47,266 bases of DNA from Bacteroidia bacterium (lineage in GTDB: Bacteria > Bacteroidota > Bacteroidia > UBA4408). Location of the stretch: NCBI GenBank assembly GCA_023262495.1, contig JALRAS010000008.1, positions 1 to 47,266 of the forward strand. The letters run 5' to 3'. Of the stretch, positions 1 through 47,266 are shown piece by piece; positions within the stretch are counted from its first letter, which is position 1, and the number at the start of each line of letters is the position of its first letter. The position numbers were made by a program, and so were the translations under genes. Under the pieces are notes generated by a model, which worked only from the letters and a program-made list of their open reading frames with translations, had not been told where the DNA came from and ran no database searches.

Positions 1-689
1 GCGGCGACACGACTTCTTCCAAAAAGGGTTTGGCCCTGAGCGTCACGGCTATCGGGCAGGCAGAAAAAGACAAAATAGTTTATAGAAATACCGCTAAAGT
101 TGGTGATTTTATCTGTATCACGGGCGATGTTGGAGCTGCTTATCTGGGGCTGCAATTGCTGGAACGGGAAAAGCAGGTTTATTTATCCAATCCCGGCGTA
201 AAACCAGATTTGGAGAAACAGGACTATCTGGTGGGACGGCAATTAAAGCCCGAAGCACGCATTGATATCAAAGAACTACTGAAGCAGCTTGATGTAAAGC
301 CAAGCGCTATGATTGATATCTCTGACGGATTATCGTCAGAGCTACTACATATTTGTAAAGCCTCTGCTGTAGGTTGCAATGTGTATGAAGAGAAAATACC
401 GATTGACCCTACTACCCATCATACAGCGCGTGAGTTTAATTTAGATCCTACTGTATGTGCATTAAATGGTGGCGAGGATTATGAATTGTTATTCACCATG
501 AGCATGAATGACTTTGACAAAATCAAAGGCAACCCCAATTTCACAATCATTGGACATATTACAGATGCGGCACAAGGAAACAATTTGATTACCCGTTCGG
601 GAGCAGTTTATCCGCTTACTGCACAAGGATGGAATCCACTGATGAACACATCAGAGGAGCAAGAAACAGAGCGGAAAGAAGAAGATTAG
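1..689 (+). CDS. thiL: Thiamine-monophosphate kinase, C-terminal part (5' end outside window)
   Basis: ThiL phosphorylates thiamine monophosphate to thiamine pyrophosphate, the last step of thiamine biosynthesis, in the cytoplasm. The frame is open from base 3 and begins directly in the ThiL signature GGDTTSSKKGLALSVTAIG, where the Asp and Thr/Ser residues bind Mg-ATP; the N-terminal domain is therefore cut off by the window edge. The AIR-synthase-like C-terminal domain follows, with MIDISDGLSSELLHI and GGEDYELLFT as recognisable blocks. An internal TTG at base 30 lies inside the conserved motif and is not a real start. The stop overlaps the stop of murA, which comes from the other strand, by three bases. 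Family call is firm. Confidence 0.93.
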   Translation, partial: GDTTSSKKGLALSVTAIGQAEKDKIVYRNTAKVGDFICITGDVGAAYLGLQLLEREKQVYLSNPGVKPDLEKQDYLVGRQLKPEARIDIKELLKQLDVKPSAMIDISDGLSSELLHICKASAVGCNVYEEKIPIDPTTHHTAREFNLDPTVCALNGGEDYELLFTMSMNDFDKIKGNPNFTIIGHITDAAQGNNLITRSGAVYPLTAQGWNPLMNTSEEQETERKEED

Positions 690-1993
690 TTGATTCTTTT
701 AATTTTTGCACCGATGGCATTCAAGCGTTCATCAATGCGCTGATAGCCGCGATCAATTTGTTCAATATTATCGATGATACTTTTTCCTTCGGCACTCATG
801 GCTGCAATCAACAATGCTACCCCGGCTCTGATATCCGGTGAGGTCATTGAAATTCCTTTGAGTGCATGATGATGATTGAGTCCTATAACAGTAGCTCTGT
901 GCGGGTCACAAAGAATGATTTGCGCACCCATATCGATGAGCTTATCAACAAAAAACAACCTGCTTTCAAACATCTTTTGATGAATCAATACACTGCCTTT
1001 TGCTTGTGTAGCCACAACAAGGGCAATACTCAATAAGTCGGGAGTAAATCCGGGCCAAATGGCATCGGCAACAGTCATGATTGAACCATCAATAAAGGTA
1101 TCGATTTCGTATGATTCTTGCGGAGGAATGTATAAATCATCGCCTCTTAACTCCATCGTTACACCCAATTTACGAAATACATCAGGTATAACACCCAACT
1201 CCTGATAGCACACGTTTTTAATTGTTATTTCAGATTGAGTCATCGCTGCAAGCCCAATAAAACTGCCTATTTCAATCATATCGGGAAGCATACGATGGGT
1301 AGTGCCTCCCAGGTACTCAACACCTTCAATAGTGAGTAAATTACTTCCTATGCCACTAATTTTGGCACCCATACGGTTGAGCATTTTGCAAAGTTGTTGA
1401 ATATAAGGTTCGCAAGCAGCATTGTAGATGGTGGTGATACCTTTGGCCATTACAGCTGCCATGATAATATTGGCTGTACCAGTTACAGAGGCTTCATCAA
1501 GCAACATGTAACATCCTTTTAAATTACTTGCTTCTACTTTGTAAAAGCTATCGTTTTCATCATATTCAAATTTTGCACCTAAATTTTGAAATCCAATAAA
1601 ATGGGTGTCTAATCTTCTTCTGCCTATTTTGTCGCCCCCGGGACGCGGGATATAACCCTTTCCAAAGCGGCTTAACAAAGGACCAACAATCATAATTGAA
1701 CCGCGCAAGGCAGCACCTTTCTTCTTAAATTCAGGACTGTTTAAATAATCAACATTTACTTCATCGGCTTGAAAGGTGTATTCTTCATGGCCCGATTTTT
1801 CTACCTTCACGCCAAGTGATCTGAGCAAATCAATTAACTTATTTACATCAACAATATCAGGAACATTACCAATAACCACCTTTTCAGGAGTAAGCAATAC
1901 TGCACATAAAATTTGTAAAGCTTCGTTTTTAGCGCCCTGAGGGATAATATCGCCTTTTAAGTGTGTGCCACCTGTAACTTCAAATGATGCCAT
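686..1993 (-). CDS. murA: UDP-N-acetylglucosamine 1-carboxyvinyltransferase, Asp-for-Cys active-site variant
   Basis: MurA transfers enolpyruvate from PEP to UDP-GlcNAc, the first committed step of peptidoglycan synthesis, in the cytoplasm. The 435-residue length is normal. Lys22 and Asn23 lie in the conserved QGAKNEALQIL block, and the catalytic loop reads RPGGDKIGRRRLDTH. In most bacteria the fourth loop position is Cys (Cys115 in E. coli); here it is Asp121. From family knowledge, this natural substitution keeps activity but removes the thiol that fosfomycin alkylates. The ATG at 1993 gives a start close to the family's usual N-terminus. A TTTG lies about 20 bases upstream of the ATG, but the box is not a perfect TAnnTTTG. 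The gene stands alone, tail-to-tail with thiL. Confidence 0.96.
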   Translation of the reverse strand: MASFEVTGGTHLKGDIIPQGAKNEALQILCAVLLTPEKVVIGNVPDIVDVNKLIDLLRSLGVKVEKSGHEEYTFQADEVNVDYLNSPEFKKKGAALRGSIMIVGPLLSRFGKGYIPRPGGDKIGRRRLDTHFIGFQNLGAKFEYDENDSFYKVEASNLKGCYMLLDEASVTGTANIIMAAVMAKGITTIYNAACEPYIQQLCKMLNRMGAKISGIGSNLLTIEGVEYLGGTTHRMLPDMIEIGSFIGLAAMTQSEITIKNVCYQELGVIPDVFRKLGVTMELRGDDLYIPPQESYEIDTFIDGSIMTVADAIWPGFTPDLLSIALVVATQAKGSVLIHQKMFESRLFFVDKLIDMGAQIILCDPHRATVIGLNHHHALKGISMTSPDIRAGVALLIAAMSAEGKSIIDNIEQIDRGYQRIDERLNAIGAKIKRIN

Positions 1994-2082
1994 AATTAGT
2001 CAATTAAATATGTCACAAAGTTTACGTTTTATGACAATCAAGGATGATGAAACACAAAATATTGTTAACGATGAATTGTGGA

Positions 2083-2099
2083 TTGAATTATTGATTCAA
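2083..2099. promoter_or_regulatory. Short inverted repeat upstream of the small-protein promoter
   Basis: TTGAAT and ATTCAA pair across a five-base AT-rich spacer, about 15-30 bases upstream of the predicted -33 region of the next gene. The spacing suits a regulator binding site, but such AT-rich repeats also arise by chance. Confidence 0.3.
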
Positions 2100-2112
2100 A
2101 ATTTAACATTCA

Positions 2113-2146
2113 TTGTTACTTTTGAATAATATAATTTCTACTTTTG
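2113..2146 (+). promoter_or_regulatory. Bacteroidota-type promoter for the small secreted protein
   Basis: The -7 box TACTTTTG at 2139-2146 matches TAnnTTTG exactly. A TTG at 2113-2115 lies 23 bases upstream as a possible -33 element, which is at the wide end of normal spacing. Transcription would begin near 2152, about 12 bases before the proposed TTG start at 2164. Confidence 0.45.
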
Positions 2147-2163
2147 CCACACACAAATTACAA

Positions 2164-2508
2164 TTGAAAACAGCTATCAGTTACATATTGTTATTTTCGT
2201 TTGTGTTCCAACTTGGTAAATCTGCCGCCTTGGACCATGTGGCCTTTAACTTGTTTTCAAAAATTTGCTCTTGTTGCACCTCCGAGGATAATAGCTTTTT
2301 TGATGCCATTTTTGCTGATGTTTATTGCGAAGGTCAAGAAAAAAATGAAGAGCAAACCCAAAAAAATTCGGGAAGTGATTTATTCATTACAGTATCCAAA
2401 AATTTTGCCTGCAATAGGCAGCATATTTTATCTGACAAGATGTATCTTGTTTATGCATCCTTGTTACACTCCGGTTTTTATTTCTCGCTGATTCAGCCAC
2501 CGGATTAA
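2164..2508 (+). CDS. Small Cys-rich secreted or membrane-tethered protein, function unknown
   Basis: I do not recognise this protein with confidence. From a TTG at 2164 it is 114 residues and begins with a signal-like segment (MKTAISYILLFSFVFQL), then a Cys cluster (SKICSCC), two more Cys residues, an acidic/Gln-rich middle and a C-terminal end SLIQPPD. The general plan (signal, Cys cluster, terminal QPP) resembles small Bacteroidota proteins of the DUF6660 type often found near metal-related receptors, but that is only a resemblance. The frame stays open upstream to a TTG at 2113; 2164 is preferred because it starts the signal sequence and lies just after a TAnnTTTG box. A strong hairpin follows the gene, so it looks like an independent transcription unit. 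No neighbour points to a function. Confidence 0.5.
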   Translation: MKTAISYILLFSFVFQLGKSAALDHVAFNLFSKICSCCTSEDNSFFDAIFADVYCEGQEKNEEQTQKNSGSDLFITVSKNFACNRQHILSDKMYLVYASLLHSGFYFSLIQPPD

Positions 2509-2586
2509 ATTCTTTTTAAATACTTCATTTCTGTTTCATTATTGGGCCATAGCCTCATAATGTATTTAAGATTTGACACATCAGTA

Positions 2587-2660
2587 CCCGGATGTTTCTG
2601 TGGTGGATAATTAAAAGGGCAGGTTTTGAGTTTTCCTGCCCTTTCATCCGGGCTTTTTGT
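2587..2660 (+). terminator. Nested hairpin terminator after the small-protein gene
   Basis: A perfect 10-bp stem, AAAGGGCAGG at 2614-2623 with CCTGCCCTTT at 2635-2644, encloses an 11-base loop. An outer 8-bp stem, CCCGGATG at 2587-2594 with CATCCGGG at 2645-2652, stacks directly on its 3' side and leaves a 19-base bulge on the 5' side. The outer stem is followed by CTTTTTGTTT, a fair intrinsic-terminator tail on the plus strand. On the minus strand the inner stem is followed by TTTTAATT, so it could act in both directions. Confidence 0.75.
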
Positions 2661-2669
2661 TTGAATGTG

Positions 2670-2677
2670 TATCTTTG
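2670..2677 (+). promoter_or_regulatory. -7 promoter box for the M1 peptidase gene
   Basis: TATCTTTG matches TAnnTTTG exactly. It begins 17 bases after the outer terminator stem and ends 17 bases before the ATG at 2695, giving a leader of roughly ten bases. The -33 region falls in the terminator hairpin and has no good TTTG. Confidence 0.5.
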
Positions 2678-2694
2678 TATTCTAAGCCGCATCT

Positions 2695-4632
2695 ATGAAA
2701 CACTCAATCAATAGTATTTTATTTCTTCTATTGCTTATAACCAAACTGTATGCACAACCGGGAGAACTTTTACAGATTGCAACATCAGAGAAAAGAGCAT
2801 TTGATCGACTAAATAAGCAGGTTGCCGCTGTATTACCCAACAACTATGATTTAAAATATGGCAGAATGATATGGTCAGTAAACCCTGCCGTAAAGTTCAT
2901 TGAAGGCAAGGTAAGTTATCTATTTTTTCATGCCGACAGCATGCAAGAATTTAAACTCGAGCTCAGCGACAGTCTTGTTACCGACAGCGTGCAAATGAAT
3001 GGAAATCACATTGCATTTACACATTCTGGAAATATTTTAACAGCAAATTTTGGGCAGTATTTATCCGCTGCTCAGCTCGACTCCATCAGTATATATTATC
3101 ATGGTGTGCCCCCCTCCTCGGGCTTTGGCTCATTTGCTGCCGAAACACACGGTCCTAATAACATACCAATTTTATGGACATTATCACAACCATACGGAGC
3201 AAAAGATTGGTGGCCTGCTAAGCAAGACCTGAACGATAAAATTGATTCGGTAGATATTTATGTGATTGCTCCATCGGCCTATAAGGCAGCTTCAAATGGT
3301 GTGCTCGTGAGTGAAATTATTAATGGTGCCGATAAAATTACCTATTGGAAACATCGCTACCCTATTGCCGCCTACTTAATTGCTATTGCTGTTTCGGACT
3401 ACACTGTGTTTACTGACCAAGTTGCGCTGAGCAACGGGACTCTTGATGTGGTTAATTATGTTTACAACGAATCTCTGGGTCAAGCACAGTTAGCCCTAAA
3501 TGAAATGAATGAACACTTAGTATTTTTCGACAGTTTGTTTATTCCTTATCCATTTATGAATGAAAAATATGGTCATGCACAATTCAATTGGGGTGGAGGT
3601 ATGGAACACCAAACTATTAGTTTTGTAGGTGGATTTTCTTATGAATTGCTTGCGCACGAATTAGCGCATATGTGGTTTGGCGATCATGTTACGTGCGGTT
3701 CATGGCAAGATTTATGGCTCAACGAGGGCTTCGCAACTTATGCTACAGGCCTTTGCTATGAACGTTTTTCTCCTAATTTATATTGGAAAATTTGGAAGGC
3801 CAATCAGGTTGATTTTATAACCTCCTCTCCCGATGGTTCAGTTTTTGTAACCGATACAAGTACTATAGCAAGATTGTTTGATGCCCGTTTAACATACAGC
3901 AAAGCGGCTATGCTGTTGCACATGATCAGATGGAAAATAGGCGATGATGATTTTTTTGAAGCACTCAGAAATTATCAAAACAATCCGCTTCTTAGCCATA
4001 ACTATGCCCGAAATATTGATTTGAAGAATGAGTTAGAATGGCAAAGTCAACAAAATTTAGATGAGTTATTCAATGATTGGTATTGGGGCGAAGGTTATCC
4101 TTCTTACACATTAAATTATGATCAAGACAATAGCAACTTAGTTACATTTACGCTTTCTCAATCACAGTCGCATCCCTCTGTTAGTTTCTTTGAAATGCCT
4201 GTTCCTATTAGGTTTAAGAATGCTACACAAGATACAATGATTGTATTTGAACATACGTTTTCAGGGCAGTCATTTTCTGCACAGCTCAGTTTTAAAGTAG
4301 ATAGTGTGATTATTGATCCTGATAATTGGATTGTGTGCAACCAAAATGTTGTTGCATCTACTCAAAATACACCTCCTTCAAATCAAGGCATTTCATTGTT
4401 TCCAAACCCTGCATCAGAAAAACTCCATTTAATCATCAAAGGTCAGTTGGTAGAGCGCATTCAAAAGATTCAAATTTTTTCGGTTGATGGACAAGAGGTG
4501 ACCGATAAGATATTGTACACAACCAATGCAGCCAATGGCACGATAGAAATTAATAACCTTTCACAAGGAATTTATCAATTACGCGTTAACACTCAAAAGA
4601 ACAATTACAACGGTACGTTTGTTAAACATTAA
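2695..4632 (+). CDS. M1-family zinc aminopeptidase with T9SS sorting domain
   Basis: This is a secreted metallopeptidase expected to remove N-terminal residues from peptides outside the cell. Residues 1-20 form a signal peptide ending at LYAQ. The M1 exopeptidase motif appears as GGGMEH (Glu304) and the zinc motif as HELAH (His321, Glu322, His325) with the third ligand Glu344 in LNEGFATY, exactly 18 residues after the HEXXH. The N-terminal beta domain and a helical catalytic domain fill residues 40-460. Residues from about 566 form a type A T9SS C-terminal domain (LFPNPASEKLHL, then GIYQLRV), so the protein should cross the outer membrane by T9SS and be cleaved or surface-anchored. The ATG lies 18 bases after a TAnnTTTG box. 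A small lipoprotein gene follows after 10 bases. Confidence 0.93.
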   Translation: MKHSINSILFLLLLITKLYAQPGELLQIATSEKRAFDRLNKQVAAVLPNNYDLKYGRMIWSVNPAVKFIEGKVSYLFFHADSMQEFKLELSDSLVTDSVQMNGNHIAFTHSGNILTANFGQYLSAAQLDSISIYYHGVPPSSGFGSFAAETHGPNNIPILWTLSQPYGAKDWWPAKQDLNDKIDSVDIYVIAPSAYKAASNGVLVSEIINGADKITYWKHRYPIAAYLIAIAVSDYTVFTDQVALSNGTLDVVNYVYNESLGQAQLALNEMNEHLVFFDSLFIPYPFMNEKYGHAQFNWGGGMEHQTISFVGGFSYELLAHELAHMWFGDHVTCGSWQDLWLNEGFATYATGLCYERFSPNLYWKIWKANQVDFITSSPDGSVFVTDTSTIARLFDARLTYSKAAMLLHMIRWKIGDDDFFEALRNYQNNPLLSHNYARNIDLKNELEWQSQQNLDELFNDWYWGEGYPSYTLNYDQDNSNLVTFTLSQSQSHPSVSFFEMPVPIRFKNATQDTMIVFEHTFSGQSFSAQLSFKVDSVIIDPDNWIVCNQNVVASTQNTPPSNQGISLFPNPASEKLHLIIKGQLVERIQKIQIFSVDGQEVTDKILYTTNAANGTIEINNLSQGIYQLRVNTQKNNYNGTFVKH

Positions 4633-4642
4633 AAAATTGAAC

Positions 4643-5029
4643 ATGCTTAAAAAATCAATAATAGTGCTGTGCTCATGCTTAATTGTAATGTTGGCAGCCT
4701 GTAAGAAAAATGGAACCGGTGGTGAAAATACCATCGCTGCTTTCCCAAAACATCATGGTCTTTCTATTCCCAATGCCACCGTATACATTAAGTACGGAGC
4801 TACAGAGCTGCCGGGGGTGAATGCATCTGACTTCGATGACTCCAAAGTTGCTGAGCGTGAAGGAAGTGCTGCTCCTCATGTGCATTTCGAAGGCCTTTTA
4901 AAAGGCGATTATTATATTTATGCTGTTGGGTTCGACTCCACCATCAATGAACCCGTAAGAGGTGGCTTATCGGTAAAAATCACCAGCAAGTCGGGTGAAA
5001 AAAATGTTGATATTCCTGTTACCGAATAG
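4643..5029 (+). CDS. Small lipoprotein of unknown function
   Basis: Residues 1-20 form a lipoprotein signal (MLKKSIIVLCSCLIVMLAAC) with the lipobox LAAC followed by Lys-Lys, so the mature protein should be lipid-anchored through Cys20. The remaining hundred or so residues contain alternating beta-type segments (NATVYIKYG, HVHFEGL, DYYIYAVGFD, GGLSVKI) that suggest a compact transthyretin- or Ig-like sandwich. The ATG at 4643 is chosen over an in-frame TTG at 4619 that would overlap the peptidase gene and spoil the signal sequence. The 10-base gap to the M1 peptidase suggests co-transcription. I cannot assign a function. Confidence 0.75.
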   Translation: MLKKSIIVLCSCLIVMLAACKKNGTGGENTIAAFPKHHGLSIPNATVYIKYGATELPGVNASDFDDSKVAEREGSAAPHVHFEGLLKGDYYIYAVGFDSTINEPVRGGLSVKITSKSGEKNVDIPVTE

Positions 5030-5169
5030 GTAATTTTCGAAAAGCATTGAAGTGAATTATTTGTTTCTGATACATTGAAAGGCAAAAATCTTTCACTATT
5101 AACCGCTGTTTGTTTAAAATAGTTTTCAATCAACTTTTCTGTTTAAAATAAAAAACTCAACTTTGTATC

Positions 5170-5496
5170 ATGCGTAATCAGAGATTTAAAAACATGTTTA
5201 ACTTGCTTAAAAACAAGTACACGATCACTATTATTGCCATGATGGCTTGGTTGTTGTTTTTTGATCGCTATGATTTTATTACCCAATATAAAACTGTAAA
5301 AGAGTTGAAAAAGTTGGAGGAAGAAAAGCAATATTACGTGGATGAGATTGCCAAAAATGAGCGTGATTTAAAACTGCTTAAAGAAGATTCTGTATACCTT
5401 GAGCGTTTTGCGAGAGAAAAATATTTAATGAAACAACCGGGAGAAGATGTTTTCATCATCTCTGACAATCGCACCTCTGAACCTTCCTCAAAGTAA
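5170..5496 (+). CDS. FtsB/DivIC-like septum formation initiator
   Basis: A 108-residue bitopic membrane protein: a basic cytoplasmic start, one transmembrane helix at about residues 18-33 (YTITIIAMMAWLLFF), then a heptad-rich coiled coil (VKELKKLEEEKQYYVDEI...NERDLKLLKED) and the family's closing motif LERFAREKYLMKQPGEDVFII. Proteins of this family (FtsB, DivIC) bridge FtsL and FtsQ in the divisome and act in the periplasm. The ATG sits five bases after a TTTG, so the message may be nearly leaderless. The downstream gene begins 14 bases later and may share the transcript. FtsB and DivIC cannot be told apart from sequence alone here. Confidence 0.88.
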   Translation: MRNQRFKNMFNLLKNKYTITIIAMMAWLLFFDRYDFITQYKTVKELKKLEEEKQYYVDEIAKNERDLKLLKEDSVYLERFAREKYLMKQPGEDVFIISDNRTSEPSSK

Positions 5497-5510
5497 TACA
5501 TACAGCTGTT

Positions 5511-6716
5511 TTGAATTCATCTGACTTAGTTACCCCCAAGCAAAGAGCGAACTCTTTGTTTGCTGCTGCTTGTTTTTCTGCAGGCAATTACAATATTGAG
5601 GTATACACGGCTGTGGATCGGCTTCAAGATGATTGGGAGCAGTTTGCAAAACAACATGACCATCGTTTTTGCAAAGCACAAATTGGCATTTGCGAAAAAT
5701 CAGTACTCCAAGATTTTGGATATTTTTATGTGGTTGCTAAACAGCAAAACGAAACAGTAGCATTGTTTTATTTTCAAACCTTGCTCATCAGACAAGGGTA
5801 TTATCCCGATTTTTCTAACCTCTCCTTTGCTGCCAGAAATTTATATTGTTTGATATCGGCCCATAATTATCAGTTACTCATTAATGGCCATATTTTTATG
5901 GCCGACTTTCCGGGTGCTGTATGCAGCAAGAAATTGATAAATGATGAATATGTGTCGGCATTGTTCGATAAAGTAGTTGCCAAAGTAAAGCGCATTTGCG
6001 ACAGTAGCATTTTTATTATCAAAGATGTGCATCCAATCATTCATGCAGCCATAAAGCATAACCCAAAATACAAGCTAATGCCCGATGATGTATTGATGGA
6101 AATGAATATTCCTTCCACTTGGGAAAACATTGAAGACTATGTGTCAGCATTGAGCAAGAAATATGCGGTTAGGGCAACAAAGATTGAACAAAGCTTATCT
6201 CAATTTGACATTGAAGAATTGGATGAGGTTCAAATTACGAAGCAGAGCGTTGTATTGCAGAGGTTGTACATGAATGTGATGTCGAAAAGCTCGTTTAAAC
6301 CCGGAGTGCTAAACATGAATTATTTTGCGCAAATGAAAGCGGTGCTTCAGGATAATTTCAGGGTGTGGGTTTGGAAACTTAACAATGAAATAGTGGGCTA
6401 CACCAGCTATCTGCTAACCAATGACAGTATAGAATTATACTACATCGGTATCGACTATAAGGTCAACAAAACATACCACCTATACCAGTGTATGTTGCAA
6501 AGGGGTATTACCGATGCTATTGCCATGCAGCGTAAAACACTAAAGCTCGGTCGTACGGCCTATGAGGCCAAGGCAATTATAGGCGCAAAGCCGGTAATCA
6601 AGTGTAATTATTTTCATATCAGCAATCCTATTCTAAGGATTGGATATAAATACGCAGCCGATTATTTTGTTGCCGAAAACAGCACCAATTGGCAGGTCAG
6701 AAATCCTTTTCGTTGA
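5511..6716 (+). CDS. GNAT/FemAB-like acyltransferase-fold protein, substrate unknown
   Basis: A soluble 401-residue protein with no signal peptide. The last 150 residues look like a GNAT/FemAB-type domain: a central strand-loop block VWVWKLNNEIVGYTSYLL, then IELYYIGIDYKVNKTYHLYQCMLQRGI, in the position of the acceptor- and cofactor-binding helix, then LKLGRTAYEAKAIIGAKP, which is typical of the FemAB-like families. The N-terminal half is less conserved and may be a degenerate second GNAT fold. No ATG lies near the start; TTG at 5511 is the first start codon after the FtsB-like gene, and a second TTG lies at 5553. A role in acylating an amino sugar, peptide or lipid is possible but unproven. 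Confidence 0.68.
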   Translation: MNSSDLVTPKQRANSLFAAACFSAGNYNIEVYTAVDRLQDDWEQFAKQHDHRFCKAQIGICEKSVLQDFGYFYVVAKQQNETVALFYFQTLLIRQGYYPDFSNLSFAARNLYCLISAHNYQLLINGHIFMADFPGAVCSKKLINDEYVSALFDKVVAKVKRICDSSIFIIKDVHPIIHAAIKHNPKYKLMPDDVLMEMNIPSTWENIEDYVSALSKKYAVRATKIEQSLSQFDIEELDEVQITKQSVVLQRLYMNVMSKSSFKPGVLNMNYFAQMKAVLQDNFRVWVWKLNNEIVGYTSYLLTNDSIELYYIGIDYKVNKTYHLYQCMLQRGITDAIAMQRKTLKLGRTAYEAKAIIGAKPVIKCNYFHISNPILRIGYKYAADYFVAENSTNWQVRNPFR

Positions 6717-6719
6717 TAA

Positions 6720-6733
6720 ATGCATCGATGCAT
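6720..6733. repeat. 14-bp perfect palindrome ATGCATCGATGCAT
   Basis: A perfect palindrome three bases after the stop of the GNAT-like gene. Its core GCATC/GATGC half-sites recur in inverted order at 6879-6891. The 275-base gap 6717-6991 holds this palindrome, one promoter box and the second palindrome, and I see no gene in it. Confidence 0.6.
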
Positions 6734-6856
6734 GCTGATTGGCAGCGGTCATTAACAATACCACAAACACCTCTTTTCAACAATTTATTCATCTACTTTA
6801 TTACAACTTCAATAACAGGATACCGCTTTTTTTATCGACAAAATGAAAAAGCCTTT

Positions 6857-6864
6857 TACCTTTG
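6857..6864 (+). promoter_or_regulatory. -7 promoter box upstream of the RND transporter gene
   Basis: TACCTTTG matches TAnnTTTG exactly. Transcription would begin near 6870 and leave a leader of about 120 bases before the ATG at 6992. No good -33 TTTG is seen, only T-rich sequence about 22 bases upstream. Confidence 0.45.
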
Positions 6865-6878
6865 CTCCCGAATAATAC

Positions 6879-6891
6879 CGATGCGGCATCG
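6879..6891. repeat. Interrupted palindrome CGATGC-G-GCATCG in the transporter leader
   Basis: Six-base arms around one G. It uses the same GATGC/GCATC half-sites as the palindrome at 6720-6733 and lies about 10-20 bases downstream of the predicted transcription start, where a repressor could block elongation. Confidence 0.5.
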
Positions 6892-6991
6892 ATTAACAGA
6901 ACAAAAAATTGAACTGTAAGCCTTACTCTATTGGCATTATAACAGAAAGCTATGATCTAATTTATAATTGTTAAAGGTATAACTGAAACAT

Positions 6992-9316
6992 ATGTGGCCA
7001 TTTATTGCAAGAAAAATACTTAGAAACCGAATCACCATTTTGGTTGTGCTTGGTATGTTTACTTCCTTTATGGCTTATCATGCCTACAAAATAGAGTTCT
7101 CATACGAATTCGCAAAAATTTTACCAACCACCGACAGTGCCTATACCGAATACAATAATTTTAAAGAACTATTTGGGCAAGACGGTAATATCATGGTTAT
7201 TGGTGTGCAAGATAAGCACTTTTTTACCCTTAATAAGTTTAACGATTGGCATAATTTATCGCACGAAATCAAACAAATAAAAGGTGTTGAAAATGTAATA
7301 TCAATTGCCAATGTAAGCAAGGTTGCTTTTGATGATTCCTTGCATAAAATCATGTTTGTGCCCTTTATCACACACATGCCCAACAATCAACAACAACTCG
7401 ATAAAATAAAACTATCGCTAGACTCATTACCCTTTTATGATGGGTTTATATTGAACAAAAAAGAAGAGGCGCACTTAATGGCTGTTACCTTTTCTCAGTC
7501 CGAAATCAACACCAAAAACAGGATCAATATGGTGAATTTGATTAAGGATAAAGCCATGAAATACGCTGCCAAGCATCAAACCGATGTGCACATTAGCGGG
7601 ATGCCTTACATACGCACCGTTTTCATGCAGAAGGTATCTAAGGAAATGTTCTTGTTCTTAGGACTAGCGCTCGTTCTTATGTTCTTGATTCTGTGGGTCT
7701 TTTTCAGATCTTTTTCATCTGTGTTGGTATCACTGCTCATAGTGGTGATAGGTGTAATATGGTCGGTGGGAACAATTGAATTGTTGAATTATAAGATTAC
7801 TGTTTTGTCGGCACTGATACCGCCTTTGGTATTGATTATTGGGGTACCCAATTGTATCTTTTTTATTAATAAGTACCATTCAGAGTTTGCCCGACATAGG
7901 AATAAAACCAAGGCCATTGCACGGATGATTAATACAATGGGAATTACTTTGTTTTTAGCCAATTTAACCACAGCCATAGGTTTTGCGGTACTTTATTTTA
8001 CCAATAGTGCCTTGTTGTTAGAGTTTGGTGTGGTGTCGGGCATCAGTGTGATGGTTACCTATTTTATTACCCTTATATTAATTCCTATTTTGTTGAGCTA
8101 CATGGCTACTCCAAAGGTTAAGCACACAAAACATTTAGAGGGTAAAAGAATCAACAAGGTACTCGATTACATTATTCATTTGGTTACGCACCAAAGAAAA
8201 ACCGTATACACAAGCATCACTATTATTACCATTGCCGCTATCATTGGGATGTTAAAAATTTCTGTATTGGGCTTTGTTGTTGACGATTTTCCTAAGAAAG
8301 ATAAGGTATATGCCGACCTACGTTTCTTTGAGAAAAATTTCAACGGAGTATTGCCATTTGAAATACTCATTGATACTAAGAAGCCCAATGGTGTATTCGA
8401 TGACAACGCGCGTGCCTTATACAAGATTAATGCACTTCAAAAAAAAATAGCTAAGTATCCTGAGTTCTCCAAACCATTATCACTGGCCGAGGCCATAAAA
8501 TTCTCCTACCAGTTTTATAAAGATGGCAATCCAAAGTACTACATTTTACCGGGATTTACAGAACTAAAAAAACTTTCAGATTATAGCTTGCCCATCAAAA
8601 GCAATATGTCTAATTACAATGTTTTCTTGGATAAAAGTCGACAGTATACGCGCATCAGTTATCAGATGGCTGATGTGGGTTCTGAGCGCATCAAAACCTT
8701 GATGAGTGAAATTCAGCCAAAGGCCGACTCTGTTTTTTCGGGAACAGATTTTAAGGTGAGTTTCACAGGACACAGTTTGATATTTTTAAAGGGTAACGAT
8801 TATTTACTTTCGAATTTACTTGAAAGTTTACTCATAGAAATTATTCTTATCATTTTAATTGGTTTGGCGCTTTTTAGGAGTTTAAGAATAATATTGTTAA
8901 GCAAGTTGCCATGCTTAATTCCTTTGGTGATTACTGCCGGTTTGATGGGTTACTTTGGGATTAGATTTAAACCATCAACCATTTTAATTTTTAGCATTGC
9001 TTTTGGCATCTCAAGTGATGGTACCATTTATTTTCTATCTCGTTTCAGGCAGGAGTTGCAAAGTAAAACTCAAACCTATGCTGGAGCTATTCATGCCACT
9101 ATTCTCGAAACTGGAAGAAGTATGATTTATACCAATATTATTCTTTTTGCGGGCTTCATTATTTTTGCATTATCTGATTTTGGAAGCACTGCTGCCTTAG
9201 GAATTTTATTGTCATTAACCCTGTTGATTGCCATGCTTACCAACTTGTTGTTACTGCCCGCAATTATGCTTTCCATTGAGGGAAAAATGGCAAAAAAATT
9301 ATTGAAGTTGAGGTAA
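6992..9316 (+). CDS. MMPL/RND-superfamily transporter
   Basis: A 774-residue inner-membrane permease. It has the two-fold RND plan: one N-terminal helix (about residues 13-31), a periplasmic loop (about 35-215), a block of five helices (about 218-370), a linker and helix near residue 405, a second periplasmic loop (about 430-600) and a final block of helices (about 610-765). The conserved region around IPPLVLIIGVPNCIFFINKYHSEF and its second-half counterpart FSIAFGISSDGTIYFLSRFRQEL is typical of the MMPL subgroup, which exports lipids or hydrophobic molecules by proton motive force; the Asp in the second block could be a proton-relay residue. No adaptor or outer-membrane partner is adjacent, so substrate is unknown. 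Start is the ATG at 6992. Confidence 0.88.
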   Translation: MWPFIARKILRNRITILVVLGMFTSFMAYHAYKIEFSYEFAKILPTTDSAYTEYNNFKELFGQDGNIMVIGVQDKHFFTLNKFNDWHNLSHEIKQIKGVENVISIANVSKVAFDDSLHKIMFVPFITHMPNNQQQLDKIKLSLDSLPFYDGFILNKKEEAHLMAVTFSQSEINTKNRINMVNLIKDKAMKYAAKHQTDVHISGMPYIRTVFMQKVSKEMFLFLGLALVLMFLILWVFFRSFSSVLVSLLIVVIGVIWSVGTIELLNYKITVLSALIPPLVLIIGVPNCIFFINKYHSEFARHRNKTKAIARMINTMGITLFLANLTTAIGFAVLYFTNSALLLEFGVVSGISVMVTYFITLILIPILLSYMATPKVKHTKHLEGKRINKVLDYIIHLVTHQRKTVYTSITIITIAAIIGMLKISVLGFVVDDFPKKDKVYADLRFFEKNFNGVLPFEILIDTKKPNGVFDDNARALYKINALQKKIAKYPEFSKPLSLAEAIKFSYQFYKDGNPKYYILPGFTELKKLSDYSLPIKSNMSNYNVFLDKSRQYTRISYQMADVGSERIKTLMSEIQPKADSVFSGTDFKVSFTGHSLIFLKGNDYLLSNLLESLLIEIILIILIGLALFRSLRIILLSKLPCLIPLVITAGLMGYFGIRFKPSTILIFSIAFGISSDGTIYFLSRFRQELQSKTQTYAGAIHATILETGRSMIYTNIILFAGFIIFALSDFGSTAALGILLSLTLLIAMLTNLLLLPAIMLSIEGKMAKKLLKLR

Positions 9317-9389
9317 TATCGATACAAGATTTTAAATTACTGGTATAACTTGTAGTTGCAAAACCATTTTTTTATCACATAGAGTTTGC

Positions 9390-9397
9390 TAAATTTG
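9390..9397 (+). promoter_or_regulatory. -7 promoter box for mdh
   Basis: TAAATTTG is an exact TAnnTTTG, with a T-rich run about 18 bases upstream in place of a clean -33 TTTG. The predicted leader before the ATG at 9436 is about 30 bases. Confidence 0.5.
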
Positions 9398-9435
9398 CAA
9401 CCGTTAATTTTTCTCTTATCTAAAACTATATTATT

Positions 9436-10374
9436 ATGAAAGTATCTGTTATTGGAGCAGGCAATGTTGGGGCTACCTGCGCAGATGTGATTGCCCATAA
9501 AGAGTTGGCCAATGAGGTGGTATTGCTCGATATCAAGGAAAATTTTGCCGAAGGCAAAGCGCTTGATATGTGGCAAACAGCCCCAATCAACATGTACGAT
9601 AGCCGTGTTACGGGCAGTACCAATGATTACGCTAAAACAGCTGGTTCAGATGTGGTTGTTATTACCTCGGGGCTACCCCGCAAACCCGGTATGAGCCGCG
9701 ATGATCTTATCGCTACCAATGCAGGGATTGTTAAAACAGTAACCGAAAACGTTATTAAACATTCGCCCAATGCCATCATCATAGTGGTTTCTAACCCACT
9801 CGATGTAATGACCTATTGCGCATATTTAACTGCTAAATTACCTTCCAATAAAGTATTCGGAATGGCTGGTATCCTTGATACAGCGCGTTACAAAGCATTT
9901 TTGGCAACCGAGTTAAATGTATCTCCTAAAGATATTCAAGCGGTATTGATGGGTGGTCATGGCGATACCATGGTACCACTTCCACGCTATACCACGGTTG
10001 GTGGAATTCCTGTTACCGAATTAATCGCTAAAGACAAGCTAGATGCCATCATCGAAAGAACCAAAAAAGGCGGAGGCGAAATTGTTAACCTTCTTGGAAC
10101 CTCAGCATGGTATGCACCCGGTGCTGCAGCTGCCCAAATGGTAGAAGCCATCGTGCGTGACCAAAAACGTGTGTTCCCGGTTTGTGCTTGGCTTAGTGGT
10201 GAATATGGCCTTAAAGATATTTACATGGGCGTTCCGGTAATACTTGGTAAAAATGGAATCGAAAAAATTATTGAATTGCAATTGACTACCGATGAAATGC
10301 AACTGTGTAAAGATTCTGCAAAAGCGGTAAAAGAAGTGATGGATGTATTGGATAACATGAAGGCCCCGGCCTAA
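9436..10374 (+). CDS. mdh: Malate dehydrogenase, LDH-like type
   Basis: This enzyme interconverts malate and oxaloacetate with NAD in the TCA cycle. Of 312 residues, 7-12 form the Rossmann glycine motif GAGNVG, Asp32 is placed to bind the NAD ribose, and Arg82, Arg88 and Arg151 match the substrate-binding arginines. Asn120 in SNPLDVMTY and the catalytic pair Asp148/His175 (GGHGD) are present. The substrate loop reads RKPGMSR, which is the malate dehydrogenase rather than lactate dehydrogenase pattern. It is monocistronic: a TAnnTTTG box lies upstream and a hairpin terminator starts 20 bases after the stop. Confidence 0.97.
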   Translation: MKVSVIGAGNVGATCADVIAHKELANEVVLLDIKENFAEGKALDMWQTAPINMYDSRVTGSTNDYAKTAGSDVVVITSGLPRKPGMSRDDLIATNAGIVKTVTENVIKHSPNAIIIVVSNPLDVMTYCAYLTAKLPSNKVFGMAGILDTARYKAFLATELNVSPKDIQAVLMGGHGDTMVPLPRYTTVGGIPVTELIAKDKLDAIIERTKKGGGEIVNLLGTSAWYAPGAAAAQMVEAIVRDQKRVFPVCAWLSGEYGLKDIYMGVPVILGKNGIEKIIELQLTTDEMQLCKDSAKAVKEVMDVLDNMKAPA

Positions 10375-10393
10375 TCATAAAGGATTGAACAAG

Positions 10394-10423
10394 AAGGGTT
10401 GCAGATAATGTAACCCTTTTTTT
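10394..10423 (+). terminator. Intrinsic terminator of mdh
   Basis: AAGGGTT at 10394-10400 pairs with AACCCTT at 10412-10418 around an 11-base loop, and the stem runs into a run of T. Confidence 0.85.
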
Positions 10424-10454
10424 GTTATATTTACACTTGATTAACGCTTAAAAT

Positions 10455-12047
10455 ATGTACAAGAAAAATCTGATTGTTGCCGGCACGCTGTTCCTTTTAG
10501 GACTTTGTTTTATCAGCGCTTGCAAAAAAGAGGAAGGCACCGATTGGGATACCAACTTATTAGGACCTCTTTTTAAAACATCTTTGAGTATTAATCAAAT
10601 TCTTCCCGATTCGCTCACACAAATCAATGCTGATAATTCAATTCATGTGGTGTATGATGAGCACTTCAATAGTACTGGTTTTGTGAATACGAGTGAACTC
10701 CCTGACACCGCTTTACTAAAGTTTTTTACCATTCCTTTTGGAAGTATTTATTTGAGTGCAGGAGATAATTTTATGAACCTCACCGAAGAAACTAAACTTA
10801 ATTTTGAGCCCCTCGAGCTTTCACGATTGATTGTAAAAACAGGAGAAATAGAAGTAAAAGTTATCAATAAAATTACGCAGCCCGTAGATGTTACCTACAT
10901 TCTTCCGAAGGCATTAAAAAATGGCGCTCCATACACATTTAATGCTACAATTCCCGGTTATAACTCAGGTAATGGTGGTGTTTATACCGCCACATTTAAG
11001 CTCGATGGTTATGATGTTGATTTAAGAGGGCTCACAGGTGCCTATGTAAATAGATTGGTTACTCAATTGATTGCCAGTATGAGTCAAACAGCCACAGGCA
11101 TCACACAAATTAACTCAACCGATAGTTTGAAGGTGTTTTTAAAATTGAAAAGTATTGTGCCATATTACGCCAAAGGATACTTCGGGCAGTCAAAAGATAC
11201 AAGCAACTCTGAATCGCGTGTAACACTATTTGATCGCATTCAGGCAGGTACCTTCTCGCTTGAAGATGCAACACTTAATTTGGATGTTAAAAATGGCATA
11301 GGAGCCGATATCAGAGCAGGGTTGCTCGGTTTCCGCTCGGTTAATACGCGCACAGGAAATACTGTTTCCATGCAGCATAGCTCTGTTCAACAAATTTTTA
11401 ATGTACAACGCGCTACCGATTTCCCTTTCACCCCGAGCAATTATAGTTTTGAGTACAATAAGTCAAACAGCAACCTAATAAGTTTGCTGGAGAATATGCC
11501 CAATAGGTTCGATTTAAGCTACTACACTGAAGTCAATCCCTTTGGAAATATTTCTAACGGCAATGATTTCGTATATACCGATAAGGCCATTGATGCCCAT
11601 GTTAAACTAGATATTCCCCTGCATTTTTCTTCCAATAACCTTACATTAGTTGATACTGTTTATTTGGAACAAGATTCTATTGGAGAGCACAATACAGTTA
11701 AGTCAGCTGCACTAAAGTTAATTGCTGAAAATAGTTTCCCTTTTGATGCTGATATCAAGTTTTATCTACTTGATGAAAACTTGCAAAAGCAAGAGCAGCT
11801 GATGGATGAAACAAGCATTATGGCTGCACAGCCCGATAGCGATGGAAGGGTGAGAAAAAGTAAGCAAAGCATTTTGCCTGTTACTGTTAGCAACGAGTTG
11901 CTCAATAAACTCCTGCAAAAAAGAAAGGTGCTTGCGGTTGTCACTCTTAACACCTTCAATAATCCGCTGAAGCATAAAATTTACAGCGATTACAAGCTTG
12001 ACTTAAAGCTTACCGGAAATTTATTGTTTAATGTGCGCGTGAAGTAA
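10455..12047 (+). CDS. Large lipoprotein of unknown function, first gene of the envelope operon
   Basis: A 530-residue predicted lipoprotein: signal residues 1-22 end in the lipobox FISAC, followed by Lys-Lys-Glu-Glu, so the mature protein is lipid-anchored at Cys23. The rest is beta-rich with repeated strand-like segments and many Thr, Asn and Ser residues, as in cell-surface proteins, but I recognise no domain. Its stop TAA shares its last base with the ATG of the next gene, which encodes an outer-membrane barrel, so the two are probably translated together and may act as a lipoprotein-barrel pair. The ATG at 10455 directly precedes the signal sequence. Confidence 0.8.
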   Translation: MYKKNLIVAGTLFLLGLCFISACKKEEGTDWDTNLLGPLFKTSLSINQILPDSLTQINADNSIHVVYDEHFNSTGFVNTSELPDTALLKFFTIPFGSIYLSAGDNFMNLTEETKLNFEPLELSRLIVKTGEIEVKVINKITQPVDVTYILPKALKNGAPYTFNATIPGYNSGNGGVYTATFKLDGYDVDLRGLTGAYVNRLVTQLIASMSQTATGITQINSTDSLKVFLKLKSIVPYYAKGYFGQSKDTSNSESRVTLFDRIQAGTFSLEDATLNLDVKNGIGADIRAGLLGFRSVNTRTGNTVSMQHSSVQQIFNVQRATDFPFTPSNYSFEYNKSNSNLISLLENMPNRFDLSYYTEVNPFGNISNGNDFVYTDKAIDAHVKLDIPLHFSSNNLTLVDTVYLEQDSIGEHNTVKSAALKLIAENSFPFDADIKFYLLDENLQKQEQLMDETSIMAAQPDSDGRVRKSKQSILPVTVSNELLNKLLQKRKVLAVVTLNTFNNPLKHKIYSDYKLDLKLTGNLLFNVRVK

Positions 12048-13330
12048 TGATAAATAAAAAAAATTTATTTCAAATTGCGCTCATTGGCGTTTTTATTGTT
12101 TTGCAAACCCGGGTTGGCAAGTCGCAAATCAGTTTTTTTAACGACTCGCTCAATAAATCAAAGGGCTTTGGACTCGACCTTTGGAGCAATGTAACGGCAA
12201 AGTCAAACGCTTTTCCTAATCATTTTTACACAACATTTTATCAAGGCGGTTATCTCACCGATGAAACAAAACGCAAAGCAGCCGATAAACTTCAAGAGTT
12301 AAATAGATTTGGCGCTGATGCAGATTTCAATTTGCTCTATAGATACAGCCCTGATACACTTTTGGGCAAAACTGGTTGGAGCTATACCATGCGCGTGGCT
12401 GAAAGACGTCATTTGAATCTTGAAATGACAGGTGACTTTTTTAATATGGGATTTTTTGGTAATGCCATGTTCGAAAACAAAATAGCCAAGCTTGCAGCAT
12501 TTCAACTTGATTTTATTTCATATCAGCAAATTGGCCTTGGTTTAGAAAAAAAGTTGAAGCTCAATGATAACCTGCATCAATGGGGTGTGATGGCTAATTT
12601 TTTAAATGGCAGAAATGCACAAAGAGCTATCTTAAACAAAGCAGACCTATTTACAGCAACCGATGGTGCTTTTATTGAGCTTGATATCAATGGAAGTTAC
12701 AATCGTACCGATAGCATCAAAAATAGGCAACTCATCCCAAATCCTGCTAAAGGAGCAGGCTTCAGCTTCGATTTGTACTATCAATTGATTACAAAAGACA
12801 AACACAAACTGCAAGTTTCGGTGATGGACCTAGGTTATATTAATTGGAAAAACAATGCCATAGCGTATAACTACGATACCCTTTTCCGGTTTGAGGGCAT
12901 ACAAATTCCTAACCTATTGGAGTTAAACGACTCGTTGGTAAGATTATCGCAAGACAGTATTGTGAACCGAGCGCAAAAGAGCAATAACAAATCATTTAAA
13001 ACAGTTTTGCCCACATGGCTCCAACTCAGTTACAGCCATCAGTTGATTCCTCAAAAATTAGCCCTTAATGCCATCGTGAGATATCGCCTCAACGATATTT
13101 ATTTGCCATTTTTAGCTGTTGGAGCCACTTATTTCTACAACAGCAATACGCATGCAATATTTCATCTTGGCTACGGAGGATATGGTAATTTTAATTATTG
13201 CCTAATGGTACAACAACGCATAGGAAAAAATATCACCTTGGGTCTTGGCACCAATCAATTAGAGGGCATGCTTATGCCTAAAAAAGCAAATGGACAAAGT
13301 ATTTTTATCTCGCTTAAAAGCTGGTTTTAA
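12047..13330 (+). CDS. DUF5723-type outer-membrane beta-barrel protein
   Basis: A 427-residue protein with a signal peptide (cleavage after about residue 26) and regularly spaced amphipathic strands, ending in Phe as many outer-membrane barrels do (FISLKSWF). The middle section VSVMDLGYINWKNNAIAYNYDTLFRF split over two strands (DLGYINWKNN, then a FRFEGI loop) matches what I know of DUF5723 proteins. Its ATG overlaps the upstream lipoprotein stop by one base (TAATG), and its own stop overlaps kdsA in the same way. The pairing suggests a role in envelope assembly or transport, but no activity can be assigned from sequence. Confidence 0.78.
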   Translation: MINKKNLFQIALIGVFIVLQTRVGKSQISFFNDSLNKSKGFGLDLWSNVTAKSNAFPNHFYTTFYQGGYLTDETKRKAADKLQELNRFGADADFNLLYRYSPDTLLGKTGWSYTMRVAERRHLNLEMTGDFFNMGFFGNAMFENKIAKLAAFQLDFISYQQIGLGLEKKLKLNDNLHQWGVMANFLNGRNAQRAILNKADLFTATDGAFIELDINGSYNRTDSIKNRQLIPNPAKGAGFSFDLYYQLITKDKHKLQVSVMDLGYINWKNNAIAYNYDTLFRFEGIQIPNLLELNDSLVRLSQDSIVNRAQKSNNKSFKTVLPTWLQLSYSHQLIPQKLALNAIVRYRLNDIYLPFLAVGATYFYNSNTHAIFHLGYGGYGNFNYCLMVQQRIGKNITLGLGTNQLEGMLMPKKANGQSIFISLKSWF

Positions 13331-14145
13331 TGGAAAAAATAATAGAGAAAATCAAATATCAAAATACAGGTAACTTCATTCTATTGGCTGGTCCATGCGT
13401 GGTCGAAAACAAGGAAAATTTATTTGAAATTGCTGCCCACCTCAATGCAGTATGCGATACGCTTAAGATTCCTCTTGTGCTCAAAGCATCTTACAAAAAA
13501 GCCAATCGTTCAAAACTAAGTTCCTTTACTGGCATTGGTAATGAAAAAGCATTAGAAATATTGGCGCTGGCAGGCGAGCAATTTGGGATTCCTACGGTTA
13601 CCGATATTCATACCGAGCAAGAAGCGGCATTGGCTGCAAAATATGCTGATGTGTTACAAATACCCGCTTTTCTCTGCCGTCAAACAGATTTGCTATTGGC
13701 TGCCGGAGAAACCGGAAAGTGGATAAATATTAAAAAAGGACAATTCGTTTCGGCCTACGCGATGAAGTATGCCGTTGAAAAAGTGAAGCAAACAGGCAAT
13801 CATCACATTATGCTTACCGAGCGCGGAACAACTTTTGGTTATCACGATTTAGTAGTTGATTACAGAAACATTCCCGATATGCAAAAGCATGAGGTACCGG
13901 TAATCCTTGATGTTACGCATTCATTGCAGCAGCCCAATCAAGAAAGTGGTGTTACCGGTGGCCGCCCCGATTTAATTCCTACGATTGCTGCCGCTGGCAT
14001 TGCAGCAGGTGCCGATGGATTATTTATTGAAACGCATCCTGAACCCAGCAAAGCTAAGTCGGACGGAGCCAACATGTTGCAGCTCGATTTGATTGAACCT
14101 CTCTTGCAAAAATTGATTAAAATTCATCAAGCAGTAAAGCAATGA
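13330..14145 (+). CDS. kdsA: 3-deoxy-8-phosphooctulonate synthase, metal-dependent class
   Basis: KdsA condenses arabinose 5-phosphate with PEP to Kdo-8-phosphate, the committed step to the Kdo of LPS. The 271-residue TIM barrel shows the family blocks LLAGPCVVEN, KASYKKANRSK, TDIHTEQEA, LQIPAFLCRQTDLL and LTERGTTFGYHDLVVDYR. Cys23, His197, Glu234 and Asp245 align with the metal ligands of the Aquifex enzyme (Cys11, His185, Glu222, Asp233) at a constant offset of 12, so it belongs to the metal-dependent class. The gene is fourth-to-third-party coupled by TAATG to the barrel upstream and by ATGA to the T9SS gene downstream. No kdsB, kdsC or kdsD is seen in the window. Confidence 0.96.
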   Translation: MEKIIEKIKYQNTGNFILLAGPCVVENKENLFEIAAHLNAVCDTLKIPLVLKASYKKANRSKLSSFTGIGNEKALEILALAGEQFGIPTVTDIHTEQEAALAAKYADVLQIPAFLCRQTDLLLAAGETGKWINIKKGQFVSAYAMKYAVEKVKQTGNHHIMLTERGTTFGYHDLVVDYRNIPDMQKHEVPVILDVTHSLQQPNQESGVTGGRPDLIPTIAAAGIAAGADGLFIETHPEPSKAKSDGANMLQLDLIEPLLQKLIKIHQAVKQ

Positions 14146-15662
14146 ACATAACAACTCCTTTTACGCTAAAACATCATTTTTGCCTCAGAGCCACGATTGT
14201 GGCCTGTTTAATTGGCGTTGTTGCCTGGGCACAACCACAAAAATTTCAGAAAGTATACGGTGGCTATTCATATGATCAAGGAAATGATTTGATTCAATTA
14301 CCCGATACCGGATACCTGCTCTTATGCACTTCAGGAAGTTTTTCATCAAGCGCTGATATCTATTTATTGAAGGTTGATAAGCAAGGGAATTACGAGTGGC
14401 AACACACCTATGGAGGACAGGATATAGAGGGAGCCTGCAAAATAAAACTCACACAAGACGGTCATATTGCAATGGCCGGACATACCAACAGTTATCCCGG
14501 TAAATCCTATGATTTTTACTTGGTGAAAGCTGCTTTAAATGGCGACACTGTGTGGACCAAACATTACGGAAGTAACGAATGGGATTTTGCCAACAGCATG
14601 GATACTTGTGCAGATGGAGGATTCATTATGGCGGGGAAAACCTATGATACCGGAAATGCTTTTAGCGACATCTTGATTGTGAAAGCGGATGCAGATGGAA
14701 ATGAGTTGTGGCAAAAAAAGATTGGAGGGAATAAGGACGATGTGGCCAAATCAATCATCAGTTTAGTGGATGGGTATATCCTGTGTGGAACAACCGAAAG
14801 CATTGGTGCAGGTGGAAAAGATATTTGGGTTGTGAAACTTGATTTAAACGGCAATATTACATCTGACGTAACATTTGGTGATATTAATAATGACTTAGGA
14901 GGCGACATTGTTAGAAAATTTGATGGTAATTACGGCATTGCCTGCTCTTCTCAGAACGATCTCTTTCCTCAATGGTATAATAATTTTATTCTCAACTACA
15001 ATTCGTTATCAAACAGTATAATTCAACAGTATCAGTCTAACTACACTAATGATGTAATACTAAACTCAATTATTGAGTTATCTGACAGTACTATTTTAGC
15101 CGTGGGAAATATCTCAAACATGGGCAGTGGAATGAATGATATGTTTCTAGTAAAATTGAACAATGGATTTTATTTTGATGCCGGATCTACCTATGGTGGA
15201 AATTATGATGATTTTGCAGAAAGTGTTATCAAAACATTCGATAATGGTGTTGCGATAATTGGTAGCACTAACTCATATGGAATAGGTATGAGTAATGTAT
15301 TTTTTGTCAAACTAGACTCTACCTTTATTGGTGCTGTATCTCCCGATATTTATGTAAATATTGATGATAAAAATCAAGTATCCAATTTCTTAAATGTTTC
15401 TGTATTGCCCAATCCCTTCAGTCAAAACGCTGCTATTTTACTCGAATTGCCTGGACCTGAATTTCAACATAAGTTGCAATTTAATCTATTAAATGCGCTT
15501 GGTCAAAATATGAACTCAAATATCAATAGTCAGATTTGTTATAAAGGGACTAGTGCTAAAATTATTATTGATGATATAAAGCTAAAAAACGGAATTTACT
15601 TTTTTAGTATTGAGTCTGAAAATAAAACAATCGCACAGGGCAAGTTCACAGTAATCAAATAA
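14142..15662 (+). CDS. T9SS-sorted beta-propeller-like repeat protein
   Basis: A 506-residue secreted protein. After a signal sequence with an unusually long N-region (cleavage near AWAQ, residue 30) come about six or seven repeats of roughly 50 residues with the pattern YGG-x-DD/EG-A-x-SI...DGGY/FIMAG-x(3)-S-x(5)-D-hydrophobic-LVK-D-x-G, seen for instance around YGGQDIEGA, YGSNEWDFAN, IGGNKDDVAK and YGGNYDDFAES. This is typical of extracellular propeller-type proteins. The last ~85 residues (VLPNPFSQNAAILLEL, then NGIYFFSIES) are a T9SS type A sorting domain. It overlaps kdsA by ATGA and the SDR gene by TAATG. Function is unknown; surface or secreted location is likely. Confidence 0.85.
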   Translation: MNITTPFTLKHHFCLRATIVACLIGVVAWAQPQKFQKVYGGYSYDQGNDLIQLPDTGYLLLCTSGSFSSSADIYLLKVDKQGNYEWQHTYGGQDIEGACKIKLTQDGHIAMAGHTNSYPGKSYDFYLVKAALNGDTVWTKHYGSNEWDFANSMDTCADGGFIMAGKTYDTGNAFSDILIVKADADGNELWQKKIGGNKDDVAKSIISLVDGYILCGTTESIGAGGKDIWVVKLDLNGNITSDVTFGDINNDLGGDIVRKFDGNYGIACSSQNDLFPQWYNNFILNYNSLSNSIIQQYQSNYTNDVILNSIIELSDSTILAVGNISNMGSGMNDMFLVKLNNGFYFDAGSTYGGNYDDFAESVIKTFDNGVAIIGSTNSYGIGMSNVFFVKLDSTFIGAVSPDIYVNIDDKNQVSNFLNVSVLPNPFSQNAAILLELPGPEFQHKLQFNLLNALGQNMNSNINSQICYKGTSAKIIIDDIKLKNGIYFFSIESENKTIAQGKFTVIK

Positions 15663-16468
15663 TGCATCAGTATTTTCATGATAAAGTAATTTGGATTACC
15701 GGTGCATCTTCAGGGATAGGTGCTGCGCTGTTGCATGAGTTGTCTCAATACCGTGCCAAAATAATTATTTCTGCTCGCAGGGAAAATGAACTGCGCAAAA
15801 TGATGGAACAATGCAAAAGTTCAAATGCAGAAATCATGTTGCTGCCATTTGACCTTTCCAAAACCAATCTCATTCCCGAAATAGCTGCACAGGTAATCGC
15901 TAAATTCGGAAGGATTGATATCCTTTTCAACAATGGTGGTATCAGCCAGCGTTCACTTGTGGCAGATACAGCGCTTGAGGTTGACAGAAAATTGATGGAG
16001 ATTAATTTTTTTGCGAATGTGCAACTTAGTAAATCTGTTTTGCCTGTGATGCTTCAGCACAATTTCGGACATTTGGTGGTAACAAGTAGCTTGTCGGGGA
16101 AGTTTGGTTTTTATGAACGTTCGGCTTATGCGGCCTCGAAACATGCCTTACATGGCTTTTACGAATCCTTATTTTTAGAGAATAGACATAACGGTATTCA
16201 CATCACTTTAGTTTGTCCGGGATCAATAAAAACCGATATTGCACTATCGGCATTAAACAAAGATGGTTTGCCCGCAATGGCTAAAGACAGGCGTTTAGAG
16301 CAGGGGATGGATGCAGCTGTGTGCGCCAAAAAAATATTAAACGCTGTGGCCGCACAAAAAAAAGAAGTGCTGATTGGTAAACTTGAAATTATTCCTGCCT
16401 ATTTAAAACGTTTTTTACCTGCGCTTTTTTGGCGCTTGATGTACAGGTTAAAACCTGATCAATCATGA
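15662..16468 (+). CDS. SDR-family oxidoreductase
   Basis: A classical short-chain dehydrogenase of 268 residues. The cofactor motif TGASSGIG lies at residues 13-20, followed by SARRENEL, whose Arg pair suggests NADP preference. The usual NNAG motif reads NNGG. The catalytic Ser-Tyr-Lys set lies in TSSLSGKFGFYERSAYAASKHAL (Ser in SSLSG, YAASK for Tyr/Lys). The LVCPGSIKTDI block after it is the standard SDR PG motif. The C-terminal stretch VLIGKLEIIPAYLKRFLPALFWRLMY is hydrophobic and may bind the membrane, as in dehydrorhamnose- or lipid-acting SDRs. It overlaps both neighbours by stop/start codons. Substrate unknown. Confidence 0.9.
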   Translation: MHQYFHDKVIWITGASSGIGAALLHELSQYRAKIIISARRENELRKMMEQCKSSNAEIMLLPFDLSKTNLIPEIAAQVIAKFGRIDILFNNGGISQRSLVADTALEVDRKLMEINFFANVQLSKSVLPVMLQHNFGHLVVTSSLSGKFGFYERSAYAASKHALHGFYESLFLENRHNGIHITLVCPGSIKTDIALSALNKDGLPAMAKDRRLEQGMDAAVCAKKILNAVAAQKKEVLIGKLEIIPAYLKRFLPALFWRLMYRLKPDQS

Positions 16469-17790
16469 GGCTATTGGAGAAAAATATCAAATATTTGGCT
16501 TTTATCAGCGTATGTTGTGCCTGCATTATTTTTTTAGGGTTCAAACAATTTAAACAGGTCAACATCAACAGATGTATAAGCAGTGACGGAAAAGGTTATT
16601 ACGCCTACTTGCCTGCGCTATTTATTTATCAAGACATACAGTTTTCATACGTAGATGCTTATGAAAACAACTATTATAATCCTCAAAATAAGGTAGATTT
16701 TACCAATACAGTAGCCGATAAACAGGTTAACAAATATTGGTCGGGAGTGGCTGTATTGATCTTGCCCTTTTTTTTAGTTGCTCACACATTGGCAATCCTA
16801 TTTAACCAAGCGGCCGATGGATACTCTTTTATTTATCAGGCCATGGTTGCCGTTGCAGCTTGCTTTTATTTGGTTTTAGGATTGGTATTTTTACGAAAAT
16901 TGCTACTGCGCTATACAATCAGCGAAAGCGTAATTGGACTTACCCTATTCAGCCTTGTTTTTGCCACAAATCTTTTCTATTATACCGTGGCAGAACCATC
17001 AATGTCGCATGTATACTCATTTTGCTTGATTTGCTTATTTGCATACACGGCTAAAAAGTATTTTGACTCATACATTACCAAATATTGGTACATCCTAATT
17101 TTGCTGCTGGCACTCATTACATTGTTGCGTCCTTCAAATATGATGGTAGCATTTGCTTGTCCTTTTTTTGCAGGCAGTTTCAATAACTTAAAAAAAGGGG
17201 TAGCGCAAATAAACATAGGAAAACTGATGAAAGCGTTGCTAATTTTTTTTACGGTGCTGTCTATTCAATTGGCTTACTATAAATGGGCCACCGGAAACTT
17301 TTGGGTTTATAGTTACGGCAATGAACATTTCAACTTCTTGCATCCTCAATTTTTTGATTTCTTATTCAGCTACCGCAAGGGTTTATTTGTTTATGCACCT
17401 ATACTACTATTGGCAACCATAGGTTTTACGGTGTTGTACAAGCAATCTCCTTTTCAAATGATGAGTTTGTTTGCCTTTATGATTTTGATTGTGTTTGTTT
17501 TATCATCTTGGTGGATGTGGTACTATGGTGGTGGCTTTGGCATGCGACCAATGATTGATTACTTTGTGTTTTTTGCCTTTCTGCTATCATTACTCATTCA
17601 GCGTATAATGAGTAGTCAAAAGGGAGGATATGTAGCAATGCTGATGTTGATGATACTTTGTGTTGCCGCACAAATTCAAACCTATCAAAAAGTTAATTTT
17701 ATTATGCCATGGGATGGAATGAACAAAGAAATATATTGGAAAATATTTTTAAAAACAGACAAGTCCTATATTGGTAAATACAAGGCCTAA
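16465..17790 (+). CDS. Polytopic membrane protein, GT-C-glycosyltransferase-like
   Basis: A 441-residue protein with about ten predicted transmembrane helices. The first extracytoplasmic loop carries an acidic motif SSDGKGYYAYLPALFIYQD, and similar DG-x-YYAYLP loops are common in Bacteroidota proteins of the GT-C/ArnT-like type, where an acidic residue in this first loop is catalytic. The loop AEPSMSHVYSF and the segment LRPSNMMVAFACP are further conserved-looking blocks. Such enzymes move a sugar from a polyprenyl-linked donor to an acceptor in the periplasm. That activity is inferred from topology and the motif only. ATGA overlap with the SDR gene upstream; 5-base gap to the aminotransferase. 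Confidence 0.7.
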   Translation: MRLLEKNIKYLAFISVCCACIIFLGFKQFKQVNINRCISSDGKGYYAYLPALFIYQDIQFSYVDAYENNYYNPQNKVDFTNTVADKQVNKYWSGVAVLILPFFLVAHTLAILFNQAADGYSFIYQAMVAVAACFYLVLGLVFLRKLLLRYTISESVIGLTLFSLVFATNLFYYTVAEPSMSHVYSFCLICLFAYTAKKYFDSYITKYWYILILLLALITLLRPSNMMVAFACPFFAGSFNNLKKGVAQINIGKLMKALLIFFTVLSIQLAYYKWATGNFWVYSYGNEHFNFLHPQFFDFLFSYRKGLFVYAPILLLATIGFTVLYKQSPFQMMSLFAFMILIVFVLSSWWMWYYGGGFGMRPMIDYFVFFAFLLSLLIQRIMSSQKGGYVAMLMLMILCVAAQIQTYQKVNFIMPWDGMNKEIYWKIFLKTDKSYIGKYKA

Positions 17791-17795
17791 CTCCT

Positions 17796-18989
17796 ATGCT
17801 CAATAACCGACAGCTGTTTCTTCAGCATAATGCGCAAACCACTTTTTTTCCACTTTTGCTAGAAATGCAAAAAGCGGAAGGTGTCATGATTACTGACGTA
17901 AATGGCAAAAAATATTTTGACATGATTTCGGGCATTGCGGTAAGTAATGTGGGACACGGCAATAAACAGGTGCTTGATGCCATTACTGAGCAGGCGCAAA
18001 GCTATATGCATTTGATGGTGTATGGCGAGTTTGTGCAGGCTCCACAAGTAAACTTTGCTAAAAAATTAAGTGATTTACTGCCGGGCAATTTACAATGTGT
18101 ATACTTTGTGAACTCAGGTGCAGAGGCCATTGACGGAGCCCTTAAATTAGCCAAAAGATATACAGGAAGAGCAGAAACAATCTCTTGTAAAAATGCCTAC
18201 CACGGAAGTTCTCAAGGGGTGTTGAGCATTATGGGCAGCGAAACATATAAGAGCGCGTACAGGCCTTTGATACCCGGAAATCGCTTAATTGAATTTGGTA
18301 ACTTTGATGACCTTAAACACATCAATCATCGCACCGCTTGTGTAGTAATTGAAACCATTCAAGGTGAAGCAGGCGTTAGAACTGCCTCTGCTGAGTACTT
18401 CAAGGCGCTAAGAGAGGCGTGTAACAATTATGGTGCAATGCTCATACTTGACGAAATTCAGTGTGGCATGGGGCGCACGGGCTCAATGTTCGCCTTTGAA
18501 CAATATCAATTTGTACCAGATATTTTATGTCTCAGTAAAAGTTTAGGTGGCGGCATGCCCATAGGTGCATTTATTTCCTCCACCTCTATCATGCAATCGT
18601 TGGCGCACGAACCTATGTTAGGCCACATTACCACTTTTGGCGGGCATCCTGTATGCTGTGCGGCAGGTTTGGCCGCCCTCAATTATTTAATTGACAACAA
18701 GGTGGTGGAAACTGTGGCAAAGAAGGAACAATTATTCAGAAAAAAACTAATACATTCGCACATCAAAGAAATTCGGGGAAGGGGATTGATGCTTGCACTG
18801 CAGTTCGACTCTTTTGATACAAACAAAAGAATCATCGACTGCTGTATTAAAAATGGGCTGATTAGTGATTGGTTTTTGTTTTGTGATAATGCCATGAGAT
18901 TAGCTCCTCCGCTCATAATTTCTGATGATGAAATAGAGGAAGCTTGTAATATTATTTTAAAGAGTATTGACGAAATAATCCATCAATAA
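17796..18989 (+). CDS. Class III PLP-dependent aminotransferase
   Basis: A 397-residue fold-type I aminotransferase. It contains VYFVNSGAEAIDGALKLAKRYTGR (phosphate-binding loop), AYHGSS, LILDEIQCGMGRTG (Asp that contacts the PLP pyridine nitrogen) and LSKSLGGGMPIG, in which Lys248 forms the Schiff base. TTFGGHPVCCAAGLAAL is the conserved following block. The closest named relatives by pattern are acetylornithine/succinylornithine and other omega-aminotransferases; lack of arginine-pathway neighbours makes argD uncertain. Its place between the GT-C-like gene and a barrel gene suggests it might make an amino sugar or polyamine for the envelope, but that is a guess. Confidence 0.9.
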   Translation: MLNNRQLFLQHNAQTTFFPLLLEMQKAEGVMITDVNGKKYFDMISGIAVSNVGHGNKQVLDAITEQAQSYMHLMVYGEFVQAPQVNFAKKLSDLLPGNLQCVYFVNSGAEAIDGALKLAKRYTGRAETISCKNAYHGSSQGVLSIMGSETYKSAYRPLIPGNRLIEFGNFDDLKHINHRTACVVIETIQGEAGVRTASAEYFKALREACNNYGAMLILDEIQCGMGRTGSMFAFEQYQFVPDILCLSKSLGGGMPIGAFISSTSIMQSLAHEPMLGHITTFGGHPVCCAAGLAALNYLIDNKVVETVAKKEQLFRKKLIHSHIKEIRGRGLMLALQFDSFDTNKRIIDCCIKNGLISDWFLFCDNAMRLAPPLIISDDEIEEACNIILKSIDEIIHQ

Positions 18990-18991
18990 GG

Positions 18992-19876
18992 ATGAAAAAA
19001 AATCAGTTTGCCACCATCATTTTAATGCTATTGGGCTGTACAATTTGGGCGCAGCCGTATATCGATTTTGCCTCCATCAGTGGCCAACAACTGAACACCC
19101 ATTACAGTGGCAGTGAAGAGTTAAATACCACTACCAACTATTTTGCAAGCTTGCTTATTCCTTTCAAAATCAATGCTAAAAGTACCATCATTGCGCGATT
19201 AAATTACGACCAACTTTCTACTTTCAACGGGAAACAACCACAAGCCCCCATCAATTTGTACACTTACTCAGCAGGTGTTGGCTATCAACATTTTTTCAGT
19301 GAGCAATTCTCGGCTCTTGTGTTGCTTACACCCAAGGCATCCACCGATTTTAAAGATGAGTTTAACGATAAGTATGACTTGCAATATGGTGCTTCGATGC
19401 TATTGCAGTATAAAATTTCGAAAACATTACGAGTAAAAGCCGGTTTGTATTACAACAAAGAACCATTCGGCAACTTCTTTGTACCGCTGTTTGGTGTCGA
19501 TTGGCAAATCAGCAACAGATGGATGTTGTATGGAACATTTCCCTTCTTCAACCGACTCGAGTATAAAATAAATGATCGCTTGTATACCGGTATCGGTGCT
19601 CGTATTTTTGGCAGAAGCTATCGTTTGAATAGTTATTGGAACCGCGACTACGTTTGGAATCAAGAAAATCAGTTGAAATACTTCCTCGACTTTTATATGA
19701 CCAAAAAATTAGTCAGCTTTATTGAAATTGGTCGCTCTATCGGCTTCGGACCAAAGCAAATTGTATCTGATCAATCAAGAGACAATGTGGTGCTTAACAA
19801 CCCATTATACCGACCGCTTGAACAAGGATTTTTCATTCATGCGGGAGTTGCGTTCAGATTGAGAACAGGATTGTAA
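18992..19876 (+). CDS. DUF6268-like outer-membrane barrel protein
   Basis: A 294-residue protein with a signal peptide (cleavage after AWAQ, about residue 22) and about 12 alternating beta segments (for example SAGVGYQHFF, KTLRVKAGLYY, RWMLYGTFPFF and LKYFLDFYMT), ending GVAFRLRTGL. The pattern, especially the KINAKSTIIARLNY and WMLYGTFP blocks, fits DUF6268 barrels. It starts two bases after the aminotransferase and closes the operon. The next gene is on the opposite strand, 31 bases away, with no clear terminator between. Function unknown. Confidence 0.72.
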   Translation: MKKNQFATIILMLLGCTIWAQPYIDFASISGQQLNTHYSGSEELNTTTNYFASLLIPFKINAKSTIIARLNYDQLSTFNGKQPQAPINLYTYSAGVGYQHFFSEQFSALVLLTPKASTDFKDEFNDKYDLQYGASMLLQYKISKTLRVKAGLYYNKEPFGNFFVPLFGVDWQISNRWMLYGTFPFFNRLEYKINDRLYTGIGARIFGRSYRLNSYWNRDYVWNQENQLKYFLDFYMTKKLVSFIEIGRSIGFGPKQIVSDQSRDNVVLNNPLYRPLEQGFFIHAGVAFRLRTGL

Positions 19877-19907
19877 TTCCCACAGGAAATTAATGACCTT
19901 TCACTAC

Positions 19908-21524
19908 TTATTGATGAAGTGCCTTTAAAGCTTTCTTACACATCTCATCATCGCTATTTTTCACCAAATACCAAGCTTCTTGATTGAATAAACTTTTGGC
20001 AACATAAGCCTTAAGTAGGTTGTTGATGGGCTCTAATCCCTGATCAGAAACGGGCTGTTGTTTCACCTTGTTTTTCGCGGCATACTGTTTCAACTCGTTA
20101 AATATTTTAGCATCAACAACAAATTGCTTATTGAATGCCGCGGCATTCACATACTTCAATGAAGCCCTTTTTTTATTGACATACTCCAAAGCAAAATCAT
20201 TGATGATATTGTTGTACACAAGTTCAGATACATATCTACTTACCTTGCCGGTATCAATGGGTATAAAATAGTCGGGCATAATGCCTCCACCCCCGTACAC
20301 AATTTTGCCTCCGGGGGTTTTATATTTTAATTCCTTATTGATTTTCACACTATCAGCATGCAGCAACTCACCTGAAGTATAACGCGCAGCTTCTTCATGA
20401 TAATAATCCTCGGTACGCCCATTGGTGTATGGCTTTTGAATACATCTTCCGGTTGGTGTGTAATATCTTGCAATGGTGAGTCGTATGGCCGAGCCGTCAA
20501 TAAATTCTTTTTGCTCTTGCACCAATCCCTTTCCAAACGACCTTCTACCTACAATAATTCCTCTATCGTTGTCCTGCACCGCACCGGCAACTATTTCACT
20601 TGCTGATGCAGAGTTTTCATCAATCAATACCGCCAACTTTTTTGTTTCAAAAGTTCCTTTTTCTGAAGCAATAGAGTTTTGCCTTGGCTTGTTTTTACCT
20701 TGTGTGTATACAATCATTTTTCCTTTGGGTAAAAATTCATCACTAATAGCAATAGCTGCATCCAAATAGCCTCCGGGATTACCCCTTAAATCCAGTATTA
20801 ATTGGTTCATTCCTAGCTTTTGGAGCTTATCCAAGGCATCACAAAATTCTTTATGCGTGGTGGATGCAAACCTGCTTATTTTAATAAATCCAGTGGTGCT
20901 ATCCATCATAAACGAGGCATCTACACTATAAATGGGAATTTTTCCGCGGGTAATGTTAAAGGTTTCTATCTTGCCTGTTGCAAATCGCAGCACACCAATT
21001 TTAACAACCGTTCCACCTTTGCCTTTCAAATTTTTAAACACCATTTCACTGGTGATGCCGTTACTGGCAAATTTTTTTCCGTTCACGGTAATAATCTTAT
21101 CGCCACTTCTAATGCCGGCCTTTTCTGATGGTCCTCCCGGTATGGCTGTCACTACATAAATGGTGTCGCGCAAAATATTAAACTCAATGCCAATTCCTTC
21201 AAAGTTACCATTCAATGGTTCGTTGGTTGCCTGCAAATCGGAGGCCGGAATATAGGCGGAGTGCGGATCAAGGTTACCAAGCAAATCTTGTATAGTCATT
21301 TCGGTTAAACTATCTCGAGCAATGGTGTCAACATAATCACGAACAATATAATCCATCAACTCATCTAACTTGTTCATGCCCATATTGCTGCTGCTGAAAA
21401 TTTCAATCAACTGATTTTGTTGGCTATTACGATTGAGTCTGATGCCAATAAAAACACCCACTACTAATACCAATGCAAAAAATAGGGGAAGAAAGGGGCT
21501 ACTGTGTTTAGGTTGATTGTCCAA
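19908..21524 (-). CDS. S41 C-terminal processing protease
   Basis: A 538-residue periplasmic protease tethered by one N-terminal helix (residues 10-28). A PDZ domain (about residues 95-185) recognises C-termini; it holds the block NFEGIGIEFN before it and AGIRSGDKIITVNGK inside it. The S41 domain has ILDLRGNPGGYLD, then the catalytic Ser309 in SASASEIVAG and Lys332 in RSFGKGLVQ. The C-terminal 150 residues are an alpha/beta extension seen in CtpA-like proteins. Its start is a TTG 12 bases after the stop of the dCMP deaminase gene; no ATG suits the membrane-anchor start. Processes or degrades envelope proteins; substrate unknown. Confidence 0.92.
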   Translation of the reverse strand: MDNQPKHSSPFLPLFFALVLVVGVFIGIRLNRNSQQNQLIEIFSSSNMGMNKLDELMDYIVRDYVDTIARDSLTEMTIQDLLGNLDPHSAYIPASDLQATNEPLNGNFEGIGIEFNILRDTIYVVTAIPGGPSEKAGIRSGDKIITVNGKKFASNGITSEMVFKNLKGKGGTVVKIGVLRFATGKIETFNITRGKIPIYSVDASFMMDSTTGFIKISRFASTTHKEFCDALDKLQKLGMNQLILDLRGNPGGYLDAAIAISDEFLPKGKMIVYTQGKNKPRQNSIASEKGTFETKKLAVLIDENSASASEIVAGAVQDNDRGIIVGRRSFGKGLVQEQKEFIDGSAIRLTIARYYTPTGRCIQKPYTNGRTEDYYHEEAARYTSGELLHADSVKINKELKYKTPGGKIVYGGGGIMPDYFIPIDTGKVSRYVSELVYNNIINDFALEYVNKKRASLKYVNAAAFNKQFVVDAKIFNELKQYAAKNKVKQQPVSDQGLEPINNLLKAYVAKSLFNQEAWYLVKNSDDEMCKKALKALHQ

Positions 21525-21536
21525 CTTTGGAATAAT

Positions 21537-22016
21537 TTATTGGTTGTTTTTGATGTGGGGCAAATCGTTGAAGCGCATTACTTCTACCCCAAACTTTTTC
21601 AAAAAGTCAACACCCTCATCACTTGGAATTTTTTTATACTCGGCATAGCTGTTTAAATAAATTACTTTTTTGATGCCCGTGGTGAAGATAATTCTGGCGC
21701 AAGCAATGCAAGGAGAAAGCGTAATATACAAAGTAGCACCCTCTACACTTACATTATTTTTTGAAGCATACAGGATGGCGTTTTGTTCGGCATGCAAGGC
21801 CAAGGAGCAACTCCCTTTGCTATCGCGCGGGCAACCTTCTGCGGGCCATTCTTCATCGCAATTGTGGGTGCCTGCAGGAGGACCATTATAACCAAGCGAA
21901 ACAATCCTAGTATCTTTGGTAAGCACAGCACCAACATGCATTTTTACGCAGTGCGATCGCTTTGCCAGCTTTTCGGCCAATTCCATATAAATTACATCAA
22001 AACTAGGCTTTGCCAT
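21537..22016 (-). CDS. dCMP deaminase family protein
   Basis: A 159-residue cytosine-nucleotide deaminase of the ComEB/Dcd type, which turns dCMP into dUMP for dTTP synthesis. It shows LHAEQNAILYA (zinc His, catalytic Glu) and LSPCIACARII (two zinc Cys residues). It has the longer insert typical of dCMP deaminases, with an extra Cys/His set (THNCDEEWPAEGCP) that would bind a second zinc. The ATG at 22016 is the family's normal start. The gene lies 50 bases after purS and 12 bases before the S41 gene. Confidence 0.92.
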   Translation of the reverse strand: MAKPSFDVIYMELAEKLAKRSHCVKMHVGAVLTKDTRIVSLGYNGPPAGTHNCDEEWPAEGCPRDSKGSCSLALHAEQNAILYASKNNVSVEGATLYITLSPCIACARIIFTTGIKKVIYLNSYAEYKKIPSDEGVDFLKKFGVEVMRFNDLPHIKNNQ

Positions 22017-22066
22017 AAATTGGGAGTAATGCGTCTAAAAAAAATATTTAAAAAGTACGTATTGAC

Positions 22067-22321
22067 TTATGCTACTTCAACAAGTTCAAAACGGTAACTC
22101 TCCATGATTTGATTGGCAAGTAGTTTTTTACATGCCTCGTCAACTTTGCTTTCGGCAGTTTTTTTATCAGATGCTTCTACCTCTAAACTGATGTGTTTGC
22201 CTATGCGCACATTACTGATTTCGGGAAGGTGCAGATTTTTCATGCTTTGAGATACTGCTTTTCCTTGGGGGTCGAGCAACGCTTTTAGCGGCATGATGTC
22301 AATTTCAGCGATAAATTTCAT
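22067..22321 (-). CDS. purS: Phosphoribosylformylglycinamidine synthase subunit PurS
   Basis: An 84-residue small subunit that dimerises and bridges PurL and PurQ to pass ammonia in purine synthesis. It follows the PurS pattern: an N-terminal strand (MKFIAEIDIMPLKALLDPQGKAV), the LHLPEISNVRIGKHISLEVEA block, and a C-terminal strand ending ESYRFELVEVA. The presence of PurS implies a small-type PurL and PurQ elsewhere; neither is in the window. It starts 4 bases after the pssA stop, so it is co-transcribed with a phospholipid gene rather than with purine genes. Confidence 0.9.
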   Translation of the reverse strand: MKFIAEIDIMPLKALLDPQGKAVSQSMKNLHLPEISNVRIGKHISLEVEASDKKTAESKVDEACKKLLANQIMESYRFELVEVA

Positions 22322-22325
22322 TCGT

Positions 22326-23060
22326 TTACTGTGTTTGTTTTTCTTGATTAAACATATTCTGAATCAATGACAAAACTACATATAAAATAATAATAAACGG
22401 CACCGCTTTTTGTTTAATTAATAAAACAACAACTGCAGATAACAATAGCAACAAATAGCGCCACTCATTGCCTTTCCAGCCAAAGCTTTTGAACTTAAGG
22501 GCAATCATGGGCAACTCCGCAACCATTAAGTAAGATTGTATGGCACATAGCGTAATCAATACGTACGGTTTCAATAAAATTTCTGCAATTGCATTGCCCT
22601 CGGGAATCATCAGAAGCGGCAAAAAGCTTATGAGCAGGGCGTTTGCAGGAGTAGGCAGCCCAATAAATTGGTCGGATTGACGGGTGTCAATATTGAATTT
22701 TGCCAAACGATAAGCCGAAAACAAAGGGATCAACAAACCGGCATAAGCCAAGTACCACACAGGTTCATCGGGGCCCAAATAAGCAGCACCGCTGCCTATG
22801 GCATAAATAATTAATTGATACATCACAAAGCCGGGTACTACCCCAAAAGTAACCATGTCGGCCAAAGAATCGAGTTGTTTGCCCAATTCAGAATGTACAC
22901 CAAGTAAGCGCGCTGCAAAGCCATCAAAAAAATCGAAAGCGGCTGCCATCATCAATAAGATAGCGGTAAGCTCAAATGATTTGTGAAAGGTACTGATGAT
23001 AGCCAAACAACCACAAAGTAGATTCAACAGGGTAAGCATGTTTGGAATGTGTTTTTTCAT
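22326..23060 (-). CDS. pssA: CDP-diacylglycerol-serine O-phosphatidyltransferase
   Basis: This enzyme makes phosphatidylserine from CDP-diacylglycerol and serine at the inner membrane, the precursor of phosphatidylethanolamine. The 244-residue protein has six to eight hydrophobic helices, and the CDP-alcohol phosphotransferase signature is complete: DGFAAR, then an 8-residue spacer, G, KQL, D, SLA, D. Type II PSS proteins in Bacteroidota have this size. The ATG overlaps the stop of the upstream acyltransferase (ATGA). No psd gene is adjacent. Confidence 0.92.
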   Translation of the reverse strand: MKKHIPNMLTLLNLLCGCLAIISTFHKSFELTAILLMMAAAFDFFDGFAARLLGVHSELGKQLDSLADMVTFGVVPGFVMYQLIIYAIGSGAAYLGPDEPVWYLAYAGLLIPLFSAYRLAKFNIDTRQSDQFIGLPTPANALLISFLPLLMIPEGNAIAEILLKPYVLITLCAIQSYLMVAELPMIALKFKSFGWKGNEWRYLLLLLSAVVVLLIKQKAVPFIIILYVVLSLIQNMFNQEKQTQ

Positions 23061-24205
23061 ATGCGTATGCTGTTTTGCCGGTAAAAATTACTTTTTAATG
23101 CAAGTATAGGTTTTTCGAAGTAATTATAGCTCAATGTAGCTATCAAAATAGTCAACAGCATCATCACCAAAGGATTAATGAACATTACCTGATAGGATGT
23201 TGATGCGATAGCATAGTGCATCATCAACTGACTGAAAACAGTAATCACAATGCCATGATAAAAATACAAGCCCAAGGATATCTTACCGAGGTAATCAAAA
23301 GGGAGAAAAAATTTTTGCACGCGAGGAACAAATTTCGAGTAACAAAGTATAGCAATGCATGAAGCAAACAGCAATGAAAAATAGCATCTTTCAAAAAGCA
23401 TGGCAACTGTGTTGGTAAAAACAAAGGTGTAGGTAACCACAGACAACAGCAGCAGTGCGCCCCAAAAAAACAGGGCTGTTTTTCCCATATTGGCCACAAT
23501 TGATACAAATCGCTTGCTGTATGCACCTAAATAGGCAAGTAACATACCCACCCCAAAATTAGAGGCAACACTGCAAGTATGAAAATAGAGTTCTAATTCG
23601 TTATGCATGTGCGTATATCTGTATAACAGAGAAATGACAATGAGCAACAAACCGGTAATAGGTATACTGTATTGAAATACCCTGTTGCCGATACGCGAAA
23701 TAAATTGAAGCAAAAGTCCCCATATCACATAAAATTGCTCTTCAACCGATATGCTCCATAAAAACACCAGAAAGAACAAAAAATCATACCCGTTTTTAGC
23801 AATGTAAAGATTAAGGGTAAATGTTACAAAGTAAATCAATGATGGGAGTGGTGTATGTGTAAAACCGGCATATGCCAGGGCAAACCCGATACCTGTCATA
23901 AAAAAATACATTGGCCAAATTCTCAAACTTCTTCTTATGAAAAATAGTTTGAAGCTGAAGGTGTTGTGGCGTGCTTGTTCTTCAATAATAAGTCGGGTGA
24001 TTAAAAATGATGACAACACAAAAAAGTAATCAAGTCCCAATAGGCCAACATCCAAAAAATGTTTCATGCGTTGAAACCACAATGATGAGGATATACTTGA
24101 ATTGGAGGTAACAAAACAATGTGTTAGGAATACGGGAATGAATGCCACAAACCTTGTTGTGTCGAGCAAAGGAAAATACAATGCGTGTTGATGCTTGTGC
24201 GGCAA
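23057..24205 (-). CDS. Acyltransferase family 3 membrane protein (OafA/YrhL-type)
   Basis: A 382-residue inner-membrane protein with about ten helices. The start has the family pattern LDTTRFVAFIPVFLTHCF (Arg and His in helix 1, the proposed acyl-transfer residues), then FFVLSSFLITRLI, RRSLRIWPMYFF and LWSISVEEQFYVIWGLL, all characteristic. Such proteins O-acylate sugars of LPS, peptidoglycan or exopolysaccharides. The start is a TTG at 24205; another TTG lies at 24181. It leads a run with pssA, purS and probably the next two genes. Its acceptor is unknown. Confidence 0.9.
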   Translation of the reverse strand: MPHKHQHALYFPLLDTTRFVAFIPVFLTHCFVTSNSSISSSLWFQRMKHFLDVGLLGLDYFFVLSSFLITRLIIEEQARHNTFSFKLFFIRRSLRIWPMYFFMTGIGFALAYAGFTHTPLPSLIYFVTFTLNLYIAKNGYDFLFFLVFLWSISVEEQFYVIWGLLLQFISRIGNRVFQYSIPITGLLLIVISLLYRYTHMHNELELYFHTCSVASNFGVGMLLAYLGAYSKRFVSIVANMGKTALFFWGALLLLSVVTYTFVFTNTVAMLFERCYFSLLFASCIAILCYSKFVPRVQKFFLPFDYLGKISLGLYFYHGIVITVFSQLMMHYAIASTSYQVMFINPLVMMLLTILIATLSYNYFEKPILALKSNFYRQNSIRI

Positions 24206-24369
24206 TGTTTAAAAATAGTTGTGTAAAAATAGTTTAAATACCCTATCTACACCCATGATTAATGCTAATTTAGTCAATCGCTTTCTGCCACAAGGCCAAT
24301 TAAGTAGTTGTTACACTATAATATTTATGACTAATTCAAATCATTTATAGGTATGAGCACATTGAAAAA

Positions 24370-24465
24370 GGGGGCGGGGGAAATTCACCATTCACCATTC
24401 ACCATTCACAATTCACAATTAATGGGGGGCGGGCAAATTCACAATTCACAATTAAAGTGGGTGGG
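24370..24465. repeat. G-rich block plus ATTCAC(C/A) heptamer repeat, two copies
   Basis: Copy 1 has G5-C-G5 at 24370-24380 and then five head-to-tail heptamers (three ATTCACC, two ATTCACA) at 24383-24417, closing in ATTAATG. Copy 2 has G6-C-G3 at 24424-24433 and two ATTCACA heptamers at 24437-24450, closing in ATTAAAG. A third G-rich piece, GTGGGTGGG, ends the array at 24457-24465. The copies are 54 bases apart and differ in heptamer count, which implies slippage. It lies upstream of the acyltransferase (minus) and just after the 3' end of the sugar dehydrogenase gene. The whole 269-base gap 24206-24474 has no gene. Confidence 0.9.
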
Positions 24466-24474
24466 TAATCAACC

Positions 24475-26388
24475 CTATCGAATCACAAATGACTTGTTGA
24501 ATTCGCCCTGCGCATCACTTATCTTGAGCATGTAAAATCCTTTTTGCAACTCGTTAACTTGTAAGTGATGAATATTGTTCCCTCTCACGGTAGCTACATT
24601 TCTGGTATATACCACCTTGCCTGTAATATCAGTAACCTGCAGCATCATATTGCTTGGTGAACCGGCATTAAACTCCACTGTAAAAATACCATCGTTAGGA
24701 TTAGGATACAAGTTAAGTGAAGATACATTGGTTTTAATGGCTATGCCACTGCAAACAGTAACTTCAATCGATTGAGAAACAGTAGTATCACATCCTCCGC
24801 TATTCACATAAGTGTAATTAATGGCGTAAGTGCCCGCGCCTGCAACAGCAGGATCAAATGTATTGCCGTTAATGCCTGTACCGCTGAAATTACCACCTGC
24901 GGGGCTTCCTGTAAGCAATAGAGGAGCATCAATGGTGCATATAGTTGTACTTAAGCCACTGAATGACACTGCAGGAAGTGTGTTAGTAACAATATTTACA
25001 GCCGTTGAAACATTGCTGCAACTCGAAGGATTGGTTACTTGCACTGTATACGAACCATCGGACAATGTATTTAAATTGGCTGTAGTAGCGCCACTAATTA
25101 CTGCACCATCTTTAAACCATTGATAGGTGTTTTCGGGGTGATAAATGGCAGATAAAGTTGGGTATGATTCTCCCGGGCACAAATTAATGGTGTCCTGCAA
25201 AGAAACAATGGCAGCTGTTGGAAGGCAACCTGTTGCGCCAATCCTACGTACTGTTCCATTAAATGAATTAGCCATATAAATCTCCCCACGATAATCTTCA
25301 CCAAAAGCAACATAAGCTCCTGTTCCAGCAACTGTCCCTAGGTCAAATGTGGTGAAGGTGCCATTCGCATTTTTTCTTGTAAGACGAATTTTGCTATCGC
25401 AATAATCGGTATAAATGTAGTAGCCATATAAACTGCCATGTTTTGCCCCACGATACATGTAACCACCAGTTACCGAACAACCGGTTGAGTGACTATAAAC
25501 AGCAACCGGGGGAGTAGTGCTGCTGAATGTTGGGCAACCGGTTTGGCTAACATTTGGTGTTTGAACATTTCCCTCATAGCATCTCCAGCCATAATTTCTG
25601 CCTCCGGGTGTCCCAAGCGCTTCGTAATCTATTTCTTCCCATGCACTTTGCCCTACATCGCCAATCCACATATCTCCATAAATCCTGTCGAAGCTCCATT
25701 TCCATGGGTTGCGTAAGCCATATGACCATATTTCTGCTCTATTGGATGTTCCAACAAATGGATTGTCGGCAGGAATCCCATAAGCCAAAGGTGCTTGTGG
25801 ATTATCAACATCTATCCTGAGCATTTTACCCAATAATAGCGTTAAATTTTGGGCTCTGTTACCCGGATCATTGGCACTGCCACCATCTCCCATTCCTATG
25901 TATAAATACCCATCAGGACCAAATGCAATGCAACCTCCGTTGTGGTTAGAAAATGGCTGAGAAATGGTTAACAAAACAGTGGCACTGGCGGGGTCAGCCA
26001 CATTTGAGTCGGCTGCACTCACTTGATATCTGGCTATGGTGGTAGCCCCACCACTGATTGCAGTATAGTTCACATAAAAATATCCGTTGTTTTTGTAGTC
26101 GGGATGAAAGGCCATACCCAATAAACCACGCTCATCTCCCGTTGATGCCGGATTGGTGCATATTCCTGTTAGATTAAGAAAAGGTGTTGCGTTTTGCACA
26201 CCATTGCTATCACAAACTATAATTTTTCCGGCTTGTTGAACAAAAAATAAGCGGCTGTCATTACAATTTCTGATATCAACCACCCTGCTATTGCCGGTGT
26301 TAAACGTAGTAAAAGTAAGTGTTGGCTGGGCCTGTGCAAAACATGCCACTATTGCAAGCAAACATAAAATAGCGTAACTCTTTTTCAT
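24475..26388 (-). CDS. PQQ-type sugar dehydrogenase (GSDH) with T9SS sorting domain
   Basis: A 637-residue secreted enzyme. Residues 1-20 form a signal peptide (cleavage at CFAQAQ). Residues 25-380 are a six-bladed propeller of the glucose/sorbosone dehydrogenase family: GDERGLLGMAFHPDY, NHNGGCIAFGPDGYLYIGMGDGG, GKMLRIDV, GLRNPWKWSFD and DVGQSAWEEI are its usual blocks, and the His and Arg residues in them would contact PQQ. Residues 390-530 have Ig-like repeats (ENTYQWFKDGAVI, then a Cys-rich strand pattern). Residues 560-637 are a T9SS domain with LYPNPNDGIFTVEF and KGFYMLKIS. It likely oxidises aldose sugars outside the cell. No PQQ synthesis genes are nearby. ATG follows a strong promoter. 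Confidence 0.92.
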   Translation of the reverse strand: MKKSYAILCLLAIVACFAQAQPTLTFTTFNTGNSRVVDIRNCNDSRLFFVQQAGKIIVCDSNGVQNATPFLNLTGICTNPASTGDERGLLGMAFHPDYKNNGYFYVNYTAISGGATTIARYQVSAADSNVADPASATVLLTISQPFSNHNGGCIAFGPDGYLYIGMGDGGSANDPGNRAQNLTLLLGKMLRIDVDNPQAPLAYGIPADNPFVGTSNRAEIWSYGLRNPWKWSFDRIYGDMWIGDVGQSAWEEIDYEALGTPGGRNYGWRCYEGNVQTPNVSQTGCPTFSSTTPPVAVYSHSTGCSVTGGYMYRGAKHGSLYGYYIYTDYCDSKIRLTRKNANGTFTTFDLGTVAGTGAYVAFGEDYRGEIYMANSFNGTVRRIGATGCLPTAAIVSLQDTINLCPGESYPTLSAIYHPENTYQWFKDGAVISGATTANLNTLSDGSYTVQVTNPSSCSNVSTAVNIVTNTLPAVSFSGLSTTICTIDAPLLLTGSPAGGNFSGTGINGNTFDPAVAGAGTYAINYTYVNSGGCDTTVSQSIEVTVCSGIAIKTNVSSLNLYPNPNDGIFTVEFNAGSPSNMMLQVTDITGKVVYTRNVATVRGNNIHHLQVNELQKGFYMLKISDAQGEFNKSFVIR

Positions 26389-26410
26389 TATATTTAATTT
26401 TAATTGATGA

Positions 26411-26439
26411 CAAACTTACTAAAAATGCCGTTAATCAAA
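26411..26439 (-). promoter_or_regulatory. Promoter of the sugar dehydrogenase gene
   Basis: The minus strand carries TTTG at 26439-26436, 17 bases of spacer, and TAAGTTTG at 26418-26411. This is the clearest full -33/-7 pair of the phylum's type in the window. The predicted start lies about 16 bases before the ATG. Confidence 0.65.
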
Positions 26440-26496
26440 GCTAATTTTTAATATGATACCTAAAACGATAGACTAAATTAGAATAGGTAAAGATAT

Positions 26497-26504
26497 TATA
26501 TTTG
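26497..26504 (+). promoter_or_regulatory. -7 promoter box for the RmlD-like gene
   Basis: TATATTTG is an exact TAnnTTTG about 50 bases before the ATG at 26552. The 26440-26496 segment lacks a clean -33 TTTG. Confidence 0.4.
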
Positions 26505-26551
26505 TGATGATTTTAAGCATCGTATTCTTGTAAGTTAATTTTCCTTTTCTC

Positions 26552-27505
26552 ATGCAACGTATTCTCATTACCGGTACTAATGGTTTATTAGGACAAAAAT
26601 TGGTTTATCTGCTCTTGGAGCGAAATAAAACCACAGCCAGTCAGTTTCAAATCACTGCTACTTCAAGAGGAGAAAATAGGCTAATGAACAAAAAAGGATA
26701 TCAATACTTAGACCTTGATATTACCAATGCTGATGAAGTAGCGCGTGTTTTTACCCTTGTAAAGCCGCATATCATTATCAATACGGCAGCTATGACCAAC
26801 GTAGATCAATGTGAAAAGGAGAGAAAAGCTTGTGATGCAATCAATGTTGAAGCCGTGGCACATCAGCTGAGCGCACTCGAAAAATTGCAGCATGCCGAAA
26901 AAAATTACAAGCCCCATTTTATTCATTTGAGTACCGATTTTGTGTTTGATGGCAAAGCAGGGCCTTACAGCGAGGCAGATCAACCTAATCCCATTTCTTA
27001 TTATGGTCATTCAAAATACAAGGCCGATTTATTGGTGCAAGAAAGTGCTGTAAAATGGGCTATTGTGCGCACCATCATTGTGTACGGAGTAGTTGATAAT
27101 ATGAGTCGATCTAACCTGGTATTGTGGGCTAAATCTGCTTTGCAGAAAGGAGAAAAAATCAATGTTATCAACGATCAGTTCAGGGCTCCTACCCTTGCCG
27201 AGGATTTGGCTGAGGGTTGCATGTTGATTGCCGATAAAAAAGCAACAGGCATTTTTAACATCAGCGGACGCGATACATACAGCATTCTCGATTTGGTTTA
27301 TCAGGTTGCCGACTTTTGGCAGCTCGATAAATCGCTCATTCAAGTGGTTTCATCAGATACACTCAATCAGCCGGCAAAACGTCCACCACGCACAGGTTTT
27401 AAATTAGATAAGGCCATTGATATTTTAGGCTATCAGCCAAAATCTTTTAGAGAGGGGTTAATGATAGTAGATAAGCAATTGAAAGCGCTTGAGAAAAACG
27501 GATAG
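26552..27505 (+). CDS. dTDP-4-dehydrorhamnose reductase-like SDR (RmlD type)
   Basis: An extended SDR of 317 residues. TGTNGLLGQ (residues 7-15) binds the dinucleotide, and the pattern NTAAMTNVDQCE, HLSTDFVFDGKAGPY and YYGHSKYKAD (Tyr/Lys catalytic pair) matches the RmlD substrate-binding family, which reduces 4-keto-dTDP-rhamnose with NAD(P)H. The C-terminal segment with RPPRTGFKLDKAIDILGY is also of RmlD type. The other rml genes are absent, so a relative acting on another NDP-sugar or a tRNA/methionine-associated role (as in MAT2B) is not excluded. Converges with the TonB-receptor-like gene, two bases apart. Confidence 0.85.
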   Translation: MQRILITGTNGLLGQKLVYLLLERNKTTASQFQITATSRGENRLMNKKGYQYLDLDITNADEVARVFTLVKPHIIINTAAMTNVDQCEKERKACDAINVEAVAHQLSALEKLQHAEKNYKPHFIHLSTDFVFDGKAGPYSEADQPNPISYYGHSKYKADLLVQESAVKWAIVRTIIVYGVVDNMSRSNLVLWAKSALQKGEKINVINDQFRAPTLAEDLAEGCMLIADKKATGIFNISGRDTYSILDLVYQVADFWQLDKSLIQVVSSDTLNQPAKRPPRTGFKLDKAIDILGYQPKSFREGLMIVDKQLKALEKNG

Positions 27506-27507
27506 CT

Positions 27508-29985
27508 TTAAAAACCGCCACCTTCTTCATTTTTGTAGTCGTTGTCTCTTGATTTGTTTCTGCGCGGAGCCGCTTCACCTGAGCCAAAACGGTAATTAAA
27601 TGTAAGCGTGGCAATTCTTGTTTCGCGCTTCCGCTCCACTTGCTGACTGAAATTGCTACCTGATGTGCTCACCCTGAAACGCATTTCATCCATCACGTCT
27701 GATACGCCCAAGGTTAAGGTGCCTTTTCCTTTTAGCACATCTTTCTTAAGTGCAAAGTCAATTTGACTCATAGGTAAAATAACGCCTTGTGCCAATATGT
27801 TTCGTGCATTGTACATGGCAGTTAGTTGCAACGACCAACCATTTTTAAGCAGCATGTTGCTGAGCATTTTTACATTCCAACTGAGGTTTGAAGTATTTAT
27901 TTCTCCGTCTTGATTAGTGCCTCTGATGAGTGTCCTGAAACCGTTGAGGTTAAGGGTAACATTCCACCACTTGAAAAACTCAATTCGGCTAACGGTTTCT
28001 AAACCCATATTATCGCTGCTACCCAAGTTAGTAAAGGTTACAATGGTTTGGTTATTTCCGTTTATACTGATATTGCGCATAATCAAACCCACTGTTTTAC
28101 GAAAGTAAAAGCTGCCCGAAAAGTTAATTTTTTTATGGTTGTACAGAAAAGCAAGTTCTGTATTGTGTGTATACTCGGGATTAAGGTACGGATTTCCCGT
28201 TCTTAAAATAAGCGGATTGCTGTAGTCGGCAAAAGGTGATAGCTGGCCCACACCGGGGCGATTGATTCTACGACCGTAATTCAATTGCAACTCCATTTTT
28301 TCACTAATTTTTCTATTGATATAAGCCGTTGGAAAAATGTTGAAGTAGTTATTGAAATAATTGCTGTTATCATTCACCAGGGTTGACTTTGTGTTTGCTT
28401 GCTCAGCTCTAATCCCTCCTTTAAAACTCCATTTGCCAAGTGTTTGCGCAAAACTACAATAGGCAGCGTAGATGTGCTCTGTAAAAATAAATCGGTTATT
28501 CAAACTATCATCGGCAACAAATTCACCCAAACTATTGCTATAAGTTTCAGAAAAAAAATCGTTATCAATCACACGGTTGATATTTTTTAATCCGCACTCG
28601 AGCTTGGCAGACTTGAGCACAGGACTTTCGTAATCAAGCGTATTAGAGTTGATGGTAAAGTTGGATGTGCTGAGATTGTTTTGGTAAAACCAAAATGGGG
28701 TAATCTCTTGATAGTTCTCCCTGTAATTTTCTTGACGATAACGCGCATCGGTAAGGTTATTATTTTTAGAGTAATTAGATTCAATGGTAAGCAACTGTTT
28801 GGGCTTCGAAAATTTTTTTCGATAGTTAATGTTGTAATCTTGCGCTATTCCTTTGTTGGGGGTTCCTGAATACCTGTTGAATGCTGATATACCCTGCCTG
28901 CTCATATTCTCGGTATTGTTGTTGAGAAGCTCATACTCAGATTTATTTTCAGCATTAATGGTTGCATTAAATCCCAAGGTGACTTTATCACTGAGGTTAT
29001 AATCTAAGCCCGTTTTCAGGCTGTGATTTCTATTGAAGTTATTCGAATTGTTTTTTTGTGTGAGATATATGGCAGTATCCGCAACATAGGTTGTGCGATT
29101 TACATCGCCTCTTCCGAACCTTTCATTGTATCGAAAACTGTAATTGCTGTAAAAGTTGATTTTATTTTTTCGGATGCTGTAAGCAATGTTGGTATTGCAC
29201 TTATTGTTGGTGCCGGCACTTTGACTAACACTCCCGTTGGTACCTTGCAATTTATTTTTCTTGAGCACAATATTGATAATACCACTCATCCCATCAGGGT
29301 CATATTTTGCAGAGGGGTTGGTAATCACCTCTACCGACTCGATTGCGCTGGCAGGAATTCCGGCCAATACACCTGCACGCCCGCCACCACTTATTCCGCT
29401 TGGTCTGCCATCAATTAAAATGGTAACATTGCCACTGCCTCGTAAACTAATATTTCCATTAATATCAACACTCACAGTAGGTACTTGTGCCAAAACATCA
29501 TTAGCAGATCCTCCGTTGGCAACCGCCAATTTTTCGGCATCAAATACTTTTTTATCGATCGTGTTTTTAACCATGTCTTGTTGTGTTTCAACCACCACTT
29601 CTTTCAATTGCTTTTGATTATTTTCAAGCGCAATATTCCCCATGTTTTTTGATTCTTCTCGTTTGAGAAAAATGGTATCAATGACTAAGGTTTTATAGCC
29701 CATAAATGCAATTTTCATCTTGTATTTGCCGGGCCTCAGTTTGTCAATCTCAAAAGTGCCTGTTGCACCCGAAACAACACCTCCAATTAAAGTGTCTTTG
29801 GGCATTCTGAATATGCTAATGGCAGCAAACTCTACAGGTTCCTTAGATGTTTTATCAATGATTACGCCTGAAATTTTAGAAAATGCGGGAGCACCGCCCT
29901 CGCCTCGTTTATAATTGTTATCCTGAGCAAGCGCTAAACCACAGGCAAACTGCAGCAACAACAAGTAATATATGGGTTTAATCAA
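27508..29985 (-). CDS. TonB-receptor-like outer-membrane beta-barrel protein
   Basis: An 825-residue outer-membrane protein. After a signal peptide (cleavage near ALAQ) is a carboxypeptidase-regulatory-like domain (about residues 35-115: GVIIDKTSKEPVEFAAISIF), then a plug domain (AEKLAVANGGSANDVLAQVP, ISLRGSGNVTILIDGRP, ASAIESVEVITNPSAKYDPDG) and a 22-strand-type barrel of the OMP_b-brl_3 kind ending in a KNEEGGGF tail. The start is uncertain. An in-frame ATG lies at 30015, but a TATATTTG promoter box overlaps it, so the TTG at 29985 (signal MIKPIYYLLLLQFACG) is preferred. No SusD or TonB gene is nearby. The ligand is unknown. Confidence 0.9.
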   Translation of the reverse strand: MIKPIYYLLLLQFACGLALAQDNNYKRGEGGAPAFSKISGVIIDKTSKEPVEFAAISIFRMPKDTLIGGVVSGATGTFEIDKLRPGKYKMKIAFMGYKTLVIDTIFLKREESKNMGNIALENNQKQLKEVVVETQQDMVKNTIDKKVFDAEKLAVANGGSANDVLAQVPTVSVDINGNISLRGSGNVTILIDGRPSGISGGGRAGVLAGIPASAIESVEVITNPSAKYDPDGMSGIINIVLKKNKLQGTNGSVSQSAGTNNKCNTNIAYSIRKNKINFYSNYSFRYNERFGRGDVNRTTYVADTAIYLTQKNNSNNFNRNHSLKTGLDYNLSDKVTLGFNATINAENKSEYELLNNNTENMSRQGISAFNRYSGTPNKGIAQDYNINYRKKFSKPKQLLTIESNYSKNNNLTDARYRQENYRENYQEITPFWFYQNNLSTSNFTINSNTLDYESPVLKSAKLECGLKNINRVIDNDFFSETYSNSLGEFVADDSLNNRFIFTEHIYAAYCSFAQTLGKWSFKGGIRAEQANTKSTLVNDNSNYFNNYFNIFPTAYINRKISEKMELQLNYGRRINRPGVGQLSPFADYSNPLILRTGNPYLNPEYTHNTELAFLYNHKKINFSGSFYFRKTVGLIMRNISINGNNQTIVTFTNLGSSDNMGLETVSRIEFFKWWNVTLNLNGFRTLIRGTNQDGEINTSNLSWNVKMLSNMLLKNGWSLQLTAMYNARNILAQGVILPMSQIDFALKKDVLKGKGTLTLGVSDVMDEMRFRVSTSGSNFSQQVERKRETRIATLTFNYRFGSGEAAPRRNKSRDNDYKNEEGGGF

Positions 29986-30002
29986 AATTTTTTTTATGGG
30001 TG

Positions 30003-30010
30003 CAAATATA
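30003..30010 (-). promoter_or_regulatory. -7 promoter box overlapping the upstream ATG of the TonB-receptor-like gene
   Basis: The minus strand reads TATATTTG, an exact TAnnTTTG, directly over the codons just after the ATG at 30015. If active, transcription starts near 29996, downstream of that ATG, and translation must start at the TTG at 29985. Confidence 0.5.
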
Positions 30011-30069
30011 CACATTCGAAGTGAAGTGCCGTATAAAAGTCAGTAAAGAAACCTTTTATTTGTAGTTAT

Positions 30070-31452
30070 TTACCTCAATAATGGCTTCAGCGATAATAGT
30101 TTGGGTTGATTCGATTTAATCCAACTGCGTATCAAAACATCATTATCAGGGTAATAATCTGCCTTGTTAATCACATCCATAAAGTCATCTAAACTATTGA
30201 GTTGTGTATATTCATCAAAGTAACCTGTTCCTACAAATTTATTGTTGAGTACTACTATCATTGCCTTTTCACCTTGTGAGCGGCCTGCGGTAATTATGGC
30301 AAAGTGTGGATCTGTGTACGAATGCTTCTTAATCAGGGAGGCCGCCCTTTTGTTGTAACTATCAATGTCTTCTTCTCCCGCACAAATGCCATTGCATCGC
30401 TTAATTTGATGATGAAAACATACCGCATTTTCTTGCAGCAAGCCACAATAGCTCATGCACAGGCAATATTCATCAATCATACTTTCTAAAAAGTTGCGCG
30501 CTTGTGCATATCCATTAAAGGCCAACATGGCTCTATCAGAGGAGGCTACCGGTACAATATGAAAGCAAATGATGCCTGCCTTGTTTTTCTCCCATTCAAC
30601 ACAATGTGTAAACTCATCGGCCTTTCGCATGCGGTTGAATTTTGGTTTGTGTTTTTTAATCTCTTCATTCTCTAGCAGCAACGCAATAAGTTCATTGCCA
30701 GTTCTTACAAAATCTACATTGTGCAGCTCATGAAGCATCTTCTTCCCCTTTTGTTCTTTGCTGTTAAAGTGGCTCATGGCACGGTTATACATGTTGGAGC
30801 TTTTTCCTATGTATATAATTTCTTGCTGTTCATTCAAAAAGTAATAAACCCCGCACGCTTCTGGTAATTTGTCGAGTATATATTGCTTTATTTTGTCGAT
30901 TTTCCTCACCATCAAGTCATCGAGCCCCTTCGTTTTGTATTGAGGATGCGTACTTTTAACTTGCATTAATATATCAAACAATTGTGCCGTGGCTACTGCA
31001 TCTCCTCTTGAACGATGTCGGGCCTCGTTATGTATCTGATAATAATCGCACAAATGACCTAAGCTGTATGATTTTAACCCTGGAACCAATTTTCTGCTGA
31101 GCCGCACTGTACATAGCGTATCACGCTTATAGGAGAAGCCCAGGGAGGCAAATTCTTCTTTTACAAAGCCATAATCGAAACCAACATTGTGCGCCACAAA
31201 AATTTTGTTTTCGGTCATTTCAAGAATTTTTTTTGCCACTTCAAAAAATTTGGGAGCGTCTTCGACCATCGCATTGGTGATTCCCGAAATATTAGTAAAA
31301 TAAGGCGATATGTAACATTCGGGATTGATTAAAGTGGTAAACTCATCAATCACCGAAAGGCCATCATGAATCAATATGGTGATCTCAATAATCCGCCCTC
31401 TTCTGAAGTCGAACTTTCCTCCGCAGGTTTCTATGTCTATAATAGCAAACAT
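30070..31452 (-). CDS. DnaQ-type exonuclease / GIY-YIG / UvrC-like fusion nuclease
   Basis: A 460-residue three-part protein. Residues 1-165 are a DEDDh 3'-5' exonuclease: Asp6 and Glu8 in FAIIDIET, HNVGFDYGF, and the ARHRSRGDAVATA block with the conserved His and Asp. Residues about 198-275 are a GIY-YIG endonuclease domain (CGVYYFLN, IIYIGKS, AMSHF, and Glu in the ALLLENEEIKKHKPKFN block). Residues 325-360 hold a Cys-rich segment (CLCMSYCG, CFHHQIKRCNGIC) like the Cys region after the UvrC nuclease domain. The layout resembles polymerase-epsilon/UvrC hybrid proteins known in actinobacteria and Bacteroidota, and suggests a repair role. ATG at 31452; tail of the transcript unclear. Monocistronic. 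Confidence 0.9.
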   Translation of the reverse strand: MFAIIDIETCGGKFDFRRGRIIEITILIHDGLSVIDEFTTLINPECYISPYFTNISGITNAMVEDAPKFFEVAKKILEMTENKIFVAHNVGFDYGFVKEEFASLGFSYKRDTLCTVRLSRKLVPGLKSYSLGHLCDYYQIHNEARHRSRGDAVATAQLFDILMQVKSTHPQYKTKGLDDLMVRKIDKIKQYILDKLPEACGVYYFLNEQQEIIYIGKSSNMYNRAMSHFNSKEQKGKKMLHELHNVDFVRTGNELIALLLENEEIKKHKPKFNRMRKADEFTHCVEWEKNKAGIICFHIVPVASSDRAMLAFNGYAQARNFLESMIDEYCLCMSYCGLLQENAVCFHHQIKRCNGICAGEEDIDSYNKRAASLIKKHSYTDPHFAIITAGRSQGEKAMIVVLNNKFVGTGYFDEYTQLNSLDDFMDVINKADYYPDNDVLIRSWIKSNQPKLLSLKPLLR

Positions 31453-31813
31453 TTCAGCAAAGCGGCTTTAACATGATGCAACTGCCGCCTTCATTCAAAA
31501 CAGATGTTCGCGTATAAATCATGGGTGTAAATTCATTATTTGGTAAACAATCGACATATCGATGATGCTTTTTACAAAGGTAATGATAACAGACATATGT
31601 CTTATTTGCAGAAATGTGTATTGGCACAAGAATTGAAAACAATATTTGTATTACATTCGAATTGAGTTAATAAATAAATAGTTATCAGCAGGTTAAGCGC
31701 GATGTTTGGAGGTGGAAGGTTTACAGATAAAGCGAGGGCGCAAAATTTGCTGACAATTTGTCTTTACACGCAAAGCGAATAATTTTTTTTAGTTTCTTTG
31801 AATTAAACAAACA
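31453..31813. other. 361-base intergenic region between the fusion nuclease and lon
   Basis: No convincing gene. The longest open stretch (minus strand, 62 codons from 31642) has no clear start signal and no resemblance to a family. The region holds one exact -7 box and a palindrome on the nuclease side. A T-rich run with TTTCTTTG ends 16 bases before the lon ATG, but it is not an exact TAnnTTTG, so the lon promoter is not pinned down. Confidence 0.6.
31575..31602 (-). promoter_or_regulatory. -7 box and adjacent 12-bp palindrome upstream of the fusion nuclease
   Basis: The minus strand shows TACCTTTG at 31582-31575. Just upstream, at 31591-31602, is the perfect palindrome AGACATATGTCT, lying within the -33/-7 spacer where a repressor could bind. 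The leader to the ATG at 31452 would be about 115 bases. Confidence 0.4.
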
Positions 31814-34294
31814 ATGGAAAACGATAATTTCAATTTTCAATTAAATAATTTTGATCAAATAGCAGATGATGAGGCGGAGTTTATTCCCCTGCTCTCTACC
31901 GAAGATGAGGAGCAGATGAATGCCGAAAAAATTCCGGACGTGCTGCCTATTTTATCATTACGCAATACTGTGCTCTTTCCGGGTGTGGTAATTCCTATTA
32001 CCGTTGGGCGAGATAAGTCTATTAAACTTATTAAGGATGCCTATAAGGGAGATAAAATAATTGGGGTACTTTCTCAAAAAGATGATAAGATTGAGGATCC
32101 AAGTCCTAACGACTTAAATAAGATTGGCACTGTTGCCTTTATCGTAAAAATGTTACGCATGCCCGATGGTAACACCACCGTTATTATTCAAGGTAAGAAG
32201 CGTTTTGAAATGAAGGAAGTGGTGCAGCAAGAACCATATCTCAAAGCAACCATTGTTCCTTTTGAGGAAACACGCCCATCGAAAACCGAAAAAGAGTTTT
32301 TGGCCTTAGTTGCATCGCTGAAGGATTTGGCGCTGCAGATTATTCAAAAATCGCCAAACATCCCTTCGGAGGCGGCATTCGCCATAAAAAATATCGAAAG
32401 TCCTTCGTTTTTGATTAACTTTATTTCTTCAAACATGAATGCCCCGGTGGCCGAAAAGCAGAAAATGCTCGAAGTTGCCGACTTAAAGGACAGGGCCACA
32501 TTTGTGCTTCAACATCTTAGCAAAGAGTTGCAAATGCTTGAGCTCAAAAATCAAATTCAAAGCAAGGTAAAGGTTGATATGGATAAGCAACAACGCGACT
32601 ATTTTTTAAGTCAGCAGCTTAAAACCATTCAAGAAGAGTTAGGAAACTCTATTGACAAAGAAGTAAATGAATATCAAAAGCGTGCCGAGAAGAAAAAATG
32701 GACTGCAGAAGTAGCAGAAACATTCAATAAAGAATTGCAAAAGCTGCAACGCATGAATCCCAACTCAGCGGAATATTCGGTGCAAACCAACTATATTGAC
32801 ACCTTGTTGGATTTGCCATGGAACGAGTATACAAAAGACCGTTTTGACTTAAAAAAGGCGCAAAAGATTTTAGATGATGATCATTTTGGCTTGGATAAAG
32901 TTAAAGACAGAATTATTGAACACTTGGCTGTGCTCAAAATGAAGGGCAATATGAAAGCTCCTATCCTTTGCTTGTACGGGCCCCCGGGTGTTGGCAAAAC
33001 ATCGCTCGGAAAGTCGGTAGCCAAGGCACTCGGCCGCAAATTCATACGCATGAGTTTGGGCGGTGTGCACGATGAAGCTGAAATACGTGGTCATCGTAAA
33101 ACATATATTGGTGCTATGCCGGGCCGTATCATTCAAAATATTAAGAAGGTAAAATCTTCAAACCCTGTATTCATTCTCGATGAAATTGACAAGGTTGCAA
33201 GTAGCTATCATGGAGATCCCTCATCGGCATTGTTGGAGGTACTAGACCCTGAGCAAAACAATGCTTTCTATGATAACTTTTTAGAGTTGGAATATGATTT
33301 AAGCAAGGTTATGTTTATTGCCACGGCCAATTCGCTAAGTAGTATTCAACCTGCTCTTCGCGATAGATTAGAAATTATTGACGTAAGTGGATATACCATT
33401 GAGGAAAAGCTAGAAATAGCCAAGCGTCACCTTGTACCAAAACAAATGGAGGAGCATGGCTTAAAGAAAAATCAATTGCAGTTTTCCGATGCCGCAATCG
33501 AGTGTTTGATAGATGATTACACACGCGAAAGCGGGGTAAGAGCGCTCGAAAAGCAAATAGCAAAAGTGATTAGAGCCAATGCCCGACACATTGCCATGAA
33601 GGAGGAATATAACAATAAACTAACTCCCGATGACATTAAGCGCATATTGGGTCCAAAGATGTTTCATCGCGATAAATACCAAGACAATAGCGTGGCAGGA
33701 GTTGTTACAGGTTTGGCTTGGACTGCTGTTGGTGGCGATATTTTATTTATCGAAGTGAGCTTAAGCAAAAGTCCGAAATCGGGCGGAAAGCTTACTTTGA
33801 CAGGCAATTTGGGCGATGTAATGAAGGAGTCAGCAGTAATTGCTCTCGAATATTTAAAGTCGCACAACGAAACCTTTGGAATTGCCGCAGAGGCATTCAA
33901 CAATTGGAATATTCACATACATGTGCCCGAAGGCGCTACCCCAAAAGATGGCCCTTCAGCAGGTATAACCATGCTCACCGCACTGGCATCAGCATTCACA
34001 CAGCGCAAGGTAAAAGCCAACTTGGCCATGACAGGAGAAATTACTTTGAGAGGAAAAGTACTGCCTGTTGGCGGAATCAAGGAAAAAATATTGGCCGCAA
34101 AGCGGGCAGGAATAAATGAAGTGATATTGTGTGCAGAAAACAAAAAAGATATTGAAGAAATCAGGCAGGATTACATCTCAAATATGAAATTTCATTACGT
34201 TACCGAAATGGAAGAAGTAATCAAAGCGGCCTTGCTCAACGAAAAGGTTGATAAACCAATTAATCTTGAAATAAAGGAAGAAAAGGAAAAATAA
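31814..34294 (+). CDS. lon: ATP-dependent protease Lon
   Basis: Lon unfolds and degrades misfolded and regulatory proteins in the cytoplasm. The 826-residue protein has the substrate-binding N-domain ([18 protein letters not shown]), a coiled-coil region, an AAA+ module (Walker A GPPGVGKT at 389-396; Walker [18 protein letters not shown] sensor region) and a serine-lysine protease domain with Ser715 in [11 protein letters not shown] and Lys756 in LPVGGIKEK. The N-terminus has an acidic extension ([20 protein letters not shown]) before the Lon domain, common in Bacteroidota. Converges with the GGGPS gene 18 bases away. Confidence 0.98.
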
Positions 34295-34312
34295 TTCGAA
34301 TTTGATTGTTGC

Positions 34313-35044
34313 CTATACCATGGCATCTGCTAGTTCACGCATCATTTCGGGCTTTTTCTCCAACAAATTGCCAACAACAATAATGTCAGCACCTGCCTTA
34401 CAAGCAGCAGTTACGCTTTTAGCATCTTTAATACCTCCGCCAACAATTAGCGGTATATTAATTTCACTTTTTACAGCAGCTATCATTTGGGCAGATATCG
34501 GAAATAATGCACCGCTTCCAGCGTCCATATAAATAAGTTGCATCCCCAACATTTCGCCTGCCAAAGCTGTAGCAGCAGCTATTTCGGGCTTTCCCGAAGG
34601 AATAGGAAAGGTGTTGCTCATGTATTGCACAGCAGTAGTTTGACCACCATCAATCAACATATAACCTGTTGCTATGGTTTCGAGTTGTGCTTCTTTGATC
34701 AATGGTGCTGCAAGCACATGACTGCCAATAAGCATATCGGCATTTCTGCCCGAAATAAGCGATAAGAGTAATATAGCATCGGCAGAAGCACTTATTTGCA
34801 TAGTATTACCCGGAAATATAATTACAGGAATATCGGTTTCGGCCTTTAAAAAATGAATGGTTGATTCAAAATTTTGTTTCCTCAGCAAACTACCCCCTAC
34901 GAGCAAATAGTCAACCTGATTGGTTCTCGATAATTGCTCAACAAACTGCTTCAAACTGCTGCTGTCATGTTTATCGGGGTCAATTAGTACACAAAACTGC
35001 TTGCGCTCAGCAGCAATAAACTTGTTGTATGTAGGTTTAAGCAT
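34313..35044 (-). CDS. Geranylgeranylglyceryl/heptaprenylglyceryl phosphate synthase family enzyme
   Basis: A TIM-barrel prenyltransferase that in this family joins sn-glycerol 1-phosphate to a long polyprenyl diphosphate, the first step of archaeal-type ether lipids; bacterial members also exist, including in Bacteroidota. Hallmarks present: CVLIDPDK (metal and G1P binding), YLLVGGSLL, IIFPGN, IYMDAGSGA and PLIVGGGIK followed by IIVVGN. The 243-residue length is normal. The ATG at 35044 is preferred over an in-frame TTG at 35053, because a TAAATTTG box ends at 35051 and the mRNA would begin at about 35045. The phosphopantetheinyl transferase gene lies upstream, 99 bases away. Chain length and product are unknown. 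Confidence 0.9.
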   Translation of the reverse strand: MLKPTYNKFIAAERKQFCVLIDPDKHDSSSLKQFVEQLSRTNQVDYLLVGGSLLRKQNFESTIHFLKAETDIPVIIFPGNTMQISASADAILLLSLISGRNADMLIGSHVLAAPLIKEAQLETIATGYMLIDGGQTTAVQYMSNTFPIPSGKPEIAAATALAGEMLGMQLIYMDAGSGALFPISAQMIAAVKSEINIPLIVGGGIKDAKSVTAACKAGADIIVVGNLLEKKPEMMRELADAMV

Positions 35045-35050
35045 GATGCA

Positions 35051-35080
35051 CAAATTTAAATTATTTTACGCAATTGACAA
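35051..35080 (-). promoter_or_regulatory. Promoter of the GGGPS gene, probably leaderless
   Basis: On the minus strand ATTG (TTG at 35080-35078), 19 bases of spacer and TAAATTTG at 35058-35051 form a near-consensus pair. The ATG at 35044 begins seven bases after the box, so the message would have almost no leader. Confidence 0.6.
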
Positions 35081-35143
35081 TCAAATGCAGTATTGCAATG
35101 TAAAATCAACGATTTCAAGATAACAGTTACGCATCAGTTAAGA

Positions 35144-35782
35144 TTAAGCATAATAGCATAGGCATACCACATATCCTTCTCTAAACATAAATTGTCCTTT
35201 TACCGCTCTCTCTATGCCATTTACATGTATCCTTCCATGCAGTTGTGCATGCTCAAGGTCCAATTGTTTCAGTACAATATGCTCCTTAAAAAGCAGCCCC
35301 TTTTTGCCATACAATTTGTATGCAGCTTCCTTGAAGCTCCATATCAAATGAAAAAAATAATTGGCAGGGTAATCAATTAATTGATTTTGTAATTGCTCCT
35401 CGGAAGCTGATAAAAATTTGTGAGTAATACGCTCAATCCTGTTGGAGATAAACTCTATATCAACACCAACTTCCCCAACAGTATTGATGGCAAGCATCAC
35501 ATAATCGGCAGAATGTGAAATTGAAATTCCGCTAAACCCTTCGCAGTGCGGTTTTCCAAAGCTATCATAAACAATGCGGGCATCATCACCACACATCTCT
35601 TTCAACAAAAGTCTAGCGCTCAACCACTGCTTTCGTGCTTTGTCATTCAACAGTTTTTCATATGCTATTGCATCAAATGCGTCTGCATGCATCAAGCTCA
35701 GCAATTCATCGGGGCTTTCGGTCATTTTCCAATACCCAAGCATAACATTTTCGGAAAGTTGACTCTTGTGTGTGAAGGGCAT
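35144..35782 (-). CDS. 4'-phosphopantetheinyl transferase superfamily protein
   Basis: This enzyme moves phosphopantetheine from CoA to a Ser of carrier proteins. The 212-residue Sfp-type protein has two ACPS-like halves. The Mg/CoA motif is GVDIEFI, and the second motif is WSFKEAAYKLYG; FGKPHCEGFSGISISHSADY is the usual preceding block. The Sfp-type length suggests a broad role, possibly serving the fatty-acid ACP (the fabD gene is 1.3 kb away) or a polyketide/non-ribosomal carrier. The ATG at 35782 gives the family's N-terminus. Confidence 0.9.
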   Translation of the reverse strand: MPFTHKSQLSENVMLGYWKMTESPDELLSLMHADAFDAIAYEKLLNDKARKQWLSARLLLKEMCGDDARIVYDSFGKPHCEGFSGISISHSADYVMLAINTVGEVGVDIEFISNRIERITHKFLSASEEQLQNQLIDYPANYFFHLIWSFKEAAYKLYGKKGLLFKEHIVLKQLDLEHAQLHGRIHVNGIERAVKGQFMFREGYVVCLCYYA

Positions 35783-35962
35783 AAAAATTTAGTAGATATT
35801 ACCGCTTGGGCATTGCTTTTGCTCAATGATAGGCAATTTTACAAAAGAAAAATGGTTTGAGTTTAGTTTTTTAAAAAATATTATTCATCTTTGTAACTTA
35901 GTGCACGCTGAATACACATGATGTATAAGCAGAGTAATTAATTGAAAAACACATGATCACCT

Positions 35963-37000
35963 ATGATAAAAATTAATTTCAAACAAAGGTTCTTAGTGGC
36001 GCTTGCAATGTTTGCAGGGGCGTTTTCTGTGATGGCACAGGATGGATTATATCCTTTTGAGGACAAAGGGAGATACGGTTACATTAATCAAAGCGGAAAG
36101 GTAATTGTTCAAGGACAGTATAGCTTTGCCGATCAGTTTTACGATGGTTTGGCCGTGGTAAAGGAAAAAGGGAAAAAGGGATATATCGACAAAGCAGGAA
36201 AAATGGTTATTCCTGCGCAATATGAAGAGGCCTATAAGTTCAAAGAGGGCTTGGCTGTGGTAAAACTCGAAGGTAAATGGAAATATATCGACAAAACAGG
36301 AAAAATTATTATCGAGTCATCGGCCGACTACACCTACAACTTTAATGATGGGGCAGCCCGCTTTCAAAAAGGCCTCAAGTTTGGCTATATTGACAAAACA
36401 GGAAAAGAAATTTTACCACCTACATTTGAGGCTGCGTATGATTTTAGTGAAGGATTGGCTCGTGTTAAAACCGGTAACTGGAAAACTGGAAAGTGGGGCT
36501 ACATTGACAAAACAGGAAAGATGGTAATCCCTGCAAATTTTGACGATGCTTTTGAGTTTAAAGATGGAATGGCCAACGTGCGTGTAGGAAACGAGGCAAG
36601 AGGTAAATACGGATTTATTGACAAAACCGGAAAGTGGGTAATTGAAGCTCAGTTCGATAAAGCCAATCAGTTTAGCGAAGGTTTAGCTAGTTTCAGAGTA
36701 GGTGATTTTAAAACCGGAAAGTGGGGCTATATGGATAAAACCGGAAAAATTGTAATCAATCCCAAATTCAATCAGGCAATGCCTTTCTCTGATGGCTTGG
36801 CCTGCGTAAAAATAGGCGATGCCAGAGATGCAAGCTGGAAATATATTGACAAAACCGGAAAAGTGGTAATTGACAAAGATTTTGCGTTCCCTTCTGACTT
36901 TAAAAACGATATGGCTTTTGTAAAGATTGGTGGTTTGCGTGACGGTAGCTCTGCTTTTATCGACAAGAAAGGAAATTTTATTTGGCAAGGCACTAAATAA
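35963..37000 (+). CDS. WG-repeat protein, secreted
   Basis: A 345-residue protein with a signal peptide (cleavage after VMAQ, about residue 25) and nine WG-type beta repeats of 35-45 residues. Each has the pattern aromatic-G/K-[YF]-I-[DN]-K-[TA/S]-G-K followed by a hydrophobic strand and a [FY]-x-[DE]-G-[LM]-A-x-[VF] turn. Such repeats form an all-beta solenoid. The function of WG proteins is generally unknown; they are often surface or periplasmic and found in tandem families. The ATG at 35963 precedes a clean signal sequence. A strong terminator follows 22 bases after the stop. It is transcribed alone, apart from any read-through to fabD. Confidence 0.9.
   Translation: MIKINFKQRFLVALAMFAGAFSVMAQDGLYPFEDKGRYGYINQSGKVIVQGQYSFADQFYDGLAVVKEKGKKGYIDKAGKMVIPAQYEEAYKFKEGLAVVKLEGKWKYIDKTGKIIIESSADYTYNFNDGAARFQKGLKFGYIDKTGKEILPPTFEAAYDFSEGLARVKTGNWKTGKWGYIDKTGKMVIPANFDDAFEFKDGMANVRVGNEARGKYGFIDKTGKWVIEAQFDKANQFSEGLASFRVGDFKTGKWGYMDKTGKIVINPKFNQAMPFSDGLACVKIGDARDASWKYIDKTGKVVIDKDFAFPSDFKNDMAFVKIGGLRDGSSAFIDKKGNFIWQGTK
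36060..36990. repeat. Nine tandem WG-repeat units, near-identical in DNA
   Basis: The core YIDKTGK is coded almost identically in successive units: seven units carry a GACAAA[AG]C[AC]GGAAA[AG]-type segment. Units start with YGYINQSGK, KGYIDKAGK, WKYIDKTGK, FGYIDKTGK, WGYIDKTGK, YGFIDKTGK, WGYMDKTGK, WKYIDKTGK and AFIDKKGN. The DNA-level likeness suggests recent unit duplication or ongoing conversion. Confidence 0.85.
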
Positions 37001-37022
37001 GCAGCTTCGCCCTAACAATTCA

Positions 37023-37046
37023 GGAGGTTTAATAACCTCCTTTTTT
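37023..37046 (+). terminator. Intrinsic terminator of the WG-repeat gene
   Basis: GGAGGTT at 37023-37029 pairs with AACCTCC at 37034-37040 around TAAT, followed by six T. The fabD ATG is only 27 bases further on. Confidence 0.9.
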
Positions 37047-37073
37047 ATTTTAATTATCCCAATCAATTTATTT

Positions 37074-37952
37074 ATGAAAGCATATATTTTCCCCGGTCAG
37101 GGGTCACAATTCACCGGTATGGGTAAAGACCTTTACACCAATAGCGGTACAGTAAAAAATTTATTTGAGCTTGCCAACAACATCCTTGGTTTTGAAATTA
37201 CAAAAATCATGTTTGAGGGCACCGATGAACAACTCAAACAAACCAATGTCACACAGCCAGCAATTTTTCTGCATTCGGTGGCAGTAATTAAAAATATGGG
37301 CGAAAGCTTCAAACCCGATATGGTGGCAGGGCACTCCCTTGGAGAGTTTTCGGCATTGGTAGCCAATCAAACATTAAACTTTGAAGATGCCTTGCGACTA
37401 GTAGCCAGACGTGCCGATGCCATGCAAAAAGCATGCGAAATGCAACCAAGTACTATGGCAGCTGTGTTAGGGCTTGACGATAAAATTGTGGAGGAAGTTT
37501 GTGCATCAATCACCAATCAGGTGGTGGTGGCTGCCAACTATAACTGTCCGGGACAACTTGTTATTTCGGGCAGCATAGAGGGAATCAATGAAGCATGCGA
37601 AAAGTTAAAGGCGGCAGGTGCCAAAAGAGCGCTCGTATTGCAAGTAGGGGGGGCTTTTCATTCACCATTGATGATGCCTGCTCAAAAAGAGTTGGAAAAA
37701 GCCATCAGCGAAACACAATTCAGCCAACCTATTTGCCCTGTATATCAAAACTACACTGCAAAGGCGGTTACCGATCCTGATCACATTAAAACTAACCTTA
37801 TGGCACAGCTAACCGCCCCTGTAAGATGGACTCAAACCATGGAACAGATGATTGCCGATGGTGCCACGCAGTTTTTTGAGGCTGGTCCGGGCAAAGTGCT
37901 TCAAGGGCTTGTTAAAAAGGTGAATAAAGATATTGAAGCTCTTTCTGTATAG
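37074..37952 (+). CDS. fabD: Malonyl-CoA:ACP transacylase
   Basis: FabD loads malonyl groups from malonyl-CoA to ACP for fatty-acid elongation. The 292-residue protein has the start AYIFPGQGSQFTGMGKDL, the nucleophile motif VAGHSLGEFSAL (Ser), the LVARRADAMQKAC helix with its conserved Arg, GGAFHSPLM (His) and FEAGPGKVLQGL at the C-terminus. The ATG at 37074 is chosen although the frame opens much earlier, because it begins the conserved N-terminal strand. The start lies 27 bases after a terminator, leaving little room for a promoter. A LuxE-like gene follows after 20 bases. Confidence 0.96.
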   Translation: MKAYIFPGQGSQFTGMGKDLYTNSGTVKNLFELANNILGFEITKIMFEGTDEQLKQTNVTQPAIFLHSVAVIKNMGESFKPDMVAGHSLGEFSALVANQTLNFEDALRLVARRADAMQKACEMQPSTMAAVLGLDDKIVEEVCASITNQVVVAANYNCPGQLVISGSIEGINEACEKLKAAGAKRALVLQVGGAFHSPLMMPAQKELEKAISETQFSQPICPVYQNYTAKAVTDPDHIKTNLMAQLTAPVRWTQTMEQMIADGATQFFEAGPGKVLQGLVKKVNKDIEALSV

Positions 37953-37972
37953 CACTTTCATAACATCATAAC

Positions 37973-38965
37973 TTGCTCGTTCAAGACCTCGAAAAACAGA
38001 TTTTTGAAATCAACAGTGGTGCAGATTTTGAAAAAACTGCACTTGCTTTATTTCACCATCAAGCCGAGCACAATGCGGTGTATAAGCAGTACTTAAAACT
38101 GCTCCGTGTTGATCATAAAGATGTGAACTCCTGTGCATCAATTCCTTTTATGCCGATTCGTTTTTTTAAGGATTTTGAGGTCATTAGCGGACAGTTTGAG
38201 CCGGAGGTAGCATTTACCTCTAGTGGCACCACAGGAGCGGCAAGCAGTAAGCATTTTGTAAAAAGCACCAAGCTATATATTCAAAGTTTTTTGAAATGCT
38301 TCAGAACGTTTTACGGCAATGAAAAAAACTACACCTTTGTTTGTTTGCTGCCTTCTTATATGGAGCGGCAAGGGTCATCATTAATTTATATGATGAACTA
38401 TTTGGTACAACAGGGGCAACAGGAAGGCTGTGGTTTCTATCCGCGTGTTGACGATGCATTTGTTAGCTTAATGACAAAGCTGCAACAAAACGATAAGCAT
38501 CAGGTTTTTTTGTTGGGTGTCACATTCGCTTTGTTAGAATTGGCAGAAAAATATCCTGTTGATTTGAGCCAATGCATCATCATGGAAACAGGCGGTATGA
38601 AAGGTCGTAGAAAGGAGATCACGCGGCCTGAATTATATGAAGTGTTGCAAAAAAATTTACATGTTACACATATCCACTCAGAGTATGGCATGACCGAGTT
38701 GTTGTCGCAAGCTTATGCCAAAGAAAAAGGACTGTTCTTTTGTCCTCCGCATATGCGGGTGTTGATCAGAGATATGAATGATCCTTTTACCCTGCTCGAA
38801 AAAAACAAAACAGGTGTGATTAATGTCATTGACCTGGCAAACATTCATTCATGTGCCTTTATTGCTACCGATGATGCCGGTAAGCTACTAGAGAATGGTG
38901 GCTTTGAAGTATTGGGAAGAATTGATAACAGCGACATCAGGGGATGCAATTTATTAATGAGCTAA
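37973..38965 (+). CDS. LuxE-like acyl-protein synthetase / adenylating enzyme
   Basis: A 330-residue soluble protein related to LuxE and short AMP-binding synthetases. FTSSGTTGAASSKHF is the ATP/AMP-binding loop, SEYGMTELLSQAYA is the following conserved motif (EYGMTE), and the Asp in ATDDAG lies where the ribose contact is expected. LuxE proteins activate a fatty acid as acyl-AMP and form an acyl-enzyme. No LuxC or LuxD is near, so a light-emitting or aldehyde role is unlikely; it could provide acyl groups to an unknown partner. Its start is a TTG at 37973, 20 bases after fabD; no near ATG exists. Confidence 0.85.
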   Translation: MLVQDLEKQIFEINSGADFEKTALALFHHQAEHNAVYKQYLKLLRVDHKDVNSCASIPFMPIRFFKDFEVISGQFEPEVAFTSSGTTGAASSKHFVKSTKLYIQSFLKCFRTFYGNEKNYTFVCLLPSYMERQGSSLIYMMNYLVQQGQQEGCGFYPRVDDAFVSLMTKLQQNDKHQVFLLGVTFALLELAEKYPVDLSQCIIMETGGMKGRRKEITRPELYEVLQKNLHVTHIHSEYGMTELLSQAYAKEKGLFFCPPHMRVLIRDMNDPFTLLEKNKTGVINVIDLANIHSCAFIATDDAGKLLENGGFEVLGRIDNSDIRGCNLLMS

Positions 38966-39027
38966 AAGCAAAGTTGAGAAAACAGCTGTTATTCAAAACA
39001 ATATTGCCTATGTGAAAGGGCCATTAC

Positions 39028-40230
39028 TTAGGCAATTACACCCAACTCCTTCCCTACTTTTTCAAAAGCAGCAATCGCTTGATCTAAATGCGCTTTGTTG
39101 TGCGCTGCCGATAACTGCACCCTTATTCTGGCCTGACCTTTAGGCACTACAGGATAAAAGAAACCAATCACATATATACCTTCATCCAACAACTTTGCTG
39201 CAAAGGTTTGGGCCAATTTGGCATCATACAACATCACCGGCACGATAGCAGAATCGCCATTTTTAAACTCAAGGCCTACCTTTTTCAAACCTTCTTTAAA
39301 GTAGTTTACATTCCACTCTAAAGTATCGCGCAAAGCGGTAGTTTGGCTTAACATATCCAATACAGCAATAGAGGCCCCAACAATATGAGGAGCCAATGAA
39401 TTACTAAATAAATACGGGCGCGAACGTTGACGTAACATTTCAATCACTTCTTTTTTACCGGCTGTAAATCCGCCCATGGCACCACCAAGCGCTTTGCCTA
39501 AAGTACCTGTAACAATATCAACGCGGTGCATCACATTTTTTAGCTCAATGGTGCCACGTCCTGTTTTGCCAATAAAACCACTGGCATGGCTTTCATCCAC
39601 CATCACCATGGCATCATATTGTTCGGCCAAATCACATATTTTATCTAATGGGGCTACATAACCATCCATCGAAAAAACGCCATCGGTTACAATCAATCTG
39701 AATCGGTGTTTTTGTGCCTGCTTTAGTTGTTCCTCTAAATCGGCCATATCGCAGTTGTTATAACGGTAGCGGGCGGCCTTACATAATCTAACTCCATCAA
39801 TAATGGAGGCATGATTTAAAGCATCAGAAATGATTGCATCCTCCTCACCTAATAGAGGTTCAAAAACACCTCCATTGGCATCAAAGCAGGCAGCATATAA
39901 GATACTATCTTCCTGCCCAACAAAATGCGCAAGTTTTTGCTCTAGCTCTTTATGAATGGTTTGTGTACCACAAATAAAGCGTACACTACTCATTCCGTAT
40001 CCGTATGTATCGAGTGTTTTGTGCGCAGCTTCAATTACTTTAGGGTGCGATGAAAGACCTAAATAGTTGTTAGCACAAAAAATAATTACTTCCTTTTCGG
40101 TTCCATCAGCGCTCTTTACTTTCACAGTAACTCCTTGCGAAGTACTGATAATTCTTTCGCGTTTGAACAAGCCAGATTCATCAATTACCTGTAGTTCTGA
40201 CTTTATAAATTCCTGAAATTTGGCACTCAT
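39028..40230 (-). CDS. kbl: Glycine C-acetyltransferase (2-amino-3-ketobutyrate CoA ligase)
   Basis: This PLP enzyme cleaves 2-amino-3-ketobutyrate with CoA to glycine and acetyl-CoA in threonine breakdown. The 400-residue protein has the alpha-oxoamine synthase pattern: [30 protein letters not shown]-type block (here [13 protein letters not shown]), [26 protein letters not shown] and the PLP-lysine motif [10 protein letters not shown]. The ATG at 40230 starts the family's N-terminus ([12 protein letters not shown]); an upstream TTG at 40257 is rejected. No threonine dehydrogenase gene is adjacent. Kbl-type proteins in Bacteroidota can also be serine palmitoyltransferases, but the motifs fit Kbl. 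Confidence 0.9.
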
Positions 40231-40346
40231 AAGATTGCTTTTAAAATTAGACTTCAAACCTACATTATTTCAATAAAAATAAAAAGTATAAATTTCTTTT
40301 GAATACATTTTAATTCTTTATTTTGCATAACACACAAAAAGGAAGT

Positions 40347-41291
40347 ATGGAAGATGTGATCACCATAAACGGAAAAAAAATATATCCCGGAGAAAGTGCT
40401 GAAGTGAGCATGAGTAATATGTCGTTTCCTACCCGTACAGAAATTGAGGTACCTGTGTTTGTGTATCGCTCGTTACATGCCGGTCCGCGTGTGCTTTTTC
40501 AGGCAGGAATGCATGGCGAAGAGGTAAACGGAGTTGAAGTGGTGCGCTCGCTTATGAAAAGAGAGGATATTCAAAACCCACGTTGCGGTAGCATCATTTT
40601 AATTCCTATTGTGAATGTAGTGTCCTTTTTAATGAATGCTCGCGACCTTCCTGATGGTCGTGATTTAAATAGGTGCTTTCCCGGATCAAAAAATGGATCA
40701 ATGGGCAGCCGATTGGCTTACGACCTCATGAAAAATGTAATTTCACAAATTGATTTCGGGGTGGATTTTCATACAGGAGGAGCTAAAATAAATAATTACC
40801 CTCAAATCAGATGTGTCTTTGAAGATGAGCGCAACATTGAGTTGTCAAACGCTTTCAGCGCGCCATTTGTGCTTAATGCGCCTTACCGCGAGAAATCGTT
40901 GCGCAGAGAAGCTGCCAAAAAGGGCAAACATATTTTAGTTTTTGAAGGAGGTGAGTCGCAGCGTTTTAATTCATACAGCATCAATGAAGGCCTCAACGGA
41001 TGTTTGCGAATGCTCAATAAATTAGGCATGATTGATACTCCGGTTGAAAAATGCGAGTCAATTATTTTGCGCGATACCACATGGATTAGAGCCAAAACAT
41101 CGGGCATGTTTCGTACCAGTAAAAAATTTGGGGCCTTTGTTGAAAAAGACAGTATGATTGGAAAAATTGTAAGTCCGTTTGGTGAAAAAGAAACGTTTTT
41201 ATTTACCCCAAGCGATGGCTTTCTTATTGGAATAAACAACCAGCCAATTGTGAACGAAGGCGATGCGTTAATGAACATTGGGGTTGAATAG
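40347..41291 (+). CDS. Succinylglutamate desuccinylase/aspartoacylase-family hydrolase
   Basis: A zinc-dependent M14-type hydrolase of 314 residues. The metal residues are His and Glu in GMHGEEVNG and the later His in DFHTGG; PDGRDLNRCFPG is the substrate-carboxylate block. Such enzymes cleave N-acyl amino acids or modify C-terminal residues; a relation to rimK-type systems is common, but no rimK is here. The ATG at 40347 follows an AAGGAAG sequence that can serve as a ribosome site; an in-frame TTG at 40323 is rejected. It ends one base before the xseA ATG, so the two genes are coupled. Confidence 0.88.
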   Translation: MEDVITINGKKIYPGESAEVSMSNMSFPTRTEIEVPVFVYRSLHAGPRVLFQAGMHGEEVNGVEVVRSLMKREDIQNPRCGSIILIPIVNVVSFLMNARDLPDGRDLNRCFPGSKNGSMGSRLAYDLMKNVISQIDFGVDFHTGGAKINNYPQIRCVFEDERNIELSNAFSAPFVLNAPYREKSLRREAAKKGKHILVFEGGESQRFNSYSINEGLNGCLRMLNKLGMIDTPVEKCESIILRDTTWIRAKTSGMFRTSKKFGAFVEKDSMIGKIVSPFGEKETFLFTPSDGFLIGINNQPIVNEGDALMNIGVE

Positions 41292-41292
41292 C

Positions 41293-42522
41293 ATGAATTT
41301 GTTTGAACAACACCTCAAGCTTTCTGATTTAGCATCACTCATCGATCAAACTATATATGCAAGGTTTGGTCAAAATACTTTTTGGGTAAAAGCCGAAACA
41401 AGCGATATCAAAAATTATTACGACAGACAGTATTGCTTTCTATCTCTCGTTGAAAAAGAGGGGACTCAAATTATTGCCAAAATGGATGCTGTCATTTGGC
41501 GAAGTCACTATCATATTATTAAGGCATTTTCTGTGGCAACAGGTGTTGGGTTTGATAAAAATATCAGCTTGCTCATGCGCGTACAAGTTCATTTCAACGC
41601 ACAATACGGATTACGTTTGCACATCCTTGAGCTCGACTCAGGTTTTACCCTAGGTGCCATTGAGTTGCAAAGACAAGCCACACTCAATAAACTACTTACA
41701 GAGCACAAGGATGTGGTAACCCTCCTTGATGGAGAATATATCACGCAAAACAAGCAACTTAAACTTGCTCCCGTAATTCAAAAAATTGCGCTGATTACCG
41801 CCCCGGGTTCCGATGGTGAGCGCGACTTTAAGCATGAGCTTTCGCACAATGCCTTTGGTTATCAATTTGAAGTAGACAGTTATCTCACCCAAATACAAGG
41901 GAAAGATGCTTATCTGTCAATATTAGCTCAACTCGATTTGATTATGGATATGAACAAAGCATATGATGTGGTAGCTATTGTAAGAGGCGGTGGATCTACT
42001 ATTGATTTTAGTGCGTTCGACACCTATGAATTGGGTTTGCGTATTGCCTCTTTTCCCATTCCGATAATTGCCGGAATTGGCCACGAACGCAACATCAGCA
42101 TTGCAGATTTAATGTGTTATAACTCCTTAAAAACTCCCACCAAAGCAGCAGCGTTTGCGGTAGAGCACAACAATAATTTTGAGTTGCAAATAGAAAAGCT
42201 AAAAACAAGATTGACCACTGTTGCCGAAGGAGTTATTCGTACCTCTAAAAACAATTTAGAAAAAATGGCCCTCTCGCTCAAAAATGCTGCAGTTATTTTT
42301 TTTAAGGACAAGCATCATGCCCTTGATCAAAAGGGGATTGCCATCAAACTACTCGACCCCTCCAACGTATTATCTCGCGGATATGCCATTTTACAAAACA
42401 AAGATGGCATCATTATGCAAGCACAAAAATTGAAACAAGGCGATAAAATTAAAGCCATTACCAAAGATGCTGAATTGCATTTGACTACTGATGAGGTGCT
42501 GCCTTTGCCACCCAATCAATAA
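41293..42522 (+). CDS. xseA: Exodeoxyribonuclease VII large subunit
   Basis: XseA, with XseB, degrades single-stranded DNA in both directions. The 409-residue protein has the OB domain (residues 15-110: FWVKAETSDIKNYYDRQYCFLSL), the conserved IALITAPGSDGERDF block, the catalytic segment AIVRGGGSTIDFSAFDTYELGLRIASFPIPIIAGIGHERN, DLMCYNSLKTPTKAAAF and a coiled-coil C-terminus with LSRGYAILQNKDG. The start is the ATG at 41293, one base after the aspartoacylase stop. The small subunit xseB is not next to it. Confidence 0.94.
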   Translation: MNLFEQHLKLSDLASLIDQTIYARFGQNTFWVKAETSDIKNYYDRQYCFLSLVEKEGTQIIAKMDAVIWRSHYHIIKAFSVATGVGFDKNISLLMRVQVHFNAQYGLRLHILELDSGFTLGAIELQRQATLNKLLTEHKDVVTLLDGEYITQNKQLKLAPVIQKIALITAPGSDGERDFKHELSHNAFGYQFEVDSYLTQIQGKDAYLSILAQLDLIMDMNKAYDVVAIVRGGGSTIDFSAFDTYELGLRIASFPIPIIAGIGHERNISIADLMCYNSLKTPTKAAAFAVEHNNNFELQIEKLKTRLTTVAEGVIRTSKNNLEKMALSLKNAAVIFFKDKHHALDQKGIAIKLLDPSNVLSRGYAILQNKDGIIMQAQKLKQGDKIKAITKDAELHLTTDEVLPLPPNQ

Positions 42523-42750
42523 CAGCTATATCGTGGCAAGTACGAGAATTTGCGAGCAATCCTAAATTCCAAGCGGCTTTCCGATTCTATCAGTAGAAGT
42601 TACAATTACAACGCACTAGTGTTTTTATAAGGGAATCTGATGAGCAGTTGTTCAACCTAGGCAATGTTTAATCAGTTGCTACCGATTGGAAAAAACTTTG
42701 GTACAAATGTGGTATAGCAAACTTGTACCCTTACTTATTTCACATCGTTA

Positions 42751-43347
42751 TTACTGCCTGTCATTCAATTCATCTCTGATGCGCGATGCTTTTTCGTAAT
42801 CCTCTTCATCTAGCGCACTTTGTAGAAGTTGTCGCAGTTCCTCCGTATTTATTTGGCTAAAATCATTCGAGGCAACTCCCTCCTCCTTTTGCTCATCGGC
42901 ATCACCTCCCAAACTTTCTTCCAATCTGTTGTTCTCCTCATCTAAAACAACCCCGTAGGTTGATAGAATTGACTCATACGTGTATATAGGACAGTTGAAT
43001 CGCAATGCAATGGCAATTGCATCAGAGGTGCGTGCATCTATTTCGATGGTTTGCTGCACATTGTTGGCCACCAACTTAGCGTAAAATATACCTTCAACTA
43101 TTTTATAAATAATTACTTCGGTGATTAAAATATTGAAACTCTCGGCAAATATTTTTAGTAAATCATGGGTGAGCGGCCTGCTAGGCGTCATCTTTTCAAT
43201 CTCAATGGCAATAGCTTGCGCCTCAAAACCACCAATGATAATTGGAAGTCTTCTTTTACCATTGGCCTCGCCCAAAACAAGCGCATAAGCACCACTCTGA
43301 GTCTGGCTATATGATAAAGCGATGATTTCTAATTTAATTTTTTTCAC
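42751..43347 (-). CDS. Bifunctional nuclease (DUF151) with UVR motif
   Basis: A 198-residue protein. Residues 1-130 form the BFN/DUF151 domain: LPIIIGGFEAQAIAIEIEKM, RPLTHDLL and DARTSDAIAIALRFNCPIY are its signature blocks. Members bind nucleic acid and one plant member has nuclease activity. A charged linker (residues 140-165) leads to a UVR motif (RQLLQSALDEEDYEKASRIRDEL), the pairing helix of UvrB/UvrC and McsA-type proteins. The start is a GTG at 43347, an unusual choice that the motif position supports. It lies 79 bases after etfA on the same strand. Possible role in repair or stress, unproven. Confidence 0.9.
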   Translation of the reverse strand: MKKIKLEIIALSYSQTQSGAYALVLGEANGKRRLPIIIGGFEAQAIAIEIEKMTPSRPLTHDLLKIFAESFNILITEVIIYKIVEGIFYAKLVANNVQQTIEIDARTSDAIAIALRFNCPIYTYESILSTYGVVLDEENNRLEESLGGDADEQKEEGVASNDFSQINTEELRQLLQSALDEEDYEKASRIRDELNDRQ

Positions 43348-43426
43348 AAATCCGAAGTTGCCTCAATTAAAAAACCTAACCGTTGTTGTACCTTTAAGTC
43401 TATAAAATTAATCAATTTTTTTTGAT

Positions 43427-44401
43427 TTAATTTTGAGAGGCCTTAAATTTTTTAACGGCTTCAATCAATTTTGGAACTACTTCAAAAGCATCGCCAACTA
43501 TTCCATAATCAGCCGCCTTGAAAAAAGGAGCTTCCGGATCCTTGTTGATCACCACAATAGTTTTACTACCGTTTACCCCAGCTAAATGTTGTATGGCACC
43601 TGAAATACCAACAGCAATATATAAATTCGGACGAATAGCAATACCCGTTTGACCTACGTGCTCATGATGTGGCCTCCAACCTATATCAGACACCGGGCGT
43701 GAGCATGCTGTAGCTGCGCCCAATTGTTTTGCCAGGTCTTCAATCATTCCCCAATTTTCAGGACCTTTCATGCCCCTACCTGCCGAAACAACCAATTCTG
43801 CTTCAGGCAGTGATAACTCGTTTGACTCGCGCTTAACTTCTTTAACTTTTATTCTTGATGACAATAAGTCGGCAGGAACATCAAATGCTGTGGCAGCAAC
43901 AGCAGTGCCATCAGTTTTTACCTGAAACGAGTTGGGCAATAAACTGATTACTTTTTTAGCACTGTTTACTTGGTAAGTAGCGATCGCCTTTCCTGAAAAA
44001 ACATTTTTGTTTACTGTAAAAGCAGCATCTGTGGCGGGATAATCAACAGCACCCGGCACAAAACCTGCTTTCATGCGAGCAGCCAATCTTGGGGCTACCG
44101 CTTTTGCAGTTAAATCATTAGAGAAAATCACAATAGAAGCAGCCTCTGCCTCTACTGCATGATTGATTACACGCGTTAATACTTGCGAGTCGCTGGCATT
44201 AATTCCACTGTTGCTGATATGCAAAACTTTGCTTGCTCCTGCCTTACCCAAATCATCTAGTGAGGCATCACCCGCATTAATGATGAGCGCTGTGGCGGTT
44301 GTGCCTGTTTTGGAGGCAATTTGAGCCGCATAATTCACTGCTTCTAATGAAGCTTTTTTAATTTTTCCTTTTGAAACTTCGGTATATACTAGTACTGACA
44401 T
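43427..44401 (-). CDS. etfA: Electron transfer flavoprotein alpha subunit
   Basis: EtfA holds FAD and passes electrons from acyl-CoA dehydrogenases to the respiratory chain through ETF:quinone oxidoreductase. The 324-residue protein has an alpha/beta N-domain (VLVYTEVSKGKIKKASLEAV) and the FAD C-domain with VVSAGRGMKGPENWGMIEDLAKQLGA, ACSRPVSDIGWRPHHEHVGQTG and AIQHLAGVNGSKTIVVINKDPEAPFFKAADYGIVGD, all diagnostic. It follows etfB by 26 bases. The motif order is normal and no residue of the FAD site appears lost. Confidence 0.97.
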   Translation of the reverse strand: MSVLVYTEVSKGKIKKASLEAVNYAAQIASKTGTTATALIINAGDASLDDLGKAGASKVLHISNSGINASDSQVLTRVINHAVEAEAASIVIFSNDLTAKAVAPRLAARMKAGFVPGAVDYPATDAAFTVNKNVFSGKAIATYQVNSAKKVISLLPNSFQVKTDGTAVAATAFDVPADLLSSRIKVKEVKRESNELSLPEAELVVSAGRGMKGPENWGMIEDLAKQLGAATACSRPVSDIGWRPHHEHVGQTGIAIRPNLYIAVGISGAIQHLAGVNGSKTIVVINKDPEAPFFKAADYGIVGDAFEVVPKLIEAVKKFKASQN

Positions 44402-44427
44402 GATTTCTTAATGTTATAGGTTAAAAA

Positions 44428-45168
44428 TTAAATTACTTTGGCTTCGTTGTGCAACATGTCTATTAAACTGCCTGCGTTTTCTGCATCTATCATTTTACAG
44501 GTGGTGCGGCCTTGTGCCAAGGTATATGACTTAACTTCGGTAAGCTTATCGGCTGTAATAGCAGGTATTACATTTAAGGCCTTTGTACGAGCCGCCATAA
44601 TGCCTCTCATGTTTGGAATACGAGCCTCTGCCATACCTTTGGCAGCACTAATCACCAAAGGGAAATTACATTCAATAACCTCGGTGCCGCCATCTATATC
44701 GCACTCTACTGTTGCAGTTGTGCCTGCCACATCTAATTTTGTTGCCATCGAAACATAAGGCATATCAAGCAATTCGGCCAACATACCACCCAATGAAGAA
44801 CCATTGTAGTTAATGGTTTCTTTTCCGGCCAAAATGATATCGAAACCCCCTTGCTTAGCATAAGCTGCAATTTGTTCGGCCACAAAGAAAGTGTCGGTTG
44901 GTTCAGCATCTATGCGAACGCCATCATCTGCACCTATGGCAAATGCTTTTCTAATGATTGCCTCCATATCGGCACCACCAACACTTACAGTTGTTACGGT
45001 ACCGCCCAGTGTTTCTTTCAATTCAAGCGCACGAACAAGTGCATACCACTCATCGTAAGGATTTACAATATACTGCACATTGTTTTCGTCAAAGGCAGTG
45101 TTATTATCTTTAAACGCAATTTTGGCGGTTGTGTCAGGAGCTTTGCTAATGCAAACAAGTATTTTCAT
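44428..45168 (-). CDS. etfB: Electron transfer flavoprotein beta subunit
   Basis: EtfB binds AMP and, with EtfA, carries electrons in beta-oxidation and amino-acid breakdown. The 246-residue protein starts MKILVCISKAPDTTAKI and has NPYDEWYALVRALELKE and ILAGKETINYNGSSLGGMLAELLDMPYVS (the AMP-contacting and recognition-loop region). The ATG at 45168 follows a TAnnTTTG box by 29 bases. First gene of the etfBA pair. Confidence 0.96.
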   Translation of the reverse strand: MKILVCISKAPDTTAKIAFKDNNTAFDENNVQYIVNPYDEWYALVRALELKETLGGTVTTVSVGGADMEAIIRKAFAIGADDGVRIDAEPTDTFFVAEQIAAYAKQGGFDIILAGKETINYNGSSLGGMLAELLDMPYVSMATKLDVAGTTATVECDIDGGTEVIECNFPLVISAAKGMAEARIPNMRGIMAARTKALNVIPAITADKLTEVKSYTLAQGRTTCKMIDAENAGSLIDMLHNEAKVI

Positions 45169-45196
45169 TGACTATATGTTTTAATTAAAAAGTGTG

Positions 45197-45227
45197 CAAA
45201 TTTAATGAAATCAACAGATAATTAAAA
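45197..45227 (-). promoter_or_regulatory. Promoter of etfBA
   Basis: Minus-strand TAAATTTG at 45204-45197 is an exact TAnnTTTG with a T-rich TTTT about 19 bases upstream in place of a full -33. The leader would be about 20 bases. Confidence 0.55.
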
Positions 45228-45324
45228 TTGCAATTCGATACTGTACAAAAAAGTGTGTAAGTCTCAAAAAAACGATTTGGCCATAATTTGGCGTACAAGC
45301 CAAACAACAACTTATAGTTCTGTA

Positions 45325-45636
45325 CTAAGCCTGTGCGGCAGGCCCTCCAAAATTCATTGGGATGCTCGGGCCATCGGTATCTTTGATTACGCCAAATTGC
45401 GATTCAAATTTTGACACATTATCCTTAAGCGCCATCAATAATCTTTTGGCATGTTGTGGTGTAAGCAGCACTCTTGACTTTACTTTTGCCTTGGGCATTT
45501 GGGGCATTATCCTCACAAAGTCGATAATGAACTCCGAATTGCTGTGGGTAATGATTGCCAAATTACTGTAGGTTCCCTCTGCTATTTCTTCAGAAAGTTC
45601 AATATTTATTTCGTTTGGGTTGTTTTCGTTGCTCAT
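45325..45636 (-). CDS. DUF3467 protein
   Basis: A 103-residue protein without signal peptide. It shows the DUF3467 pattern: an acidic start (INIELSEEIAEGTYSNLAIITHSNSEFIIDF), then RIMPQMPKAKVKSRVLLTPQHAKRLLMALKDNV. It lies directly downstream of rpoC, a placement I know from other Bacteroidota. It has its own -7 box, and a terminator separates it from rpoC. Function unknown. Confidence 0.9.
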   Translation of the reverse strand: MSNENNPNEINIELSEEIAEGTYSNLAIITHSNSEFIIDFVRIMPQMPKAKVKSRVLLTPQHAKRLLMALKDNVSKFESQFGVIKDTDGPSIPMNFGGPAAQA

Positions 45637-45668
45637 AATTTATTGTTTTGATTGATTTTTTAATAGTG

Positions 45669-45676
45669 CAAATGTA
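45669..45676 (-). promoter_or_regulatory. -7 promoter box of the DUF3467 gene
   Basis: Minus-strand TACATTTG is an exact TAnnTTTG, 33 bases before the ATG at 45636. The region where a -33 element belongs lies in the rpoC terminator hairpin. Confidence 0.45.
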
Positions 45677-45681
45677 GGCAT

Positions 45682-45720
45682 AAAAAAAGGCGCAGCGTTT
45701 AATTTGCTGCACCTTTTTTA
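45682..45720 (-). terminator. Terminator after rpoC, near-symmetric
   Basis: On the minus strand GGTGCAGC (45713-45706) pairs with GCTGCGCC (45696-45689) with one G-T wobble around a nine-base loop, and a run of seven T follows. Flanking A and T runs extend the stem and make it work in either direction. Confidence 0.85.
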
Positions 45721-45737
45721 TCTTATACGATATCCTA

Positions 45738-47266
45738 CTAATCTTCCACCTCTTGACCAACACGCTCGCGCTTACTTGCCAATAAGCTGTCGTACTCTTC
45801 TTGAGAACCTACAACTATCTTTTCGTATTCGCGCAATCCTGTTCCGGCAGGGATCAAATGTCCTACAATAACGTTTTCTTTCAATCCGCTTAATGTATCG
45901 CGTTTTCCTGCAACAGCAGCTTCGTTGAGCACCTTGGTTGTTTCCTGGAAGGAAGCGGCACTGATAAAGCTTTGTGTTTGCAAAGAAGCACGTGTTATAC
46001 CTTGCAATATTTGCGTTGATGTAGCAGGAACAGCTTCACGGGCCTCAACTTGTTTTTTATCCTTACGCTTAAGCATACTGTTCTCGTCTCTTAATTTGCG
46101 CGCACTGATAATCATACCTGGTTTAAGCACCTCAGAATCTCCTCCGTCAACAACTACTTTCTTGCCAAAAAGCAAATCATTCTCTTCCATAAAATCGGCT
46201 TTATTAGCCAATTGTTTTTCAAGGAATCTTGTATCTCCCGGATCTTCAATTTCAACCTTACGCATCATTTGACGAACAATTACCTCAAAATGCTTATCGT
46301 TGATTTTTACACCTTGCAAACGGTAAACTTCTTGAATTTCATTCACAAGATATTCTTGTACCGCTGTAGGGCCTTTGATTGATAATATATCATCAGGAGT
46401 TATAGCACCATCACTTAGTGGCATACCTGCTTTAATGAAATCATTTTCTTGCACAAGAATATGCTTTGAAAGTGGCACCAAGTAGCGCTTCACTTCGCCT
46501 GTTCTTGACTCAACAACAACTTCGCGGTTACCACGTTTGATTTTACCAAAGCTAACTATTCCATCAATTTCTGTTACCACAGCCGGATTACTTGGGTTAC
46601 GAGCCTCAAATAATTCGGTAACACGTGGTAAACCACCTGTAATATCGCCCAGTTTACCTGATGCACGTGGAATCTTAACAAGAATTTGTCCAGCTTCAAT
46701 CTTATCGCCATCACCCACAATGATGTGAGCACCAACAGGGATGTTGTAGTTTTTGATAACCTCTTTTTTACTATTTACGATTTGGATAGCCGGATTTTTA
46801 GTTTTATCACGCGTTTCAATTACCACCTTTTCGGCAAATCCTGTTTGCTCATCGCTTTCTTCGCGATAAGTAACGCCTTCATCGAGCCCATCAAAAGCAA
46901 TTTTACCTGCCATTTCTGAAACAATTACCGCGTTGTATGGATCCCAATCACAAATCATGTCACCAGCCTTAATTTTCGCTCCTTCTTTAACATAAAGCGT
47001 TGCTCCGTAAGGAATGTTATTGGTATTCAATACAATCTTCGTATTGGGGTCAATAACACGAACCTCGCCCGAACGACCAATTACCACTACTGATACTGAA
47101 CCATCAGCGGCAACCCTGTCAATCGTGCGCATTTCTTCAAACTCAACAACACCCTCGTATTTGGCTTTTAACACCGACTCTGCAGATACGTTGCCGGCTG
47201 TACCACCCACGTGGAAAGTACGAAGTGTAAGCTGTGTACCTGGTTCACCGATAGACTGTGCTGCCA
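45738..47266 (-). CDS. rpoC: RNA polymerase beta' subunit, C-terminal part (5' end outside window)
   Basis: RpoC makes up much of the RNA polymerase active centre. The frame is open to the window edge and begins in [21 protein letters not shown], the universal trigger-loop/bridge region block. The remaining part includes SAN/insertion-type beta segments, [47 protein letters not shown], and the C-terminal [26 protein letters not shown]. The apparent GTG/ATG starts within it are internal. The gene ends in a terminator. Confidence 0.97.

Follow-up and report, generated by a model that had tools for sequence, protein, structure and literature searches.

The site at positions 24370-24465 of the window, i.e. 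of the whole analysed stretch of 47,266 nucleotides, is probably (with a probability of roughly 0.6) one copy of a lineage-specific, dispersed, composite heptamer repeat of intergenic DNA, which is copied between loci and is mostly near-neutral. It belongs to a repeat family of characteristic composition that lies mainly next to stop codons, is present or absent at orthologous sites of related genomes and uses its own words in each species. As a kind, such repeats are already known from the dispersed intergenic heptamer repeats of cyanobacteria, Xanthomonas and Beggiatoaceae. The present one is best filed as a new form of them, with the G-block as a distinct element beside the heptamers and with a higher-order arrangement that recurs.

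The array and its family in the genome

In the preliminary description, two G-blocks followed by ATTCAC heptamers and ATTAA had been reported for this site, and these are present letter for letter; the heptamer numbers of five and two are correct, and the third G-rich piece is real. All elements are given here as read on the plus strand. A partial lead-in resembling octamer module M3 (GCACATTGAAAAA; 24357-24369) was recognized by BLAST to a copy on contig C218 (window 24357-24422, query 135-201, 85% identity), and has counterparts in loci L033 and L035 (GGCACATTGAAAAATGGGGG / GGCACATTAAAAAGGGGG). The first G-block (G5-C-G5, GGGGGCGGGGG; 24370-24380) is followed by AA and a first heptamer array of three ATTCACC and two ATTCACA units (24383-24417), which terminates in the word ATTAAT (24418-24423). 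After the second G-block (G6-C-G3; 24424-24433) come CAA, a second array of two ATTCACA units (24437-24450) and the terminal word ATTAA (24451-24455), followed by the third G-rich piece (GTGGGTGGG; 24457-24465), which 9 bp separate from the stop codon that ends the upstream minus-strand gene. TRF delimits the arrays at 24383-24420 (period 7, 5.4 copies) and 24436-24453 (2.6 copies). As in dispersed intergenic heptamer repeats, the tandem unit is exactly 7 bp long: the lag-7 match at the site is 27/28, and lags 5, 6, 8, 9 and 10 peak at 18-20 across the whole window. The combined G-block and heptamer pattern matches twice in the window versus 0 matches in 100 dinucleotide shuffles, and heptamer pairs match five times versus 0.26 expected.

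The genomic context had likewise been described correctly, with the array placed between the 3' end of a sugar dehydrogenase gene and an acyltransferase gene. The former, a glucose/sorbosone dehydrogenase-like (GSDH) gene on the minus strand (24475-26388; PF07995), encodes a T9SS-secreted protein with a T9SS sorting tail (PF18962), and the array abuts its 3' end. The next gene downstream, also on the minus strand (23057-24205), was assigned by Pfam to the acyltransferases (Acyl_transf_3, PF01757).

That the site might be part of a genome-wide repeat family was borne out by a search of the whole genome (G000), a Bacteroidia draft of 2,987,303 bases (2.99 Mb) in 273 contigs, of which the window is contig 262: about 15 array sites were found. 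ATTCACVATTCAC matched 58 times on 11 contigs, compared to two matches of the reversed-pattern control, with one lone match each on C220 and C240, inside an open reading frame. Used as BLAST query, the window array gave 22 further matches in the genome at E < 0.001, and a G-block followed by ATTCA matched nine times (control 0), one of these matches, on C239, showing no array in the extracted region. The family thus occurs in many copies and mostly in non-coding DNA, as is characteristic of dispersed intergenic heptamer repeats.

Within the extracted regions, which the module map and the unit parse cover, the recurring unit is (G-block)-(ATTCAC(C/A))n-ATTAA, with one to three units per site where a G-block is present. 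Octamer modules (TTTTCAAATTTTCAAATT; ATCAGCTAATC; AATTGGCACATT) often precede it, and sometimes a double-hairpin module with GGA loops does so. Heptamer runs span 1 to 14 units, the words being ATTCACA (48), ATTCACC (44) and minor variants, and ATTAA follows 22 of the 38 runs parsed from 15 regions, single ATTCA words included. Modules belonging to one site never differ in strand. Four contigs carry several sites (3, 2, 3 and 2), and on each of them all arrays point the same way, which is unexpected under plain neutral insertion and hence counts against the main reading. A 50-base module of two GGA-loop hairpins (AGGCC-GGA-GGCCT and CTCGCG-GGA-CGCGAG), which resembles REP-type palindromes, is itself dispersed in the genome with and without heptamers (L033:1977-2020, L035:8700-8860, L037:6104-6148, L165, L166, L167, L168 and L169).

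On C92, C223, C231, C252 and C63, no more than about 200 bases separate array or module sites from a contig end. The repeats thus probably break this assembly, which makes the copy count a lower bound, and would account for some of the assembly breaks in such drafts. Sites at contig ends might also point to an artefact of draft assembly or binning, but for the window array and several others, synteny with a congener (G001) extends across the array on both sides, and the G+C content of the array contigs is uniform (0.38-0.41), so that this explanation can practically be dismissed.

Orthologous sites in congeners

Three congeners (G001, G002 and G003) were searched with pieces of the flanking genes, and the orthologous spacers were compared by lag-7 score and by reading. 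All three keep the order of dehydrogenase, acyltransferase and CDP-alcohol transferase, and none of them (0/3 congeners) has an array in the spacer of the window site, which instead holds a terminator-like hairpin in G001 and G003 and comprises about 40 bases in G002 (hairpins judged by eye). In total, 13 sites of the window's genome could be assessed in the nearest congener, G001, with L037a and L037b counted as one insertion (arrays around one inserted gene), L035a (no neighbour match) and the lone matches on C220, C239 and C240 omitted, and a single matched flank only for L031, L035b, L036, L039, L040a and L040b. On this basis, the array is absent from G001 at 10 sites (window, L031, L032, L033a, L033c, L035b, L037a+b, L037d, L039 and L040b) and present at three. 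The shared sites are located upstream of anmK (L033b/L045), at the 3' end of a ThiF-family gene (L040a/L050) and at the 3' end of a CofH-like radical SAM gene (L036/L097), and words and lengths differ between the two genomes at each of them; upstream of anmK, three heptamers in G000 compare with an array of about 280 bases in G001. Hence, as in other heptamer repeats, unit number varies between copies as well as between related genomes.

Two sites of G001 with both flanks matched, L043 and L044, are empty in G000. The unit words of G001 are ATTCACA (40), ATTCAAA (12) and ATTCAGC (9), and a long run of CTTTCAA-like words is found at L044. In the compared regions of G002 and G003 no array was detected (best lag-7 score 18/28, versus 27 at the window array), and ATTCACNATTCAC gave zero matches in the whole of both genomes. 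Because arrays are absent from these two, their gain in the lineages of G000 and G001 is the simpler reading of presence and absence alone. The genus offers a clean natural experiment, with four congeners and syntenic genes, two carrying arrays of different words and two without, in which gain, loss and rewriting of arrays are traceable site by site. As a separate observation, some 250 bases of CTTTCAA-like words together with ATTCAC units at L044:2150-2640 end 22 bases before a gene, the product of which presumably has a MutL-like N-terminus, as we take it from the motif; the counterpart spacers in G002 and G003 measure tens of bases.

Empty sites in relatives would also be expected for a small mobile element, namely the composite, perhaps together with the double-hairpin module, moved in trans by a transposase such as Y1 (IS200/REP-type). 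The recurrent module order, the occurrence of the double GGA-loop hairpin module at about eleven places and the Y1_Tnp matches in G000 (3) and G001 (10) are consistent with such a movement. However, Y1 matches are also present in G002 (2) and G003 (3), which are array-free at the compared sites, and the modules occur in many partial combinations. Neither target-site duplications nor conserved outer ends were noticed by eye, and a by-eye comparison of the occupied site L033c with its empty counterpart in G001 showed no shared ends. We regard a mobile element as distinctly unlikely.

Alternatively, the arrays might act as recombination sites, i.e. as direct repeats allowing gene gain, loss or movement between them. 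Relative to G001, gene order is changed at 5 of the 11 junctions with arrays and at 6 of 58 others (hand count, Fisher p 0.011), and a 639-aa gene with no Pfam match is situated between arrays of G000 (L037:3945-5864), while G001 has both of its neighbours side by side. Yet the count was made post hoc and by hand on few contigs and represents about three events, as a single insertion contributes two of the five changes, one at each end, and another two lie on either side of one gene; moreover, the window array, L032, L033a-c and L037d lie in conserved gene order. The case for the arrays as a recombination hot spot is suggestive only, and recombination as their main explanation appears very improbable. 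Gene order of the window equals that of G001 contig C4 from base 3 to 31452 and diverges beyond (window 31452-31814).

Position, length change and possible roles of the arrays

With array and gene bounds set by hand, arrays lie at a mean distance of 19.6 bp from the nearest stop codon, compared to 55.4 bp under uniform placement, and 0 of 20000 draws were as low (15 sites, both species). This test was entered by 16 of 27 sites, of which 15 were scored, since L049 fills its gap, whereas L031, L032, L035a, L036, L037a, L039, L047, L048, L081, L082 and L083 were omitted on the grounds of contig edge, divergent genes, array overlapping a gene end, mixed strands or missing neighbour. In the seven same-direction gene gaps alone, the distance (37 versus 52.5 bp; 2293/20000) is not significantly reduced, and this weak pull counts against the main reading. 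At L032, the upstream reading frame enters the array and terminates inside, and the arrays of L033b, L044 and L045 are located about 20-40 bp before start codons. Overall, the hugging of stop codons fits insertion or growth that is tolerated after genes and removed elsewhere, but is not in itself proof of a function.

If the repeat is dispersed and near-neutral as proposed, copies of the composite would enter non-coding gaps, mostly right after stop codons, where insertions should be least harmful. The unit would sometimes be doubled or tripled, and often have octamer modules attached to it in a single orientation. After arrival, arrays would lengthen or shorten by whole 7-bp units, most likely through replication slippage, which has been proposed for heptamer repeats generally (Rehm et al. 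2015, PMC4692102). The expected variation in heptamer number is seen between copies (1-14 units) and between species at shared sites, with slippage as its most likely cause. However, local duplication of variant units was not apparent: 37 of 71 neighbouring units share the seventh base versus 31.8 +/- 4.1 in shuffles, so that the likeness of adjacent units does not significantly exceed that in shuffles and gives no positive support to unit-by-unit slippage. Furthermore, slippage cannot place one and the same composite at unlinked loci, which it leaves unaccounted for, and copying between loci must therefore be added to the main reading. At the window site, the array would lengthen and alter the 3' UTR of the dehydrogenase gene as its main likely effect, and seems to occupy the place of the terminator-like hairpin found in two of the three congeners. 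A replication-strand bias was not seen, as third-position and overall GC skew were of no consistent sign in 8 contigs of G000 and 11 of G001. As a tentative and rather unlikely proposal, period-7 and period-8 word blocks (ATTCACC/A, AATTGGCAC, AATCAGCT, TTTTCAAA and the G-block) might be assembled in a preferred order and in one orientation and be copied between gene ends neither by simple slippage nor by a classical transposon, each species using its own word set at partly shared sites. If true, one general process would underlie comparable heptamer grammars elsewhere in the Bacteroidia and, perhaps, in further phyla.

A varying unit number is also the hallmark of phase-variable simple sequence repeats (contingency loci), and the site had been suggested to be of this type. 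Its position, after the stop codon of the dehydrogenase gene and with 165 bp between it and the called acyltransferase start, does not bear this out; unlike contingency loci, the array is placed outside a coding frame and outside any shown promoter. In a wider sense, a regulatory array could be bound by protein or act as RNA with a length-dependent effect on translation, termination or mRNA stability, be it as phase-variable switch or as 3' UTR device. Such a role is in line with arrays adjoining stop codons, with the three sites shortly before starts (L033b, L044 and L045), and with the action in translation proposed for TAACTGA heptamers (MacGregor 2015, PMC4679880). On the other hand, RNA folding of 8 array strands was no better than that of shuffles (z -1.12 to 0.81), no terminator-like (hairpin-plus-T) site was found in 23900-26600 and no match to Rfam was obtained, and a terminator or structured RNA was rejected on these grounds. 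In addition, the genes flanking the arrays have no obvious function in common across sites, and the nearest congener lacks the array at 10 of 13 sites. A regulatory role is thus very doubtful, and the array gives the impression of variable filler more than of an established switch.

The G-blocks themselves could be the working part of a G-quadruplex element, as the G runs had been thought capable of forming quadruplexes. When quadruplexes are allowed, the first block is folded by ViennaRNA into a two-tetrad quadruplex (-35.5 versus -20.0 kcal/mol). However, the canonical motif of four G3 runs within 60 bp occurs at none of the 15 G-blocks near heptamers (0/15), which leaves a two-tetrad or long-loop form alone as possible, and many arrays, including all shown for G001, carry no G-block. 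The quadruplex was hence rejected as main reading, and is highly improbable as the working part.

Relation to known heptamer repeats and wider distribution

Short tandemly repeated repetitive (STRR) heptamers of cyanobacteria are arranged in tandem in non-coding DNA. The present arrays resemble them in both respects, while word and host differ, and we know of no composite G-block unit among them. Heptamers of Calothrix are also mentioned by Rehm et al. (2015, PMC4692102), whose GGGNATC / GGGGA(C/T)T heptameric repeats from Xanthomonas and Nostoc represent a closer comparison. Arrays of the GGGNATC type comprise 2 to 26 units, and many of them are no further than 50 bp from a stop codon. As in the present family, the seven-base unit is dispersed, over-represented in non-coding DNA and found near stop codons, with the same sites differing in length and sequence between related species. 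In contrast, the GGGNATC heptamer itself carries the G-run, so that four units make up a quadruplex, whereas the heptamer described here is free of G and accompanied by a separate G-block; four consecutive G-runs in heptamer register, typical of the GGGNATC kind, are absent here, and the canonical motif was found at 0 of 15 blocks. Sites common to two species amount to 83% for GGGNATC repeats, compared to 3 of 13 here.

Direct repeats of TAACTGA have been reported from Beggiatoaceae, Cyanobacteria and some Bacteroidetes (MacGregor 2015, PMC4679880). In that report, they differ by 7-nt indels between close strains, and relatives of some Bacteroidetes have repeat-free spacers, as is the case here. 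Like the present arrays, they are intergenic, patchily distributed across phyla and mixed with other heptamers. They differ in position, which in the Guaymas strain is mainly immediately ahead of start codons, while the present arrays lie mostly just after stop codons, and the parts of that report considered here describe no G-block or fixed module order. TAACTGA is also not the word of the units found here. A literature search for the ATTCAC word in Bacteroidia returned nothing, which is weak evidence of absence, as it covered open-licence papers only. Heptamer repeats thus recur across distant bacteria, and the parts of both papers considered here leave the spread of one word to many loci unexplained (PMC4692102, PMC4679880).

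Of 395 genomes of the class Bacteroidia, 22, which represent 14 genera, contain ATTCACN arrays (ATTCACNATTCACNATTCAC; reversed pattern 8), and in several of the 20 extracted loci heptamers of different but related words are mixed. The combined pattern of G-block and heptamers was confined to one of the 395 genomes, that of the window. In a collection of named species it matched nine loci, of which by eye seven are non-arrays and two (L061 and L063) are short arrays; as a few chance matches are to be expected in so big a collection, no link to these is claimed. Two matches in viral contigs were by eye not arrays either. In L063:2997-3021 (Chloroflexi draft) and L061:3805-3829 (Brevefilum draft), the G-block is directly followed by ATTCAC heptamers, a close likeness that is possibly due to chance. 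The distant Bacteroidia genome G359, the only one with matches among the sampled genomes of its family, holds 61 of them, with ATTCACN arrays mixed with TTTCACA-like words (L149).
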